DNA from: Nitrospinae bacterium CG11_big_fil_rev_8_21_14_0_20_45_15
Lineage (GTDB): Bacteria; Nitrospinota; Nitrospinia; Nitrospinales; VA-1
Length of the DNA stretch: 64,000 nucleotides
Assembly (NCBI GenBank): GCA_002787235.1
Contig: PCWG01000032.1
Coordinates: forward strand, 186,001-250,000
Direction: 5' to 3'
The notes beneath the pieces are model-generated. The model did no database searches. It had not been told where the DNA came from and saw only the letters and a list, made by a program, of their open reading frames with translations. Shown piece after piece: positions 1 through 64,000 of this stretch. The position numbers and the translations under genes are program-made. Position 1 is the stretch's first letter, and every line of letters begins with the position of its first letter.

Positions 1-1
1 C

Positions 2-1402
2 GCAGGCAAGGGGAAATGCTGGATCAATGACAGTCCTGTTTCGGTATCCGCATTGGCGCAAATCGGGGCCCGGCTGGTGGATATCCACGGTCAGCACGAT
101 CACCAGACCCTGCTTCATCCTGAGAATCACCTCGACCTTCTCGATTTGTACGGTAAGACCATGCCAAAGCGGGAGCGTTTTGGTAAAGAATTCCACGCTT
201 GGAAAAGCGATCTTGCAGAACGCGATCGCCTGTTGAGGCAAGACCAAAATCAAAAAGAACGTGAGGAGTTGTTGACCTTTCAATTGCAGGAGATCGAGCA
301 AGCGGGATTGGAAGAAGGCGAGGAGGAAGCACTTTCTGCGGAACGCAATAAACTGAGGCATGGCGAGAAATTGCAAAGCGCGTTGGATCGTGTGCAGGAA
401 ATCCTTTCGGATGCGGACAGTGCGGTGCTGGCGCAATTGGGGAAAGCGGTGCGTGAATTGGAACCGTTGCTGGACTTTGATCCAGCACTGGAACCCAATC
501 TGCAAAGTGCGAACAACGCGCTCTACGAAGTGGAAGGGCTCTGCGAAAACTTGCGCGACTATGCTCGCACTATTCAATCGGACCCTCAGCGTCTGGAAGA
601 AATTGAGGACAGGATGGCAGAGCTCAATGGTTTGAAACGGAAGTATGGCGGCGATATCACAGCTATTTTCGAGCGCAAAAAACAAATAGAATTTGAATTG
701 GAAAGTTTGTCCACATCGCATGAGACATTGGCGCGGTTGAAAGTCTCGATCCAGAAAAGACTTGCGGTGTTGCAGGAGTTGGCCATTGAGTTGGCTAAAG
801 AGCGGGAAGCAACGGCTTTGCGCTTGAAAGAGAACATCGAAAAGGAATTGCGTGATCTGAACATGAATGCCGTGCAGTTTGGTGCCCGGTTTGATTATGA
901 GGCCGACGCCGATAGTGGTATCGTTCATAATGGTGAAGCCGTGAAATTTGGCCCGTTGGGGATCGGTGCGATGGAGTTTTTATTCTCTTCCAACCTAGGT
1001 GAAGATTTGCGTCCACTGGCAAAAATTGCGTCGGGAGGAGAAATATCACGTGTGATGCTCGCCATCAAAACCATTCTCAACAAACAGGATGACGTGCCGG
1101 TCATGATTTTTGACGAAGTCGATACCGGCATCGGCGGCAAGACGGCTGAGAAGGTGGGTGCGAAATTAAAGAAACTGGCTGAAGACAAGCAGGTCTTTTG
1201 TGTCAGTCATCTTCCACAAATTGCAGGGATGGCAAGCGCGCATTTCTCCGTACGCAAGGAAGTGAAAGGCAAGCGAACCCGATCAAATATCCTGCGTTTG
1301 AGCGATGAGGAAAGGATCGAGGAAATCGCGCATATGTCCGCAGGTGAAAAAGTAACCCCCGCCGCCCGGGAGTATGCTCGGCAATTGATCATCTCCTCAT
1401 GA
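2..1402 (+). CDS. recN: DNA repair protein RecN, 3' part (5' end outside window)
   Basis: C-terminal about 466 residues of RecN, an SMC-like ATPase acting in double-strand break repair. The reading frame is open from base 2, so the N-terminal Walker A head lies upstream of the window; a TTG at 53 is internal and not the start. Visible landmarks are the RecN motif IHGQHDHQ near fragment residue 30, a long coiled-coil stretch rich in Glu, Lys and Leu (about 45-300), the ABC signature-like SGGEISR near 344, Walker B MIFDEVDTG near 368 and the switch histidine region VSHLPQIA near 400. The order coiled coil, signature, Walker B, His switch is that of RecN rather than SbcC or SMC. It ends 170 bp before trpS, so it is probably a separate transcription unit. 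Confidence 0.95.
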   Translation, partial: AGKGKCWINDSPVSVSALAQIGARLVDIHGQHDHQTLLHPENHLDLLDLYGKTMPKRERFGKEFHAWKSDLAERDRLLRQDQNQKEREELLTFQLQEIEQAGLEEGEEEALSAERNKLRHGEKLQSALDRVQEILSDADSAVLAQLGKAVRELEPLLDFDPALEPNLQSANNALYEVEGLCENLRDYARTIQSDPQRLEEIEDRMAELNGLKRKYGGDITAIFERKKQIEFELESLSTSHETLARLKVSIQKRLAVLQELAIELAKEREATALRLKENIEKELRDLNMNAVQFGARFDYEADADSGIVHNGEAVKFGPLGIGAMEFLFSSNLGEDLRPLAKIASGGEISRVMLAIKTILNKQDDVPVMIFDEVDTGIGGKTAEKVGAKLKKLAEDKQVFCVSHLPQIAGMASAHFSVRKEVKGKRTRSNILRLSDEERIEEIAHMSAGEKVTPAAREYARQLIISS

Positions 1403-1570
1403 GTCGATTGAACCCATAATTCAGTCTTACCGTTTTAGTGAACTGAGGAATGAATAAACCTCTTTTTTAAACACTGAAAATCAGGTATTTTTCATTGTCA
1501 GCCCTTGTTTCGGGCAGACATTTTATATTTTTTAATCAAAGTAATTTTTTTAATGAAAGAAAAATCATCC

Positions 1571-2533
1571 ATGCGTGTTTTATCTGGCATTCAACCGAGT
1601 GGCGACCTTCATATCGGAAATTATTTTGGAGCGATCGAACAATTTCAGAAAAAACAGTCGGGCGGTGACGAATTGTTTATTTTTGTTGCCGATTGGCATT
1701 CGTTGACAACCATAAAAAATCCCGCAGATCTCAAAAAAAACATTCGCCAAATCGTTGCGGCTTATATTGCCTTCGGACTGGACGCTCAGAAAACCACCTT
1801 GTACCGTCAATCGGACATCCCGGAAATTCAAGAGATCAGCTGGATTTTGAGTTGTCAGGCATCGATGGGACGATTGCAGAACGCACATTCTTATAAGGAC
1901 AAGCTGGATAAAGGAATCAATGCGACGGTCGGATTGTTCACGTACCCGATTTTGATGGCGGCGGATATACTGTGTGTTCAGGCCGATGTGGTGCCGGTGG
2001 GCAAAGATCAGAAACAGCACCTTGAAATTTGTCAAGAGATCGCGCAGAAATTCAATAGCACGTATGGGCAGACTTTCACCATTCCCAAAGGTGAGATTCC
2101 CGATTCAGTGGCGGTCATTCCGGGAACAGACGGCCAAAAAATGAGCAAAAGCTATGCAAACACGATTGATATTTTCGCACCCGATAAAAAATTAAAAAAA
2201 CAGGTGAACAGCATTGTCACTTCGCCGATTTCAGTGGGCGACCCGATTGATACGGCGACCTGCAATATTCTCAAGCTGTTCAAAATGTTTGCGATGCCTG
2301 AAGAAATTGCGGAGATGGAAACGAAGTACCGTGAGGGTGCCATTGGGTTTGGCGACGCGAAGAAAATTCTGCTCGATAAGATTCACGCGAAGTTTGATCT
2401 GGCGCGAAAAGATTTCAACCGTCTGATGGAAGACGAACGGGAAATCGACCGGGTTTTGGCGGTGGGCAAGGAAAAAGCTGGAGCGGTTGTGCGCAAGACC
2501 TTGCGGACTATTCGCGAAAAAGTGGGTTTGTAA
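1571..2533 (+). CDS. trpS: Tryptophan--tRNA ligase
   Basis: Class I aminoacyl-tRNA synthetase that charges tRNA-Trp in the cytosol. From the ATG at 1571 the protein has 320 residues, a normal TrpS length, and begins MRVLSGIQPSGDLHIGNY, in which the class I HIGH-type signature (HIGN) lies near residue 15. The second signature KMSKS follows GTDGQ near residues 190-194. Upstream in-frame starts exist (ATG 1553, TTG 1505), but the homologous region begins at 1571, so the short extension is probably not translated or not important. The gene stands alone, with a convergent radical SAM gene 20 bp after its stop. Confidence 0.95.
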   Translation: MRVLSGIQPSGDLHIGNYFGAIEQFQKKQSGGDELFIFVADWHSLTTIKNPADLKKNIRQIVAAYIAFGLDAQKTTLYRQSDIPEIQEISWILSCQASMGRLQNAHSYKDKLDKGINATVGLFTYPILMAADILCVQADVVPVGKDQKQHLEICQEIAQKFNSTYGQTFTIPKGEIPDSVAVIPGTDGQKMSKSYANTIDIFAPDKKLKKQVNSIVTSPISVGDPIDTATCNILKLFKMFAMPEEIAEMETKYREGAIGFGDAKKILLDKIHAKFDLARKDFNRLMEDEREIDRVLAVGKEKAGAVVRKTLRTIREKVGL

Positions 2534-2553
2534 ATTGTACTGAGCGGTGAAGG

Positions 2554-4392
2554 CTACAAGCGGGAGTTGCTGGGCAGTGCGAGGGTGAAATATTTATCAC
2601 GTTCGCCGTACAGGATACCGCGCTGAACCAACTCTTCAATCGCGCTTTCAACGGCACCTGGACTGTTTCCGCGAGTTTCGGCTTTGTTGTGAATGGCACT
2701 CAGCGTTTGCGGTTTCTCGTTGCAGTAGTCGATGAGCAGGGCGGGGACACCTTCAAAGCGGAGTTTCTGCGGGTGCTGTTCGTCGCGCCCGTCATAGACG
2801 GTGACAAAGTCTTTGGATTTGGCATAAAACAGAAACGGTGTGTTCTCGGACTGTTGTCGCTGTTTCCAGTACTCCACAAATTGCCGGAGGCGTTCTTCCA
2901 GTAAGGGATCGATTCTTCTCTCCGGTGTTTCAAATTCAAAATCGTACGCAATTTTATTCAAATCCATCACTTCAGAATCGTAGACATAGTGGTAGGCGAT
3001 TCCTGCTCCGGTGATTTTTATGCCGTATTTGTCGGGCCGGGTGAAGTAGGGGCTGAAACGTTCCAGCCAAATGTTGCCGACGGAAATGGGCGGCTGGAGA
3101 TGGATGAGCGGTTGGATGATTTCCAATTGTTTTTTAAAATCTTCGTCGGTCTCTTCGGGAAATCCCGTCAAGATGCTCCAGGTCACTTCGATTCCATAGT
3201 ACATGCACCATTTCAGGCAGACCATGTTCTGGATCGGGCGCACCCCTTTATCCATTTCCTGTAACTGATTGGGGCTGAAGCTTTCGATACCGGGCTGGAT
3301 GACGTTGACGCCGCCGCGTGCGATTTGCTGAATCTGTTTTTTACTGAGATTGCTTTTGATTTCGAGAAAAAATTCCCAATCGTAGTTTTCTTCTGCAAAG
3401 TTCCCGAATACATTTTCGATGTACTGGTTTTCAAGGATGTTATCGACCAGACGGAAGCGATAGGTGTCGTGTTTGGCTGAAAGTTCGGCGATGTCTTGAC
3501 GGACGCGCTCGGGAGAACGGGCGCGAAATTTCATGGTCGAGGCGTTCAGGCCACAGAAGGTGCAATGATGTTTTTCGCCCCACCAGCAACCGCGCGATGT
3601 TTCGTAGAGTACGATGGGGTTGTCGAGCAGATGCGATTGCGGGTCGATGCCACGAATCTCTTCAAAAAAATCGTCGTAGTCGGGAATGGGATAGTCATCA
3701 AAATCTTTGAACATCTGAAAATTTTCTTCAAATACGACTTTTCCTTCCACGCGATGGACGACTCCCTTGGGTATGGGCTCGTTGTTTTCCAGAGCGCGGA
3801 TGAGGGCGGGCAGTGCATGCTCCGCCTCGCCGGGAACAACGTAATCAATCCAGTCAAAGGCGCGGAAATATTCCATTCCCATCTCTGATTCGAAATTGGA
3901 ACCGCCAAAAATTATTTTGATTTTCGGGAATCGTTCTTTGATTAATTTGGCAAGGGTGACACTGGCGATATTCTGATTGAAGGTGGAACTGAATCCAATG
4001 GCAGAATATTGTTCCCAGTCCTGGCTTTCCAGTGCCCAGTTCAAATATTCAGGAATGCGACGCGTTTTAAGATCGAGCAGATACTCAAGAGGTTTGCCGA
4101 TAGAATGGCAGACATCTTGAATGTGGGATTCAAAGTGATGCGTATAATTCTGATTGCCTTGGGCGGTGCCGAAGAGAATCTCAGAGAAAAGCCATTCTCC
4201 GATCAGGAAACGTTTTTCACAAAGGGTGTTGTACTCGGCCATTCCAATCTGAAACGCGAAATGGAGATTGAGGTAATGGCTTTTGGCTTTCCAGCCATGG
4301 CTTTTCAATAACGTTGACAGGGTTCCCAGTTGAATAGAGGGATAGATATGGAACCCAAAGGGCATGTTGACTAAAGCTATTTTGAAAGCCAT
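2554..4392 (-). CDS. B12-binding radical SAM protein, RiPP maturation (rSAM 1) type
   Basis: About 612 residues. The N-terminal part (MAFKIALVNMPFG, then LGTLSTLLKSHG) is a cobalamin-binding-like domain. The radical SAM core has its cluster cysteines at residues 269, 277 and 280, spaced C-x7-C-x2-C within RGCWWGEKHHCTFCGLN, instead of the usual C-x3-C-x2-C. That spacing and the flanking ETSRGCWWG / FCGLN wording are, from memory, features of the 'RiPP maturation radical SAM protein 1' family, proposed peptide C-methyltransferases linked to nitrile-hydratase-leader peptides. The C-terminus resembles a PqqD-like winged helix. No precursor peptide, second rSAM enzyme or peptidase-transporter is visible in the flanks. 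The ATG at 4392 is preferred over a TTG at 4407. Substrate unknown. Confidence 0.75.
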   Translation of the reverse strand: MAFKIALVNMPFGFHIYPSIQLGTLSTLLKSHGWKAKSHYLNLHFAFQIGMAEYNTLCEKRFLIGEWLFSEILFGTAQGNQNYTHHFESHIQDVCHSIGKPLEYLLDLKTRRIPEYLNWALESQDWEQYSAIGFSSTFNQNIASVTLAKLIKERFPKIKIIFGGSNFESEMGMEYFRAFDWIDYVVPGEAEHALPALIRALENNEPIPKGVVHRVEGKVVFEENFQMFKDFDDYPIPDYDDFFEEIRGIDPQSHLLDNPIVLYETSRGCWWGEKHHCTFCGLNASTMKFRARSPERVRQDIAELSAKHDTYRFRLVDNILENQYIENVFGNFAEENYDWEFFLEIKSNLSKKQIQQIARGGVNVIQPGIESFSPNQLQEMDKGVRPIQNMVCLKWCMYYGIEVTWSILTGFPEETDEDFKKQLEIIQPLIHLQPPISVGNIWLERFSPYFTRPDKYGIKITGAGIAYHYVYDSEVMDLNKIAYDFEFETPERRIDPLLEERLRQFVEYWKQRQQSENTPFLFYAKSKDFVTVYDGRDEQHPQKLRFEGVPALLIDYCNEKPQTLSAIHNKAETRGNSPGAVESAIEELVQRGILYGERDKYFTLALPSNSRL

Positions 4393-4595
4393 GGCAAAGT
4401 AGGGCAACGCCTGTGGTTAGCAGAGCTTTTGATGAAATCCATTTCCTTTTATCCTCACGCACGAGACGACACCTTGAGCGTTATCGAAAAACGAAATCAT
4501 GAATTATAAATAGATTTACGATTGTATGTGATTCGCAAAAACTATTGCAGATTCGCCCGGTGGAGCATTGGGGCGGCGGTTTGTCGGTAGGACGG

Positions 4596-4910
4596 TTAAA
4601 CCGTAGGCCAACCGTTTTCAATCCAGGCTTGCATACCCCCTTGGCCTACACAAACGATATTGTCGAGACCCATCGCTTCCAGAGTTTGAGAAGCCATCTT
4701 AGCACGTCCTCCCATTTTACAATGGACATAGACGGTATCGTATTGTTGTAGATCTTCCGCGATATCACCGACATCTTCATGCGGGGTGTTTTCAGCAGAT
4801 TCGATGTGGCCGCTGTTGTATTCCGCAGAAGAACGAACGTCCAAAACCAATATATTGTCCTTTTTGTCTTTCAGTATGTCGTGCAATTCTGAAATTGAAA
4901 TGATTTCCAT
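4596..4910 (-). CDS. Single-domain rhodanese-like protein
   Basis: A 104-residue cytosolic rhodanese domain, a persulfide/sulfur carrier or sulfurtransferase. It shows the family features LVLDVRSSAEYNSGHI (residues 21-36) and the active-site loop VHCKMGGRA with the catalytic cysteine at residue 64. The loop CKMGGRA resembles small GlpE/PspE-like single-domain rhodaneses. The ATG at 4910 is preceded by a clear ribosome binding site (AAGAGGA, 4 nt spacing). The sulfur acceptor cannot be told from context: the neighbours are a radical SAM gene (same strand, 200 bp downstream) and the divergent flagellar operon. Confidence 0.88.
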   Translation of the reverse strand: MEIISISELHDILKDKKDNILVLDVRSSAEYNSGHIESAENTPHEDVGDIAEDLQQYDTVYVHCKMGGRAKMASQTLEAMGLDNIVCVGQGGMQAWIENGWPTV

Positions 4911-5248
4911 GATTTCCTCTTAAATAAACTCAGTCTGAGAAACTTGATGTTTCTAAATTAGAACTCTAAAACGCCTACATTCTAGTTTAAATATTTTTAG
5001 AAATGAATAAATTTTATAAAAATATTTTTTTGACACCAGGCCTTCCAAAACATTCCTTACCGGAATTTTATGCCGCTATTTTTTTGACGTAAAGTCCGCT
5101 AAAAAGGTTTTACTATTTTCCTAAAAATAGAGCAAATGCCCTGTTTAGCAGGATTTCCAGCCTTTTCTCACTCTCATCCTCTAAGTCTTCCTGTAATTGG
5201 CATAAAAATTGCTTTTCTGGGTTGAGAACAATTTACCAGGACGATCCC
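4911..5248. promoter_or_regulatory. Divergent intergenic region rhodanese / flgF with overlapping palindromes
   Basis: An AT-rich 338-bp spacer. Next to the rhodanese gene lie overlapping dyads: AGAAAC-ttgat-GTTTCT (4938-4954), TTCTAA-a-TTAGAA (4951-4963) and TTAGA-ac-TCTAA (4958-4969). These could be an operator for the rhodanese gene. The flgF-proximal end holds the sigma-54 promoter listed separately. No small ORF or RNA gene was recognised. Confidence 0.4.
5198..5212 (+). promoter_or_regulatory. Sigma-54 (-24/-12) promoter of flgF operon
   Basis: TGGCATAAAAATTGC matches the RpoN consensus TGGCAC-N5-TTGC, with the invariant GG (5199-5200) and GC (5211-5212) exactly 10 bp apart. It lies 37 bp upstream of the flgF ATG, putting the predicted transcription start near 5224. 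Rod/ring/hook genes are often sigma-54 dependent. A second copy of the same pattern lies in front of flgJ. Confidence 0.85.
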
Positions 5249-6037
5249 ATGCAAGAAGGAATTTACATTGCGGCCTCTGCAGGTCTCAAACAGCAAAGCA
5301 AATTAGACATTATTGCCAACAACCTTGCAAATCTTAACAACACAGGATTCAAAAGGGATGGCGTTGTGTTTAAGGAGATGATCGCACCATTTCAAAAGAA
5401 CGGTGGTTTTGAGGAAGCACGCAATGCGCTACTTCCTCCCGATCAGTCAAATACAAATGTGGCTTACGTCGGTATCAACGATTTTTATACCGATCACAAG
5501 CAAGGGGGAGTGCTTGAGACTGGAAATACTCTGGACCTTGCTTTGGAAGGTGATGGTTTTTTTCAAATTGGAACGTCTGCTGGAACCCGTTATTCCCGTA
5601 AAGGTAATTTTCGCCTGGACACGCAGAACCGTCTGGTCACGCAGGAAGGTGATCCCGTGCTGGGCAAGAACGGTGCTCCTGTTGTTATCAATGCGGTCGG
5701 TGGCGACATCAGTATCGCCGCCGATGGTATTGTCAGTGTTGGCAAGGGTTTGAACAATGCCAATTTAGGGCAGATCAATGTGGTGCGTTTTGAAAACAGA
5801 GATCAATTGGTGAAAGAGGGGTCTGGACTTTATAAAAAAGGCTCTCCCGATTTACAAGAAGAAGCGAAAACAACGTCGGTGCTTCAGGGATATCTCGAAA
5901 CGTCCAACGTCAATACGATGGAAGAAATGACGGACATGATTACAACGATGCGCGGTTTTGAAGCTTACCAGAAGGTGATTCAGTCCATTGATGATATCAA
6001 TGGTCAGTCGGTAAATACGATTGGAAGGGTTGGTTAG
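5249..6037 (+). CDS. flgF: Flagellar basal-body rod protein FlgF
   Basis: Proximal rod component of the flagellar basal body, exported by the flagellar type III system. The 262 residues begin MQEGIYIAASAGLKQQ and contain the rod/hook N-terminal motif IIANNLANLNNTGFKR (about 30-45). The C-terminal motif LQGYLETSNVN...MITTMRGFEAYQKVIQ is the helix that packs in the rod tube. FlgF is chosen over FlgG by the N-terminal wording and the early insertion of about 20 residues, and because a true FlgG follows. The ATG at 5249 has an upstream AGGA; an in-frame TTG at 5222 would lie at the sigma-54 transcription start and is unlikely. First gene of the operon. Confidence 0.93.
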   Translation: MQEGIYIAASAGLKQQSKLDIIANNLANLNNTGFKRDGVVFKEMIAPFQKNGGFEEARNALLPPDQSNTNVAYVGINDFYTDHKQGGVLETGNTLDLALEGDGFFQIGTSAGTRYSRKGNFRLDTQNRLVTQEGDPVLGKNGAPVVINAVGGDISIAADGIVSVGKGLNNANLGQINVVRFENRDQLVKEGSGLYKKGSPDLQEEAKTTSVLQGYLETSNVNTMEEMTDMITTMRGFEAYQKVIQSIDDINGQSVNTIGRVG

Positions 6038-6063
6038 GCAGGACTGGCGGGCATTTACTTGAA

Positions 6064-6108
6064 GGCAATGAATTTGTCATGACCGGATTTTAAAGAGGTC
6101 TCATTGCC
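6064..6108 (+). other. Bulged stem-loop in the flgF-flgG spacer
   Basis: GGCAATGA (6064-6071) pairs with TCATTGCC (6101-6108), and inside it GACC (6081-6084) pairs with GGTC (6097-6100); a 9-nt bulge interrupts one side. There is no U-run after it, so it does not look like an intrinsic terminator. It may act in mRNA processing between flgF and flgG. Confidence 0.35.
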
Positions 6109-6212
6109 GCAAGTTGATTTTAGAGGGAACTAAATTATTGAGAAATATGGATTTCTGTTTTTAGCTCTTTTAACGTATTCCGGGAAACTCCGGGGGGAAA
6201 GGTACATGCCTT

Positions 6213-7001
6213 ATGATTCGATCATTATACACCGCCGCGACAGGTATGAAGTCGCAAGACCTGAATGTCAGCGTCATTGCGAATAACCTCGCGAACGTGA
6301 ACACAACAGGTTTCAAGAGAAGCCGACCTGAATTTCAGGATTTGATTTATCAGAATTTACGATTGGTTGGAACCTTGTCACCGAACGGCAATCAGGTTCC
6401 TACCGGTGCGCAATTGGGTTTGGGTGTCAAGACCGCGGCGATTCAGAAAGTTTTTTTACAGGGAGATTTTGCGCAAACGCAAAATCCTCTCGATCTCGCG
6501 ATTCAGGGCAAGGGATTTTTGCAGGTTTTGCAGGCAGATGGAACCACGTCTTATACGCGTGCCGGTTCTTTAAAGTTGGACAACGCGGGGCAGATTGTTA
6601 CTGCAGATGGTTTGGTTGTGCAACCTGCGTTGACGATTCCTCAGAATGCAACGAACATTTCAATCGATACAACAGGCTCAGTGGCTGTTACTCAGCCGGG
6701 TTCGACAGCTCCCACAATCGTAGGAACGCTCCAGTTGGCTACCTTTCAGAATGAAGCGGGACTTCAGGCTATCGGTTTCAATTTATTTCAGCAAAGCGAT
6801 GCTTCAGGAGCTCCTGTAGTTGGTAATCCCGGGATTGATGATCGAGGCACAACGATCCAGGGGTTTCTGGAACTTTCCAACGTGAGCGTGGTGGAAGAAT
6901 TGGTCAATTTGATCTCGGCGCAACGTGCTTACGAAGTAAATTCAAGAACGGTACAGACTGCGGATGAGTTGTTACAAATTGCAAATAATATGAAACGTTA
7001 A
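6213..7001 (+). CDS. flgG: Flagellar basal-body distal rod protein FlgG
   Basis: Distal rod subunit, 262 residues, the canonical FlgG length. It starts MIRSLYTAATGMKSQ and carries the diagnostic VIANNLANVNTTGFKRSRPEFQDL near residues 22-45. The C-terminal helix QGFLELSNVSVVEELVNLISAQRAYEVNSR is the standard axial-protein D0 motif. A purine-rich stretch (GGGGGGAAAGG) precedes the ATG. It lies 175 bp downstream of flgF, an unusually long gap for this pair, holding a stem-loop. Followed at 30 bp by flgA. Confidence 0.96.
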   Translation: MIRSLYTAATGMKSQDLNVSVIANNLANVNTTGFKRSRPEFQDLIYQNLRLVGTLSPNGNQVPTGAQLGLGVKTAAIQKVFLQGDFAQTQNPLDLAIQGKGFLQVLQADGTTSYTRAGSLKLDNAGQIVTADGLVVQPALTIPQNATNISIDTTGSVAVTQPGSTAPTIVGTLQLATFQNEAGLQAIGFNLFQQSDASGAPVVGNPGIDDRGTTIQGFLELSNVSVVEELVNLISAQRAYEVNSRTVQTADELLQIANNMKR

Positions 7002-7031
7002 GTCTTTAACTAACGATCAAGGGAGTGGGTT

Positions 7032-7766
7032 ATGGGTATTCGACCGAAATTCTGGGCACTTTTTATTCTGGTGGCTCTTCTGGGAAATACATTTGCGATT
7101 TCCAGTGCCGTGGCAAAAGGAAAAGATGCCGTTCTTTATTCCAAAGAAATTGAAGCGCAAGCCATAAATTATTTGGAAGACAAACTGGCATTTTCTAAAT
7201 ACCCGGTGGAGTTAGAAATTACTTTTGGAGAAAAAGATATATCTATTCCATCAAAAGATTATTCGGTCGATTTTGAAGTCACTGGGAAGCTGGTCGAGAT
7301 GGGCAGGAATCAATTGCTCTGCAAGATCTGGGTGGATGGGCAGATGTTCAAGAAGTTTTGGATCAGCGCAAAAACGACAGCGATCGTGAATGTCATTCGC
7401 CCGGTTCGGCCCATCAAACGGGGAGAAATTATAACAGAAGAAGTTGTGAACGTTGAACAGGTTCGAGCGGCGCGACCGCTTCTTAATACGATCAATCGAC
7501 TGGAAGATATTGTGGGAACTCAGGCAACACATAATTTACAGGTGGGGCGAAACATTGACTACAGCTCCGTCAAAAGGCCTCCCTTGATAGATCAAGGCGA
7601 TCGAATTTTGATTGTGGTCGAAAAGGGATCGATGCGAATAACGACGCCGGGTTTGGCTCGAAAAGGCGGGTTCAAAGACGCAGTGATTCCTGTAATGAAT
7701 CTGCAATCGAATAAAGTTATTTATGCCAAGATTGTTGATAAGCACACGGTAGAGGTTACTTTTTAA
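7032..7766 (+). CDS. flgA: Flagellar P-ring assembly chaperone FlgA
   Basis: Periplasmic chaperone for FlgI assembly into the P ring; 244 residues. A signal peptide (charged MGIRPKF, then a hydrophobic stretch ending near ...SSAVAKG) directs Sec export. The C-terminal half is a SAF-like domain: RPVRPIKRGEIITEEVVNVEQ, the GTQATHNLQVGRNIDYSSVKRPP segment and the final region IPVMNLQSNKVIYAKIVDKHTVEV are characteristic of FlgA. A GGGAG ribosome binding site lies just before the ATG. Its position between flgG and flgH is the common order flgF-flgG-flgA-flgH-flgI. Confidence 0.92.
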   Translation: MGIRPKFWALFILVALLGNTFAISSAVAKGKDAVLYSKEIEAQAINYLEDKLAFSKYPVELEITFGEKDISIPSKDYSVDFEVTGKLVEMGRNQLLCKIWVDGQMFKKFWISAKTTAIVNVIRPVRPIKRGEIITEEVVNVEQVRAARPLLNTINRLEDIVGTQATHNLQVGRNIDYSSVKRPPLIDQGDRILIVVEKGSMRITTPGLARKGGFKDAVIPVMNLQSNKVIYAKIVDKHTVEVTF

Positions 7767-7869
7767 ATGCGATTGATTCGGTATTTATTTTCATTGAAAG
7801 CACTGCGACGGAGTTCCGAGCGAGGTGCGTTTTGTTTCAGGTAAACGAGTATTCCCAAAAGGTTTTTTT

Positions 7870-8604
7870 ATGAATGAAAACAGTCCATATAAAATATTGA
7901 CTCATTTCAGTGCCCGGGTTTTGTTCTGTCTGGCGGCGTTGACGCTGGCTTCTTGCGCCAAGTCTCAACGCGCTATTGATCCAGAGGCGACGGTGATACC
8001 TGAGACTATTTATGCAAAAGAGGAAAATCTTGAGGGCTCTTTATGGCCGGGGGATACGTCAAAAAATTTCCTGTTTGAAGACAACAAGGCGCGTAAAGTC
8101 GGAGATATTGTGACTGTTACGGTCAACGAATCGGCGACTTCGAGTCAATCGGCGACAACAAATACTTCGAGAGATTCATCCACGGCTGTAACGACGGGTT
8201 CTGTGTTTGGATTGCCAAGTAATCTGGGAATCCAGGATTTTCTGAAAATGGGTACGGGATTTGATCCCAATATCGGTCCTTCAACAACCCAGCTCAGCCA
8301 TCAGGGAGCGGGAACAACGACACGGAATGGAAGTTTAACGACCACAGTGTCGGCGGTTATTGTCAAAGTGTTTCCCAACGGAAATATGGAAATAGAGGGC
8401 AGGCGTTCGGTGACGGTAAATAATGAAGAGCAATATATGGTTTTGCGCGGAACAATAAGACCAGCCGATGTAGGTTTTGATAACACCATCAATTCCACTT
8501 ACATAGCCAATGCCTCGATCACTTATTCCGGATATGGCGATGTTGCTGATCCGCAAAGGGTGGGTTGGATGTCAAAAGTCATCAGTTACATCTGGCCGTT
8601 CTAA
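7870..8604 (+). CDS. flgH: Flagellar L-ring lipoprotein FlgH
   Basis: Outer-membrane L-ring subunit, 244 residues from the ATG at 7870. The lipoprotein signal ends in the lipobox LASC, with the acylated cysteine near residue 31. Diagnostic FlgH wording includes SLWPGDTSKNFLFEDNKARKVGDIVTV and, near the C-terminus, YMVLRGTIRPADVG...STYIANASITYSGYG. The in-frame TTG/GTG region from 7825 is an unlikely start because it would place charged residues far ahead of the signal peptide. AAAAGG lies 7 nt before the ATG. Downstream, two small lipoprotein genes separate it from flgI. Confidence 0.95.
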   Translation: MNENSPYKILTHFSARVLFCLAALTLASCAKSQRAIDPEATVIPETIYAKEENLEGSLWPGDTSKNFLFEDNKARKVGDIVTVTVNESATSSQSATTNTSRDSSTAVTTGSVFGLPSNLGIQDFLKMGTGFDPNIGPSTTQLSHQGAGTTTRNGSLTTTVSAVIVKVFPNGNMEIEGRRSVTVNNEEQYMVLRGTIRPADVGFDNTINSTYIANASITYSGYGDVADPQRVGWMSKVISYIWPF

Positions 8605-8651
8605 TGAACAATGGTGTTAGCGAAAGATAATTTGTCTTTCAAAATTCAATT

Positions 8652-9041
8652 ATGAAACATACACGAAATAAATTCTTAGGTGTCGTAACTGTGTTGTCCA
8701 TTCTGTTTGGATGCACGGCAGATGTGAACAGTATCACCGGGCCAAGCAGTCTTGGCAACACTTTGGCTATTTCTGCCTTCTTTGGTTCTGGCGGACTTCC
8801 GACGGGTGGAGGGCAAGCCACGATCCGGGTGGAAGTGGTCAATGCCAATAACACCGGAGTGGATGGGGCAACGGTGACTTTGACCACGACTTTGGGCACC
8901 TTGGGCAGTGCCTCATTGACTACGGTAGCGGGCGTGGCAACAACCACACTCACATCGGGAACCGCTACGGGTAATGCCTACATCGTTGCTACGGTAGACA
9001 ACGTGACGGCAACAGCAGTTGTTCCCATTGTGGTTATTTAA
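8652..9041 (+). CDS. Small lipoprotein with bacterial Ig-like (Big_1-type) domain
   Basis: A 129-residue predicted lipoprotein of unknown function. A short signal peptide ends in LFGC (cysteine near residue 21). The remainder is one Ig-like beta domain: ATIRVEVVNANNTGVDGATVTLTTT followed by Gly/Thr/Ala-rich strands, a pattern typical of invasin-type Big_1 domains. It lies 47 bp after flgH and 12 bp before a second lipoprotein gene, then flgI, all co-directional and so probably co-transcribed. Location between L-ring and P-ring genes suggests an accessory periplasmic or outer-membrane part of the basal body; this is inference. No strong ribosome binding site is visible. Confidence 0.75.
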   Translation: MKHTRNKFLGVVTVLSILFGCTADVNSITGPSSLGNTLAISAFFGSGGLPTGGGQATIRVEVVNANNTGVDGATVTLTTTLGTLGSASLTTVAGVATTTLTSGTATGNAYIVATVDNVTATAVVPIVVI

Positions 9042-9053
9042 TTCGAGGCTGTC

Positions 9054-9422
9054 ATGAATTCATACAACACATTCAAAAATTCATTGCTAAGGAAGCTGGG
9101 CATGGTTCTGTGTGGCATCCTGATCGTGACGGCTTGCACCAATGATTTGTTTGAAAGTGGGAATCCGCTCGCACCTTCGACAGTCATGCGAATCACACCC
9201 ACTTCCACAACGATAAACGAACAGACAACGCAACAGTTCACAATCATTGGTGGGGTTTCTCCCTTTAATTATACGGTAGACGATCCTGCGTCTGGATCTA
9301 TTGATACAGCTGGATTGTTCACAGCGGCGAATATTGCGGCAGATGCGACGGTAACAGTGACGGTGGTAGATGCTGAAGGAACGGTCGTTACGGCGGCTGT
9401 CAACGTTAAATTTCTGGCTTAA
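9054..9422 (+). CDS. Small lipoprotein with Ig-like (Big_2-like) domain
   Basis: A 122-residue predicted lipoprotein of unknown function. The signal peptide has a basic N-region (LLRKLG), a hydrophobic core and the lipobox VTAC near residue 29. The mature part is a single beta-rich domain (MRITPTSTTINEQTTQQFTI, GGVSPFNYTVDDP, then VTVTVVDAEGTVVTAAV) resembling bacterial Ig-like group 2 or a related surface-protein fold. GAGG precedes the ATG. It sits directly between the Big_1-type lipoprotein and flgI. It is not a sequence duplicate of its neighbour, although both are short, N-terminally lipidated and Ig-like. Confidence 0.75.
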   Translation: MNSYNTFKNSLLRKLGMVLCGILIVTACTNDLFESGNPLAPSTVMRITPTSTTINEQTTQQFTIIGGVSPFNYTVDDPASGSIDTAGLFTAANIAADATVTVTVVDAEGTVVTAAVNVKFLA

Positions 9423-9454
9423 AAATTTTTTACTGAGGTTTGAGGTTAATCATT

Positions 9455-10582
9455 ATGAGATGCAAGCACATTGGAAGCAAAGCGATTTTCTGGCTGATTT
9501 TATTCATGATGTTTGCGAGTCAGGCGGAATCTGCACGCATTAAAGATTTAACCAATATACGTGGCGTGAGGAGCAACCAATTGATTGGTTTTGGTTTGGT
9601 CATCGGTCTCACGGGAACGGGTGACAGCGCGACCAACGTGTTCTTTTCCATTCAGACCATGGTCAGTATGCTCAAAAAAATGGGCGTAACGGTACCGACT
9701 GACAAAGTCAATCAGTTGAAATTCAAAAACGTTGCAACGGTTATGGTGACGGCGGATTTGCCGGCCTTTGCGCGACAGGGTGATAAAATCGATGTGACCA
9801 TTTCTTCTGTGGGTGATTCAAAAAGTTTGCAGGGAGGAACTTTGTTGATGACTCCCCTAAAGGGACCGGATAGCACGACCTACGCCATAGCTCAGGGTCC
9901 GATCTCCATCGGTGGATTCGCCGTTTCTGGACAGGCCAGGGGCATACAGAAAAATCATTTGACGGTGGGACGTATTTCCAATGGTGCTTTGGTGGAAAAA
10001 GAAATATCTATTGATTTTAATAACAAGGAAGAAATTCTGTTTTCCATGAAAAAAACAGATTTCACAACCGCCAGCCGAATTTCTCAAAAGATCAATGACA
10101 AGTTAAAAAACGTTTACGCTTCTGTGATTGATGCACGTTCGATCAAAGTCATTGTGCCGCCGGAATATATCGGGACGGCCTCTATGTTTGTCAATGAGTT
10201 GGAAAGTCTGGATGTGGATCCCGATATTTCGGCCAAGGTCATCGTAGACGAGCGCACAGGAACGGTGGTGATGGGAGAAAACGTTCGCCTGTCCACAGTT
10301 GCAGTGGCGCACGGTTCCTTATTCATTGAGATCAAGGAAGAACCTTTAGCGGTACAGCCACCACCCATTGCTCCCGAGAGCGCACAAACAGCCATTCTCC
10401 CGCGAACACGGATTGCAGTGCAGGAAGGGCGCGACCAGTTGCTTGTCGTGCCGAAAGGGATTTCTCTCGGCGATGTGGTGAGTGCCTTGAATTCAATTGG
10501 GGTGACACCCAGAGACCTCATATCTATCTTACAGGCCATCAAGGCTTCCGGTTCCTTACACGCAGAACTCGACATTATCTAG
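9455..10582 (+). CDS. flgI: Flagellar P-ring protein FlgI
   Basis: Periplasmic P-ring subunit forming the bushing around the rod in the peptidoglycan layer; 375 residues from the ATG at 9455. An N-terminal signal peptide ends near ASQAESA. Family landmarks are RIKDLTNIRGVRSNQLIGFGLVIGL...GTGDS at the mature N-terminus, the middle DISAKVIVDERTGTVVMGENVRL, and the C-terminal VSALNSIGVTPRDLISILQAIK. GAGG is placed 9 nt before the ATG; an in-frame TTG at 9440 overlaps that site and is rejected. An intrinsic terminator follows, ending the first flagellar transcription unit. Confidence 0.96.
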   Translation: MRCKHIGSKAIFWLILFMMFASQAESARIKDLTNIRGVRSNQLIGFGLVIGLTGTGDSATNVFFSIQTMVSMLKKMGVTVPTDKVNQLKFKNVATVMVTADLPAFARQGDKIDVTISSVGDSKSLQGGTLLMTPLKGPDSTTYAIAQGPISIGGFAVSGQARGIQKNHLTVGRISNGALVEKEISIDFNNKEEILFSMKKTDFTTASRISQKINDKLKNVYASVIDARSIKVIVPPEYIGTASMFVNELESLDVDPDISAKVIVDERTGTVVMGENVRLSTVAVAHGSLFIEIKEEPLAVQPPPIAPESAQTAILPRTRIAVQEGRDQLLVVPKGISLGDVVSALNSIGVTPRDLISILQAIKASGSLHAELDII

Positions 10583-10596
10583 GAATAATTGGGACA

Positions 10597-10631
10597 GGCG
10601 GGGGGGAAATTTTTTCCCTCCCGCTTTTTTT
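10597..10631 (+). terminator. Rho-independent terminator after flgI
   Basis: A GC-rich inverted repeat (GCGGGGGGGAAA pairing with TTTTCCCTCCCGC) is followed directly by a run of seven T. It lies 15 bp after the flgI stop, ending the flgF-flgI unit before the second sigma-54 promoter. Confidence 0.85.
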
Positions 10632-10723
10632 ATGCCATCAAGTGCTTGCGAAATAAAAGTAAAATAGCTTGTTTTAAAGGGTTTGAACCGTTTTTTGAAT
10701 GTAAAAATAAATTTGCCAGGTTT

Positions 10724-10738
10724 TGGCATGCTCGTTGC
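10724..10738 (+). promoter_or_regulatory. Sigma-54 (-24/-12) promoter of flgJ operon
   Basis: TGGCATGCTCGTTGC fits the RpoN consensus almost perfectly, with GG (10725-10726) and GC (10737-10738) 10 bp apart and an AT-rich tail. It starts 59 bp before the flgJ ATG and follows a terminator, so flgJ-flgN-flgK-flgL is its own transcription unit. Confidence 0.88.
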
Positions 10739-10782
10739 ATTTCTCTAATCAACTATTTTAGGCTGACCGCCGGAGAACAAAA

Positions 10783-11205
10783 ATGAACAACTTGATTTCC
10801 TCAAATTTCCAGACTGATTTTTTATCTCAAGGTGTGGCAGACAAGACAACGCAATTGAAAAAAAGTGCGTCGGATGATTTGGCAAAAAGCAAAGAGAAGC
10901 TGAAAAAACTGGCGGCAGATTTTGAATCTGTTTTCGCACAACAGCTCCTCAAGGTCATGCGCGACACCGTTCCTAAATCCAAATTTTTCGACAGCCATGC
11001 GATGGATATGTTCAACGAGATGATGGATGAGGAAATGGCGAAGGAAATTTCTACCAGTAAAGGTGGCATCGGGCTCGCAGATTCAATTTTCAGAGAACTT
11101 TCGCATAAGGATGACCTCATCAATGGTCGAGTAGAAACGACAGATACGGTGACAAATTTTTCTCAGGCGGCTAAATTTTACGATCTTTACGGAGAGCAAA
11201 AATGA
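10783..11205 (+). CDS. flgJ: Rod-binding protein FlgJ, N-terminal domain only
   Basis: 140 residues corresponding to the rod-capping/rod-binding domain of FlgJ; the C-terminal muramidase found in enterobacterial FlgJ is absent, as in many other phyla. Recognisable wording is KKLAADFESVFAQQLLKVMRDTVPKS, then FNEMMDEEMAKEIS, GGIGLADSIFREL. The ATG at 10783 follows GGAG. The stop codon overlaps the start of flgN (ATGA), implying translational coupling. Another enzyme would have to open peptidoglycan for rod passage. Confidence 0.88.
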   Translation: MNNLISSNFQTDFLSQGVADKTTQLKKSASDDLAKSKEKLKKLAADFESVFAQQLLKVMRDTVPKSKFFDSHAMDMFNEMMDEEMAKEISTSKGGIGLADSIFRELSHKDDLINGRVETTDTVTNFSQAAKFYDLYGEQK

Positions 11206-11705
11206 AGCAATTGATCAAAGATCTCTATTCTGTATTGAATGAGAAAATTCGATTGTACGACCGCTTTGAATCCTGTCTTAAGGATGAATGGGAGGGCTTG
11301 GTCAAATACTCTCATCCTGATTTTGAAAAGGCGCGGAAAAAAAAAGAAATTTTGACTCAGGAGATGATCGCGCTGGAGTTGCGGCGTGCGCATTTGATGG
11401 ATTCTATTGGCAAGGAATTGGATTTGTCGAAAGGTGGATTGACGTTGAAGGGCATCATTCAACGATTGCCCGAACTCCTGGCGCAAAAATTTATGAGCGT
11501 CAGGAAGAGGTTGCTGGTTCAGATTCGCAATATTACAAGATTCAATGATCGGATCAAAAATTTAATCGATCGAACTTCGCTGTCGTTTCACAAGTCTCTG
11601 GCGTTTGTCCATTCTTTGGATGAAAAGCAACATTCCCCTTATTCTGCGAAAGGTCAATTTTGTGAATCGAAACTGCCTAGCAGAATGTTCAGCATGAGTG
11701 CGTGA
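11202..11705 (+). CDS. flgN: FlgN-like flagellar export chaperone
   Basis: 167 residues, mostly helical and charged, with heptad-like Leu spacing: MKQLIKDLYSVLNEKIRLYDRF and EKARKKKEILTQEMIALELRRAHL. Small alpha-helical FlgN proteins keep the hook-filament junction proteins FlgK and FlgL export-competent. Identification rests on position between flgJ and flgK-flgL, on size and on helical character, since FlgN sequences diverge strongly. It overlaps flgJ by 4 bp and is followed by flgK after 13 bp. The last 35 residues (Ser/Pro/Met-rich) look disordered. Confidence 0.72.
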   Translation: MKQLIKDLYSVLNEKIRLYDRFESCLKDEWEGLVKYSHPDFEKARKKKEILTQEMIALELRRAHLMDSIGKELDLSKGGLTLKGIIQRLPELLAQKFMSVRKRLLVQIRNITRFNDRIKNLIDRTSLSFHKSLAFVHSLDEKQHSPYSAKGQFCESKLPSRMFSMSA

Positions 11706-11718
11706 GGATTATTAAATC

Positions 11719-13410
11719 ATGACAGCAAATTTATTTGGCCTGTTAAATACCGGAAGAGCCAGTCTCGCTGCGCAATTGCAGGCACTGGAGGTTTCTGGAC
11801 AGAACATTGCCAATGCTCAGACGAAGGGATACTCTCGCCAAACAATCAGCTTTGAAGCCAACGCTCCGCAACGAACAAATCGGATTGAGGCGGGGCTGGT
11901 GGGACGCGGGGTTTCTGTTTCGGGAGTAGAACGCATTCATGATGAGTTCCTCTTTAATCAAATTATTGCCGAAGGCGACACCACGGGCGAATTTCAGGTA
12001 CGTAAAGACGTTTACGATCAGATGGAAATTTTGCTCAGTGATGGAGATGGGCGAAGCCTGAACAATGAGCTTTCTGACTTTTTTTCAGGATTTCAAGACA
12101 TCGCAACCAACCCCAATGGATTGGCCGAACGTTCGAACATGGTTGTGAAGGCTCAGGAAATGACTTCTGTGTTCAATGCACTTGGCAATGATTTGTTTCA
12201 GATTCAAAGAAATCAGGATCAAACCATTGGGACGGAAGTTGATGAAATCAATTCGATCACATCAAGAATCACCAAGCTGAACCAACTCATTCACGGGACT
12301 GAAACCGACGGGGTGAATGCCAATGAGCTTCGCGATGAGCGCGATCGGCAGATACGCGATCTATCAGAAAAAATTGATATTCACGTTACCAGTGAACTGG
12401 ATGGTGAAGTCGATGTTTTAACTCGAAGCGGTATTCCATTGGTGATCCGTGAGACTTCTTTTGAATTATCGACTCAGCTCAATGGCAACAACAAAGCTTA
12501 CAAAGATATTCTGATTTCTAATGGTGCCGGTGCCACAACAAACATAACGACCCAAATCCAGGGCGGTCGATTGAAGGGCCTTTTGGATATGCGGGATGTT
12601 GAAACCGCCGATGCCATTGATCGTTTGGACCGCTTGTCGGCAAGTCTGGTGCGTGAAGTCAACCGTGTGCATCAACAGGGTTTTGGTCTGGACAAAACGA
12701 CCGGAAATGATTTTTTCTCAAAATTGACACCTACGGTCAAAACCAATGTGAACAATACCGGAACGGCGACGGTAGTGGCATCCAACAATGCACCGGCTAC
12801 GACTTCAATCGACAAATTTGAGTTGACCTTCACTAGCACCAATACATTTACCGTACAGAACCTGACAGCCAATACCTCTGAAGGAACGTTCAGCTTCACA
12901 TCGGGCCAACCTTTCAATCTGTTGGGGGGGCTTGGGATGACGGTATCAGGCACTCCGGCGGTTGGAGATAAATTCAAGTTCTCTTTGTCTGAGAATGCGG
13001 CTTCGACTATGAGTGTTGCGAGCGCGGTTAGAAGTGATCCACGAAAAGTGGCGGCGGGAACGACATCCGGTGGCGATGGGGTGAATGCTCAGAATCTGGC
13101 AAATTTGCAAACACAGCTTCTCTTTGATGGAGTATCGCTGAGTTCTGCAAGTTCTGGAACATTTACTTTTGATGAATTTTATACCTCGCTGGTCAGTGAT
13201 GTGGGCATTCGATCTTTTGCCGCAAGTTCCACAGTCGATCAACAGGAAGGTGTGTTGTTGCAGTTGGACAATCGGCGAGAAAGTATTTCGGGGGTTTCCA
13301 TCGACGAAGAAATGGTCAATATCATAAAATTTCAACAGTCTTTCAATGCTTCGTCCCGCTTGATTTCAACGGTACAGGAATTGTTGGATCGTTTGATCAA
13401 TCAAACTTGA
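11719..13410 (+). CDS. flgK: Flagellar hook-associated protein 1, FlgK
   Basis: Hook-filament junction protein exported through the flagellum; 563 residues. The N-terminus MTANLFGLLNTGRASLAAQ...VSGQNIANAQTKGYSRQTI is the diagnostic FlgK D0 helix. The middle has RSNMVVKAQEMTSVFN and the helical region around DEINSITSRITKLNQ. The C-terminus SGVSIDEEMVNIIKFQQSFNASSRLI...VQELLDRLI is the matching axial motif. GAGG lies 9 nt before the ATG. The central 180-430 region is Thr/Asn-rich and variable, as expected for surface-exposed D2/D3 domains. Co-transcribed with flgL. Confidence 0.95.
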   Translation: MTANLFGLLNTGRASLAAQLQALEVSGQNIANAQTKGYSRQTISFEANAPQRTNRIEAGLVGRGVSVSGVERIHDEFLFNQIIAEGDTTGEFQVRKDVYDQMEILLSDGDGRSLNNELSDFFSGFQDIATNPNGLAERSNMVVKAQEMTSVFNALGNDLFQIQRNQDQTIGTEVDEINSITSRITKLNQLIHGTETDGVNANELRDERDRQIRDLSEKIDIHVTSELDGEVDVLTRSGIPLVIRETSFELSTQLNGNNKAYKDILISNGAGATTNITTQIQGGRLKGLLDMRDVETADAIDRLDRLSASLVREVNRVHQQGFGLDKTTGNDFFSKLTPTVKTNVNNTGTATVVASNNAPATTSIDKFELTFTSTNTFTVQNLTANTSEGTFSFTSGQPFNLLGGLGMTVSGTPAVGDKFKFSLSENAASTMSVASAVRSDPRKVAAGTTSGGDGVNAQNLANLQTQLLFDGVSLSSASSGTFTFDEFYTSLVSDVGIRSFAASSTVDQQEGVLLQLDNRRESISGVSIDEEMVNIIKFQQSFNASSRLISTVQELLDRLINQT

Positions 13411-13449
13411 TGAACAGTCAGGCGGAATAAACTTGCAAGGAGCAATGTC

Positions 13450-14967
13450 ATGGTAGAACGGGTCACAGCAAATTCGAGACAAAATAATTCGCTGCGGAAT
13501 ATTTTCCGTATCACTGCGGAATTGTCCGATGCCCAACGCCAGGTTTCTACAGGTAAGCGGATTGAAAAACCTTCGGATGATCCGACCGGGACAAGAGATG
13601 CTTTGTCGTTGCGCACGGGAGTCAGTCGAACAGAACAATTCACTCGAAATATTGATAACAATCGGATTTTTCTGCAAAGCTCTGATTCGGCATTGAATAC
13701 CATTGGAACTTCTCTCAACAGGGCCAAGGAGCTTGGCATTCAGGGTCTGGGGGGTACTGCCACTGCATCGACACGAACGTTTGCCGCTGACGAAATCAAC
13801 AATCTGTTAGAGCAGGTTCTCCAGTCGGGCAATACAAAAGTCAAGAATCTGTTTGTATTTTCCGGAACAAATACGCGAACCACCCCTTTCGAGGTGAGTG
13901 CTTCTGGAGCAGTTTATCGGGGCAGTACCAGCAAGTTTGATATTCCCATTGCAGACAATGCCGCGATTGAATTTTCTTTGCCAGGTTCCGATGTTCTTGC
14001 CGTTGATTTGGACCCATCCATTGATAACAATACTTCTTTGTCGGTATTGAATGGTGGTACCGGCGTTTCGGCAGGTTCGTTTACGATCACCAACCGTGCC
14101 GGAAGTTCTGCGACCTTGACGGTCTCGGCAGGTGATACCATCGGGACATTGATTTCAAACATCAACGCGGCAGGTATCAATGTCACGGCTACCATCAATG
14201 CAGAGGCGAATGGCTTGACGCTGACGGATACTAACACAACGATTCTTGGCGAGTTGACGATTGCTGAAGCGGGGGGCAATACGGCGCAAAATCTGGGTAT
14301 TCTTGGGAGCCGGGATGGTGTGTTTGCAGGCACCGACCTGAATCCTGCGGTTTCTTCTGCCACGCTGATCTCGCAATTGAATAAGGGAGCAGGAGCAACT
14401 CTCAATTCTATTTCTATTATCAATGGCGCGGCATCGGGGACGGTCAGTTTGTCCTCGGCAACAACCATTGGCGATGTGATCACGGCAATCAACAGTTCGG
14501 GTTTGAATGTGACCGCCAGCATCAATCGTGCGGGCAATGGCTTGCGGGTTCAATCCAACAGCAGTTCAACGGTGGCGATTGTCAACGAGGTGGGCACCGG
14601 GAACGCGGCGGAAACGCTGGGGATCGGTGGCGGTAAAAATGTTTTGAATACCTTGATCGATTTGCGAGATGCTTTACGAAAAAGCGATTCCAGAGCCATC
14701 ATAGCGAGTTTGACGAACCTCGATTCTGCCATCAGTTCGGTCACCGAATCGCGGGCCATACTGGGGGGGATTCAGGGGCGAATCGAATCGACCTACAGTT
14801 TTCATCAGGTAGACATTGTGGCTCAACAAGAGCAAATATCGAACATTGAAGACGCCGATCTGGCACAGCAGGCTTCCCGGCTTGCGACGCTGGAGTTTGC
14901 TTTGCAATCGACACTCAATGCAACTTCAAGAATCATCCAGCCCACTTTGCTAGATTTTCTTCGTTGA
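13450..14967 (+). CDS. flgL: Flagellar hook-associated protein 3, FlgL, with flagellin IN-motif insertions
   Basis: Second hook-filament junction protein; 505 residues, clearly longer than the roughly 300 of enterobacterial FlgL. The N-terminal helix (SLRNIFRITAELSDAQRQVSTGKRI, GTRDALSLRTGV) and the C-terminal helix (DLAQQASRLATLEFALQSTL...IIQPTLLDFL) identify FlgL. Two related segments in the middle, about residues 195-265 and 300-377, each run INGAASGTVSLSS / TIGDVITAINSSGLNVTASI and resemble the flagellin hook IN motif seen in FliD and large flagellins; they account for the extra length. AAGGAG lies 8 nt before the ATG. Last gene of the flagellar unit. Confidence 0.92.
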   Translation: MVERVTANSRQNNSLRNIFRITAELSDAQRQVSTGKRIEKPSDDPTGTRDALSLRTGVSRTEQFTRNIDNNRIFLQSSDSALNTIGTSLNRAKELGIQGLGGTATASTRTFAADEINNLLEQVLQSGNTKVKNLFVFSGTNTRTTPFEVSASGAVYRGSTSKFDIPIADNAAIEFSLPGSDVLAVDLDPSIDNNTSLSVLNGGTGVSAGSFTITNRAGSSATLTVSAGDTIGTLISNINAAGINVTATINAEANGLTLTDTNTTILGELTIAEAGGNTAQNLGILGSRDGVFAGTDLNPAVSSATLISQLNKGAGATLNSISIINGAASGTVSLSSATTIGDVITAINSSGLNVTASINRAGNGLRVQSNSSSTVAIVNEVGTGNAAETLGIGGGKNVLNTLIDLRDALRKSDSRAIIASLTNLDSAISSVTESRAILGGIQGRIESTYSFHQVDIVAQQEQISNIEDADLAQQASRLATLEFALQSTLNATSRIIQPTLLDFLR

Positions 14968-14995
14968 CCGGATCGTTGCAACTTGAAAATTTTGT

Positions 14996-17233
14996 CTATT
15001 TGGAAGTCATCTGGTAAACACCGTCCCAATCTTTTGGTGGAGGCTCTTTCTGATAGGCTTCGCATCGGGGTATGTAAGCCTTTGCAGGGCCATCAGCGGG
15101 CAGAATTTCGAGTACTTTTTTAAATAGAACCACGGCCTCTTCAAATTTTTGTTGTCGATAAAGTTTCAATCCCTCCGCAAATAAGTTCATCCCCTCGGTT
15201 CTTTCGGGAGACAGTTTCCCTTTTGGCGCAAGCACTTCATAAATGGTAATGGGTTCGTTTTTTCCCACCACGCGGATTTGATCCAATTCTCTCGTTTCCA
15301 CATTTTCAGCGACGTCTTCATGTGTGAATTGACTGATCATGAGTTGGGTTCCGTAAATTTTATTCACACCTTCGAGACGGGAGGCCAGGTTGACGGAGTC
15401 GCCCATGATGGTGTAATCCATACGCATTTTGGAACCCATGTTGCCGACAACCATCTGTCCTGTATTGATGCCGATACGAACCTGTACCTCTGGCTTGCCG
15501 CGTGCCTCCCAGTCAATCCGCATCTGTACCAGTTTTTCCTGCATTTCCAGTGATGCCAGACAAGCCTTTGTTGCATGTTCAGGAGTTTGAACGGGAGCTC
15601 CAAAAAACGCGATGATGGCGTCGCCTTCGTATTTATCAATGGTGCCGTCGTATTTGATGATGATCTCGGACATGGCAGTCAGGTATTCGTTCAACAAATC
15701 GACCAGCTCAGACGGAGTCATTTTCTCTGAAAAGGATGAAAATGAGGCGACATCGGAGAAAAATGCGGTGAGACGTTCCTCGCTTCCACCGAGACGCAGG
15801 TTGTCGGGATCCTGAATCAGTTTTTTAATGATTTCAGGAGATAAGTATTGGCCAAACGCGCTTTGAATGAAACGGGTTTTGCTGGATTGTTTGAAGTAGT
15901 CGTGAGCTTTAATGGCTGAAAAAACCAGAACGATTTGCAATGAGGGATAAATAACATTCGTCAATATCCCTTGGTTAAAGATGTATTGGTTGGCGTATAT
16001 ATAGCCAAGCAAAAGGGTCAGTGCGAATAAAACGCCTACCAGATTGTTGACGCGTGGTAGCACCAGCGATAGAAGCAAACTGAACAGAATGAGAAGTACA
16101 AGTGTGAAGGAATGGTACCAGACGGGTTCGATCAGATACCGGGAGTGCAGGATATTGTCAACGATGGTGGTATGAATTTCCACTCCTGGGGACAAACCAT
16201 CAAAGGGAGTGGGACGTAAATCGGTCAATCCCTTTCCCGTTGCACCAATGAAAACGATGCGGCTGTCCAGTAACTCTTGAGGAATCCTGTCTTCAATCAC
16301 ATCGATCAACGAATAATGCGGAAAGGTTCTTCCAGGGCCATAGTAGTTGATCAGAAATTTAGCTTTCAGATCGACCGGAATATCCAAGTCTCCTAATCTA
16401 ACAGATTTTATTCCATACGCGCTGGCCTCGAAATCAGGTGAAGGCTCTTCGAGAAAATGCGCCAGGGCCTGCAAAAATAGGGGCGCGTAGTAATTCCCTC
16501 CCGCTTTTGCTATCAATGGGAACCTTCGCAATGTGCCGTCGGCATCGGGTTCAATGTTCAAAAAACCACCACTGATCGCATTTTCCATGAGTAGAGGAAG
16601 ACTGCTTTCTACCCCTTTAAATTCCATGAGAAAGTTTAAGTCTGCGTTGGGTGCTATTTCAGGATTTGGGTATCGGGTTGGTGCGATTTCCAACAAATCG
16701 CTTTGGATTTTTTCAAGCGAGAGATGCTTCAAATTGTCGAGATTGTCATGAAAGAAAAATCCCATTATTCCTGCTTCACTGTTTTGGAGAGCTTCTGCAA
16801 ACTGTTCGTCAGGGGTAGCAATATGCTCAATTTCACTCAGCAGAGTATTGAGAATATTCTTATCGATTCCCAGTTTCGCGGCCGAATCGCTTACCATATT
16901 GAGTGCATCTTTGCGTGAGGAAGTTCCCGATTCGGCAAACACCACGTCGAAAGCTATGGTAATGACGCCCAGTTCCGCTAACTTGTTTACCAGTTTTGCC
17001 ATGGCTTCCCGTGGCAAGGGCCATTGGCCCAAGGCATCCACACTTTTTTCATCAATGGCAACGATGGCAACTTCGGGACCGGGTTCAATATAACCACGAA
17101 TTTTGAAGCGAACATCGGTCAATTGGGATTCCAGCATGTTGACCAGGGGGGGATTCCAAATCACGACGAAACACATTATTATACCAACGATTAAACCGAT
17201 TTTTAGGGGTGAGGGTTCAAAAAGTCTACGCAT
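14996..17233 (-). CDS. CHASE2-domain class III adenylate/guanylate cyclase
   Basis: Membrane-bound nucleotidyl cyclase, 745 residues. After an N-terminal membrane segment comes an extracytoplasmic CHASE2 sensor domain (VAIVAIDEKSVDALGQWPLPR near 55; ELLDSRIVFIGATGKGLTD and FDGLSPGVEIHTTIVDNIL near 310-345), then three membrane helices (about 355-440). The cytoplasmic class III catalytic domain has LTAFFSDVASFSSFSE with the first metal Asp, YEGDAIIAFFGAP with the second, and GINTGQMVVGNMGSKMRMDYTIMGDSVNLASRLEG. The C-terminus holds a TPR-like segment. CHASE2 cyclases are often paired with FecR-domain secreted proteins, as here. Substrate (ATP or GTP) cannot be settled by eye. Confidence 0.92.
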   Translation of the reverse strand: MRRLFEPSPLKIGLIVGIIMCFVVIWNPPLVNMLESQLTDVRFKIRGYIEPGPEVAIVAIDEKSVDALGQWPLPREAMAKLVNKLAELGVITIAFDVVFAESGTSSRKDALNMVSDSAAKLGIDKNILNTLLSEIEHIATPDEQFAEALQNSEAGIMGFFFHDNLDNLKHLSLEKIQSDLLEIAPTRYPNPEIAPNADLNFLMEFKGVESSLPLLMENAISGGFLNIEPDADGTLRRFPLIAKAGGNYYAPLFLQALAHFLEEPSPDFEASAYGIKSVRLGDLDIPVDLKAKFLINYYGPGRTFPHYSLIDVIEDRIPQELLDSRIVFIGATGKGLTDLRPTPFDGLSPGVEIHTTIVDNILHSRYLIEPVWYHSFTLVLLILFSLLLSLVLPRVNNLVGVLFALTLLLGYIYANQYIFNQGILTNVIYPSLQIVLVFSAIKAHDYFKQSSKTRFIQSAFGQYLSPEIIKKLIQDPDNLRLGGSEERLTAFFSDVASFSSFSEKMTPSELVDLLNEYLTAMSEIIIKYDGTIDKYEGDAIIAFFGAPVQTPEHATKACLASLEMQEKLVQMRIDWEARGKPEVQVRIGINTGQMVVGNMGSKMRMDYTIMGDSVNLASRLEGVNKIYGTQLMISQFTHEDVAENVETRELDQIRVVGKNEPITIYEVLAPKGKLSPERTEGMNLFAEGLKLYRQQKFEEAVVLFKKVLEILPADGPAKAYIPRCEAYQKEPPPKDWDGVYQMTSK

Positions 17234-17399
17234 AATTCATCTCATGGTTTATTCTACATACATGCAGATCATGTTTATTCTATATATACTCGTGAATTAT
17301 ATATTAGTGTGAAGTGAAAGTAATTTGTTTTTGGGCATAGATGAATATTGGTTTTTTTCATTTATTAATAACTAGAAAATTTTTTTGAGGAATCGCATT

Positions 17400-18158
17400 A
17401 TGGAATTAAAAATTCCCGCACCTGTCCGTTTGCAAAAGATTTCTTACCTTCTTGTCATGGCATTGCTTCAAATGTTGGTAGTCAGTACTCTTACGGTGTC
17501 TGCCTGGGCCGCTCAAGTCGCCACTCTAGAAAACGTTTCAGGAGATGTGCGTATTTACAGCGAAGGAAAAAATCGTGGCCGAAAAGGCATGGATGGGGCT
17601 TCTCTGCTTTCCAAGCACATTGTCAAGACGGAAGGAGATGATGCATTTGCAGACATTGTTTTTGCCGACGGCAGTCGGGTACGTGTTATGCCGAATTCAG
17701 CAGTGTATCTTTCAAAAGTTGAGATCAATGAAGGAGGATCCGAAATTGATATGAAACTTGCGGCGGGAAAAATTTTCAATGTGGTCAATAAACTTTCGAA
17801 GAATTCGCGTTATACCGTAAACACGCAGACCGCCATTGCAGGGGTTAAGGGCACGGTTTTTTCCGTAGAGGCGGTTTCTGACGATAAGGCCGTATTCATG
17901 GTTAAAGAAGGACGCGTTGAGGCCAGTAACTCGAATCAACCCGACAAAACCGTTGAGGTATCGGATCTTCATAAAACAACGGTCAATAAAGACAATCCTC
18001 CTGAAGAACCTGTTGAGATGACAGCAGAAGAGATTGCTATGTTCAATTTGCTGGACGATATTTTCAAAACAATCGGTAGCGATATTCAGGAAAAAATTCA
18101 GGACGATGTCATGCAACAATTGCGTGAGTCGGGCGGTGATTTTTTAAACTTGCAATAA
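17400..18158 (+). CDS. Secreted FecR-domain protein
   Basis: 252 residues from the ATG at 17400 (GAGG 10 nt upstream; an in-frame TTG at 17385 overlaps that site). A long N-region and hydrophobic core ending at VSAWA give a signal peptide. The FecR-like beta domain follows: ATLENVSGDVRIYSEGKN, VKTEGDDAFADIVFADGSRVRV, TAIAGVKGTVFSVE and DKAVFMVKEGRVEA. The C-terminal 60 residues are acidic and helical (EEIAMFNLLDDIFKTIG). There is no FecR transmembrane anti-sigma half, so it is probably periplasmic and partners the divergent CHASE2 cyclase. Followed by a strong hairpin. Confidence 0.85.
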   Translation: MELKIPAPVRLQKISYLLVMALLQMLVVSTLTVSAWAAQVATLENVSGDVRIYSEGKNRGRKGMDGASLLSKHIVKTEGDDAFADIVFADGSRVRVMPNSAVYLSKVEINEGGSEIDMKLAAGKIFNVVNKLSKNSRYTVNTQTAIAGVKGTVFSVEAVSDDKAVFMVKEGRVEASNSNQPDKTVEVSDLHKTTVNKDNPPEEPVEMTAEEIAMFNLLDDIFKTIGSDIQEKIQDDVMQQLRESGGDFLNLQ

Positions 18159-18175
18159 CACAAGTCCAAAAAAAT

Positions 18176-18216
18176 GGCGAACCTCGTGCTGGAGGGCGAG
18201 GTTCGCCAAATTGTTT
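18176..18216 (+). terminator. Hairpin terminator after the FecR-domain gene
   Basis: A perfect 11-bp inverted repeat (GGCGAACCTCG, 18176-18186; CGAGGTTCGCC, 18197-18207) with a 10-nt loop lies 18 bp after the stop codon and is followed by AAATTGTTTGTTT. The T-tract is interrupted but the stem is strong. Confidence 0.7.
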
Positions 18217-18410
18217 GTTTGTCCATGGGTTTTGCCAATGTCCTCTTTGAAGGTGCTTTCTACTCCCAAATATCTAAAGGCTTTTGAGTTTATTGAGTCC
18301 TTGAATTTTGCTATTGAAGTACTGCATTAATAATCATTAATATTAATGTTGAAATTTGGACTTATTTCGCCTAAAATCATTTAAATTGACAAAATTATGA
18401 GGGAGGATTG

Positions 18411-18674
18411 ATGACCAAAGAGCAAGTGAGGCAAGCAATTTTGGATATTTTGACTGAGATTGCCCCCGATGAAGACATTCATTCCATCAGCGATGACGGA
18501 AATCTACGCGATCAGATTGATCTCGATTCGATGGATTTTCTTGATATCGTTATGGAATTGAGAAAACGGTTTAACATTGAAGTTCCCGAGAAAGACTATG
18601 AATTTCTGGCAACCATGTCCAGTTGCGTCAATTATCTTTTCCCTCTTCTCGGCGATCGTAAACTCGCAAGTTAG
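18411..18674 (+). CDS. Acyl carrier protein
   Basis: 87-residue acyl carrier protein. The phosphopantetheine attachment serine lies in the motif LDSMDFLDIV (Ser near residue 43), preceded by LRDQID. The N-terminal helix TKEQVRQAILDILTEIAPDED and the terminal helix are of ACP type, but the protein is not the housekeeping AcpP (no GADSLD-type signature). GGGAGG lies 4 nt before the ATG, with an in-frame TTG at 18408. It is the first gene of a run of acyl-processing genes, so it is probably the dedicated carrier for that pathway. Confidence 0.9.
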   Translation: MTKEQVRQAILDILTEIAPDEDIHSISDDGNLRDQIDLDSMDFLDIVMELRKRFNIEVPEKDYEFLATMSSCVNYLFPLLGDRKLAS

Positions 18675-18713
18675 ACATCCCCTGTCCGACAAAACAACCC
18701 AATTCAAACACAA

Positions 18714-18755
18714 AACAACCGCCCGCATTATTTTTTTATATTGTGGGCGGTTGTT
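18714..18755 (+). other. Hairpin between the ACP and oxidoreductase genes
   Basis: Perfect 11-bp arms AACAACCGCCC (18714-18724) and GGGCGGTTGTT (18745-18755) enclose a 20-nt T-rich loop. There is no T-run after the stem, so it is not a standard terminator. It could stabilise or attenuate the mRNA between the abundant ACP message and the downstream enzymes. Confidence 0.45.
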
Positions 18756-18806
18756 CGCTCTGGTTCGGGGCTTGTGTCACGTATCAAACTAACGGGCCCA
18801 TAAGCG

Positions 18807-20192
18807 ATGGTTTACGATGCAATCATCATAGGTGCAGGATTATCCGGCTTGGCAGGCGGGATCCGCCTTGCGCTGTTTGATAAAAAAGTCCTGATCGTTG
18901 AAAAACACACCGTTATAGGCGGGCTGAACTCTTTTTACACCCGGAAAAATAGAATTTTTGATGTCGGTTTGCATGCCATGACCAATTATTCTCCGGCGGG
19001 ACAGCGCAAAAGTCCATTGGGGAAATTGCTCAAACAACTCCGTTTTCGACACGAAGATTTTCGCCTTTGCCAGCAAGAAACCTCCGAAATACGTTTTCCT
19101 GAAAAATCGCTACATTTCACTAACGATTTTGAATATTTCAAACAGGAAATCGCGGAGCAATTTCCCACTCAAATGGATGGTTTTTTAAAATTACTGGAGA
19201 AAATCGAAAATTACGATGAACTTTCTCTTGTAAGCAATGCCCCCATCTCAGCCAAAGCCGTGTTGTCCGAATATCTATCCGACCCGTTGTTGATAGACAT
19301 GCTCTTTTGTCCCTTGGCATATTATGGCAGTGCCCGCGAGCAGGACATGGAATTTTATCAGTTTGTCATCATGTTCAAAAGCGTATTTATAGAGGGTTTT
19401 TCCAAGCCCGAAGGGGGAATGCATTACATATTGAACCTGATGGTTGAAAAATACCGTGCACTGGGTGGCGAAATGTTGATGGGCAATGGCGCAAAAAGCA
19501 TTCGTATCCAAAACGGCAGAGCGATCGCACTGGTTCTTGCGGATGGTACAGAACTTCAAGCAAAGAACATTCTTTCCTCCGCAGGTTATCTGGAAACACT
19601 TCGTTTGTGCGATCCGGCACCTGTAGAGCTTGAATCGGCCGAGCCGGGGCAGATGACCTTCATGGAATCCATCTTTGTGCTGGACAAGCTTCCCAAAGAA
19701 CTGGGTTACGATCAGAGCATTGTTTTTTTTAGCCTCAATACCAAATTTGAATACCGATCTCCGCAAATACCGATCGATCCCGACAGTGGTGTTCTTTGTT
19801 GTCCTAATAATTTTCAATACCCTTCACCCCTGCCTGAAGGGATCCTGCGTTTGACCCATCAGGCCAATTATGAGTATTGGAACAATCTTTCACGGAGCGA
19901 CTATCTGGCGGCTAAAAAAGAACAACGTGCGCAGGCATTAGAGAAATTATTCAAAATATTCCCCAACTTTTCTCAATCTGTGATATTTTTGGACTCCTTT
20001 ACGCCCAAAACCATTGAGAAATATACCGGACATCTTAACGGTGCGGTTTATGGTGCCCCTGAAAAATCAAAAGATGGGCGCACTCCGTATGAGAATTTAT
20101 TTATTTGTGGCACAGACCAGGGGTTTTTAGGTATCATTGGGGCGACATTGAGCGGCATTTCCATGGCCAATCTGCATATTTTGCAAAATTGA
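18807..20192 (+). CDS. FAD-dependent oxidoreductase, CrtI/phytoene-desaturase-like (first copy)
   Basis: 461 residues. The N-terminal dinucleotide fold YDAIIIGAGLSGLAGGIRLA, with VLIVEKHTVIGGLNSFY after it, and the C-terminal FAD segment LFICGTDQGFLGIIGATLSGISMAN place it in the amine oxidase/CrtI-type desaturase superfamily. The middle is divergent. It lies in an operon with ACP, FabG-, FabZ- and FabI-like genes, so an acyl-chain desaturase, isomerase or saturase is more likely than a carotenoid enzyme; no phytoene synthase is nearby. The second copy follows after 39 bp and is only distantly similar, suggesting successive or heteromeric action. Confidence 0.78.
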   Translation: MVYDAIIIGAGLSGLAGGIRLALFDKKVLIVEKHTVIGGLNSFYTRKNRIFDVGLHAMTNYSPAGQRKSPLGKLLKQLRFRHEDFRLCQQETSEIRFPEKSLHFTNDFEYFKQEIAEQFPTQMDGFLKLLEKIENYDELSLVSNAPISAKAVLSEYLSDPLLIDMLFCPLAYYGSAREQDMEFYQFVIMFKSVFIEGFSKPEGGMHYILNLMVEKYRALGGEMLMGNGAKSIRIQNGRAIALVLADGTELQAKNILSSAGYLETLRLCDPAPVELESAEPGQMTFMESIFVLDKLPKELGYDQSIVFFSLNTKFEYRSPQIPIDPDSGVLCCPNNFQYPSPLPEGILRLTHQANYEYWNNLSRSDYLAAKKEQRAQALEKLFKIFPNFSQSVIFLDSFTPKTIEKYTGHLNGAVYGAPEKSKDGRTPYENLFICGTDQGFLGIIGATLSGISMANLHILQN

Positions 20193-20231
20193 AGGTTGGC
20201 CAGTTTATCAAACATGAACTGAGTAACGCTT

Positions 20232-21677
20232 ATGGCCCGGGATTGGCTCAAAGGCGCAAAACAAAATTACGATACCATCGTTATTGGTAGCGGTTTGGGC
20301 GGTATGACTTCAGCAAACCTCTTGGCAAAGCTGGGGCACAACGTCCTCCTGGCCGAGCACCATTACAACCTCGGTGGCATGGCGACCTGGTTCAAGCGCA
20401 AGGGCGGACATGTGCTGGACATATCTCTGCATGGTTTTCCCATCGGCATGATCAAGACCTTTCGGAAGTATTGGTCCAAAGACATGGCCGATCGCGTCAT
20501 CCAGCTCAAAAATATCCGTTTCGACAACCCTCAGTTCAGCGTCAACACCACCTTTGATCGAGTCGATTTCACTGATCTTTTAGAAAATCACTTCGGCATC
20601 ATGAAAGAAGTCATCGACGAATTTTTCAATACCGTTCGTGAGATGAATTTTTATGATGAAATCAAAATAAGCACGCGTGATCTGTTTGAAAGATTTTTCC
20701 CCGGTCGTAAAGATGTCTGGCGATTTTTGATGGAACCCATCACTTACGCCAATGGTTCCACCCTGGACGATCCCGCCTTGACCTACGGCATTGTTTTTTC
20801 CAATTTTATGAGCAAGGGAGTTTTCACCTATCAGGGCGGTACCGACCAGCTCATCAAGGAAATGAAACACGAGATGGAGTCCAACGGCGTTGACATTCGC
20901 ACACATTGTCTGGTCGAAAAAATTTACGTTGAAGACGGTAAAGTCAAAGGCGTGCGCATCAATGGACGCGACATCGAGTGCAAGACGGTGCTTTCCAATG
21001 CCAACATCACGACAACGATCCAGCACCTTGTGGGCGAAGAGCATTTCAAACCCGAATTTGTGGATGAAGCCCAAAAGGTCCGGCTCAACACCTCCAGTTG
21101 TCAGGTGTATATGGGAATCAAGCGTGGAGAAAAAATAGATTACGATGGTGACTTATTATTCTCATCAGTCGCCGACGAGTACGACACCGATAAAATTCTT
21201 GCCAAAGATGTCACCAGCCGAACATTTTCTTTCTATCATCCCTTCATTCGTCCCGGCGGCAACCGGTATTCCATTGTTTCTTCGACCAACGCCCGTTATG
21301 AAGATTGGTCGAACTTGAGTGAAAGTGAATACCTTAGAGAAAAAGAGGATTTGATCCAAACCACTTTGGACGCTCTTGAGAAATACGTTCCCGATATAAG
21401 AAAAGTTGCCGATTATTTTGAAGCCGCAACCCCGGCCACCTTCAAGCGCTACACCTTGCACCCCAAAGGAACGTCTTTCGGGACTAAATTTGAGGGATTG
21501 AAAGTAAGCCGGGAATTACCCAATCAAATTCAGGGTTTGTTTCACACCGGTTCGGTTGGTATCATCATGTCCGGTTGGCTGGGTGCCGCCAATTACGGAG
21601 TCATCGTTTCCAACGAAGTTGACAAACTTCTTCGAAGCCTGAATACAGAAGCATCCATGGTTGTCACCTCCGCCTGA
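20232..21677 (+). CDS. FAD-dependent oxidoreductase, CrtI/phytoene-desaturase-like (second copy)
   Basis: 481 residues. The GxGxxG dinucleotide motif is [20 protein letters not shown], followed by [21 protein letters not shown]. The C-terminal flavin-binding region reads [22 protein letters not shown]. As in CrtI-type desaturases and carotenoid isomerases, a central region with [13 protein letters not shown] holds the hydrophobic substrate tunnel. About 39 bp separate it from the first copy, and its 3' end lies 28 bp before the FabG start, so co-transcription is almost certain. Substrate unknown; an ACP- or CoA-bound or membrane-lipid acyl chain is plausible from context. Confidence 0.78.
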
Positions 21678-21705
21678 CAAATTCGTCGAAAGAATCAGTA
21701 CCTCT

Positions 21706-22464
21706 ATGGAAGATTCAAACCTGAAATTTAACTTTGAAGGTCAAACCGCCATCGTCACCGGCGGTACCCGCGGGATAGGGCGCGGTGTTGCAATGGCCCT
21801 GCTGGCGGCGGGAGCACGCGTCATTGTGACCTATCGTTCCAACCAATCCTCTGCAGAAGATTTCATCACAGAAAATGAAGCCGATGCAGATCGTTTGAGC
21901 ATTCACCGTTTCGACGTTTCCCAATACGACAAAACCGAAGAATTTTTCAAGACACTGGAAGACGCAGGAGAAAAGTTTCAGATTCTCGTGCACTGCGCCG
22001 GGATACGCGCCGACTCCATTGTCGGGCTGATGAAAGCGGAAGATTGGAATCGCGTGATCGAATCCAATCTGACGGGAACCTTTAATATGTGCAAGCTGGC
22101 GGTGCAAAAATTATCGCGCCAGAAATACGGACGACTGGTTGTTATCACCTCGCCCATTGGCCGAATTGGCTTTGCGGGTCAGGCAAACTATTCGGCATCC
22201 AAAGCCGGGCAGGAAGCTTTTGTCCGATCCTTGTCCAAAGAGACCGCAAGCAGAAAAATCACCGTCAATTGTGTTTCACCCGGATTCATCGACACCGATT
22301 TCATTGCCGATCTGCCCGAAGAGCAAAGACAGGCCTACATGGATATGATTCCCATGAAACGATTTGGAAGTGCCGAGGATGTTGCCAATTGCGTGCTGTT
22401 TCTCGCTTCGCGGGAAGCCTCATACATCACTGGAGCCGTGTTGGAAAGCACCGGCGGTCTTTGA
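21706..22464 (+). CDS. 3-oxoacyl-ACP reductase, FabG-like SDR
   Basis: 252-residue short-chain dehydrogenase/reductase. It has the cofactor motif TGGTRGIGRG (near residue 15), the NNAG-equivalent HCAG, and the catalytic Ser-Tyr-Lys set (ITSPIGRIG then YSASKAGQEAF). The C-terminal NCVSPGFIDTDF and GAVLESTGG are of FabG type. It would reduce 3-oxoacyl-ACP with NADPH. The ATG at 21706 is chosen because residues before it (from 21661) overlap the previous gene and lie outside the family. As part of a fatty-acid-like operon without a ketosynthase, it is probably a second, pathway-specific FabG. Confidence 0.9.
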   Translation: MEDSNLKFNFEGQTAIVTGGTRGIGRGVAMALLAAGARVIVTYRSNQSSAEDFITENEADADRLSIHRFDVSQYDKTEEFFKTLEDAGEKFQILVHCAGIRADSIVGLMKAEDWNRVIESNLTGTFNMCKLAVQKLSRQKYGRLVVITSPIGRIGFAGQANYSASKAGQEAFVRSLSKETASRKITVNCVSPGFIDTDFIADLPEEQRQAYMDMIPMKRFGSAEDVANCVLFLASREASYITGAVLESTGGL

Positions 22465-22478
22465 TTTTGAAAGCACCC

Positions 22479-22907
22479 ATGGACGAATCCATTCACAAGC
22501 TCATTCCCCACCGTGAGCCCTTTCTTTTTGTAGATCAAATCATCGAGCAGGGCGACGATTGGATTCTCGCCAGTAAAAAAATTGAAGCAGAGAACGCATT
22601 TTTCAAGGGACACTTCCCCGGCAAACCCATCATGCCAGGAGTCCTCATTTGTGAAGCCATCTTTCAGACCGGGGCCTTGCTGATGCGTGCCATATCAGAC
22701 GCGCCCGAAAATTTTATTCCGATCGTGACAAGAATCAATAATGTGAAATTGAAGCGAGCCGTTCGACCCGGCGATGTATTGCAGATGCACGCGCAATTGA
22801 CAGACCGCGCCGGATCGGCCTGGTACCTGAAAGGAAAAGCAAGTGTCGCAGGCAAGACCGTACTCACACTCGATTTTTCAGCAATGCTCGTTGAAGATGC
22901 AGAGTGA
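22479..22907 (+). CDS. 3-hydroxyacyl-ACP dehydratase, FabZ-like hotdog protein
   Basis: 142 residues from the ATG at 22479 (an in-frame TTG at 22467 is an alternative). The N-terminus IHKLIPHREPFLFVDQI and the motif FFKGHFPGKPIMPGVLICEAI are diagnostic of FabZ; the catalytic His lies in GHFPG and the catalytic Glu in CEAI. Protein length is normal for FabZ. It dehydrates 3-hydroxyacyl-ACP to the trans-2-enoyl thioester, matching the FabG before it (15 bp gap) and the FabI-like reductase after it (15 bp gap). Much of the upstream reading frame is a shadow of FabG. Confidence 0.9.
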   Translation: MDESIHKLIPHREPFLFVDQIIEQGDDWILASKKIEAENAFFKGHFPGKPIMPGVLICEAIFQTGALLMRAISDAPENFIPIVTRINNVKLKRAVRPGDVLQMHAQLTDRAGSAWYLKGKASVAGKTVLTLDFSAMLVEDAE

Positions 22908-22922
22908 CAGGGAGGAACACTT

Positions 22923-23726
22923 GTGAGTTTTTTGGAACTTGAAGGCAAAACCATACTGGTAACCGGTGTCGCCAATAAAAAAAGCGTCGCTTATCATATC
23001 GGCAAGACGCTGGAAGCTGAAGGCGCGCGCGTTCTCTACAGTGTGCGTTCGGGAAAACGCAAGGAATCCTTGTCCCGGTTGATCGACCCCGAAGCGCTGT
23101 TCATTTGCGACGTTGAAAACGAATTGGAAATTCAAAACCTGCGCGAAGCCATCGCCAAGACCCATCCGGTCTTGCACGGTCTGGTGCATTCCATCGCCTT
23201 TGCAAACTATAGCGGTGGCATGAAACCTTTCCACGAAACCGGGAAAAGAGATTTTCTACAAGCCATCGACATCACCTGCTATTCCCTCATCTCTCTGGCA
23301 AATGCTTTCAAAGATCTGTTTGACCCACAGGCTTCCGTCGTCACCGTATCCATTTCCAGTACCCGAATGGCCGCAGAAAATTATGGCTACATGGCTCCCG
23401 CGAAAGCCGCACTGGATTCTTCCCTGTGTTTCCTTGCAAAATCTTTCAGCGCGTTTTCACAAGTCCGGTTCAACTCCGTCAATGCCGGATTACTGAAAAC
23501 TTCGGCCTCCGCAGGGATTCCCAATTATATCGACTCCTACCTTTACGCCGAAAAACTGACCCTCAGGAAAAAAGCATTGCAGACACCGGAAGTGGCCAAT
23601 ACCGCCGTTTTCCTTTTGAGTCCACGCTCTTCAGGCATCAACGGACAAGGCATCGTTCTCGACGCGGGCATGTCCATCAATTATTTTGACAACGAAGTTG
23701 TTCATAAAGCCACCCGCCCCGAATAG
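22923..23726 (+). CDS. Enoyl-ACP reductase, FabI-like SDR
   Basis: 267 residues starting at GTG 22923, with AGGGAGG 7 nt upstream. The fold begins [25 protein letters not shown], the FabI form of the SDR nucleotide site (GVANKKS instead of GxGIG). LVHSIAFA and the catalytic Y-x6-K ([12 protein letters not shown]) also match FabI. The C-terminus [25 protein letters not shown] is standard. It would saturate the enoyl-ACP made by the FabZ homologue. Last gene of the acyl operon; it may be an alternative to a housekeeping FabI elsewhere or have a changed substrate (the usual catalytic Tyr after SSI is Arg-Met here). Confidence 0.85.
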
Positions 23727-23898
23727 TTAATTCAAATACCAAAACAGTAGTTTTCGTGAACCATCCCAAGCCGGGGATTGCGTATAATTGCCGACCTCAA
23801 ACATCGCTCATATCCGCAAATGTAAGGCTAACTCTTTTTCTCTCAGTATGTTATACTATTCCCTTCCTGACTAAACCAAATACTTGCATTGCGATCCG

Positions 23899-25737
23899 AT
23901 GGCCCAATTTTCTCTATTTCTGCTATTGATATGGATTCATTTTGGCGGTAGCAGACATCCACAATTGCCGTTCAGCTTCATTCAGATCACCGGTATCAGC
24001 GTCAGTCTGAGTCTGGTTTTTTTGGTATTCGCCTACCTTTCGTATCGGAAAGAGAAGGACAAACGCTTTCGATTTTCGTTTGCGGGGCCAACGGTTTGGC
24101 TGGTCCTGTTCTTCCTTTGGGGGGCCGGGAGCTATTTTTATTCCATCCGAATGGACAACTCCATTTTGTTGATCACCCGGTATCTGGGGGCCTGCGTATT
24201 TTTGGTCGGTCTGGCTCTGTACCTGAATTCGCACCAGAAGATCATCAACACCTTTTGGTTGGTCACTGTGAATTCCGGGGTCATGTCCCTGATAGGAATT
24301 TTACAACCCCTCAATCTTCCCTATATTCCGGGGGCGGGAGTCTGGTTTCCCCAAGCGACAGCCTTGTTCATCAACCCCAATTTTTTTGGCGGCTATATCG
24401 TCGTTCACGTGCCGATTGCCCTGTATCTTCTCCTTTCTTCCAAAACCATGCTGGCAAGGGTCATTGCGGGCAGTGTCAGCGCATTGTTGTTTTGCGGTTT
24501 GTATTACAGTCAATCCCGTGGCGGACAGATCGCCGTTTGTGTTGAATTGGGATTCTTTGCCACCTATTACGTTTCCCGCTTGCAGAATGGATTGAAGAAA
24601 AGGACAGTGTACGGATTTGGTGTTTTTGTCCTGATTTTTTTTCTTTTCGGGAGTGCGTTGCAAAGCAGAAATTTTGATCAATTTTACAAATTCAGTCAAA
24701 ACCTGTTTCAGGCCACTCCGCAGATGGAGTTGAGTTATCGCCAGGATATTTCAAAAATAGATTCAGCAGAACTTGAAAATATAAAACATAAGGCCGAACT
24801 GGGACCCTTCCGCGACCGTGTCGGATTCTGGACGGGATTGGGCATCCGCCTCGTGGTGTGGCGAACGGCCTGGGATATATTTAAAGATCGCCCTCTGACC
24901 GGGAGTGGGGCCTGGACATTCAGGATTTTGTTTCCACAGTATTTGGAACGCTACGCCATTCAAAAAACCCCGCATCACATTCAATCGGAATTGGCACGTG
25001 TGGTTCATGCGCATAATATTTTTGTGCAAACTTTGATCGATTATGGAATCGCAGGATTTCTGCTATTTTTCATAGTGGTGCTGTTCATTGTCTGGCGATT
25101 TTTACTGCAAGTGAAAGACAAAATACCACCGCAAACATCCGAACTGGCAGTGGGACTATCGCTCATAGGATTCTTGACGCACAACCTCATTGAGTACAAT
25201 TGGCCCGAGCCCGTTTTTATTTACTTTTTTGCGTTGGGAATATATTGTCTGGATTTTTTGAGCCGCAACAAAGCCGAAAAAAAAGAAGAGAAAAAAAGTT
25301 TTAATTTCTTCAAAAAAGTGTTCCCTGTTTTTTGCGGAGTTCTTACCCTGATCACATTTTGGATGTTGGTGAATTATTATTTTTACAACAAGGCTTTACA
25401 ATTTGCCCTGGAAAAGAATGATCCTGTCACAGCGATTCGGGCCCTCGAACGGTCGCGAATTTTTTGTCGACCCTGCGATTTGCACTGGCTGTACATTGCG
25501 GGGATACGCATGGGCGAATACGATCAGAAACACGATAAAGCGATTCTTGTATCAGCCAAAAAGTATTTGGACCACGCTCAAAAACAAAGCGAGAGGAATG
25601 AATATTATTGGATGGGACTGGGGGACTGGGCCTTGCGCTATGGAGATAACAAGATGGCGCGTACAGCCTTTCGGCAAGCAGCAAAATATAAAACCACACA
25701 CCAGCAAGCCCTTGTTGGGCTTGGTAAAATTCACTGA
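23899..25737 (+). CDS. O-antigen ligase/polymerase (Wzy/WaaL-like) with C-terminal TPR-like region
   Basis: 612 residues with about ten to twelve hydrophobic membrane helices between residues 5 and 500, a large loop containing RDRVGFWTGLGIRLVVWRTAWDIF and the WaaL/Wzy_C-like stretch RPLTGSGAWTFRILFPQY...HAHNIFVQTLIDYG. Such proteins join or polymerise surface polysaccharide in the periplasm. The last 110 residues (LEKNDPVTAIRALERSRIF, then KKYLDHAQKQSERNEY, MARTAFRQAAKY) form TPR-like helices, as seen in some O-antigen ligase family proteins. The ATG at 23899 is preferred to the TTG at 23884. No glycosyltransferases are nearby, so the substrate polymer cannot be named. Confidence 0.82.
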   Translation: MAQFSLFLLLIWIHFGGSRHPQLPFSFIQITGISVSLSLVFLVFAYLSYRKEKDKRFRFSFAGPTVWLVLFFLWGAGSYFYSIRMDNSILLITRYLGACVFLVGLALYLNSHQKIINTFWLVTVNSGVMSLIGILQPLNLPYIPGAGVWFPQATALFINPNFFGGYIVVHVPIALYLLLSSKTMLARVIAGSVSALLFCGLYYSQSRGGQIAVCVELGFFATYYVSRLQNGLKKRTVYGFGVFVLIFFLFGSALQSRNFDQFYKFSQNLFQATPQMELSYRQDISKIDSAELENIKHKAELGPFRDRVGFWTGLGIRLVVWRTAWDIFKDRPLTGSGAWTFRILFPQYLERYAIQKTPHHIQSELARVVHAHNIFVQTLIDYGIAGFLLFFIVVLFIVWRFLLQVKDKIPPQTSELAVGLSLIGFLTHNLIEYNWPEPVFIYFFALGIYCLDFLSRNKAEKKEEKKSFNFFKKVFPVFCGVLTLITFWMLVNYYFYNKALQFALEKNDPVTAIRALERSRIFCRPCDLHWLYIAGIRMGEYDQKHDKAILVSAKKYLDHAQKQSERNEYYWMGLGDWALRYGDNKMARTAFRQAAKYKTTHQQALVGLGKIH

Positions 25738-25746
25738 AACTTTTTC

Positions 25747-27813
25747 TCAGGATTGTTTGCAAGTCAGCAGGTATTTGCCACGGGTCGTGATGCGCAAACC
25801 TTTCGGGCTGTGATCGATGAGTCCTTGCTTGAGCAGTTCACTCAGCATGCGACCGCGTTTTCCAGAATCCATATCGAGTGTCTGCTCATTTTTTGGACCT
25901 TCTTTGAAAAGCTGTTTTAGAACACTGAGTTCGAGTGCGAACCAGTCGCTTTTAGAATCTTTCATATTTTCCATGAGAAGACGCAGAATACGTTCGCCAC
26001 ATTGTTGCAGAGGGCCGGCATCGGAGGAGGCGCATCTCAGGTTGACCCCTATCTTGTTTTCAGTGCCGGAATTTCGCACAAACAAGGCCGCGCGACGATG
26101 GGCACCTAGAGAAAATTCAAAATAAAGCATTTCAGTATCCTCGGGAAACTTCTTGATTTTGGCATCCCATCCCAGTGTTTTAGCAAGCTGGAGGACTTCC
26201 GCTTTGACCTTCCGCCAGAGGGGTGAATTCTGCGAAAATAATTCTTTTTTGATATGATAAGTGTAGAGAGTTTTTTTGAATCCGGGACGAAATTTCCAAG
26301 GGGCAATTCCCTCGCCTTCGCAGGCAAAAGTATTGAGCGCACTTTTCAATCCATTGCCGAAAAATACGGGAACGGCTGTGCCATTCTTTTTGACCAGAGT
26401 TCCCAATGTGATGTTGTGTCCCGTTTCCTCACTTCCCAAAGCCAGCGAAGGGGGAATGCAGACTTGCGTTCCCGGTTGCTCGAGTCGATCGAGACGATTT
26501 TCAAAAGCTTGCAGGCGATAGACATCGGGAAGTTCTTTGCCAGATCGCAGTCGTTTCCATTCCTTATCCAGAGTCGGTGAAAATATTTTTTTAGATTCTT
26601 GCTTCAATTTTAGTATTCGCTTTTCAATCAGAGACAGCGCGAATTTGTGTTGAATCCATTTGTCTCCCACTGCTGTCATTTGTGGGCACAGACCGCGCTT
26701 TTCTACCGCGGCACTCACGTTGAGATCGCTTTCCACTGTATTGAAAAAAAAGGGGAGCGTGTCCGCATGAGATTTGAATGCGAGTAATTTCCGGGATTGG
26801 ATGAAAGCCGTGTCGTCGCCGCCCAATACATGCAGGCAATCCCTGTCGGCACAGTATTCCAATTTGTAAAAACGATCTGCATCGGCATCGAAAACCGCGC
26901 CCCAGAGGCGCAAAGTTCCTTTCAACAGACGCGCTTTGTGTTTGCGTCCCAATTCAAAAAGTTTGCGCACCGCTTTGTGACTGAAGAAGGGACCCGAACG
27001 TTTGGCCTGTTGCGAGGAAATCGTTTTCCAGCCTTCGAGATCGGCGACCCCGCCGCCACTGTTGACTTCGCCTTCGCCGCCGTTGAGTTCGTAGACGTTA
27101 CTGAATCCTGCCGTGCGAAAAATTTCAGCGGCGAGACCTGAAAGCGAGCCGTTGGCGGGATCGACCACCAGCAGTGTATTTTTAAAGAAATTTTGTTGAA
27201 CGGAGTCAGGAGCGATCCAGGAATTTTCAGGTGCCAGCGAGAAACGTCGGAATAATTCCAATGCGGATTTTCGATGGTCGAGCTTGCGTCCTGCAAGCGG
27301 AAGTTTTCGGATGATTTTATAATCGAGCTCAAGAATACGGCGTGATAATTCTTCGTCATTCAAGGGAAAGGGTTTCAATCCGCGATAGGCATTGAAAATT
27401 TTTATCCCGTTTTGATCGGGTGGATTGTGTGACGCGGTGACCATGAGCCCGCCCATCGCCTCGGCATAAACCATGTAGAGAGGAACCAGAGGCGTCGGGA
27501 CGATACCCAGAATGCAGGCGGATGCACCCGCTCGGCGAATGCCTTGCACAACCGCTCGGGTGAAAATCTGAGACGGATCGCGCGGGTCCCAGCCCACGAC
27601 GACACCCCTTCCAGGGGCGCAGTTATTTTTTTCAAGCCATAATGAAACCTGCGCATAGGCGTAGAGTTCCATAAACTCTTCGGTGAGGAATCCTTGTTCG
27701 AGAAAAGCCTCTTGTGGGCTCACCGCAGGGACAATCTCTTTAGAGTGCCGAATCTCGCGGCGAATGCCATCGGTACCTTGCAAGCGAATGGGGAATTTTA
27801 TTTTTTTATTCAT
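25747..27813 (-). CDS. Phosphohexomutase (PGM/PMM family), enlarged, with C-terminal winged-helix-like extension
   Basis: About 688 residues from the ATG at 27813 (a longer frame starts at 27885). All catalytic landmarks are present: active-site serine loop TASHNPPDQNGIK, metal loop FDADADRF, sugar loop GSEETGH and phosphate loop RNSGTENKIGV. It would interconvert hexose 1- and 6-phosphates for polysaccharide precursors. It is about 200 residues longer than typical bacterial enzymes, through an insertion rich in Lys, Glu and Leu (KRILKLKQESKKIFSP...) before the sugar loop and a C-terminal tail (SVLKQLFKEG...LLKQGLIDHSPKG) that looks like a small winged helix. Convergent with the O-antigen ligase-like gene, 9 bp apart. 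Confidence 0.85.
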   Translation of the reverse strand: MNKKIKFPIRLQGTDGIRREIRHSKEIVPAVSPQEAFLEQGFLTEEFMELYAYAQVSLWLEKNNCAPGRGVVVGWDPRDPSQIFTRAVVQGIRRAGASACILGIVPTPLVPLYMVYAEAMGGLMVTASHNPPDQNGIKIFNAYRGLKPFPLNDEELSRRILELDYKIIRKLPLAGRKLDHRKSALELFRRFSLAPENSWIAPDSVQQNFFKNTLLVVDPANGSLSGLAAEIFRTAGFSNVYELNGGEGEVNSGGGVADLEGWKTISSQQAKRSGPFFSHKAVRKLFELGRKHKARLLKGTLRLWGAVFDADADRFYKLEYCADRDCLHVLGGDDTAFIQSRKLLAFKSHADTLPFFFNTVESDLNVSAAVEKRGLCPQMTAVGDKWIQHKFALSLIEKRILKLKQESKKIFSPTLDKEWKRLRSGKELPDVYRLQAFENRLDRLEQPGTQVCIPPSLALGSEETGHNITLGTLVKKNGTAVPVFFGNGLKSALNTFACEGEGIAPWKFRPGFKKTLYTYHIKKELFSQNSPLWRKVKAEVLQLAKTLGWDAKIKKFPEDTEMLYFEFSLGAHRRAALFVRNSGTENKIGVNLRCASSDAGPLQQCGERILRLLMENMKDSKSDWFALELSVLKQLFKEGPKNEQTLDMDSGKRGRMLSELLKQGLIDHSPKGLRITTRGKYLLTCKQS

Positions 27814-27901
27814 GAGCGGGGGTGCTGTTTTATTGGATTTTTGGACGGTCGGCGAGTACAATTTACGAATACAAACGCTGAGCATTTTTAAGAGGACAGA
27901 A

Positions 27902-28174
27902 ATGGGTTATTATTCGCACCTTACAAAAGATCTGGTAAAAGTGGTGGTTCGCACCACCAATGAACGTATTGAAGGCCATCTTGCAAAGATGCCAGGCGGT
28001 CGTTTGTTGGATTTATTGAACACAAGCAATGAGACTTTTGTCGCGGTCACCGATGCTTCGGTACACGATGCGGCGACAGGAAAGCTTATGTCTGAGGTCA
28101 AATTCCTCGCGGTCAACAAACACCACATCGTTTTTATGTTTGATGAAACCGAGACGAAGGATACCGTCGCCTGA
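27902..28174 (+). CDS. Conserved small protein of unknown function
   Basis: 90 residues, no signal peptide or membrane segment. The sequence is beta-rich with a central motif LAKMPGGRLLDLLNTSNETFVAVTDA and a C-terminal strand pair (VKFLAVNKHHIVFMFDET). I recall similar short proteins of a DUF family with the PGGRLLDLLN-type motif, function unknown. AAGAGGA stands 5 nt before the ATG at 27902, so translation is credible. Start lies 88 bp from the divergent phosphohexomutase start. Confidence 0.72.
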   Translation: MGYYSHLTKDLVKVVVRTTNERIEGHLAKMPGGRLLDLLNTSNETFVAVTDASVHDAATGKLMSEVKFLAVNKHHIVFMFDETETKDTVA

Positions 28175-28226
28175 TTTCACCTTCGGGTTACGGCTTGCCA
28201 TCAAGTGACGAAGGCAGGTTTGGGTC

Positions 28227-29387
28227 TTATTCGATTCCCAGTACCACCAGCGTGTAGTCATCGTTGAAAGGTACGTCCTGGATATAATCTTTCACTGTTT
28301 TGATGATTTCCAATCCCAATGCGTCGGCGTTGCGGTTCGCTCCAAATTTCATCAGTGTTTCTACAAATCGTTTCCTTCCAAATTCTTCACCTGCCGCGTT
28401 TCTTGCTTCAATGATTCCATCCGTATACAAAACGAGCTTGCTGTTGTGCGCAATCTGTACTTTGGACTCATCCATGGGATTGTTGGGCAGGATCATCAAG
28501 GGAAAGCCCTTTTCACTTTTAAGTTCCCGAACTTCTCCGTTATCGTAATTGATAAGGTACGGTGGGCAGTGCCCTGCGGAAGAGTAGGTCATGACGCGGG
28601 TTGGCAGGTGGATGACACCGTAAAAGGCGGTGATAAAATGTCCGGTTTTTAAATTGTTGAATAGAATCTCATTCAGAGCTTCAAGTGTTTTGGAGGGCGA
28701 CCTTTGCTGGGACAGAAAAGATCGCAAGAGGATGCGCTTCATGGCCATGATGATCGCGGCAGGTATCCCATGCCCGGAAACGTCTGCGGTGAGAACTCCC
28801 AGATGGTCTTTGTCGATTTGTATGAAATCGTAATAGTCCCCCCCTGCTTTAGAGGAAGGTTGATACTGGGCGTGAAACTGAAGCCCTGGAATTTCTGGTG
28901 GAGCGGACAAAAATTTGCGTTGAATATCCGCCAGGGTATCGCGCTCCCGATCAATCAACTCATAGGCTTTCATGAGTTGCAGATACAACTTTTTGGTGCG
29001 CAGAGCGGCATGAACGCGGATGCTCAACTCTTCGGGATTGTAGGGTTTGGAAAGAAAATCTTCGCCGCCTGAAAGAAATCCCTTCTTAACACTCGACATA
29101 TCCCCCGCCTCGGAAACAAAGATGACGGGAACAAATCGACGACCACAAATTCCTTTGATTTTTTTACAGGTTTCGTATCCGTCCAATTTGGGTAGATCGA
29201 CGGCCAATACAAGCAAATCAGGACGTTCTTGTTGATAAGTCTCCAGAACATCCAGACCATTTTCCGCTGTATATACGGCGTATTCCAGATCCAGGTTTGA
29301 ACGGGTCTGCGACTGCAATTCGAGACTGGGGTCCGCCAGCAGTACTCTCCAGGGAGCACTTGTATAAGGATTGATGTCCATGGTCAT
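28227..29387 (-). CDS. Response regulator with PP2C/SpoIIE-type serine phosphatase output
   Basis: 386 residues from the ATG at 29387. Residues 10-135 form a receiver (WRVLLADPSLELQ, DLLVLAVDLPKLDGYE with the acceptor Asp, VIFVSEAG, FLSKPYNPEE). A short linker leads to a SpoIIE/RsbU-type PPM phosphatase: ERDTLADIQRKFLSAPPEIPG, SSKAGGDYYDFIQ, GVLTADVSGHGIPAAIIMA, SSAGHCPPYL, LYTDGIIEARNA and the final DDYTLVVLGI. The metal-binding Asp residues (GGDYYD, ADVSGHG, TDGI, DD) are all present. Such proteins dephosphorylate an anti-sigma antagonist; neither an STAS antagonist nor a kinase is adjacent. Preceded by a strong sigma-70-type promoter. Confidence 0.9.
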   Translation of the reverse strand: MTMDINPYTSAPWRVLLADPSLELQSQTRSNLDLEYAVYTAENGLDVLETYQQERPDLLVLAVDLPKLDGYETCKKIKGICGRRFVPVIFVSEAGDMSSVKKGFLSGGEDFLSKPYNPEELSIRVHAALRTKKLYLQLMKAYELIDRERDTLADIQRKFLSAPPEIPGLQFHAQYQPSSKAGGDYYDFIQIDKDHLGVLTADVSGHGIPAAIIMAMKRILLRSFLSQQRSPSKTLEALNEILFNNLKTGHFITAFYGVIHLPTRVMTYSSAGHCPPYLINYDNGEVRELKSEKGFPLMILPNNPMDESKVQIAHNSKLVLYTDGIIEARNAAGEEFGRKRFVETLMKFGANRNADALGLEIIKTVKDYIQDVPFNDDYTLVVLGIE

Positions 29388-29524
29388 ATTTTGTTGCTTC
29401 TCTCTGGCAGGTTGCTCGATGTCTATTCTCAAGCTTGTATTTTCAAGACAGACGCATCGTCAAGAGCGATTGAAAAAATGCCTTAAAAAAAACAGGCGGG
29501 TTGCTTGAGTTGTTTTGCCTACAT

Positions 29525-29553
29525 TATATAAATTCATTGGACGGGCTTGTCAA
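29525..29553 (-). promoter_or_regulatory. Sigma-70-type promoter upstream of the phosphatase response regulator
   Basis: On the minus strand, a consensus -35 TTGACA (29548-29553) is separated by 17 bp from TATATA (29525-29530; overlapping TATAAT). The predicted start is near 29518, giving a 5' leader of about 130 nt before the ATG at 29387. Confidence 0.55.
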
Positions 29554-29624
29554 TGCACATCCTTTGCCTGACATGTTCGCGGTATTTCATTGCAAGGGAT
29601 TTGTCTCGTGAAATACAAATTCCA

Positions 29625-32264
29625 TTATAAATCGGGATGCGAAATTATTTCTGTTTTTATTCCATCGGTGGACAGAGTGATGGCTCCATCGAGATCGGTC
29701 CGCCATTGCCGGACGCCTGATCTCTCGTAACGACGCAGGGTTTCGGGGTGAGGATGTCGGGTGCGGTTGAGATATCCACTGGAGAACAGAGCGGCTTTGG
29801 GTGCGACCTGGTCGATAAATTTGGACGAACTGGAATATCTACTGCCGTGGTGCGGAACTTTCAAGAAGTCTGCCTGCACAGGTGCCTTTATAGTTCTGAG
29901 ATAGTCTTCCGCATCGCTTTCGATGTCTCCTGTCAGCAGGATGCTGAACTCACGATATTCCAGTTTCAGGACAATGGACAGGTTGTTGGCAATGTGTGAA
30001 TCGGGCGAATTTCTCAACTGTTGCCGATAATCTGTATCAGGGTGCAGAGGAGTGATGCGGGCTTCACCTATTTGTATGGGGCGACCGATGTCCAGTGGCA
30101 TTGAGCTTGCGCCGTTGTTAATTGCTTTTGCGACCCATTCACGCGCGCGACGTGTTTGCCTGAACTGGGGATCGACGACTGCGAGAACCTGGCCGACGGG
30201 GAACAGGTCAATCAACGATTCCAGACCGCTGATATGATCGTTGTCGGAATGGCTGGCGATCATATAATCGATTTTTGTTACATGATTATCCCATAGAAAC
30301 GGAGCGATGATCCGCTTGCCGACGTCCAATGAATTTTTATAAAATCCGCCGCCGTCGATCATCATGGTTTGACCGTTGGGATATTGAATGAAAATCGATT
30401 CTCCCTGCCCGACATCCAGTAACGTTAAGGTGAGCTTGTCACTGGAAGGACTCCATGAAAACTTTGGCGACAGCAGTCCTGTGATGACAAGCAGGGCAGT
30501 GATACACCATGCGGTCAACAGTCCCCGGCGATTGAGCAATGATTTTTTTTCCGAGGCTTCTGTGTCAATGGGATGGCGGGTCATTAAAATTTTTATTCCT
30601 GCAAATAGAAGCCCGTACCACAACAGCGTCCACAGCGGGCCGGGAGAAGATACGTAAACAGCGGACCAGGGTTTTTCTGATATCAAAAGTGGAAGGGTCA
30701 AAAAGGGGAGGAGCATGATTTTGATCGGCCAGAAAAGCAGGAACGCGAGTGCTGGCAGAAGTGCAGAGATCAAGGTGACGGCAAGAGCCAGCGGGATCAA
30801 CAAGGAGGCGAATGGGGTGATGATGGGATTCAACAGAAAACCCGACAGGCTGATGCGATGGAAGTGGAACAGGACGATCGGGAGCGTTCCTAGAATCGCG
30901 GCCAGTGAAATGAGGGTGCTGGCTGAAAAAAGACGGAAGGCCTGCATTGAAAATTTTTGCATTCTGGAATGATCTGGGTCGTCTGCCATGTGCAATCCCA
31001 ACCAGCGATCCAGTCCCTTCGGCTCTCCCATGCGATCGATTGCATCGCGTTCGCGCTGGGAAATCTGTTGCAGGACGAATAAAATACAGACGACGGCCAT
31101 GAAGGACATTTGAAATCCGGCATCGAGAATCACTTCAGGATTTTTGAGCAGGATCAGAAATGCGACCAGTAGAAGAGCATTGCCGGCACTTTTTTCGCGA
31201 TCTGCCAACAATGCGAGCAAGACCGCAAGTACCATGAATCCGGCACGCAGGGCAGATGATTTGTCACCGGCCAAAAGCATGTAAAGGAATACGGGAACGA
31301 TGGCCAGCAGGGCTGAAAGTTTGGGTGCCATTCCGTTCCGCGCTTGAACGGGAAACCACCGCCATAACAGGCTGAAGGCAATGGGTCGAAATAACAGCAA
31401 GCTGAATCCCGCGACAAATCCTATATGAAGACCCGATACGGCGGTGAGGTGTCCGATGCCTGTGCTGGCAAAAGCTTCTTTCAATTCTTCTGACAGACCG
31501 CTTTTATCACCAAATACCATGGCGCGGAGCAGGGCACTTTCTTGATTGGATAAATGAGTCTCGATTGATATATAAATTTTTTCCCGAATTTTTTCACGCA
31601 AGTTGATCCAGAACGGGAGAGGGGCGACGCCGATTTTTTCTATGGCATCGGGTTTCGAGAGTCCGGCAGTCACATCAATGCCATGCAGGCGAAGAAAACG
31701 TTGGTAGTTGAAGCGTCCCGGATTTTTAAAATTGCGGGGTTGCTTTAACTTTATTTTTTTGAATCGCAGAAGGTCGCCCGCTTTCCAGTGTGTTGGCGTT
31801 TTTGTATATAAGGATATCTGTGCGGTTCCTGTTACATTACGCCATTCACCGTCGTAGGCAACGCGTTGCAGATGAACGTTGAAAACGGTCCGGTTTTTTT
31901 CGTGAAAAGGATTTGCCCAGACAATCCCTTCGACTTGTGCATAGCTACCTTCTTGCATTTGCAGATGAATATGATTTTCGGGCAAGACCCTCTGAGCTTG
32001 AAAATAGCCGATGACTCCCAAGAGCAACACGCCACCGACGTACAGGTGTTTGCGCTGTCGTGATGAGATGAGTGCTAAATAGACACCACAGGAAAGAAGA
32101 AAAAGAGGAAAGATGCCCGGAGCGATGAGGTAATCACGAAATTCGGCGTAAGCCAGGCCGATGCCACTCAAAAATCCAAAGAAACAAGGGAGGAGGGGGA
32201 ATTGCGATGGAAGCTGGCGAAGCCCGCTGTGAATAGAGTTTTTCAAAAGATCATCCCCGTTCAA
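29625..32264 (-). CDS. comEC: DNA internalisation-related competence protein ComEC/Rec2
   Basis: 879 residues; forms the inner-membrane channel for single-stranded DNA uptake. Order: N-terminal membrane helices and a DUF4131-type beta domain (about 70-220, with RNFKNPGRFNYQRFLRLHGI), the ComEC competence domain (ALLRAMVFGDKSGLSEELKEAFASTGIGHLTAVSGLHIG) with many helices to about 610, and a C-terminal metallo-beta-lactamase-like domain (DVGQGESIFIQYPNG, MIDGGG, ASHSDNDHISGLESL, then VPHHGSRYSSS). The SHxDxDH motif keeps its metal ligands. The frame begins at a TTG (32264); no ATG is available upstream of the first membrane helix. No other competence gene is nearby. Confidence 0.93.
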   Translation of the reverse strand: MNGDDLLKNSIHSGLRQLPSQFPLLPCFFGFLSGIGLAYAEFRDYLIAPGIFPLFLLSCGVYLALISSRQRKHLYVGGVLLLGVIGYFQAQRVLPENHIHLQMQEGSYAQVEGIVWANPFHEKNRTVFNVHLQRVAYDGEWRNVTGTAQISLYTKTPTHWKAGDLLRFKKIKLKQPRNFKNPGRFNYQRFLRLHGIDVTAGLSKPDAIEKIGVAPLPFWINLREKIREKIYISIETHLSNQESALLRAMVFGDKSGLSEELKEAFASTGIGHLTAVSGLHIGFVAGFSLLLFRPIAFSLLWRWFPVQARNGMAPKLSALLAIVPVFLYMLLAGDKSSALRAGFMVLAVLLALLADREKSAGNALLLVAFLILLKNPEVILDAGFQMSFMAVVCILFVLQQISQRERDAIDRMGEPKGLDRWLGLHMADDPDHSRMQKFSMQAFRLFSASTLISLAAILGTLPIVLFHFHRISLSGFLLNPIITPFASLLIPLALAVTLISALLPALAFLLFWPIKIMLLPFLTLPLLISEKPWSAVYVSSPGPLWTLLWYGLLFAGIKILMTRHPIDTEASEKKSLLNRRGLLTAWCITALLVITGLLSPKFSWSPSSDKLTLTLLDVGQGESIFIQYPNGQTMMIDGGGFYKNSLDVGKRIIAPFLWDNHVTKIDYMIASHSDNDHISGLESLIDLFPVGQVLAVVDPQFRQTRRAREWVAKAINNGASSMPLDIGRPIQIGEARITPLHPDTDYRQQLRNSPDSHIANNLSIVLKLEYREFSILLTGDIESDAEDYLRTIKAPVQADFLKVPHHGSRYSSSSKFIDQVAPKAALFSSGYLNRTRHPHPETLRRYERSGVRQWRTDLDGAITLSTDGIKTEIISHPDL

Positions 32265-32348
32265 CCTTAGGGTTCTTTAATAGAAACTGAAATTCTTTTC
32301 CACCGAAATGTTTGAGGTGTTTCTGTAGATGGGTGTACGAATTGAATC

Positions 32349-32373
32349 GAAGGGGGAACAGGGTTCCCCCTTC
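32349..32373 (-). other. Perfect hairpin between nhaD and comEC
   Basis: GAAGGGGGAAC (32349-32359) and GTTCCCCCTTC (32363-32373) form an 11-bp stem with a 3-nt loop. A second, shorter hairpin (CGGGTG-atca-CACCCG) lies at 32424-32440. Neither is followed by a T-run on the minus strand, but they lie downstream of the nhaD stop and may terminate or stabilise its transcript. Confidence 0.45.
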
Positions 32374-32454
32374 CTCAAAAAATTGGATCTGTATTTACGA
32401 AATCAAGCCACTCAGGTTTAACGACGGGTGATCACACCCGCCGTCTGTTGCTGT

Positions 32455-33783
32455 TTATCTCAGTCCTGTGGTCACGAACCACCATGTGACAATGCTTGCA
32501 ATGTAGCCGAGAGCAATGACAGGTGCCCATTTTAAATGCGACATGAATGTGTAATTTTTACGATCCACACCCATGACGGCGACTCCTGCGGCGGAGCCTA
32601 CGGAAAGCAAACTGCCACCCACGCCAGCCGTCAAAGTGACCAAAAGCCACTGATCGAGTCCCATCGCGGGATCCATTTTCAATACGGCATACATGACGGG
32701 AATATTGTCAACGATTGCTGAGAGTATGCCGATCACGATGTTGGATGTGGTGGCACCTATGGATTCGTATAAGACGGAGCTCGCAAGTGCAAGATGACCC
32801 AGGTATTGCAAGGCACCGACCGCGGTGAGCACACCAAAAAAGAAGAGCAGAGTGTCAAACTCGACAGTTTCGACTTTTTTGAAAATATCCATGCGGGGAT
32901 GAGCCTGGCGCATTTCATCGGATTCCATCGCATTGAGCCATCCTGTCTCGCCCCATTTCTTCAGGTAGTAAGAGTAAAACATGAGCAGGCCAAGCCCCAT
33001 CATCATGCCCATAAAGGGGGGCAGGTGCAGGAACTGGTGAAAGGATACGGCTGTGGCGACTGTGAGGATTCCAAGCGCGATGATGACTTTTGCTCCAGGT
33101 TTCAGTGCTACTTCGGCTTTGGAAGGAGGTGGATATTCGTCGGGAATGAATTGATACATGATGAGAGCAGGAATTGCCCAATTCACAACCGAGGGAAGCA
33201 ATAGATAGGCGAATTCCATTGTCTGGACTTTTCCAGAGGTCCATACCATCAGCGTGGTGATGTCTCCAAAAGGGCTCCATGCGCCGCCTGCGTTGGCCGC
33301 AATGACAATGTTCACAAATGCAGGAACAATGAATTTACCATTACCGGCACTACAGGCCAGAGCGACAGTGGACATCAACAAGGCACTGGTCAGGTTATCG
33401 GCAAGAGGTGAAAGAAGGAATGTGATACCCCCTGTCGCCCAAAATAATTTGCGAAAGCCAAAACCTTTTTTCAGTAAGTTGGCGCGAAGGACTTGAAAAA
33501 CATTTCTGTCATCCAGAGTATTGATATAAGTCATTGCTACGAGAAGAAAAAAGAACAATTCTCCAATTTCAGCGATGAGTTCTTCGACAAATTCGTGGGC
33601 GTGTCCGCCACCGTGTCCTGCCTCATAGATCCCAATCAACATCCACATGAAACAACCTATCAGGACGACGGGTTTGGATTTTCTCAGGTGAAGTTTTTCT
33701 TCAAAAACGACCAAAGTATAAGCGAGAAGAAAGCAGATCAATGAGAATTGACCTACCCAGGAAGTAACAAGAGATTCGTGCAT
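32455..33783 (-). CDS. nhaD: Na+/H+ antiporter NhaD
   Basis: Inner-membrane sodium/proton antiporter, 442 residues with about 12-13 hydrophobic helices. Family wording: IAEIGELFFFLLVAMTYINTLDDRNVF, ITFLLSPLADNLTSALLMS, IVIAANAGGAWSPFGDITTLMVW and ILSAIVDNIPVMYAVLKMDP; the conserved Asp residues within DNLTS, FGD and DN are those implicated in ion transport in NhaD. A His-rich loop (EAGHGGGHAHEF) follows helix 2. AAAGGA lies just before the ATG. It probably extrudes Na+ in a saline habitat, in line with the ectoine operon. Confidence 0.94.
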   Translation of the reverse strand: MHESLVTSWVGQFSLICFLLAYTLVVFEEKLHLRKSKPVVLIGCFMWMLIGIYEAGHGGGHAHEFVEELIAEIGELFFFLLVAMTYINTLDDRNVFQVLRANLLKKGFGFRKLFWATGGITFLLSPLADNLTSALLMSTVALACSAGNGKFIVPAFVNIVIAANAGGAWSPFGDITTLMVWTSGKVQTMEFAYLLLPSVVNWAIPALIMYQFIPDEYPPPSKAEVALKPGAKVIIALGILTVATAVSFHQFLHLPPFMGMMMGLGLLMFYSYYLKKWGETGWLNAMESDEMRQAHPRMDIFKKVETVEFDTLLFFFGVLTAVGALQYLGHLALASSVLYESIGATTSNIVIGILSAIVDNIPVMYAVLKMDPAMGLDQWLLVTLTAGVGGSLLSVGSAAGVAVMGVDRKNYTFMSHLKWAPVIALGYIASIVTWWFVTTGLR

Positions 33784-34165
33784 AAAAAGTCCTTTCTGAC
33801 TTTAAGATATCTCTGTTTCAAGGGGCCCTGAAAACAAGAACAGGTAGACTCGAAGACGCAAAGTGATTTTTTAGAGATATCTTTTAACTGACGCGTAGCC
33901 TCATAGTTTCGATATTTTTTAGTGATTCAGGCTACCAAAAATACTAATAAAACGGTAGTAAATTCAATTCTTTCGAAGATTTTTTTTCGGTGGGTCGATT
34001 TTAATTTACAGTTGTGGTGTGCTGAAGAAATTTTTCGAGCTCAAGCCTCCAGATTAAATACAAGTGTAAATTAACTGGAATGATTCTATATCTGTATTTT
34101 TATGGAGGCAGAGTGTATTCCCTTATTCCCGCTAGTCGGTGATTCGAGTTAATAGATTTTTAAAA
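33784..34165. promoter_or_regulatory. nhaD upstream region
   Basis: A 382-bp AT-rich spacer. It contains an inverted repeat GTAGCCT/AGGCTAC (33895-33901 and 33929-33935, 27-nt loop) about 110 bp upstream of nhaD and a small palindromic stretch around GGGGCCC (33820-33830) in the likely leader. No ORF with credible coding character was found. Confidence 0.35.
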
Positions 34166-35368
34166 TTATTTTTTAATGTGGGTCGATTTGTCATCCTGAA
34201 TTTGGTCAAGAAGTTTATTGAAACTGGTGCTAAGGACACCCAATTCATTTTCTGCATGAGACGGCAAGCGTTTTTTCCTGTATTTGCCTTGTGCCAGCTG
34301 GCTTGCCAGCTCACCGATGTCTTTGATGGGTTGGCTGATCGAGCGAGTGATTTTAGCTCCCAAAAGTCCACTTATCAGTGCCGCCGCAAAAAATAATGCG
34401 ATCAGAAGGGTGATTAAAAAATGGGTACGGCTGGAAATTTCGGCGACATCATTTTCCAAAAGTTGCTCTTGAAGCTTTGTCATTTCGTTGAGCATCGCTT
34501 TAACTTTGGATGCCGTGGGAGCCGCCTGGGTTTCCAGCCAATGATTGGCGAGGTTCCACTCATCGCCGGATCGGATGCGGATGATTTCTTCCAGCGAAGA
34601 ACTCAATTTTTCGATGGATATCTCCAATGTTTTATAAAGTTTGGACTGTTGCTCAGTGAAAAGTGATTTATGTTTTTGTAACTCTTCCATCTGTGCTTTA
34701 TTTTTCCGCCAGTTTTCTAATGATTCATTTTTAAATTCTTGTTTTCCCGACATCAGAAATTCTTCGGATCTTTCCAATGCGAGACTTGCCGTGGTTTCAA
34801 CCGCGGCGAGTATTCCTATCACTTTGTTTCGTTCTGGCGAAATTTGAACATTCATTTCCATAGCCATCATTTTAGAAACGATGGAGACGATATTCTTTCC
34901 CATAGGTTCTGCGGTTTCAAAGAGAATTTTTCGCGCAGGAGAATTTTCCGGGGTTTGAGCAATGTCTTCAATCTTCTGCTGGAAATTTTTGATCGCATCC
35001 ATCTCTTTTTCGATGGCCATCAGGCGAGTCTGATTTTCAGCTTCCGTCCAATGGGGTGCAAGTCGATGCATCTCTGCGAGTGAAGGATCAATTTGTTCTG
35101 TCCAGGCCTGGGCTCTTCCTTCTTTGTACTTGGGATCGCCTAAAAGTATCCAGGCACGCAGGGACGCGAGGGAATGGTTGATACCGTTCAGCATCATAAG
35201 ACTGGCGTGTGCGGTGGGGGTTCTGAGATCAACGACCCGTTTGGTGATTTTTTCCATAGTTCTCACCTGTTGAATGGTCGATAACACCACCCCCATTAAA
35301 ATGAATACGATGATCCCAAACCCTAAGCCAACTTTTTTCCCTATTTTCAAATCCTGAAACTTTAACAT
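34166..35368 (-). CDS. Membrane sensor with HAMP domain and no output domain
   Basis: 400 residues. An N-terminal membrane helix (GLGFGIIVFILMGVVLSTI) is followed by a long helical extracytoplasmic region (about 35-310) resembling a double four-helix-bundle chemoreceptor sensor, a second membrane helix (TLLIALFFAAALISGLLGA) and a HAMP domain (ITRSISQPIKDIGELASQLAQGKY). About 30 residues after the HAMP the protein stops. No methyl-accepting, kinase or GGDEF domain follows in any frame before nhaD. It may be a genuine short receptor acting through partners, or a receptor that has lost its cytoplasmic part. Confidence 0.8.
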   Translation of the reverse strand: MLKFQDLKIGKKVGLGFGIIVFILMGVVLSTIQQVRTMEKITKRVVDLRTPTAHASLMMLNGINHSLASLRAWILLGDPKYKEGRAQAWTEQIDPSLAEMHRLAPHWTEAENQTRLMAIEKEMDAIKNFQQKIEDIAQTPENSPARKILFETAEPMGKNIVSIVSKMMAMEMNVQISPERNKVIGILAAVETTASLALERSEEFLMSGKQEFKNESLENWRKNKAQMEELQKHKSLFTEQQSKLYKTLEISIEKLSSSLEEIIRIRSGDEWNLANHWLETQAAPTASKVKAMLNEMTKLQEQLLENDVAEISSRTHFLITLLIALFFAAALISGLLGAKITRSISQPIKDIGELASQLAQGKYRKKRLPSHAENELGVLSTSFNKLLDQIQDDKSTHIKK

Positions 35369-35408
35369 CTCCGCTCCTCTAGATTATTCGATTCAAAATC
35401 CGCTGGAT

Positions 35409-35582
35409 TTACTCACCAATCAGCCACTCTACGGCACCGGAATCTAAATCATAAAACCCGCCGGCAATGATGATGGAGCCGTCTGTGGTTTTGGGTTGAA
35501 GTATTAGTGTTGATACTTTTAACATTTCTATCATATGCAAAACATTGTCTCTTCCTGCATCGCAGAAGGCCGATTGACTTCA
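35409..35582 (-). pseudogene. C-terminal remnant of a beta-carbonic anhydrase
   Basis: Reading the minus strand in the frame of sulP, past several stop codons just after the sulP stop, an open stretch gives RDNVLHMIEMLKV, then DGSIIIAGGFYDLDSGAVEW and LIGE before a stop. NV-x2-mI-x-mL followed by GxxxxIaGgfYDLdsGxVewL is the terminal helix-strand signature of beta-class carbonic anhydrases. The zinc-binding N-terminal and central parts (CxDSR, HxxC) are missing, so this is a decayed fragment. It lies directly downstream of a SulP transporter, a gene often adjacent or fused to carbonic anhydrase. Confidence 0.6.
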
Positions 35583-35615
35583 CAATCAAATCCATCAAGA
35601 AAATGCACAGGTTTG

Positions 35616-37346
35616 TCAAAGCCGATATTGAGGAATGAGCCGGTGCTTTTTATTAGCCTCATCCAATTCGTCAAAGAACATATGCATTTTATCGATTTTA
35701 CGATCCAACAACTCTTCTTCCAGCCAAGCCATACAATCTGCAAATGATTTGAAGTGATACGGTTCGGGAATCAATCCTGGTATCAGATTGATTCGTTTCA
35801 GCATTCGCAAGGGTTGGTGTTGCAAACCCGTCATAAGAATAGCGATTCCCTTTGCTTCTAATGAGCGGATAACTTCTTCAAGGGAATACAAGCCGGTTTG
35901 ATCCACATAAGGTACTTTTTCCATGCGAAAAATCACGACTCTGATATTGGGAAGCGTTTTCGTCACGTCTTGAAAGGCTGGAGCAAATCCAAAAAAAAGC
36001 GGGCCGTCAAGGTGTTTGACATAGATCTTGTCTATGATTTCCGTGGGGATGTGCTCATCCTGCCAGGGAAGTTCTTTTCGGTAAGTGCTCAAAGAGGAAA
36101 TTTTCAGTTCCCGTGTGACCACATCGCTCATTTGTTTCATGAATAGAACGGATGCAAGAATCATCCCGGCGGCGACGGCTTGTATGAGATCGACAAAAAC
36201 CGTCAAGACCAGTACGAGAATCATCACCACCGAGTCGGACATAGGCACGTGCTTGATATGACGGATGCCTTTATAGTCAATGATACCAACCCCGACAGTG
36301 ATTAAGATCCCAGAAAGAACGGCCAGGGGAATTTGCGCGGCATAGACTCCCAATCCCATGAGGATGAGTAAAAGCACAAGGCCATGCACCACACCGGAAA
36401 GCGGTGTGCGACCGCCGGAATTGATGTTCACCAGCGTGCGCATGGTTGCTCCCGCACCGGGAAGCCCGCCGATGCAGGCCGCAAACATATTGCCGATTCC
36501 CTGTCCGATCAATTCCTTGTTGCTGTTATGTTTTGTTTTAGTGATGTTGTCCGCGATCATGGATGTCAGAAGCGAATCGATAGCTCCCAGCAACGCCAGC
36601 GTGAGGGCCAGTTTGATCAGAAGGCCCGGATCCATGCCGGAGAATGTCAGTTTTTGCAAATGAAATTCAGGCAATCCTTCGGGAATATGCCCTATCAAAG
36701 GCACGTTCAATCCTACCCAGGAGCTGATGCTCGATACCGCTAATAAAGCCACAAGGGGGCTTGGTATCAGTTTGGTGATTTTGGGAAAAGTATAAATGAC
36801 GGCTATCGTCGCGCATGTCAGGATCAAGGCATCCAGATTCAGGCCCGCAAAGGCTGTAGGAAGTGCCGTGAATACGCCCATGATGCTCGATGGAGATTTC
36901 TGCCCCATCATCGGGAAGATTTGAAAAACGATGATGATGACCCCGATTCCGGTCATGAAACCGGACACCACAGGGTAGGGGATGTACTGAATGTAGGAGC
37001 CCAGCTTGAATAAACCGAAAATGACCAATAAGGCTCCCGCCAGTATGAAAATCGCGAGGACAAGTCCCAAACCCTTATCAAGACTGCCTGTACTTTCAAT
37101 GGCGGTGAGGATGACCAGACTGGACACAACCGTCATCGGCCCTGTAGGACCGCTGATCTGTGTCTTCGTGCCACCAAAAACAGAGGCAAATATTCCGAGG
37201 CCGATGGCACCGTAAAGACCTGCAACGGCACCCATCCCCGATTGAACTCCAAAGGCCAAAGCCAGAGGCAAAGCAACAATGCCCGCTGTGATACCTCCGA
37301 AAAGGTCGCCTTTTAAATTTGACTTATTGTATTGGAACCATTTCAT
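35616..37346 (-). CDS. SulP family anion transporter with STAS domain
   Basis: 576 residues. A membrane region of about 10-12 helices begins KGDLFGGITAGIVALPLALAFGVQSG and contains the SulP hallmarks TKTQISGPTGPMTVV and IGGLPGAGATMRTLVNINSGGRTPLSGV. It is followed by a cytoplasmic STAS domain (HLDGPLFFGFAPAFQDV...VVIFRMEKVPYVDQTGLYSLEEV). Substrate is not fixed by sequence; sulfate and bicarbonate (BicA-like) are both known. The carbonic anhydrase fragment right behind the gene favours bicarbonate at least for the ancestral locus. No sulfate assimilation genes are nearby. Confidence 0.9.
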   Translation of the reverse strand: MKWFQYNKSNLKGDLFGGITAGIVALPLALAFGVQSGMGAVAGLYGAIGLGIFASVFGGTKTQISGPTGPMTVVSSLVILTAIESTGSLDKGLGLVLAIFILAGALLVIFGLFKLGSYIQYIPYPVVSGFMTGIGVIIIVFQIFPMMGQKSPSSIMGVFTALPTAFAGLNLDALILTCATIAVIYTFPKITKLIPSPLVALLAVSSISSWVGLNVPLIGHIPEGLPEFHLQKLTFSGMDPGLLIKLALTLALLGAIDSLLTSMIADNITKTKHNSNKELIGQGIGNMFAACIGGLPGAGATMRTLVNINSGGRTPLSGVVHGLVLLLILMGLGVYAAQIPLAVLSGILITVGVGIIDYKGIRHIKHVPMSDSVVMILVLVLTVFVDLIQAVAAGMILASVLFMKQMSDVVTRELKISSLSTYRKELPWQDEHIPTEIIDKIYVKHLDGPLFFGFAPAFQDVTKTLPNIRVVIFRMEKVPYVDQTGLYSLEEVIRSLEAKGIAILMTGLQHQPLRMLKRINLIPGLIPEPYHFKSFADCMAWLEEELLDRKIDKMHMFFDELDEANKKHRLIPQYRL

Positions 37347-37391
37347 ATATTAAAGGTCGTTTCATCAGTGAGATTTAAATGCGGTTCTCGT

Positions 37392-37421
37392 CTTATAAGC
37401 AAATAAAAAGCATGCTAACAA
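37392..37421 (-). promoter_or_regulatory. Possible sulP promoter
   Basis: On the minus strand, TTGTTA (37416-37421) is followed after 18 bp by TTATAA/TATAAG (37392-37397), about 40 bp upstream of the sulP ATG. Consensus match is moderate. Confidence 0.35.
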
Positions 37422-37725
37422 GATACCTATGCAGGTCTATAGAAAAATATCCCGATATCAATGAATTGTTACAAATAAAGTTGGAATGGAATCTTGGATT
37501 TGTTCGATTTTGATGTAGGTGTTTTTCCTGTAAGTCGCAGATATGCAGACAATCTATTGGCATCATTTTTCGATACAAGAGGGAAACACCTAGAATCTTC
37601 ACATTTTGTATGCTTTTTCAGGATTCCTTTGGGTCTTAGGCAAATTATTGAGGGTTTATCCTGTCAAAGCAATGAAAATTTTTAGATGGACGGTATTTTT
37701 AACAAATTCATGCTAATAAAACGAA

Positions 37726-37758
37726 TTTTTCCCGGCAGAAAACTTCCTGCCGGGAAAA
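37726..37758 (-). terminator. Rho-independent terminator of icd
   Basis: TTTTTCCCGGCAG (37726-37738) pairs with CTGCCGGGAAAAA (37746-37758) around a 7-nt loop. On the minus strand it ends in a T-run and starts 13 bp after the icd stop codon. Confidence 0.85.
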
Positions 37759-37770
37759 ATGGATATTGAT

Positions 37771-40005
37771 TCACAGTTGATTCAATAACTCGTTGAAAGT
37801 AGAACTTGGGCGCATCGCCGCATCAACCTTTTTGGGGTCGGGGCGATAATAGCCGCCGATATCTTTGGATTGTCCTTTGGAAGCATTCATTTCATTAAAA
37901 ACGGTGTCCAGTTTTTCTTCCAATGTTTTTGCAATTGGAGTGAAACGATTTTTGAGTTCTGCGTCCTTATTTTGCGCGGCCAGTTCTTGCGCCCAATAAA
38001 GCGTTTCAAAAACGTGAGTGCCCGCATTGTCCAGTTCACCCAGATCGCGACCGGGAGACTTTTTATTTTCCATCAGTTTTCCAGTCGCACTGTCCAGAGT
38101 TTCTGCCAGTACCAGAGCCTTTGGATTGTTGGTTGTTCGACCCAGGTGTGCGAGAGATTCTGAAAGTGCTAGAAACTCTCCCAAAGATTCCCATCGCAAA
38201 TGTCCTTCCTTTACAAACTGCTGGACATGCTTGGGTGCGGAGCCGCCCGCTCCCGTTTCAAACAATCCTCCACCATTAATAAGAGGAACGATGGAGAGCA
38301 TTTTGGCACTGGTTCCTAGTTCAAGAATCGGGAACAGGTCGGTCAGGTAATCCCGCAAAACGTTGCCGGTAGCAGATATGGTGTCCTGGCCTGCTTTGGC
38401 GCGTTTGAGAGAATGATTCATCGCATCCACAGGGGACATGATTTGAATATCCAGACCGGCAGTGTCGTGGTCTTTCAAATAAAGATTAACCTTCTCAATC
38501 AATTGCGCATCGTGCGCCCGATTTTTATCCAGCCAGAAAACAACTGGAGTCTCAGAAAGTCTCGCTCTGGAAACAGCCAGCTTGACCCAATCTTTGATGG
38601 CAATGTCTTTGACTTGGCAAGCCCGGAAGATATCCCCGGATTCCACATTGTGTTCCATCAACGTATTGCCCGAGGCATCCACCACACGAATCGAACCTTT
38701 GGCAGTGGCTTCAAACGTTTTGTCATGCGAGCCGTACTCCTCTGCCTTCTCTGCCATCAGACCGACGTTGGGAACGGTTCCCATGGTGGTGGGATCAAAT
38801 TCGCCGTTATCTCTGCAGAAATCTATAGCCGATTGATAAATCCCGGCGTAACTGCTGTCGGGAATCAAGGCCAGCGTGTCATGTTCCTTGCCATCTGGAC
38901 CCCACATCTTCCCAGAGTTTCGAATCGCCGCGGCCATAGAAGCGTCAATGATGATATCGCTGGGAACGTGTAAATTGGTGATTCCCTTGTCCGAGTCTAC
39001 CATCGCCATATCAGGGCCATTTGCAATGCAGGTTTTGATGTCCGCTTCGATTTCTGCCTGTTTATCCGCTGGCAAATCCTTGATCTTGGCATATACATCG
39101 CCGAGTCCATTGCCGGGATTGACGCCCAATTCGTTGAACAGTTTTTCATGCTTTTTAAACACGTCTTCAAAGAATACCGTGACGCCGTGACCAAATATGA
39201 TGGGATCGGAAACTTTCATCATGGTGGCTTTCATGTGCAATGAAAACAAAACGCCGTCTTTTTTTGCGACTGCAATTTGCTCCTTGATGAAGTCACGTAA
39301 AGCCGAACAACTCATTTTTGTGGAATCCACAACATCGCCCGCTTCAAACATGATTTTATTTTTTAAAACGGTGATAGCCCCGTCGGTGCCGACAAATTCG
39401 ATCCTTCCAGCACCGGCTGTTTTGTCAGTGATCGTTACAGATTTTTCATTGGAGCAAAAATCGCCACTTTTCATCGTGGCAACATTGGTTTTAGAGTCCT
39501 TGGACCACTTGCCCATTTTATGGGGATTGCTTTTGGCGTAATTTTTAACAGAAACCGACGCCCTGCGGTCTGAGTTCCCTTGTCGCAATACCGGGTTGAC
39601 GGCACTGCCTTTGGTTTTATCGTATCTATTTTTAATGTCTTTCTCTTCATCATTTTTAGGATCTTCAGGGTAGTCAGGAAGGTTGTAGCCCTGGGCTTGC
39701 AATTCTGCAATTGCCGCTTTTATTTGAGGGACAGAAGCGCTGATATTTGGAAGCTTGATGATATTCGCATCGGGCTTGAGCACCATCTCACCTAACAATG
39801 AAAGATCGTCGTCTTGTCGCTGTTCCGGTTTGAGTCTTTCTGGAAATTGAGAAATAATTCTTCCTGCCAGTGAAATGTCCTTCTCGCCGACATGGATTCC
39901 CCCGGCTTTCGCAAAAGACTGGATGATTGGTAGAAAAGAACCGCTTGCAAGTTGAGGTGCTTCATCGACTTTTGTGTAAATTATATCCAACTGTTTAGAC
40001 ATCAT
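37771..40005 (-). CDS. icd: Monomeric NADP-dependent isocitrate dehydrogenase
   Basis: 744 residues from the ATG at 40005, the typical size of the monomeric (IDH-II) family rather than the 400-residue dimeric enzyme. It interconverts isocitrate and 2-oxoglutarate plus CO2 in the TCA (or reductive TCA) cycle. Family wording is seen throughout: [18 protein letters not shown] at the N-terminus, [64 protein letters not shown] and [32 protein letters not shown] before the ATG at 40005 decides against the ATG at 40017. Divergent from a LysR-type regulator; followed by a strong terminator. Confidence 0.96.
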
Positions 40006-40459
40006 TTTATCCTTCATAAAAAGAAATTTTTTAATTTTCCAGAAGTGCCTGGAGTTTGTTTCACAAAATTCAAGACTGTTAAAATTCTGTATTTTTTTAA
40101 TTTCGGTAAAGCGGAGAGCTCTGACAATTGAGTTTGCTAATTAGAAGCGCGAGGCCTTCACCAAAAATCGAAGCACTCCGTTGCCACCCGCAGGGCTGTA
40201 TCGCTTCAAGATGAAAGTATTTCCCTTTGTGGTAAAAAATCAAAACGCTCACATCCATCTATAAAAAAAGGAGGGGCTGGGGTGCATGGAGAAGGGAGTA
40301 GGAGTAGCACCCCAGCCGCATGAGAATTTGGTAAATATTCTCGACCTGTTGATTTTATATTTTCAAATACATGATCTAATGCTAGTCTAAAAATAAAATT
40401 ATTAATATTCGATAATATATAGAAAATACTTCGATTTTTTCAATAGATAAGGTGTGCGT
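40006..40459. promoter_or_regulatory. Divergent region icd / NhaR-like regulator
   Basis: About 450 bp, AT-rich near both genes. It contains a strong hairpin: GGCTGGGGTGC (40275-40285) and GCACCCCAGCC (40307-40317), perfect 11-bp arms with a 21-nt purine-rich loop. Nearer the regulator lies ATTAT-N9-ATAAT (40398-40416), which fits the T-N11-A LysR-box rule and could be its operator. No coding region recognised. Confidence 0.45.
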
Positions 40460-41347
40460 ATGATTTGGCTGAATTATCATCATCTCTATCATTTTTGGGT
40501 CACCGCGAAAGAAGGCAGTATCAAGAATGCCTCAAAGAAGCTGAGGATCGGGCAACCGACGATCAGCACTCAGATCAAAAGTCTCGAAGAATCTTTGAAT
40601 CAGGATTTGTTTAAAAGGCAAAGCCGCAGGCTCATGCTCACAGAGGCGGGCGAGCTGGTGCTGGACTATGCCAACCAGATTTTTACTCTGGGCAATGAGT
40701 TGATGGAGGTCATGAAGGATGGAACTTTTACGAGGCGGACGCACTTGCAACTGGGTGCGCTTGACAGCGTTCCCAAGAGTCTTGTGCAGGCACTCATCCA
40801 TTCGGCTCAAGAGACCAGTCCCTGTACAATCACAGTCCTGGAGGGTGAGGGAGATTATCTGTTTCGAGAGTTGCAGGCGCATCGAATTGATTTGGTTCTT
40901 TCAAACTTTCCACCCGCGATCAGCAACGAAAATCTTTATTTTTCGCGTCTGTTGGTCAAAAATCCCATTTCAATTTTTGCCACAAAAAAATATAAACCAT
41001 TAAGGAAAAAGTTCCCCAAGTCATTGCAAGTCCAGCCGTTTATCATGCCTTCGTTTCATAGCAAGCTGAGACATGATTTGAATCACTTTTTTAGAATCAA
41101 TAATATTGCGGTCGATGTTGTTGTTGAAACTCAGGACACAAGTATCCAGAAACTGCTTGGAGCTGAGGGCATGGGTTTGATCCCCTTGCCGGAATTTGCC
41201 GGTAAAGAACTTGTAAAGGAAGGAAAGCTCATTAAAATCGGTCCTCTGGAAGGTGTGACAGAGGATTTTTGGTTGGTCTCCAGCCCTAGAAAAATTCCCA
41301 ATCCTATTGCTTTTGCTTTGATGAAATCATTTCTATGGAAAACTTGA
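40460..41347 (+). CDS. LysR-type regulator, NhaR-like (icd-linked copy)
   Basis: 295 residues from the ATG at 40460 (AAGG 7 nt upstream; GTG at 40454 rejected). The N-terminal winged helix reads LNYHHLYHFWVTAKEGSIKNASKKL and IGQPTISTQIKSLEESL; the NYHHLYxFW opening and the later KLIKIGPLEGVTEDFWL are features of the NhaR subgroup. The rest is a periplasmic-binding-like effector domain. It faces the monomeric isocitrate dehydrogenase gene and may regulate it or itself. NhaR in E. coli responds to Na+, and an NhaD gene lies 6.7 kb away; that link is inference. A paralogue faces the ectoine operon. Confidence 0.87.
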   Translation: MIWLNYHHLYHFWVTAKEGSIKNASKKLRIGQPTISTQIKSLEESLNQDLFKRQSRRLMLTEAGELVLDYANQIFTLGNELMEVMKDGTFTRRTHLQLGALDSVPKSLVQALIHSAQETSPCTITVLEGEGDYLFRELQAHRIDLVLSNFPPAISNENLYFSRLLVKNPISIFATKKYKPLRKKFPKSLQVQPFIMPSFHSKLRHDLNHFFRINNIAVDVVVETQDTSIQKLLGAEGMGLIPLPEFAGKELVKEGKLIKIGPLEGVTEDFWLVSSPRKIPNPIAFALMKSFLWKT

Positions 41348-41670
41348 AGCCTGCCTTTGAAATATGGGATTGTGCTGCAAGCTGTATTTTTTCAAATCAA
41401 TCGTTTGAAAAAGTATATCTAAAAATACCTTTGTGTATTATGCCGTTGTCAGTAAGTGCTGAGGTCTTTGGGAATGCCTGAAAAATGAATCCCTCGCAAG
41501 CAAGGCTTGAGGCAAACGGCAGAAGGAGGTCGTAAATCATTATAAAATCAGCGACTTTCTTTTTTTGTATTTGAGGGGAATATGGTTGACGATCCTGTAT
41601 TTTATGGTAGTATTTCAGGGGTAATAGCTCTAGGCTTACGGTATTTTGGAATCCAGAAAATAATGGTTGC
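41348..41670 (+). other. Spacer upstream of ispA with a possible small ORF
   Basis: 323 bp between the NhaR-like gene and ispA. An AT-rich hairpin (TTTTTCAAA, 41388-41396; TTTGAAAAA, 41404-41412) may end the regulator transcript. A 34-codon frame at 41582-41686 has a good GAGGGG site before its ATG and overlaps the ispA start; see findings. The xseB gene usual in front of ispA is absent. Confidence 0.35.
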
Positions 41671-42567
41671 TTGCTTGTGTCGATAAAGGAATATTTTGCT
41701 GAAGGCAAAAGGGTTGTTGACCAGGCGATTGATGAATTATTGCCAGGGGAAAAAGAGTTTCCTGAGAGCATTCACCGCTCGATGCGCTACAGTGCCCTTG
41801 CTGGCGGGAAGCGCTTGCGACCAATCCTTTTGATGGCGGCGGCTGAGGCCGTTGGAGGAGATCGGCAGAAAGTCCTACCTTTTGCGGTTGCCGCCGAGTT
41901 GATTCACGCTTATACGCTTATTCACGACGATCTTCCAGCTCTGGACGACGACGATTTGCGCAGAGGGAAACCGACGAATCACAAAGTGTTTGGTGAGGCC
42001 ATTGCCATCTTGGCTGGCGACGCATTGTTGACTAAGGCATTTCACCTGATGACTCATTCTGGATTGATGCATTCTGTTCCTGCAGATGTGGTTTTGAAAG
42101 CCGCGAACGAAATGGCTCATGCTGTTGGTTCGGCTGGCACCATCGGAGGGCAGGTTGTTGATATTGAGTCTGAGGGGAAAACGATTGATCCTGAAACGTT
42201 GGAATATATCCACGTTTATAAAACGGGTTTTTTGATACGAATTTGTGTTAGAACAGGTGCGATGCTTGGCGGGGCGAAACCCGAATCTCTGGCGGCATTG
42301 TCGCGATATGGGGCGCATATCGGGCTGGCTTTTCAAATTGTAGATGATATTTTGGATATTGTTGCTGACGAAAAAGAGTTGGGAAAAGACGTTGGTAGCG
42401 ATCTTGAAAGAGGCAAGGCAACTTATCCAGCCTTGTATGGTTTGGAAGAGTCGCGAAAAAAAGCCCAGCTGTTGGTTGAAGAAAGTATTTCCTGTCTGGA
42501 AAGTTTTGATGAACGAGCCGATCCCTTGAGGGATATTGCTCAATTTTTTGTACAAAGAACTTATTGA
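41671..42567 (+). CDS. ispA: Farnesyl/geranyl diphosphate synthase (polyprenyl synthetase)
   Basis: 298 residues. It condenses DMAPP/GPP with IPP to C15 (or longer) prenyl diphosphates for quinones and undecaprenyl carriers. The first aspartate-rich motif is HDDLPALDDDDLRRGKPTNH (near residue 85), the second is VDDILD; the GGKRLRP substrate site lies near residue 46. The region before the first motif fits short-chain synthases. No ATG is available: TTG 41671 or GTG 41677 is the start, with a weak ribosome binding site. It overlaps or abuts dxs, giving the classical ispA-dxs pair. Confidence 0.93.
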   Translation: MLVSIKEYFAEGKRVVDQAIDELLPGEKEFPESIHRSMRYSALAGGKRLRPILLMAAAEAVGGDRQKVLPFAVAAELIHAYTLIHDDLPALDDDDLRRGKPTNHKVFGEAIAILAGDALLTKAFHLMTHSGLMHSVPADVVLKAANEMAHAVGSAGTIGGQVVDIESEGKTIDPETLEYIHVYKTGFLIRICVRTGAMLGGAKPESLAALSRYGAHIGLAFQIVDDILDIVADEKELGKDVGSDLERGKATYPALYGLEESRKKAQLLVEESISCLESFDERADPLRDIAQFFVQRTY

Positions 42568-42578
42568 TTGGGTACCCC

Positions 42579-44570
42579 GTGAATAAGCTTTTCGATAATA
42601 TAGATAGTCCCGAAGACCTCAAAAAGGTCAAACGTGAAGAACTTCCCATAGTAGCTCAGGAAATTCGGGCGATGTTGCTCGACACCATTTCCCAGACCGG
42701 GGGACATCTCTCCTCTAATCTTGGTGTGGTGGAGTTGACCCTGGCTCTGCATTATGTGTTCAGCAGTCCGGTGGATAAAATCATCTGGGATGTGGGGCAT
42801 CAGTCCTATGTGCACAAGTTATTGACCGGCCGCAAGAGTCGATTTCATACCTTGCGCCAGTACAAAGGTTTGTGCGGCTTCACGCATCGCGATGAAAGTG
42901 AGCACGATCACTGGAATTGTGGTCATGGTGGTACGTCCATCACGGCGGCGAGCGCATTTGCTCAGGCGCGTGATCTGAATAAACAGGATAATTCCGTCAT
43001 TGCTGTCATTGGAGATGGTTCCATGACATCTGGAATGGCCTTTGAAGGTCTGAACTACACAGGCCATGCGAAAAATGACATGATCGTTATCCTCAATGAT
43101 AACGAAATGTCTATTTCGGAAAATGTCGGCGGCATGTCCGCGCATTTGAGCCAGATCATGACCGGTCAAGTGATGACAAAAATCAAGCGGGAAATCGATG
43201 ATCTCCTGCTCGCCATTCCAGGGATTGGAAAAGATATCTCCCGCTATGCTCACCGTTTGGACGAGGCTATAAAAGGAGTGTTCATTCCCGGTCGCCTGTT
43301 CGAAGATCTGGGTTTCCGCTATGTCGGCCCTGTAGACGGGCACAATACCGATAGCTTGATCGACTGTTTCAACAGCATCAAGAGTTTGAAAGGCCCCACT
43401 CTCGTTCATGTTATTACTCGCAAGGGTAAAGGCTACAACGTGGCCGAAGAGAAATCCGATGTCTGGCATGGTGCAAAGCCTTTCAATATTGAAACGGGAA
43501 AATTTCTCGCAACAAAAAAAGCTCCGCCCACTTACACCTCTGTTTTCGCCAACGCTCTGATAGAGCTTGCAAAGGCAGACGAAAAAGTGATTGGCATAAC
43601 GGCGGCGATGCCCGATGGTACAGGGATCAGCGAGTTTGGAAAGGTTTTTCCAGGGCGTACTTTTGATGTGGGTATGGCAGAACAGCAGGCCGTGTCTTTT
43701 GCGGGTGCTTTGTCGATCGAAGGATTGCGACCCGTTGCCGCTATCTACTCAACCTTTTTGCAACGTGCTTACGATCAGGTGGTTCACGATATTTGTCTGA
43801 TGAATCTGTCGGTGACCTTTGCGCTCGATCGTGCTGGCATCGTGGGTGAAGATGGCGCAACACATCAGGGACTTTATGACATTGCCTATCTGAGAACCCT
43901 GCCCAACATGGTCATCATGGGGCCAAAGGACGAAAACGAATTGCGGCATATGTTGCATACGGCTGTTTATCATCAAGGTCCCGTCGCCTTGCGTTATCCC
44001 CGGGGTTCGGGGCTGGGCGTGAAAATGGATAAAGAAATGAAAGCCCTTGAAATAGGCAAGGGTGAGGTTCTGCGTGAAGGAACGGATCTCGCCATCTTTG
44101 CTTTTGGGCACATGGTTGAGCCTGCTATGAAAACAGCTGACCTGTTGGCTAAAAAGAATATTTCTGCCGCTGTCATCAACGCGCGTTTTGCGAAACCTGT
44201 GGACAAGGAACTTATTTTTAAATTTGCTGTTTCAACCGGACGAATCGCTACGATTGAAGAGCATTCGGTCATGGGTGGATTTGGCAGTGCCGTTCTGGAA
44301 GCCTTGCATGAAACCGATGCGGGTGGCAAAACCGAGGTCAAATGTATTGGCGTAAAAGATGCTGTCATTGAACATGGTGCGCCGTCGATCATTCGTAAAA
44401 ATCTGAAACTGGATCCAGAAAGCATGTGCAACACCCTCGTTGAGTTTGTTGGCGTGTTGGAACCGAAGCAAAAATTGCAAGAAAAGAAAACCAAATTCAG
44501 TAACGAGAGCAGGAGTGTTGGCGACAATGGTTCCAAAGGATTCCAGCCTGCATCAAAAGCCGCAAACTGA
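42579..44570 (+). CDS. dxs: 1-deoxy-D-xylulose-5-phosphate synthase
   Basis: First enzyme of the MEP isoprenoid pathway (pyruvate plus glyceraldehyde 3-phosphate, thiamine diphosphate dependent); about 663 residues. Landmarks are SQTGGHLSSNLGVVELTLAL with HYVF, WDVGHQSYVHKLLTGR, the ThDP motif GDGSMTSGMAFEGLNY...NDNEMSISENVGG and the C-terminal transketolase part (DVGMAEQQAVSFAGAL, DRAGIVGEDGATHQG). The GTG at 42579 gives the usual N-terminus; a TTG at 42564 overlaps the ispA stop and is the alternative. A 35-residue Lys/Ser-rich tail after the conserved domain is unusual. Operon with ispA; hisB follows 15 bp later. Confidence 0.95.
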   Translation: MNKLFDNIDSPEDLKKVKREELPIVAQEIRAMLLDTISQTGGHLSSNLGVVELTLALHYVFSSPVDKIIWDVGHQSYVHKLLTGRKSRFHTLRQYKGLCGFTHRDESEHDHWNCGHGGTSITAASAFAQARDLNKQDNSVIAVIGDGSMTSGMAFEGLNYTGHAKNDMIVILNDNEMSISENVGGMSAHLSQIMTGQVMTKIKREIDDLLLAIPGIGKDISRYAHRLDEAIKGVFIPGRLFEDLGFRYVGPVDGHNTDSLIDCFNSIKSLKGPTLVHVITRKGKGYNVAEEKSDVWHGAKPFNIETGKFLATKKAPPTYTSVFANALIELAKADEKVIGITAAMPDGTGISEFGKVFPGRTFDVGMAEQQAVSFAGALSIEGLRPVAAIYSTFLQRAYDQVVHDICLMNLSVTFALDRAGIVGEDGATHQGLYDIAYLRTLPNMVIMGPKDENELRHMLHTAVYHQGPVALRYPRGSGLGVKMDKEMKALEIGKGEVLREGTDLAIFAFGHMVEPAMKTADLLAKKNISAAVINARFAKPVDKELIFKFAVSTGRIATIEEHSVMGGFGSAVLEALHETDAGGKTEVKCIGVKDAVIEHGAPSIIRKNLKLDPESMCNTLVEFVGVLEPKQKLQEKKTKFSNESRSVGDNGSKGFQPASKAAN

Positions 44571-44585
44571 TACAGTCAGACCCCG

Positions 44586-45173
44586 ATGAGCAGAACTTCT
44601 ACAATTCAGAGAACCACAAAAGAAACTGAAATTCAGGTTCATCTGGATCTTGATGGTTCTGGAAAGCATACGATCGATACAGGCATTCCCTTTTTTGATC
44701 ACATGCTTGCACAAATCGCACGCCATGGCTATTTCGATATGGAAGTCAAGGCTGTGGGAGATTTGCAAATAGATTTCCACCACACGGTAGAAGATGTCGG
44801 AATCGTTCTGGGTCAGGCTTTTGCTGAAGCTCTGGGCGATAAAAAAGGCATCCGACGGTTTGCAGACACACAGGTTCCGCTCAACGAAGCACTGGCGCAA
44901 TGCGTTGTGGATATCAGTGGTCGCAGTTTCTTTGTGTTCAATCTGGACTTGCCGAAAACAAAAATCGGGGATTTTGATGTTGAATTGGCGGCCGAATTTT
45001 TTCAGGCCTTTTCAGCCAATGGCGATATCACCCTGCATTTCAATTCCCCCTACTGGTCCAATCTTCATCATATCGTGGAAGCTCTCTTCAAAGCCTTTGG
45101 CAGAGCTCTCGATACCGCCGCTTCTCCCGATCCTAGATCCAATGAGGTTCCCTCAACCAAGGGAAAGCTATAA
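44586..45173 (+). CDS. hisB: Imidazoleglycerol-phosphate dehydratase
   Basis: Histidine biosynthesis enzyme converting imidazoleglycerol phosphate to imidazoleacetol phosphate; 195 residues, a standard monofunctional HisB without the phosphatase domain. Metal-binding motifs are GIPFFDHMLAQIARHG, DFHHTVEDVGI and the second set SPYWSNLHHIVEALFKAFGRAL, plus FFQAFSANGDITLH. The N-terminus SRTSTIQRTTKETEIQV is typical. It is tightly followed by hisH, whose GTG directly abuts the stop. Confidence 0.96.
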   Translation: MSRTSTIQRTTKETEIQVHLDLDGSGKHTIDTGIPFFDHMLAQIARHGYFDMEVKAVGDLQIDFHHTVEDVGIVLGQAFAEALGDKKGIRRFADTQVPLNEALAQCVVDISGRSFFVFNLDLPKTKIGDFDVELAAEFFQAFSANGDITLHFNSPYWSNLHHIVEALFKAFGRALDTAASPDPRSNEVPSTKGKL

Positions 45174-45794
45174 GTGATCGCTGTCATTGATTATGGCATG
45201 GGCAATTTGCGGTCCGTTCAAAAGGCATTTGAGACGGTAGGAGCGCAAGTGGTTGTCACCAGCGATCCGAAGACGATTCTTGGTGCAAGCTCAGCGGTGT
45301 TGCCGGGAGTCGGTGCTTTTAAGGATTGCATGGACAATCTTCGGGAATACGGTTTGTTGGAGGTCGTTCCTCAATTTATAAAAACCGGGAAACCTTTTCT
45401 GGGAATCTGCCTGGGTTTGCAATTGCTTTTCAGCGAAAGTGAAGAATTTGGCAATGTTCCCGGTCTGGGAATCATTCCGGGGAAAACCCTCAGATTCAAT
45501 TTTAATGACCGCGCCGGTGAAAAATTAAAAATCCCGCACATGGGATGGAATTCGGTGAATTTAAAAAACGAAAGTCCATTGTTCAAGGGCATTCCCGATG
45601 CGTCCTGGTTTTACTTTGTGCATTCTTATTACGTCGCACCCGAAGATGCCCGCACTGTTTGCGCAACGACGGATTATGGCTCTGAATTTGTTTGCGGAAT
45701 CCACCGCGATAATGTGCATGCTTTTCAATTTCATCCTGAAAAGAGTCAGGCACTGGGTTTGAAGCTTCTCAAAAATTTTTCTCTCCTCCAATAG
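45174..45794 (+). CDS. hisH: Imidazole glycerol phosphate synthase glutaminase subunit
   Basis: Glutamine amidotransferase subunit that feeds ammonia to HisF; 206 residues. Class I amidotransferase triad: Cys in FLGICLGLQLLF, His in HAFQFHPEKS and Glu beside it. N-terminal MIAVIDYGMGNLRSVQKAFE and PGVGAFKDCMDNL are diagnostic of HisH. GTG start directly after the hisB stop codon (zero spacing), implying translational coupling. hisA and hisF are not in the window; the his genes are therefore split. Confidence 0.95.
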   Translation: MIAVIDYGMGNLRSVQKAFETVGAQVVVTSDPKTILGASSAVLPGVGAFKDCMDNLREYGLLEVVPQFIKTGKPFLGICLGLQLLFSESEEFGNVPGLGIIPGKTLRFNFNDRAGEKLKIPHMGWNSVNLKNESPLFKGIPDASWFYFVHSYYVAPEDARTVCATTDYGSEFVCGIHRDNVHAFQFHPEKSQALGLKLLKNFSLLQ

Positions 45795-45886
45795 TTGTTT
45801 TGCATGGCCTTTATTCCAGAAGGCTGTCATGCATCTGCCGTCGATAAAGCACGGTCGGAAATTCCTATCTCCATAGCATACGACAA

Positions 45887-46810
45887 GTGAACCTTTCAAA
45901 TTTTGGGACAGCCCAGTGGCGTGTAGGGGTTTTGATGGCCTGTACCACCGCTCTGCTTTGGGGGATTTTGCCCATTCTGCTCAAATTTGGACTGAAAGAA
46001 TTTTCTATCGAAACCGTTGCCTGGTCCCGATTTGCATTTGCCTTTATTGTATTGGGTGTCTGGTTGCATATGCGGGGAAAGGTAGAAGTCGAACGCAAAC
46101 TGCCTTGGCTGGGAGTTTTGGGCGGAGCGTTTTTGGCGACCAATTATTATTTTATGACGGCGGGAATTCACTTGAGTGGGCCTTCCAATGCCGCCGTCTT
46201 GATTCAACTGGCTCCCTTGTTGCTGGTTCTGGTAGGGGTATTTGCTTTTGGGGAAGGATTGACAAAACGTCAATTGCTGGGAATCGCGATCGCGGCGTTG
46301 GGTTTTCTGTTGTTCTACAAGGACAATTTACAGAGTTCTTCGGATGCGAATAATTACAGTTGGGCCGGGATCAACGTGGTTCTGGCGGCGGTGGCCTGGG
46401 TAGCCTTTATGATTTGTCAGAAAATTTTGATTCCGCATCATGCCCCGCAAGTACTGAATTTTATCGCTTATGGTGTTGCCGGTCTGGTATTGCTTCCTTT
46501 TGTGGAATGGGCAGGATTCAGTCAATTGAGCCTGGGAGGGTTTGCACTATTGATTTTACTGGGGCTCAATACCGTATTTGCGTATGGAGCTTTGGCGGAG
46601 GCGGTGCAGAGGATCCCTCTCACCTTGATCAGTGTCATCACGGCACTCAATCCATTGATCACGTTGATGGGAATGAAATTGCTGTCCACCTATTTCCCTG
46701 GCAATCTGGAACCGGGAGAACCGTCTGCGATGGGCTATTGGGGAGCTTTTCTTGCCGTTACAGGTGTTGTCACGGTGGTCACTCAAAAAGCGACTCGTAA
46801 GGAGAGTTAA
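45887..46810 (+). CDS. EamA/DMT-superfamily transporter
   Basis: 307 residues with ten hydrophobic helices in two EamA halves: TTALLWGILPILLKFGLKEFS...WSRFAFAFIVLGVW and INVVLAAVAWVAFMICQ...LNPLITLMGMKL. The conserved glycine- and proline-containing motifs of drug/metabolite exporters are seen (LSGPSNAAVLIQLAPLLLVL). GTG 45887 is the first start; the in-frame ATG at 45935 would delete part of helix 1. Substrate unknown. It follows hisH by about 90 bp with no terminator visible, so it may be read from the same transcript. Confidence 0.88.
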   Translation: MNLSNFGTAQWRVGVLMACTTALLWGILPILLKFGLKEFSIETVAWSRFAFAFIVLGVWLHMRGKVEVERKLPWLGVLGGAFLATNYYFMTAGIHLSGPSNAAVLIQLAPLLLVLVGVFAFGEGLTKRQLLGIAIAALGFLLFYKDNLQSSSDANNYSWAGINVVLAAVAWVAFMICQKILIPHHAPQVLNFIAYGVAGLVLLPFVEWAGFSQLSLGGFALLILLGLNTVFAYGALAEAVQRIPLTLISVITALNPLITLMGMKLLSTYFPGNLEPGEPSAMGYWGAFLAVTGVVTVVTQKATRKES

Positions 46811-46871
46811 AGTTTTTTGCAAACACACAACCTTTCTGCATTGCTGGTGTGTTTGAGCAGGAAACGAGGGG

Positions 46872-49058
46872 TCAGGAAGCCTGCAAGCTGGCTTGTTTCT
46901 GGCTTTCGACAAAAGTTTTCAATAACCCGACGTTTTGAGTGTGTCCCGACTTGTAGGCATGGATGTGGCCGCGAATGGGTTTGCCGAGCAAATAAAAATC
47001 GCCGATGATGTCGAGGATTTTGTGCCGGACAAACTCGTCGGGATAGCGTAGTTCTGTGTTCAAAACTTTTTTATCACCCAGCAAGATAAAATTATCCAGC
47101 TTGCCGCCACTGGCGAAACCCATCTTGGTGAGTTGAGCGACGTCTTCCATGAATCCGAAAGTACGTGCAGGGGCAATTTCTTTTTTAAAGTTATCGTGTC
47201 CGCTGAAAACAAAACTGTAATCCTGGATGCCAATGGGTTCGGGGTAATCCATGTGATAGCTGACAATAAAGCCATCGGCAGGTTCGATAGAAATAAAGGG
47301 TCCGCCGTTTTCTTTGGAGCCAAAGCTATAAGTTTTGTCGATGACGATTTCTTCGTTGAGTGCGTCTTGCTCCTCAAATTCTCCATCTTCAATCAATGAA
47401 CAAAAATCCTTGGCTGACCCGTCCATCACCGGGGCTTCGTCACCGATTTTTATCAGGAGATTGCTGATTCTGTACATGTGCAGACTGGCCATAATGTGTT
47501 CGATGGTGGCGACGGAAAAACGGCCTTTTCTCAAACAAGTGGAATAGTCGGTTGACTGCACATTTTGAAGATGCGCGGGAATGGTTTGACCGCTTGAAAT
47601 ATCTCCAAAAATGATCCCGCTGTTGGGCGGCAAGGGTTGTAAAATGAGGCCGGTCTTGATGCCGGAATGCAACCCGCTACCGCAAAGCACCATACTGCGT
47701 TTTAAAGTGCGTTGCAGTAATTGACCGGTTGGTTGTTTCTGCGATGGAACGGGCAGGCGAATGCCGTGTTCGCGGAGTTTTTCGGCAAATTTCTTCTTGC
47801 CAGCCTTCAGCGATTTGCGTGTTTTTTCCGAATCCCAGCCATTGTTCCTCAACTGATGAATGATGAATTGTTTTTCCCATTCGGGTTCGTTGCTACTTTG
47901 CTCGTTGGAATCTTTGAATATTTTGGCATCCCATACCCGTGTCGATTGTCTTATTTCGGGCGGGAGATCTCTCAATACGATCGTTTCACGAGAGGTAGAG
48001 GCAATGATTATTTTATCCAGAATAGAGCGCAATTCTTTAACATTCCCCGGCCAATCGTAATTGCAGAGGGTAGAATATACTTTTTCGTCGATTTTGGGAA
48101 CGTGAACTCCCATTTTCTGCGCGTAAGCCGCCAGAAATTCCTTCACCATAGAGGGGATGTTCATTGCGTAATCTCTTAGAGGAGGAACGCAAACGGAGGA
48201 TTCTTTGAAACGCTCAAGAAGTGTTTTGTTGAAACTGCCCTCGTTGGCAAGCTCTTCCAAATTTTTGGAAGAAGCCGCATAAATCCGTGCGGCTATGGTC
48301 GTGGTATCTGCCGAGGCCAGTCTCTTTTGAATACCTGCTGACAACGCATCGATATTAGAAAGGAAAACGACTTTATTTTCGGAATTTACTGTCGTATCCA
48401 AAGTCTTGTCCGCGGTTACATTCTCATTCGATGAGCCAAATAAAATGGATTCGATGTTCTCCGATTTTCGAATTTTACAATTCAACTTGATAAACGGAAG
48501 ACGGTTTTCCTGACTTTGCTGATGAATGATTTGCGCGATGAATTCTTTTCCCGTTCCCGGTTCGCCAAGGACGAGCACAGGTGCAGATTGCTCGGAAAGT
48601 TGTTTTGCTCGCTCCCGGATTTCTACCATGGCATCAAAACCCAGCGGCAAACTGGTGTTGCCAAAAAGATCACCGGCGACAGTGGCTTGTTTTTTTTGAT
48701 GAAGGGCCGCTTTCACCGATTGAGTGATGTGTTCCAGTGAAAAGGGTTTTTCAATGAAATCAAAGGCCCCCAGCTTGGTAGCCTGCACTGCGGTGTCGAT
48801 GGTGCCGTGCCCGGAAATGATCAAGACTTCGATTTCGGGATGAAATGTTTTGACCGATTTCAGAACTTCGATGCCATCCATGCCGGGTAGCCAGATATCC
48901 AGGATCAAAAGATCAGGCGGGTCCGATTGGATTTTTTCGAGCGCGTCGAGTCCGTCGCCTGTTGAGTCTACTTCGTAGCCCTCATCGGATAGAATATTTT
49001 TAAGGGACGCGGCGATATTGGTTTCGTCTTCAACGATCAGGATGCGTTCTTTTTGCAT
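46872..49058 (-). CDS. lpxC: Response regulator - degenerate NtrC-type AAA+ - LpxC fusion protein
   Basis: 728 residues from ATG 49058. Residues 1-125 are a receiver (ILIVEDE, acceptor Asp 54 in LLILDIW, KPF). About 135-370 is an NtrC-like AAA+ domain: Walker A GEPGTGKE (165-172) is intact, but GAFTGA is replaced by unrelated residues after ESILFGSS, and Walker B has lost its acidic pair (VVFLSNI, 230-236). A Fis-like helix-turn-helix follows (about 397-434). From about 448 to 720 it is a full LpxC: IEHIMASLH (His 521), VRHKILDIIGD (His 679, Asp 683), SGH (His 706), PVMDGSA, ARTFGF. LpxC commits UDP-acyl-GlcNAc to lipid A. The fusion suggests lipid A synthesis tied to a phosphorelay. Confidence 0.92.
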   Translation of the reverse strand: MQKERILIVEDETNIAASLKNILSDEGYEVDSTGDGLDALEKIQSDPPDLLILDIWLPGMDGIEVLKSVKTFHPEIEVLIISGHGTIDTAVQATKLGAFDFIEKPFSLEHITQSVKAALHQKKQATVAGDLFGNTSLPLGFDAMVEIRERAKQLSEQSAPVLVLGEPGTGKEFIAQIIHQQSQENRLPFIKLNCKIRKSENIESILFGSSNENVTADKTLDTTVNSENKVVFLSNIDALSAGIQKRLASADTTTIAARIYAASSKNLEELANEGSFNKTLLERFKESSVCVPPLRDYAMNIPSMVKEFLAAYAQKMGVHVPKIDEKVYSTLCNYDWPGNVKELRSILDKIIIASTSRETIVLRDLPPEIRQSTRVWDAKIFKDSNEQSSNEPEWEKQFIIHQLRNNGWDSEKTRKSLKAGKKKFAEKLREHGIRLPVPSQKQPTGQLLQRTLKRSMVLCGSGLHSGIKTGLILQPLPPNSGIIFGDISSGQTIPAHLQNVQSTDYSTCLRKGRFSVATIEHIMASLHMYRISNLLIKIGDEAPVMDGSAKDFCSLIEDGEFEEQDALNEEIVIDKTYSFGSKENGGPFISIEPADGFIVSYHMDYPEPIGIQDYSFVFSGHDNFKKEIAPARTFGFMEDVAQLTKMGFASGGKLDNFILLGDKKVLNTELRYPDEFVRHKILDIIGDFYLLGKPIRGHIHAYKSGHTQNVGLLKTFVESQKQASLQAS

Positions 49059-49088
49059 GGCAATATCCAAGTATTATTGATCCCCTTA

Positions 49089-49733
49089 TTATAACAGGGG
49101 TTGAGCTTTATAAAAGTCCATGTAGAAGATTTTTTGCCCAAGTTTCAAAAAGTTCTTCTCATATTTGGTTTTAGGCAAATCGTTTCTTTCCGGCATAAAA
49201 GCACCCTCGGGTGCCGAATTGACCAAAGCAGGCTCTGCCGACAGGTACTCAAGCATTTCAACTGCATAGGGTTCGCAGTCGGTGGCAAGACGTAATCTGC
49301 CGTCCGCACACAATTTGCCCGACAGCATTTGGATAAATTCAGGTTTGATCAGTCGTCTTTTAGCGTGTCGTTTCTTTGGCCAGGGATCTGGAAAGTTGAT
49401 ATAAATTTCTGCAAGTTCTCCCTCACCAAAAATTCTGGGGATTCTTTCTCGTGCATCTCCGTAAGCAACTCGGGCATTCATCAGTTTCAAATTGCCCAGG
49501 CGCGTTACCGTTTTACGGATGCCCTTGTGGTAGAAGTCGAGTCCGATAAAATTAGTTTTCGCTTGAGATGCCGCCATTTCGATAAGAAAATTTCCACCAC
49601 CAAAGCCAATTTCCAATTTGATGGGATAGTCTGACTTGAAAACATCGGGCCAGTCGGGGCGTTCTTCGACGTCAAAAAACAGGGGGCTGTTTTTTGCGAT
49701 TTCTTCAAAAGAAATCAGATTTTTGAATGACAT
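49089..49733 (-). CDS. trmB: tRNA (guanine-N7-)-methyltransferase
   Basis: SAM-dependent enzyme making m7G46 in tRNA; 214 residues. SAM-binding motif I is LEIGFGGGNFLIEMA (near residue 40), and the family signature YINFPDPWPKKRHAKRRLI follows near 110-128. The C-terminus MPERNDLPKTKYEKNFLKLGQKIFYM matches TrmB, where (T)KYE contacts substrate. The gene lies 30 bp upstream of the receiver-LpxC fusion on the same strand and may be co-transcribed with it. Confidence 0.95.
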   Translation of the reverse strand: MSFKNLISFEEIAKNSPLFFDVEERPDWPDVFKSDYPIKLEIGFGGGNFLIEMAASQAKTNFIGLDFYHKGIRKTVTRLGNLKLMNARVAYGDARERIPRIFGEGELAEIYINFPDPWPKKRHAKRRLIKPEFIQMLSGKLCADGRLRLATDCEPYAVEMLEYLSAEPALVNSAPEGAFMPERNDLPKTKYEKNFLKLGQKIFYMDFYKAQPLL

Positions 49734-49857
49734 TATTCAGGAATTCCTACTCATTGTAATGATTTACCTTTGACAGGAAAAGTCGTTTATGTAAATTTTA
49801 GATGGTTCACAGTTGGGAAAGTTTTCAAATCAACGGCCCCAATTTATCGCAGACAAA

Positions 49858-50343
49858 TCATTCGTCGGAAGCGGCTAAGTCATGAATGGTGACGATTTTT
49901 AGAATTTCATACTCTCTTTTGCCGTTCGGGAGTGTCATAACAATTTCATCGCCTTCCTGCTTGTTGATGAGCGACCGACCCACAGGTGAGGCACCTGAGA
50001 TTTTCCCCTCATCAGGATTGACTTCTTCCGGGAAGACGAGATGGTAAGTCTTCTTTTCACCCGTATCGAGGTCTTCAAGGTGTAAGGTGCTTCCAAGGCC
50101 CGATCGATCTTTTGGAATCCGTTTCAAGTCGATGGACAATACATCGCTGATGCGCTTTTGTAATTGCGAAACTCTGGACTCAAGAAAGGATTGTCGTTCC
50201 TTGGCGGCCTTGAATTCTGCATTTTCACTGAGATCGCCATGATCCATGGCAATTTTTAAAGCTTTTGGGATATCGACATTCAATTCTTTTCTTGCATCCT
50301 CAAGATCTTTCTCAAGCTTTTCAAGAACTGGAAGTTTTTTCAT
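49858..50343 (-). CDS. greA: Transcription elongation factor GreA
   Basis: 161 residues from the ATG at 50343 (GGAG about 11 nt upstream); the frame from 50397 adds 18 non-homologous residues. The N-terminal coiled coil (LEKLEKDLEDARKELNVDIPKALKIAMDHGDLSENAEFKAAKERQ) carries the acidic tip residues in GDLSENAEF that reach the RNA polymerase active site. The C-terminal FKBP-like domain ends in GRSLINKQEGDEIVMTLPNGKREYEI. Rescues backtracked polymerase. Confidence 0.93.
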   Translation of the reverse strand: MKKLPVLEKLEKDLEDARKELNVDIPKALKIAMDHGDLSENAEFKAAKERQSFLESRVSQLQKRISDVLSIDLKRIPKDRSGLGSTLHLEDLDTGEKKTYHLVFPEEVNPDEGKISGASPVGRSLINKQEGDEIVMTLPNGKREYEILKIVTIHDLAASDE

Positions 50344-50981
50344 ATTAAATAGACTCCGGTTTTCACGCGATCCAAACGGGATTAAAATCAATAGCACGGA
50401 AACAGTGCTAAAAATTTGATTGTTCAGTCAGCTGGTAAACAGCATGACCTTATGACAAAAGTAACAACAACTGGCAGATTGCTGAAAAAGTTGAACGCGG
50501 ATTTATAAAAATTTAATCCGACGCAGGGGGAGTTTTCATCATTGCAATTCGCACACGTGCGACGCGCCGAGGCAATCGTTGGCATGAAAACTTAGAAAGC
50601 CGGGAAAATTGCTACGCTACGTACCAAATGACAGAAAAATAGTTTTTCAGCACCCTGTCAGTGCATGTTCTTAGCGATAATGCCCTAATTATTGAGAACG
50701 TCAACCCGTTTTTTATGGGCGGTTTAATAAAATGCAATAGTATGAATGAATTGCTTATGTATATTTCAGTTCGCAGGGAAAGTGTAAAAATCCCTTATAA
50801 TTCTATGATTTATTTAAGCTAGAGGTCAATAGGAAATCATGCTTCGAGGATGGAAAAGAGCCTTGATACAGTGGAGATGCAAAATTTAATGAAAAGTTAG
50901 TGCGGTATAAATTGACAGCATGATGCGATTGTGATAGTTTCCCATCTTTCGCTTTGATGCTCATGCATTTGCATCCCGTGC
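50344..50981. other. Intergenic region upstream of greA and tRNA-Phe
   Basis: 638 bp with no credible gene. It contains the MITE-like inverted-repeat element (listed separately) and AT-rich sequence near 50690-50950. The short frames there lack ribosome binding sites. Confidence 0.4.
50471..50661. repeat. MITE-like element with 19-bp imperfect terminal inverted repeats
   Basis: CTGGCAGATTGCTGAAAAA at 50471-50489 matches, in inverted orientation, CTGACAGGGTGCTGAAAAA (complement of 50643-50661) at 16 of 19 positions. The enclosed 150 bp has no coding capacity and is less AT-rich than its surroundings. The structure fits a small non-autonomous transposable element or a large RNA foldback. No clear target-site duplication was found. 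Confidence 0.5.
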
Positions 50982-51054
<73 letters not shown>

Positions 51055-51220
51055 CTTTTTCCCCATCACAGAGCTTGTTCGTCACACAGCTTCAAGACAC
51101 CTCTGTTCCCATCGTCGCCCTATCGCTACAACAACCCATCGAGTTTCCTCTTTTTTCTGCCAGAATGAAATCAAAGTGGTCTTGAAACTGAAGGGCATCC
51201 TCAGGAATGAGCCATAAAAA

Positions 51221-52012
51221 TCAGGTTGCCTCCAGAACGGTTTTAAGAAAACTTCGCGTGCGTTCTTTTTGGGGATGATTGAATATTTTCTCGGGTGATC
51301 CCTGTTCGACAATCTTGCCCTGTTCCATAAAAATAATCCGATCCGCAAATTCCTGTGCAAAATGCATTTGATGCGTCACCATCAGCATGGTTCGGTCTGT
51401 TTTGCGTGCCAGATTTTTTAATACCAGTAAAACTTCTGCGGCCAGTTCGGGGTCCAGAGCGGAAGTGATTTCATCGAACAGCATGATTTTGGGTTGCATG
51501 GCTAGAGCGCGGGCAATGGCGACGCGTTGTTTCTGGCCACCGGATAACTGAGCGGGATAAGCGTTGATTTTGTCTTGCAAGCCGACCAGATCCAAAAACT
51601 CCACAGCCTGTTGCTCGGCTTCTTCTCTTGAAAGTTTCAGGACATGGATGGGGGCTTCGGTGATGTTACGTAAAACGGACATGTGCGGAAACAGGTTGAA
51701 ACTTTGAAACACCATGCCAACTTTGGCGCGGATTCTGGAAACCTGTTGTTTCGATACCGATGAGCCTGTGGAGTCCTCATGAATGTCATAGAGCGATTCT
51801 CCGTCAATGACTACCCGGCCGGAATCGATCGATTCCAAAGTCATGAGGATTCTCAGGATGGTTGATTTTCCCGATCCGCTGGGCCCAATCAGGGCGACTT
51901 TTTCGGAGCTTTCAATGTCGATATCCAAATTTTGCAGGACCGTCAATGCGCCATAACGTTTGCAGACTTTTTGCATTTGAATGATTCGATTGGATTGAGT
52001 TTCAATAGCCAT
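51221..52012 (-). CDS. ehuA: Ectoine/hydroxyectoine ABC transporter ATP-binding protein (EhuA-like)
   Basis: 263 residues; polar amino acid/opine-type ABC ATPase. Walker A GPSGSGKST (near 43), Q-loop VFQSFNLFPHMSV, signature LSGGQKQRVAIARAL, Walker B IMLFDEITSALDPELAAEVL, switch His in VTHQMHFA. Specificity for ectoines is inferred from its place as last gene of ectABCD-ehuBCDA; the subunit sequence alone resembles other amino acid importers. Its start overlaps ehuD by about 11 bp. Confidence 0.88.
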   Translation of the reverse strand: MAIETQSNRIIQMQKVCKRYGALTVLQNLDIDIESSEKVALIGPSGSGKSTILRILMTLESIDSGRVVIDGESLYDIHEDSTGSSVSKQQVSRIRAKVGMVFQSFNLFPHMSVLRNITEAPIHVLKLSREEAEQQAVEFLDLVGLQDKINAYPAQLSGGQKQRVAIARALAMQPKIMLFDEITSALDPELAAEVLLVLKNLARKTDRTMLMVTHQMHFAQEFADRIIFMEQGKIVEQGSPEKIFNHPQKERTRSFLKTVLEAT

Positions 52013-52661
52013 AGCGTTTCTCCATAAATCGGATCATTCTTGCTGAAATCAAACTGAGGATTAAAAATAATATCCCGACCAGAGTCAGCGGCTCTGTGTA
52101 CCGGAATGTTTCTGCGCCGATGATTTTTGCGGTTTGCAAGAGTTCCAGAACGGTGATGGCCGATAGCATGGGTGTGTCCTTAAACATGGCGATGAGATAA
52201 TTGCCCAAAGCGGGTATGATGGGCGGCAGGGCCTGCGGGAGAATGATCGCCTTAAAGGTGTGTCCCTTGCTAAAATTAAGTGCCTCAGCGGCTTCCCATT
52301 GCGCCTTGGGAACACTTTCTATTCCCGCCCTGTAAACTTCTGCCAGGTACGCACTGTAGTGGATTCCAAGGGCCAGAACCCCGGTTTGAAACGGGGTCAA
52401 TCGCAAACCCGCATCGGGTAAAACATAGAATAAAAAATAGACCTGTACCAACAGCGGCGTGCTACGAAAAAATTCCACTATCGTGGTTGCCATCCAATAC
52501 ATCACCGGCTGTTTGGATTTTTTCAACACCGCCCACAACAACCCGAGTAGCATCGCCAACGCCATGCCCATAACCGTGGCGGTGACAGTGATGATGAGAG
52601 CGTCCAGTAATTTGGGTAGCAGGCTGAGGGCAAATGCCCAGTCAAAAATATTTTCGTTCAC
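52002..52661 (-). CDS. ehuD: Ectoine/hydroxyectoine ABC transporter permease (EhuD-like)
   Basis: 219 residues from the GTG at 52661, which lies 2 nt after the ehuC stop and has AAAGG 7 nt upstream; the longer frame to 52721 would overlap ehuC. Five hydrophobic helices and the permease motif EAAEALNFSKGHTFKAIILPQALPPIIPA (EAA loop) identify a His/Glu/Gln-type permease. The EFFRSTPLLVQVYFLFYVLP stretch is typical. Forms the channel with EhuC. Confidence 0.88.
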   Translation of the reverse strand: MNENIFDWAFALSLLPKLLDALIITVTATVMGMALAMLLGLLWAVLKKSKQPVMYWMATTIVEFFRSTPLLVQVYFLFYVLPDAGLRLTPFQTGVLALGIHYSAYLAEVYRAGIESVPKAQWEAAEALNFSKGHTFKAIILPQALPPIIPALGNYLIAMFKDTPMLSAITVLELLQTAKIIGAETFRYTEPLTLVGILFLILSLISARMIRFMEKRYGY

Positions 52662-52663
52662 GG

Positions 52664-53317
52664 TCAACCTTTCGCGTAAGAAACATAGCGTTCCAATTTC
52701 CGAACTGCTCCGGAAATGCATAGGGACAGGAGAAAATAAATGAGCAAGGTGATTGTAAAAATTTCTGTCGATTTCAAAGTCGATGCCCGAAGGATTTGCC
52801 CTTTGAAAGTCAATTCCGATAAGGTGATCATGGAAACCAGTGCGGTGCTTTTTAAGAGTTCGATCATTAAATTACCGGCGGGTGGAAGCATGGCCACAAA
52901 GGCCTGCGGCAAAATAATTCTTGTCATCGTTTGTTGTCTGGAAAAACTCAGAGCCTGCGCGGCTTCATATTGCTCTCTGGGGACCGCCTGCACCGCTCCG
53001 CGCACGACCTCTGCGCCATAAGCCCCGATGTTTAAGCCCAGAACGAGGACGCCGGCACTGAAGGCATCCAATTTCCATCCGAAATGAGGGAGTACGTAAT
53101 AAAACCAGAACAGTTGAACCAGGGCGGAGGTCCCGCGAAAGATTTCAATGTAACAAGCGGAAGGGAGATAGAGGGAGGGATGACTCGAAAGCCGGGCCAG
53201 ACCGAAGATCAATGCCATCGGACAGGCGATGAGGGCGGCTCCAACGGTTAATAACACCGTTGTTTTTACCCCGCTCAATAAAATGGGAAGCCAGCTGAAA
53301 ATTTCAGTCAAACTCAA
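52664..53317 (-). CDS. ehuC: Ectoine/hydroxyectoine ABC transporter permease (EhuC-like)
   Basis: 217 residues, five membrane helices. The EAA loop is YEAAQALSFSRQQTMTRIILPQAFVAMLPP, and IEIFRGTSALVQLFWFYYVLP is the substrate-side motif. It starts at a TTG (53317); no ATG exists upstream of helix 1. Lies 15 bp after ehuB and overlaps into ehuD spacing of 2 nt. Pairs with EhuD as a heterodimeric channel. Confidence 0.87.
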   Translation of the reverse strand: MSLTEIFSWLPILLSGVKTTVLLTVGAALIACPMALIFGLARLSSHPSLYLPSACYIEIFRGTSALVQLFWFYYVLPHFGWKLDAFSAGVLVLGLNIGAYGAEVVRGAVQAVPREQYEAAQALSFSRQQTMTRIILPQAFVAMLPPAGNLMIELLKSTALVSMITLSELTFKGQILRASTLKSTEIFTITLLIYFLLSLCISGAVRKLERYVSYAKG

Positions 53318-53332
53318 TCTCTCAAATTATTT

Positions 53333-54241
53333 TCAATTTAATTTTGGATCGAACTTTTGGTTGGCCGCGCAAAGCTCCCCTGTGGTGACGTCTCCCGGCA
53401 AATCGTTTTGAGTGAATCCAAAAGGTTTCACCAATTCCAGATGCGTTGGCGTACCCAAAAATTCTGCCAGACCTTTGTTCAATGCATCTCGCAACTCACG
53501 ATCTTCTTTTCTTAGGGCAAAGGCACCATACCCCATCACTTTTTTCCCATGGATGACGGGATCTTTGAAGGGTTTGGCACGTTCAATGTCTGAATCGTTT
53601 GCTCTGTGGATTAAATTTTGAATCGTCAAACGGGTGGCCGCAAAGGCGTCGATACGACCCGTTTGCACACCGGCCAAAGCCCCGAGTGGATCAGGAAATA
53701 TGCGCAATCGGTTCTCGGGAATCCCCAGAGCTCTGGCATAACGGAGTTCTATGGTTCCCGCGACGATGCCCAGTCTGGCAGTGTCCGTGCGAGCTATGTC
53801 TTCATAGCTGTGCAAATTTTTGGGATTCTTTTTTTTCACGATCAGTCCTTCGCCAATTCCATAAGTCGGATTTGAGAAGGCCACCTCGTTGCAACGTTGA
53901 GGGGTGATGTACATTCCTGCCGCAATGACGTCGAATCGTTTGGCTTTCAATCCGGGGATCAAAGCACCAAATTCCGTCAGCACGCCTTCGATTTTTTCGA
54001 TTCCCATTTTGTGAAACAGGTGGCGGGCGATTTCCGGTGCTTCCCCGGTCAGACGGCCCTGTTTCGGGTCTTGATAGGCGTAGGGAGCCTCATTGGCATA
54101 ACCGACCCGGATCACTCCCCGGGATTTGGCTTGCGCTAAAGTGCTTGGATTTGAATTTGAAGTATCTGTAGTTTGAGAGTCCTGACAGCCTAGCAGGGTC
54201 ACCAGAAGCAAACTGAATAGAAACCTTGGGCGTCGTCCCAT
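53333..54241 (-). CDS. ehuB: Ectoine/hydroxyectoine-binding lipoprotein (EhuB-like)
   Basis: 302 residues; the solute-binding component. Signal peptide with lipobox LLGC (cysteine near residue 19), so it is a membrane-anchored lipoprotein, unlike the soluble EhuB of Gram-negative Sinorhizobium. Family 3 binding-protein wording: SRGVIRVGYANEAPYAYQDP, GEAPEIARHLF, LIPGLKAKRFDVIAAGMYITPQRC and VGIAVG-like RLGIVAGTIELRYA; VIHGKKVMGYGAFALRKED is close to EhuB. The gene follows ectD by 10 bp. Confidence 0.88.
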   Translation of the reverse strand: MGRRPRFLFSLLLVTLLGCQDSQTTDTSNSNPSTLAQAKSRGVIRVGYANEAPYAYQDPKQGRLTGEAPEIARHLFHKMGIEKIEGVLTEFGALIPGLKAKRFDVIAAGMYITPQRCNEVAFSNPTYGIGEGLIVKKKNPKNLHSYEDIARTDTARLGIVAGTIELRYARALGIPENRLRIFPDPLGALAGVQTGRIDAFAATRLTIQNLIHRANDSDIERAKPFKDPVIHGKKVMGYGAFALRKEDRELRDALNKGLAEFLGTPTHLELVKPFGFTQNDLPGDVTTGELCAANQKFDPKLN

Positions 54242-54251
54242 GTTGGAATGA

Positions 54252-55160
54252 CTAGGAAGGCTTCAGGGCTGAAAACTCCCGGCTGGCGATGTACTCCGGG
54301 CGTGGCTTCAAAGCGCAGAAAGGTTCGACGAGGGTGTTCTCCATGCTGTTGTACACAAAAAATACATTGCTTCGGGGCCAAGGGGAGATATTCCCATTGG
54401 AACCGTGCATGAGATTGCAATCGAAGAAAATGACGGAACCCGCCTTACCTGTGAATGAAACCATGCCATTTTGATCGGTGATATTTTGCAGAACTTCTGG
54501 GCTGGGAACACCGTATTCCTGTTTTTTGAGAGAATGCTTGAAGTGTTCTTCGGGTGTTTCGCCTATGCAGGAGAAATACTGCCGGTGTGATCCTGGAATC
54601 AAAAGCAAGGGGCCGTTGAATTCATTATTATCGGTCAGTGTGATGGAACAGCTGATCGCTCGCATGCTGGGCATGCCGTCTTCCATGTGCCAGGTTTCAA
54701 AATCTGAATGCCAGTAAAATTCTTTGCCGTTAAACCCGGGTTTGTAATTGATTCGGGATTGATGGATGTAAACGGGACTGTTTAATAACTGAGTGACAAT
54801 TTTTAATAGAAGTTTTTCGCGTGAAAGCTTGCGAAATATCTCATTGGTCCGATGAACATTGAAAATGGATCGGACTTCCCGGCTTGCGGGTTCCAGAAAG
54901 TACTCGGGATTGTCTTCGATGGCCGTGCTGTTTCTCAACCGCTCCAGTTCTTCCTCGAATCGAGCGACTTCTTCTCGAAAGAAGAAGGACTCGAAAATAA
55001 GGTAGCCGTTTTTTTCATAAAAATTGAGCTGGTCTTCATTCAAAAAATCCTCGGAACGGGAAGGACGCGGGCCGTACACGACGGGGTCTTTGCGTTCGAT
55101 GATCTGCGTTGTTTCCATCCGGGACGGATAGGCATCTACCAGGGTTGTTGGCTGACTCAT
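54252..55160 (-). CDS. ectD: Ectoine hydroxylase
   Basis: 2-oxoglutarate/Fe(II)-dependent dioxygenase that makes 5-hydroxyectoine; 302 residues. The diagnostic EctD stretch FYWHSDFETWHMEDGMPSMR (residues 148-167) includes the iron ligands His 151 and Asp 153; the third ligand His 252 lies in CNLMHGSNGNISPWPRSN, with Arg 263 for 2-oxoglutarate. The N-terminus (YPSRMETTQIIERKDPVVYG) also matches. It lies 11 bp after ectC in the operon, so hydroxyectoine is probably the final product. Confidence 0.96.
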   Translation of the reverse strand: MSQPTTLVDAYPSRMETTQIIERKDPVVYGPRPSRSEDFLNEDQLNFYEKNGYLIFESFFFREEVARFEEELERLRNSTAIEDNPEYFLEPASREVRSIFNVHRTNEIFRKLSREKLLLKIVTQLLNSPVYIHQSRINYKPGFNGKEFYWHSDFETWHMEDGMPSMRAISCSITLTDNNEFNGPLLLIPGSHRQYFSCIGETPEEHFKHSLKKQEYGVPSPEVLQNITDQNGMVSFTGKAGSVIFFDCNLMHGSNGNISPWPRSNVFFVYNSMENTLVEPFCALKPRPEYIASREFSALKPS

Positions 55161-55171
55161 AAAATAAAATC

Positions 55172-55573
55172 CTATTGTGAAATTTCCGATGCGTCTTGCA
55201 AGGGATAAGCACCTTCTTCATCGTGAACTTCATTGCCAATCAGGGGAGGATTAAAAACACAAATCATTCGCAAACCCGTTTGCGTTCTGAGAATGTGTTT
55301 TTCATTGCCATCGAGGGCATACAGAGTTCCAGCGGCAATGGGATATTTTCTGCCATCGGTCAAATCCTCCAGCTCGCCTTCTCCCTCAATGCAGTAAACC
55401 GATTCGACGTGATTTTTGTACCACATACAGGTTTCTGTGCCGGGGTGGATGCGCGTGTCGTGAAATGAAAAGCCCATGCCGTCTTTTTTTAATAAAAGCC
55501 GCCGACTCGACCAGTTTTCAGCAGAGATTTCGTTTTCGGTTCCTGTAATGTCTTCCAATTTTTTGACAATCAT
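55172..55573 (-). CDS. ectC: L-ectoine synthase
   Basis: Cupin-type cyclase closing N-acetyl-diaminobutyrate to ectoine; 133 residues. MIVKKLEDITGTENEISAENWSSRRLLLKKDGMGFSFHDT is the family N-terminus, followed by the metal-site region ESVYCIEGEGELEDL and ALDGNEKHILRTQ, and MICVFNPPLIGNEVHDE near the C-terminus. Third gene of ectABCD, 31 bp after ectB. Confidence 0.96.
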   Translation of the reverse strand: MIVKKLEDITGTENEISAENWSSRRLLLKKDGMGFSFHDTRIHPGTETCMWYKNHVESVYCIEGEGELEDLTDGRKYPIAAGTLYALDGNEKHILRTQTGLRMICVFNPPLIGNEVHDEEGAYPLQDASEISQ

Positions 55574-55604
55574 ATTTCACCTGATTTGTGGTTTCTTAAA
55601 ATTT

Positions 55605-56864
55605 TCAGACCATTACCTGATCTTGAATCACCGACATGCATTCTTCCAGAATATCCAATCCTTTGATCAAATCATCATCGCTGATGGTCAGGGGCGGCAA
55701 CAATTTGACCACATCGCTGTTGGCACCGGAGGTTTCTACCAGTAAGTTATTTTCAAAACAGGCTGCGGAAACTAATGAGCCGTTCCCTTCGGTTTTTAAA
55801 GCGATTCCATAGAGGAAGCCACGTCCTCTGATTTCGCTGATTTCATCTGGAAACGAATCTTTCAAATTTTCCAGACGCTCTTTAATGATTTTCTCTTTGC
55901 GAAAAATCTCTTCAGAAAATTTGGAATTTTTCCAATAGTTCAAGGCTTCCGTTGCTGTCACAAAAGCCATGTTGTTGCCACGAAACGTTCCGTTGTGTTC
56001 GCCCGGCTCCCATATATCCAGAGGGGGTTTGATGAGGCAGAGAGCCATCGGAAGTCCATAGCCGCTGATAGATTTGGAAAGGCAGATCATGTCTGGGGAT
56101 AAATCCATATTATCAAAACTGAAAAAAGTGCCTGTGCGTCCACAACCGGCTTGAATGTCATCAACGATGAACAGCATTTTATATTTTTTGCAAAGCCCCT
56201 GAAGTTTTTCCAGCCATTCCTTGCTGGCAGAATTGATACCGCCTTCTGCCTGTATCGTTTCGACGATGACGGCCGCAGGAAGGTCGATTCCACTGCCACT
56301 GCTCTCCAGCATACGGTCCATATATTCGATCGTGTCAACCTCGTCGCCAAAATATCCGTCGTACGGCATGCACGTCGTATTGGTCAGAGGCAAGCCAGCC
56401 CCTTCACGTTTGAACGAATTGCCAGAAACAGACAAGGAACCCAGTGTCATGCCATGAAAGGCCTGAGTAAAAAACAGGATTTTTTCACGTCCGGTGACTT
56501 TCCTGGCAAGTTTGAGAGCACTTTCCACGGCGTTCGTTCCCGTCGGCCCGGGGAACTGAATCTTGTAGCTCATGTTGCGTGGTTTCAAGATGACATCGTT
56601 AAACTTTTTCAGAAAATCAGACTTTGCTTCTGTGTACATGTCCAGACTGTGAGCGATTCCATTTTGATCAATGTATTCCAAAAGGCGGGCTTTCATTGAG
56701 GCAGGGTTGTGGCCGTAATTCAATGCTCCGGCACCGGAGAAGAAATCAAGGTACGGATTTTCTTCTCGATCAAAAATGTAAGAACCCTTCCCCTTATTAA
56801 AAACGGTGGGGAAAGTTCGGCAATAAGAACGAACTTCGGATTCAAGCTCTTCAAAAATATTCAT
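55605..56864 (-). CDS. ectB: Diaminobutyrate--2-oxoglutarate transaminase
   Basis: PLP enzyme converting aspartate semialdehyde to L-2,4-diaminobutyrate; 419 residues. The PLP-binding lysine is Lys 264 in [47 protein letters not shown] and [20 protein letters not shown] are EctB wording. The C-terminal half ([17 protein letters not shown]) also fits. ATG start; follows ectA by 8 bp. Confidence 0.96.
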
Positions 56865-56872
56865 AACGATGG

Positions 56873-57367
56873 TTACCTTTGTAAGTTATGGTTGAAAGGG
56901 CCTATCTGAAACAAATGTTCTGCTTCATGGCCCGTTTCAGAAAATAGTTCTTTATCAAAAAAAATCTGTTCTTTTAACTCACTGTCTAGTTCTTTAGCAA
57001 GATTCCTGAATAAAGTTTGAGAGGCCACATTTGAACGTGTGATTGTGGTTTCAAGGAATCGTATTTCAGGCTGAAACTCCCGCATGAGAAGATGATTGAC
57101 CATTTTTCTGGCAATGCCCTGCTGGCGGTGGTACTGAGACACCGCAATCTGCCAGATGAACAGAATTTCAGAACGCTCAGGATCTCTAAATGCGGTTAAA
57201 AAACCGATCGGTTCTTCCATCTCAACAGCGACCACACAGGTGTCACTAAATTTTTGGCACATCAAGAGGTAATGGTAGGCAGAGTTCACATCAAGACTGC
57301 CTGCAGTTTGGGCAAGTTGAAATATTTTAGAGCCGTCTTGAGATGTAGGTTTTCGCAAATGAATCAA
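56873..57367 (-). CDS. ectA: L-2,4-diaminobutyric acid acetyltransferase
   Basis: GNAT acetyltransferase acetylating diaminobutyrate; 164 residues. The acetyl-CoA site is [21 protein letters not shown] (near 75-95). The start of the family, [32 protein letters not shown], is typical EctA (residues 5-36), as is the [16 protein letters not shown] segment. It begins at TTG 57367; no ATG fits. First gene of the ectABCD-ehuBCDA operon, with a divergent LysR regulator upstream. Confidence 0.95.
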
Positions 57368-57529
57368 TTTGGAAAATAGACCTCGTAGAAATGAGAGGAA
57401 TAAAATATTGTTAAAATTTTTGATAAGCTATAATATCACCATTACATAAAACAAAATAATTGATTTAACTTTATATTAGAATCATAAAAACTGATTCATA
57501 ATATTAAACCTTACTAAAGCGGATAAGAG
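57368..57529. promoter_or_regulatory. Divergent promoter region ectA / NhaR-like regulator
   Basis: 162 bp, very AT-rich. On the minus strand, TTGTTT is followed by TATTATA-like sequence (57425-57455), a weak ectA promoter candidate; on the plus strand TTGTTA...TATAAT (57410-57435) could also fire. The LysR box is listed separately. Osmotically controlled promoters are often far from consensus, so the exact start is not claimed. Confidence 0.4.
57479..57497. promoter_or_regulatory. LysR box between ectA and the NhaR-like regulator
   Basis: GAATCA-taaaaac-TGATTC is a perfect 6-bp dyad with a 7-bp spacer; it contains ATC-N9-GAT (57481-57495), the classical T-N11-A LysR box. It lies 32 bp before the regulator ATG and about 112 bp before ectA. 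Confidence 0.6.
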
Positions 57530-58417
57530 ATGTACGATCTTCCTAATTATCGCCATCTTTATTATTTCTGGATGATTGCGCGCGAGGGGTCGATAAAAAA
57601 GGCAGGGGATAAATTGAATCTGACTCCGTCAGGATTGAGCGATCAGTTGAGACTGCTTGAAGATTATTTTGGGAAGCAGTTGTTTGAAAGAAAAACAAGA
57701 AAGCTTGTCTTGAATGAGTCAGGCAAGATGTTGTTTGAAAACTGCACTAAAATATTTCATCAAACTGAAGAAATAACGCTGGCGATCAAACAGAAAGTTC
57801 CCAGCAAGCTGTCTCGTATAAGAGTTGGGGTGTTGCCTTCATTGTCCTCTTCGCATATTCACGAATTTGTCATGCCCTTGTTTAAGGACAAAAATGTTTC
57901 GGTTGTGGTCGTAGAAGGGGCTTTGAATGATTTGGTGTATCAATTAGATAATTATGAGTTGGAAATTGTTCTTAGCGATCGTGATGTGGAAAAAAAATAC
58001 AAGAAGCTCCGAAGTTTTCGACTGATGCCTCGAAAAATTGTTGCGGTCGCTACTGAAAAGTTTTCTCATCTTAAAAAGAATTTCCCTTTTTCTTTATCTG
58101 AGATACCCATTCTTCAGTTAACGCGGCATAGCCAGATTCGCGAAGAGATCGACCGCTACCTTTTCAAACATCAAGTCATTCCCCAGATCATAGGAGAAGT
58201 GGATGATGTGACTCTGCTCCGTCTGGCGGCTGAAAAAGGAATATGTGTGTCGGTACTGCCTTTAAATACGGTCAATGAAGCACTGTCACAAGGGAAGTTG
58301 ATAAAGATTGGAGAACTGAAGGGCGTGAACTCGGACATGTGGGCGATTGCCCGAGTAGATTCAGCCCGGATGGAGATCATCAATAAAACCATTAAGAAGT
58401 TTATTTCGATCAAGTGA
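57530..58417 (+). CDS. LysR-type regulator, NhaR-like, divergent to the ectoine operon
   Basis: 295 residues. The winged-helix DNA-binding domain is YRHLYYFWMIAREGSIKKAGDKLNLTPSGLSDQLRLLEDYFG, with NYRHLYYFW typical of the NhaR subgroup. It has an effector-binding C-terminal domain ending KLIKIGELKGVNSDMWAIAR. It is divergent from ectA with a shared 162-bp promoter region and a LysR box, so it is a candidate regulator of ectABCD-ehuBCDA. Known ectoine regulators (EctR/CosR) are MarR-type; a LysR type would be different. ATG start; weak ribosome binding site (AAGAG). Confidence 0.87.
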   Translation: MYDLPNYRHLYYFWMIAREGSIKKAGDKLNLTPSGLSDQLRLLEDYFGKQLFERKTRKLVLNESGKMLFENCTKIFHQTEEITLAIKQKVPSKLSRIRVGVLPSLSSSHIHEFVMPLFKDKNVSVVVVEGALNDLVYQLDNYELEIVLSDRDVEKKYKKLRSFRLMPRKIVAVATEKFSHLKKNFPFSLSEIPILQLTRHSQIREEIDRYLFKHQVIPQIIGEVDDVTLLRLAAEKGICVSVLPLNTVNEALSQGKLIKIGELKGVNSDMWAIARVDSARMEIINKTIKKFISIK

Positions 58418-58598
58418 TTTTATATAAAAGCATGATGAGTCTCTCGGCTGGAACTTTCAGTAAATGTATTTCAGCTTTTAATTCGTTTGACAGCAGTCAA
58501 TGAAGTTTGAATGAACCTGTGAAAGACAGGGTATTGTGGATGGTTCGAATGAATCTATTCTGATTTAATTTTTTTTTTAGCATGACTTCGGGAGAAAT

Positions 58599-59846
58599 AT
58601 GTTTAACGCTCTTTATTCTCTTTGGTTTTTATTTGCCGGAATTGCCCTGATCATGTTGGGCAATGGACTGCAAGGGACATTGCTGGGTGTCCGTGCATCC
58701 CTTGAAGGTTTTTTGACGATTGAAACCGGCATGATCATGTCGGCCTATTATTTTGGTTTCCTATTCGGGTCCACTCTTACCACGCGAATTGTCAAGAAAG
58801 TAGGGCATATTCGTGCTTTTGCGGCACTGGCATCGATTGCTTCGGCAATGGTCTTGGTGCATGCGGTATTTCCATATCCTCTGGCCTGGGTTTTTATACG
58901 AATCGGATCGGGATTTTGTTTTGCGGGTATTGCGGTGGTCACCGAAAGCTGGCTCAATCATTACTCGACCAACAGCATACGGGGTCGAGTGTTTTCCATT
59001 TATATGGTGATTCAACTGGCGGGCCTGGGAGCCGGACAGTTTCTTTTGAATGTGAGTGATCCGGCTGGATACAAATTATTTATTTTGATTTCCGTACTGG
59101 TTTCTCTGGCGGTGGTTCCCATACTATTGACATCCACTGCGGCTCCGTTGATGTCCGGATTTTCCAAAGTCGGCATCAGAAAATTATACGAGATTTCCCC
59201 GTTGGGTCTGGTAGGAACTTTCGGGGTGGGAATAGCGCATGGTTCATTTTTGGGGATGGGGGCTGTGTACGCCAAAATGGCAGGATTTTCTTTAGAGCAG
59301 GTTGCCGGTTTCATGGCGACTCTCATATTTGGTGGAGTGGTTTTGCAGTTTCCCATAGGACGTTTGTCAGACTATCTGGATCGACGGACTGTTCTCACAG
59401 GTGTTACCTTTTTGGCGGCAATATCGGCTCTGGTCTGCAATGGGTTGAGCGGGGTATCTATCAATGTGTTTTTCGTTTTTTCATTTTTGTTTGGCGGATT
59501 GTCTTTATCCCTGTATTCCCTTTGCGTGTCACACACGAATGACTACCTGGAGCCAGAGCAGATGGTGATGGCCAGTAGCAGTTTGACTTTTGTCGTGGGT
59601 GTGGGTGCCTGCCTGGGCCCATTATCCGTATCAACCATGATGAGATGGTTTGGGCCCTCTGGTTTTTTTCTTTACCTGGCTTGTATTCATGGAGCCATCG
59701 GAGTGTTTGCGCTGTATCGAGTCTACATCAGGAAACCCGTTCCGATGGAGGATCAGAATCCCTATGTCCCTATAACGCCAAGAGTCAGCCACGTGGCGGC
59801 GGCAATCATTCCAGAATCTTTGCGAGTCGAGGTGGAAAAAATATAA
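58599..59846 (+). CDS. Major facilitator superfamily transporter, YcaD-like
   Basis: 415 residues with 12 hydrophobic helices. After helix 1 come LGNGLQGTLLGVRASLEG and MSAYYFGFLFGSTL; the MFS motif between helices 8 and 9 reads GRLSDYLDRRTVL (near 255). VVTESWLNHYSTNSIRGRVFSIYM is the YcaD-type signature. GGGAGAAAT precedes the ATG. Substrate not known. It lies 180 bp downstream of the NhaR-like regulator and might be in its regulon. A GC-rich hairpin zone follows at 59900-59942. Confidence 0.88.
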   Translation: MFNALYSLWFLFAGIALIMLGNGLQGTLLGVRASLEGFLTIETGMIMSAYYFGFLFGSTLTTRIVKKVGHIRAFAALASIASAMVLVHAVFPYPLAWVFIRIGSGFCFAGIAVVTESWLNHYSTNSIRGRVFSIYMVIQLAGLGAGQFLLNVSDPAGYKLFILISVLVSLAVVPILLTSTAAPLMSGFSKVGIRKLYEISPLGLVGTFGVGIAHGSFLGMGAVYAKMAGFSLEQVAGFMATLIFGGVVLQFPIGRLSDYLDRRTVLTGVTFLAAISALVCNGLSGVSINVFFVFSFLFGGLSLSLYSLCVSHTNDYLEPEQMVMASSSLTFVVGVGACLGPLSVSTMMRWFGPSGFFLYLACIHGAIGVFALYRVYIRKPVPMEDQNPYVPITPRVSHVAAAIIPESLRVEVEKI

Positions 59847-59958
59847 GGACGATTTTAAGCCTGTAACGGGTTTGACGGCTTGTAAAATCGGGGTGGAAGC
59901 AGGGGGTGTCCCGGGTAATGGGGGCAACCCCGCCGCCCGGAATTGTAAAATTTGATGT

Positions 59959-61182
59959 TCAGCGGGAGCGGGAGATGCGTATGGGGGTGACCATGGGGTC
60001 GGTTGTGTGCAATTTAAAAATTTCCGATATTTTTTGCGCGGACAATGCCTGATCGCATGAAGCGACTGTTTGACCGCTTCGGGTGCAGAGGTTTTCCGCG
60101 AGTATCATTTTAGGTCTGAGTTCGCTGATGGAAATTTCTTCGGATATGATCAGAAATTCGGGGTCAGTCAACAGTTCTTCCAATGCCTGAATCACACTGG
60201 GATCAAATTTTTCGCCTTCGTGCAAGCGAACGAGTTTGAGAGCTTCTTCTTCACGCCACAAGCCACTGGAATCGTTTTGACTCATTCGGATTCGTTCTTC
60301 GTCCCATGCGTTGGCAACAGCGATCAGTCTGGATTCGACAGGTATCTCTTCCTTCTGCAATCCATCGGGGAAACCACTGCCGTCCCAATTTTCGCATTGA
60401 TGCAGTAAAGCCGCGCCCAATCCTCTCAGGTGGACATGGGGCTGTACCATTTGATGACTGTGAAAGGGGAAACTGTTGAAAAGGGCACGATCCTCTGTAT
60501 TATTTTTTTTGACACGATAACCTCTTAGATGTTCGGGCAGGTTGAGTTTCCCAAAATCATGATACAGGCCGGCTAAATAACAAAGACGACTGTTAGAGAT
60601 TTTCATCTTCCGTGAAAGCTTTTCTGCCAGATTGGCGACGCTTTTACTGTGCCCGACAAATTCGGGATCCTTGAATTCCAGCAAACTGATGGGGAATTTC
60701 AATGCATTGAATAATTCGGTATTTAAAATCTTGTTTTGGAGTGCGAGTTGCAATTTCTCGCGTTCTTCTTCGGATTGGAGTTTTTGTTTTTCCTTCTGTT
60801 TTTTTCGGTGATTCAAGGCATCGCGTGTTTCATCCAGCAATTTGTCAAGGTCTACGGGTTTGACGACGTAACCATAGGCTCCGCCTTGCATACAATTTTC
60901 TGCAAGGTTGATGTCATTCAGAGCTGTCACCATAATCACTTCCGTTTCGGGGGAACGGGTCTGGATGACTTTCAGAGTCTCAACTCCATCCATGATGGGC
61001 ATTTTTATGTCGAGAAGTATCAGGTGGGGATGGAACGAGCTGAGTTTGTCCAATGCTTCTTTCCCATCGGAAGCGGTTTCCACCAAACATTGTTCGGTTT
61101 CGAAGACCTCTTGCAAAAGTTCGGTAATGGCCTTCTCATCGTCTACTATGAGAATTTTGGCGTACAATAATGTATCGGTCAT
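59959..61182 (-). CDS. Response regulator with HD-GYP-like output (degenerate GFP)
   Basis: 407 residues from the ATG at 61182. Receiver at 1-125 (ILIVDDEKAITELL, HLILLDIKMPIMDGVE with acceptor Asp, VTALND, VKPVD), a charged coiled linker (about 125-170: HRKKQKEKQKLQSEEEREK) and a HD domain (GLYHDFGKLNLPEHL, LLHQCENWDGSGFPDGL, PVESRLIAVANAWDE). The GYP triad reads GFP, so cyclic-di-GMP hydrolysis is uncertain. The C-terminal 70 residues match those of the divergent paralogue. Both genes face away from a 230-bp shared region. Confidence 0.85.
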   Translation of the reverse strand: MTDTLLYAKILIVDDEKAITELLQEVFETEQCLVETASDGKEALDKLSSFHPHLILLDIKMPIMDGVETLKVIQTRSPETEVIMVTALNDINLAENCMQGGAYGYVVKPVDLDKLLDETRDALNHRKKQKEKQKLQSEEEREKLQLALQNKILNTELFNALKFPISLLEFKDPEFVGHSKSVANLAEKLSRKMKISNSRLCYLAGLYHDFGKLNLPEHLRGYRVKKNNTEDRALFNSFPFHSHQMVQPHVHLRGLGAALLHQCENWDGSGFPDGLQKEEIPVESRLIAVANAWDEERIRMSQNDSSGLWREEEALKLVRLHEGEKFDPSVIQALEELLTDPEFLIISEEISISELRPKMILAENLCTRSGQTVASCDQALSAQKISEIFKLHTTDPMVTPIRISRSR

Positions 61183-61412
61183 CGATTTGCCATTCTTGAT
61201 TGAGGAAGGGTTTTCTACCAAATTATGTGTGACAACAGTGTCCCACAAAACTATAAAATATTGCAAAAATCTTTTATCGGAACAGTAAAATATTCCTAGA
61301 ACTCAAATATTTATGCCAAAAAAAGTGGGATTGCTTCTATAATGATATTGGGTTCTTTTGATTTTAAATCAAGTGTCTAAACTTAAATTTAGACCAATAA
61401 CTCCTTCTTCTT

Positions 61413-62642
61413 ATGTCTTTTTTATATTCCAAAATACTGATAGTTGATGACGAAGTTGAAGTTTGTGAAGCTTTGAAAGAGTTTTTTCTTGATAATGAGT
61501 TCATTGTCGAAACAGCCAATGATGGTGAGAACGCACTGCAGAAGGTCGATAAGTTCGAGCCGCACTGTATTTTGCTGGATATCAAAATGCCTTACCTCAA
61601 CGGGATAGATGCTTTGGGTATGATCAAGTTGAGGAATAAGGACGTTGAGGTAATCATGGTGACCGCAGTTGCGGATATCAAAATTGCGGAAAATTGTATG
61701 CGGAAAGGGGCGTTTGGATTTGTTCCCAAACCGGTTGATCTGGATTATTTGCTCAAGGAAGTAAAAAGTGCCCTGGAGCATAGAAAAAATGTTCTGGAAG
61801 AACAGAAAAAGGAAAAGAAGGTTCTCGATCATTTGAAGGACGAGAGTACTCGCTTCCAGAAACAGAATAAAGCTCTCAATCGGGATTTGTATCTCGCTCT
61901 TAAATTTCCCTTCAAGTTGCTTGCCTATAACAATCCCGATTTTTATTGTCATTGTGACAATGTCGCCTGGCTGGCTAAAGAGATTGCGGAACGTATGCAA
62001 TTGCAATATGTCTGGAAAACTGCGTTGAGTGCGTATTATCACGATGTTGGAAAACTCAGCTTGCCGAACGATATGTGGGAAGGTTATTCAGACAAATGGA
62101 GTGCGGACAAGAAAAAACTTTTCAGGTATATCCCGATACTGAGTCAGGATATCGTTCAATCTCAAGCAGAGCTGGGTTCGCTGGGAACCATCATCAGGCA
62201 TCAATGCGAAAATATGGATGGGTCGGGCTATCCCGACCGTCTTGTGGGCGATAAAATTCCTATGGAATCGCGCATCATTGCGGTTGCGAATATTTTTGAT
62301 GAAATAATGGCCATGGGAGGCCGACGAAATATTCAGCAGGATATGCTTGAGGGCGGCAAGGTTCTGGATGTGATCAATAAGGATGTTGGTAAAAAATACG
62401 ATGCCTCAGTAGTGGAAGTGCTTGCATCGATCATTAAATCGTCGCGATACCAATCCTCCCGAGAAGTGGAAGTCGCTTTAAAAGATATTATCCCTGAAAT
62501 GGTTCTTTCTCGTGATGTGATCACTCAAGGTGGAAAACTGATTTTGCCTCATAATACGGTTTTGAGTACGACGACGATCAATAAAATTATCCTGTTAAAC
62601 AAAATTGATCCGGTGGTTTCAGGGTTCTATGTTTTTTCCTAG
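61413..62642 (+). CDS. Response regulator with HD-GYP output
   Basis: 409 residues, with the same domain order as the divergent gene: receiver (ILIVDDEVEVCEAL, CILLDIKMPYLNGID, VTAVAD, PKPVD), charged linker (HRKNVLEEQKKEKKV), then HD-GYP (YYHDVGKLSLPNDM, IIRHQCENMDGSGYPDRL, MESRIIAVANIFDE). Here the GYP triad is intact, consistent with cyclic-di-GMP phosphodiesterase activity. The C-terminal part (KDIIPEMVLSRDVITQGGKLILP) is a conserved beta-rich tail found in HD-GYP response regulators. A PAS sensor gene follows 86 bp later. Confidence 0.87.
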   Translation: MSFLYSKILIVDDEVEVCEALKEFFLDNEFIVETANDGENALQKVDKFEPHCILLDIKMPYLNGIDALGMIKLRNKDVEVIMVTAVADIKIAENCMRKGAFGFVPKPVDLDYLLKEVKSALEHRKNVLEEQKKEKKVLDHLKDESTRFQKQNKALNRDLYLALKFPFKLLAYNNPDFYCHCDNVAWLAKEIAERMQLQYVWKTALSAYYHDVGKLSLPNDMWEGYSDKWSADKKKLFRYIPILSQDIVQSQAELGSLGTIIRHQCENMDGSGYPDRLVGDKIPMESRIIAVANIFDEIMAMGGRRNIQQDMLEGGKVLDVINKDVGKKYDASVVEVLASIIKSSRYQSSREVEVALKDIIPEMVLSRDVITQGGKLILPHNTVLSTTTINKIILLNKIDPVVSGFYVFS

Positions 62643-62728
62643 ATAAAGCATTTTTTGATTTGTAATCAAACAGTCTGAGAACGGTTGAGTCTTTTTTTTG
62701 GCTGTAAAACCTCCATGGAAATAGCGTC

Positions 62729-64000
62729 ATGGGTTCTGAAAATAAACAGAGACTGTACCTTGTTAGCCTGATGGCCCTGGTTGCTTTAGGGGTCGGTGCC
62801 TTATCGATTTGTACAATCTATAAAATTTCCTACGAACAAAAACAGAACGACTTGCTTTATATCGTAAAAAGTAGCGCGCGTTTTCTGGAATCGGTGGCCC
62901 GTTTTGATCTTGAGCAAAGCACCGATTACCCGGAAGGCCCTATCAACGCCACCTTGTCGCAATTCAGAGAAGCCCATAAGCGTTTTGGAGACTTTGGTAA
63001 AACCGGAGAATATGTTTTAGCCCGGTTGGAAGGCGATCGCATTGTGTGTCTGTTAGAGCGTCGTCACAGTTCGGACACTTCCCATCTTCCCGGTACGACT
63101 TCCTTAAATTCTGCTGAATCTGAAGAACCCATGAAGCGGGCACTGGCGGGTCAGTCCGGGGTCATGGTGGCCCGGGATTATCGAGGCCATGAAGTCCTGG
63201 CCGCGTATGAGCCAGTAGCTGTACACAATCTGGGCCTTGTCGCTAAAATTGATGTGTCTGAAATCCGAGAGCCTTTCATTACATCCGCGCTTTCAGCGGG
63301 TGCAGGTGGTCTGGTCATCATCGTATTCGGAGTTTTGGCTTTTTTTCGACTGAGCGATCCCTTGATTGCATCGATTCGTGAGCTTCAGGAAAGATACGAG
63401 CTGGCTGTGCGCGGTTCCAAAGATGGTTTGTGGGATTGGTCTGATATGGGTAAAGATGAAGTATGGTGGTCGGATGACTTGTATGGCTTATTGGGTTATG
63501 AGGTCGATGAAATTGAAGCGGGGCTTTCAACGTTCAAAAAATTACTGCACCCGGAAGAGCTTCCTGTAGTGGCGGAACGGTTGAAAGGTCCTTTTGAAGA
63601 TGGAGCGGTCTTCGAGATGGAATATCGTTTGAAAATAAAAAATGGAGACTATCGCTGGTTTCATGCTCGTGGGGTTGTTAAACAGGGAGATCAGGGAAAG
63701 CCTGACCGAATGTCTGGTTCTATCTCAGATATCCACGATCAGAAAATGGATCGGGCTGAAATTGAAAAACTTTCTCAAATCATAGAACAAAGCCCCATAT
63801 CGGTCTTGATAACAGACAGAGAGGGGAACATCGAATACGCTAATGAAGCCCTGCTCGAACATACAGGATACACCAGGGAAGAATTGTTGGGTAAAAACCC
63901 TAGAATATTCAAGTCTGGAAGGTTTGAGGCGAGTTACTATGACAGGATGTGGAAGCACCTTGCAGAGGGCAAGACTTGGCGGGGAGTCTTTCACAATAAA
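62729..64000 (+). CDS. Membrane PAS sensor protein, 3' end outside window
   Basis: The open frame runs from ATG 62729 through the last base (424 codons seen). It has a membrane helix at 10-30, an extracytoplasmic sensor region of about 150 residues (CACHE-like; TGEYVLARLEGDRIV, VARDYRGHEVLAAYEPV), a second membrane helix near 190-210, then two PAS domains: PAS1 (ELAVRGSKDGLWDWSDMG...LGYEVDEIEAGLSTF, with WFHARGVVK) and PAS2 (IEQSPISVLITDREGNIEYANEALLEHTGYTREELLGKNPRI). The output domain (histidine kinase or GGDEF) is not visible. A tandem with the HD-GYP regulator is likely. Confidence 0.85.
   Translation, partial: MGSENKQRLYLVSLMALVALGVGALSICTIYKISYEQKQNDLLYIVKSSARFLESVARFDLEQSTDYPEGPINATLSQFREAHKRFGDFGKTGEYVLARLEGDRIVCLLERRHSSDTSHLPGTTSLNSAESEEPMKRALAGQSGVMVARDYRGHEVLAAYEPVAVHNLGLVAKIDVSEIREPFITSALSAGAGGLVIIVFGVLAFFRLSDPLIASIRELQERYELAVRGSKDGLWDWSDMGKDEVWWSDDLYGLLGYEVDEIEAGLSTFKKLLHPEELPVVAERLKGPFEDGAVFEMEYRLKIKNGDYRWFHARGVVKQGDQGKPDRMSGSISDIHDQKMDRAEIEKLSQIIEQSPISVLITDREGNIEYANEALLEHTGYTREELLGKNPRIFKSGRFEASYYDRMWKHLAEGKTWRGVFHNK

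Follow-up and report, generated by a model that had tools for sequence, protein, structure and literature searches.

The window analyzed here, a 64,000-nucleotide stretch of a Nitrospinota genome, carries on its minus strand a single open frame at positions 46872 to 49058 that encodes a protein of 728 residues counted from the ATG. A TTG start at 49070, upstream of this ATG, is possible and would lengthen the product to 732 residues; residue numbers below are those of the 732-residue version unless stated otherwise, such that D58 corresponds to D54 from the ATG. As the preliminary description of this DNA had proposed, the frame joins a receiver (REC), an AAA+ domain, a helix-turn-helix (HTH)-like part, and an LpxC, an arrangement that Pfam and NCBIfam confirm. 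The features of the locus are as follows.

46872..49058, minus strand: receiver-AAA+-Fis-like segment-LpxC fusion gene, 728 residues from the ATG, TTG start at 49070 possible
48714..49043, minus strand: receiver domain, residues 10-119 (Pfam PF00072 Response_reg, E 3.8e-32)
48897..48899, minus strand: codon of the phospho-acceptor Asp, D58 (D54 from the ATG), Asp in 70/70 and 40/40 fused proteins
48201..48632, minus strand: degenerate NtrX-type AAA+ core, residues 147-290 (PF00158 Sigma54_activat, E 2e-21), so named from this match, motif counts, and a fold match to Brucella NtrX
48543..48566, minus strand: Walker A motif, GEPGTGKE; GxxGxGK kept by 47/49 AAA+-bearing fusions
47937..48161, minus strand: AAA+ lid domain, residues 304-378 (PF25601 AAA_lid_14, E 3e-17)
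47760..47882, minus strand: degenerate Fis-like HTH segment, about residues 397-437, gone from 21/49 AAA+-bearing relatives
46911..47714, minus strand: LpxC catalytic domain, residues 453-720 (PF03331, E 2.8e-83; TIGR00325 above its cut-off)
47496..47498, minus strand: zinc ligand His, H525, unchanged in 110/110
47022..47024, minus strand: zinc ligand His, H683, unchanged in 110/110
47010..47012, minus strand: zinc ligand Asp, D687, unchanged in 110/110
49089..49733, minus strand: trmB-like tRNA (m7G46) methyltransferase gene, upstream neighbor, named from its sequence

The trmB-like gene lies beside the fusion across the Nitrospinales; it is probably cotranscribed with the fusion and outside the mechanism proposed below.

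The C-terminal part scores 279.9 bits against the LpxC family PF03331 (cut-off 27) and 250.5 bits against the NCBIfam lpxC equivalog TIGR00325 (cut-off 187), and it contains the zinc ligands H525, H683, and D687 together with the catalytic residues E524 and H710. The receiver has its key residues as well, namely the acidic D15, the phospho-Asp D58, the switch residue S86, and K108. With a receiver covalently joined to an enzyme domain, the protein is by its layout an enzyme-output response regulator. Among the response-regulator equivalogs of NCBIfam, NtrX fits best, with the fusion scoring far below its cut-off (NF051870, 247.9 bits against 600). The AAA+ part reads, as previously described, FLSNI at Walker B where FLDEI is expected, and it lacks the GAFTGA loop. 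The Fis-like HTH of that description is present as a segment, with helices predicted at residues 391-405, 410-417, and 421-430 in our model, but it is degenerate: Pfam HTH_8 gave no match in the window's fusion protein, and only long NtrC-type models reach over this region.

By sequence, the C-terminal part is nearest to the solved structure of Pseudomonas LpxC and the N-terminal part to those of Brucella NtrX and Aquifex NtrC1; a Foldseek search with the predicted model ranked Brucella NtrX first and LpxC lower down. For the full-length protein, AlphaFold returned a pTM of 0.42 and a domain arrangement without confidence, the AAA+ fold itself being predicted with fair confidence.

The fusion is the only LpxC of its genome

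LpxC was found once in the source genome (3.37 Mb), as the fusion, and LpxB is present; the fusion must therefore supply the deacetylase step if lipid A is made, and we infer from its being the sole LpxC, alongside an LpxB, that the protein acts as a deacetylase. Its closest matches belong to Nitrospinaceae and other Nitrospinota. A scan of 77 Nitrospinota genomes detected LpxC in 65, with no stand-alone LpxC among them. The LpxC frame measures about 670-797 residues in 56 of these genomes and 460-514 residues in G010, G041, G067, and G068, the remaining copies being cut by contig ends. One LpxC-less genome, G014 (3.6 Mb, 96% complete), was considered as a case of real loss, which we rejected: the neighboring trmB is missing too, whereas LpxB and the kinase described below are present, so the absence of LpxC is probably an assembly gap.

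An assembly error or frameshift that fused two genes, which the preliminary description had named as a possible refutation, is vanishingly improbable: several assemblies are MAGs and nothing else speaks for it, and the frame is continuous, with graded divergence, across dozens of independent genomes of close and distant relatives, including the single-contig genomes G001, G003, and G025. The survey of LpxC homologs suggested at the same time found the fusion to be universal in related genomes.

Short receiver-LpxC forms lack the AAA+ domain

The genome scan also recovered REC-LpxC proteins of about 420-450 residues, devoid of an AAA+ domain, in two further classes, represented by L073 and L081. 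The former class is probably Binatia; UTPRO1, the group to which L073 belongs, is an order of Binatota (PMC8262859). About 106 of 111 LpxC matches in the class of L073 lie in frames of at least 410 residues, and about 35 of 40 in the class of L081 lie in frames of 430-496 residues. All 40 genes sampled, 20 per class, encode a receiver and an LpxC without an AAA+ domain.

Similar forms occur within the Nitrospinota. In a member of the window's own family (L231:1249-2730, G010:C134), the AAA+ and HTH parts are gone, leaving the receiver, a 43-residue linker, and LpxC. The AAA+ domain is likewise absent and the receiver kept in L045/L205 and L049, the last of which (L049:716-2257, G041) nevertheless has a Fis HTH (HTH_8, E 3e-4) between receiver and LpxC. 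Most AAA+-less forms have an unconserved linker of 19-54 residues, and in the AlphaFold model of a 419-residue REC-LpxC protein (pTM 0.75) this linker is disordered. Such linkers favor tethered inhibition with release, receiver dimerization, or membrane recruitment over a rigid lever; no rigid allosteric path is visible in the models, since the full-length arrangement is unconfident and the short-form linker disordered.

Selection falls on the receiver and the enzyme

Conserved residues were counted in 70 distinct fused proteins and in 40 additional REC-LpxC proteins. D58, S86, and K108 are present in 70/70 and D15 in 69, with a gap in the one remaining; in the additional set, D15, D58, and K108 are present in 40/40. 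The LpxC residues E524, H525, D550, T637, F638, H683, K684, D687, and H710 are found in 70/70 and 40/40. The intact phosphoacceptor and zinc ligands first noticed in the window's protein thus hold for all 110 fused proteins. As a separate observation, the switch residue S86 is Cys in three Binatia-class proteins (L259, L260, and L262).

The AAA+ domain shows a different pattern. Among the 49 AAA+-bearing fusions, Walker A is kept in 47 and GAFTGA in none; the second-position glutamate of Walker B is found in none, and both positions are acidic in at most four. In the Nitrospinales, the Walker B aspartate is mostly gone too, and deep-branching members read FLDD, which is an intermediate state. 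Of the 49, 28 keep the HTH-length segment and 21 have lost it. On the GAFTGA and Walker B motifs we rejected sigma-54 activation, bearing out the earlier suggestion that it was unlikely.

Among the fused Nitrospinales, mean pairwise identity is 0.76 for the receiver, 0.47 for the AAA+ core, and 0.79 for LpxC, whereas nine unfused regulators encoded beside lpxC give 0.63 for the receiver and 0.75 for the AAA+ core. Relative to the congener G002, dN/dS values (NG86, with dS partly saturated) are 0.016, 0.136, and 0.010 for the receiver, AAA+ core, and LpxC, respectively. This pattern is reversed with respect to the unfused regulators: selection has shifted from the AAA+ domain to the receiver and the enzyme. 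The preliminary description had suggested that the former activator was reused as a regulatory or oligomerization module; this part of the proposal is not supported in that form, since no other folded part of the protein changes as fast as the AAA+ domain, and several lineages have lost it entirely while keeping receiver and LpxC. The domain looks like a remnant in decay, at most a local scaffold.

An NtrY-type kinase gene adjoins the fusion in sister lineages

In deep-branching Nitrospinota (L072, L080, and L204-L207), a gene for a transmembrane NtrY-type histidine kinase lies immediately upstream of the fusion, and in the Binatia-class sample a kinase gene is found on the upstream side of REC-LpxC in 20/20. 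These kinases comprise NtrY_N, HAMP, PAS, HisKA, and HATPase domains, with PAS not called in L236. In the sample from the class of L081, no kinase gene was detected within about 1 kb upstream of REC-LpxC (0/20). Loci with this arrangement are L081, L240-L242, and L266-L285 (class of G082).

NtrY_N kinases were found in 64 of the 77 Nitrospinota genomes; with a single exception, each of the 64 has one. The kinase of the source genome (G000:C37:15320-17626, equivalent to L195:5321-7627) is encoded outside the window and has intact H-box (HEIKN) and GTGLGL motifs. In the Nitrospinales, the kinase gene is located away from the fusion and is still preceded by a DUF4390 (PF14334) gene. Such a gene stands before the kinase at L195:7605-8378 and equally in the deep-branching L205 (3527-4117) and L207 (8950-9645). 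An assignment of this preceding gene to the AMIN domain proved wrong; its product is a DUF4390 protein, possibly an accessory of the sensor. The DUF4390-kinase context of the source genome recurs in L205, L206, and L207, there followed by the fusion. L205 contains in one run an epimerase, DUF4390, the kinase, and REC-LpxC, followed by a gene named from its sequence as a probable site-2 protease, and it is this run that ties together the separated kinase and fusion of the Nitrospinales. Since the two are not adjacent there, the pairing of kinase and fusion in the source genome is drawn from these relatives, and the NtrY-type kinase is its presumptive partner.

Separate genes point to a probable origin of the fusion

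In a tree of LpxC domains, 42 fused proteins form one group (SH-aLRT 99) with a long stem relative to 33 unfused ones, a sample taken mostly from one phylum, and the Nitrospinota form one group inside the fused clade. A receiver tree (124 columns) does not reject a single fused clade (AU p 0.165), nor does it confirm a single origin. One fusion followed by repeated loss of the AAA+ domain is the simplest reading of these sequences, short of proof.

Among the best 30 stand-alone lpxC loci of the larger phylum to which G077 belongs, 11 have a gene for an NtrY-type kinase within about 1.5 kb. Where we extended such unfused loci (L220, L222, and L224-L230), they contain lpxC, the kinase, and then an NtrX-type sigma-54 regulator in which GAFTGA, Walker A, and Walker B are intact in eight cases, with L228 reading GSFTGA. 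By inference, these genomes are of the Desulfobacterota type. The unfused cluster of lpxC, NtrY kinase, and sigma-54 NtrX is presumably the precursor of the fusion, and the best reading is that a transcriptional regulator of lpxC became a tethered regulator of the LpxC enzyme. The cluster is also a candidate for a dedicated lpxC regulatory system in Desulfobacterota-type genomes in its own right.

Published work describes related arrangements. Rajeev et al. found lpxC to be the only target of the Desulfovibrio vulgaris regulator DVU2934, and in Syntrophobacter lpxC adjoins an operon orthologous to the DVU2934 operon (PMC3333781). In Rhodobacter sphaeroides, NtrYX lowers lpxC mRNA, acting indirectly (PMC7240162; reviewed in PMC12444477).

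Discussion

We propose that the receiver controls the deacetylase directly in this sole LpxC fused to an NtrX-type response regulator, a reading to which we assign a probability of roughly 0.74. It builds on the fusion itself, the conserved residues, the domain losses, the relaxed constraint on the AAA+ core, and the kinase linkage in sister lineages, all of which are read from the sequences. These suggest that a membrane sensor kinase switches an essential LpxC directly instead of via gene expression. The transmembrane NtrY-type histidine kinase would phosphorylate the receiver Asp54/58; phosphorylation would alter LpxC output in terms of activity, oligomeric state, membrane placement, or turnover; and the altered output would set flux into lipid A. 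Phosphorylation control of commitment to lipid A, as first suggested for this protein, remains the best reading, with the receiver as the conserved regulatory part.

In evolutionary terms, the ancestral regulator would have been a sigma-54 activator encoded beside lpxC. Fusion would have made transcriptional control redundant, so that the sigma-54 loop, Walker B, and the HTH were lost, as was the entire AAA+ domain in several lineages, whereas strong selection continued to act on receiver and enzyme. As for the direction of control, CheB-like response regulators have a receiver joined to an enzyme, and by analogy with CheB we lean toward phosphorylation relieving an inhibition of LpxC. What had been described from the window alone is extended here by the short forms without AAA+, the presumptive kinase partner of NtrY type, and the cluster of separate genes presumed to be the precursor.

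In the Nitrospinales form, the AAA+ domain might serve as a nucleotide-binding oligomerization scaffold that helps to couple the receiver to LpxC. We consider this possible but doubtful: retention of Walker A in 47/49, a dN/dS still below 1, and the fair confidence of the predicted fold agree with such a role, whereas the Walker B acids are lost in most fusions, constraint is strongly relaxed, and sister lineages dispense with the domain altogether.

The receiver might instead act mainly as a tether that docks LpxC on the membrane-bound kinase and thereby positions lipid A synthesis at the inner membrane, with phosphorylation altering placement or turnover more than catalysis. The flexible, unconserved linkers of most AAA+-less forms, disordered in the model, would suit such a role, and the Neisseria LapB homolog Ght places LpxC at the inner membrane (PMC12444477). 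Against it, the phospho-acceptor and the Lys are strictly conserved in 110/110 proteins, as expected if phosphorylation as such is important, and the class of L081 lacks a neighboring kinase gene; we consider this account unlikely.

It is improbable that the protein, besides being an enzyme, has remained a transcription factor, its NtrX part binding DNA, perhaps at sigma-70 promoters, with LpxC as a passenger or moonlighting partner. GAFTGA is lacking from alphaproteobacterial NtrX as well, which is nevertheless a DNA-binding regulator (PMC7240162), and we therefore did not accept the missing loop by itself as evidence that DNA binding is gone; an HTH-length segment in 28/49 AAA+-bearing fusions and the Fis HTH of L049 likewise favor a DNA-binding role. 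The case against it rests on the loss of HTH and AAA+: the HTH is missing from 21/49 AAA+-bearing relatives and from all examined REC-LpxC forms except L049, and these two parts are the least conserved. Moreover, our sequence check found that alphaproteobacterial NtrX retains the Walker B DE, which the fusions do not.

A neutral fusion, in which receiver and AAA+ are inactive baggage on an essential enzyme, would account for the decay of AAA+ and HTH, but it is very improbable given that constraint on the receiver almost equals that on LpxC (76% versus 79% identity; dN/dS 0.016), all phosphotransfer residues are kept, the receiver persists where AAA+ and HTH are gone, and the kinase is retained.

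The direct control favored here can be set against known systems. NtrX of NtrYX, the best fold match (Brucella NtrX; PDB 5m7n, 5m7o, and 5m7p), shares the layout of REC, AAA+, lid, and Fis-like segment, the NtrY_N domain of the partner kinase is found in our candidate kinase too, and the alphaproteobacterial form shares the loss of GAFTGA. The fusion differs in its equivalog score (248 against 600 bits), the loss of Walker B, a degenerate HTH, and an added C-terminal LpxC. Desulfovibrio DVU2934/DVU2931 is similar in that an NtrC-family regulator is dedicated to lpxC, with lpxC beside the regulator operon in Syntrophobacter, a likeness drawn from the publication rather than from the DVU2934 sequence; there the genes are separate and control is transcriptional. 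Stand-alone LpxC of E. coli, Pseudomonas, and Aquifex has the same catalytic fold and all active-site residues but no regulatory fusion, and in E. coli it is controlled by YejM-LapB-FtsH proteolysis. When we searched the source genome for LapB, the only match to its zinc ribbon was RadA, so control of the E. coli LapB type and the associated LpxC turnover are probably absent. Bifunctional LpxC/FabZ is also a natural LpxC fusion, but its partner is a metabolic enzyme and not a signaling domain; the corresponding model, NCBIfam NF009667, matches only the LpxC part of our protein. Finally, the enzyme fused here catalyzes a committed and essential biosynthetic step, whereas the output of the CheB type is a signaling or modification enzyme.

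Flux through LPS synthesis is controlled at the LpxC step, and the enzyme is a major target of antibiotics. Known controls of LpxC are proteolysis through LapB, FtsH, and YejM, binding of MurA in Pseudomonas, and transcription, of which proteolysis and partner binding act directly. The words "fusion" and "response regulator" are both absent from a review of lipid A regulation published in 2025. Our search of the open-access literature turned up no LpxC-receiver fusion, whose novelty is provisional with respect to subscription papers, including older response-regulator censuses. As a class, enzyme-output response regulators are known; for LpxC, regulation by a built-in receiver would be of a new kind.

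The fusion is found in a marine Nitrospinota bacterium and in two further bacterial classes. The series of forms runs from separate genes with an intact sigma-54 regulator, through a fusion with a decaying AAA+ domain, to a receiver and LpxC alone. Seldom is the conversion of a transcription factor into an enzyme regulator recorded so completely, and the series makes a prediction testable with purified protein. If the prediction is true, signals would act on LPS homeostasis directly through the enzyme, a route fixed across deep lineages, among them marine nitrite oxidizers.
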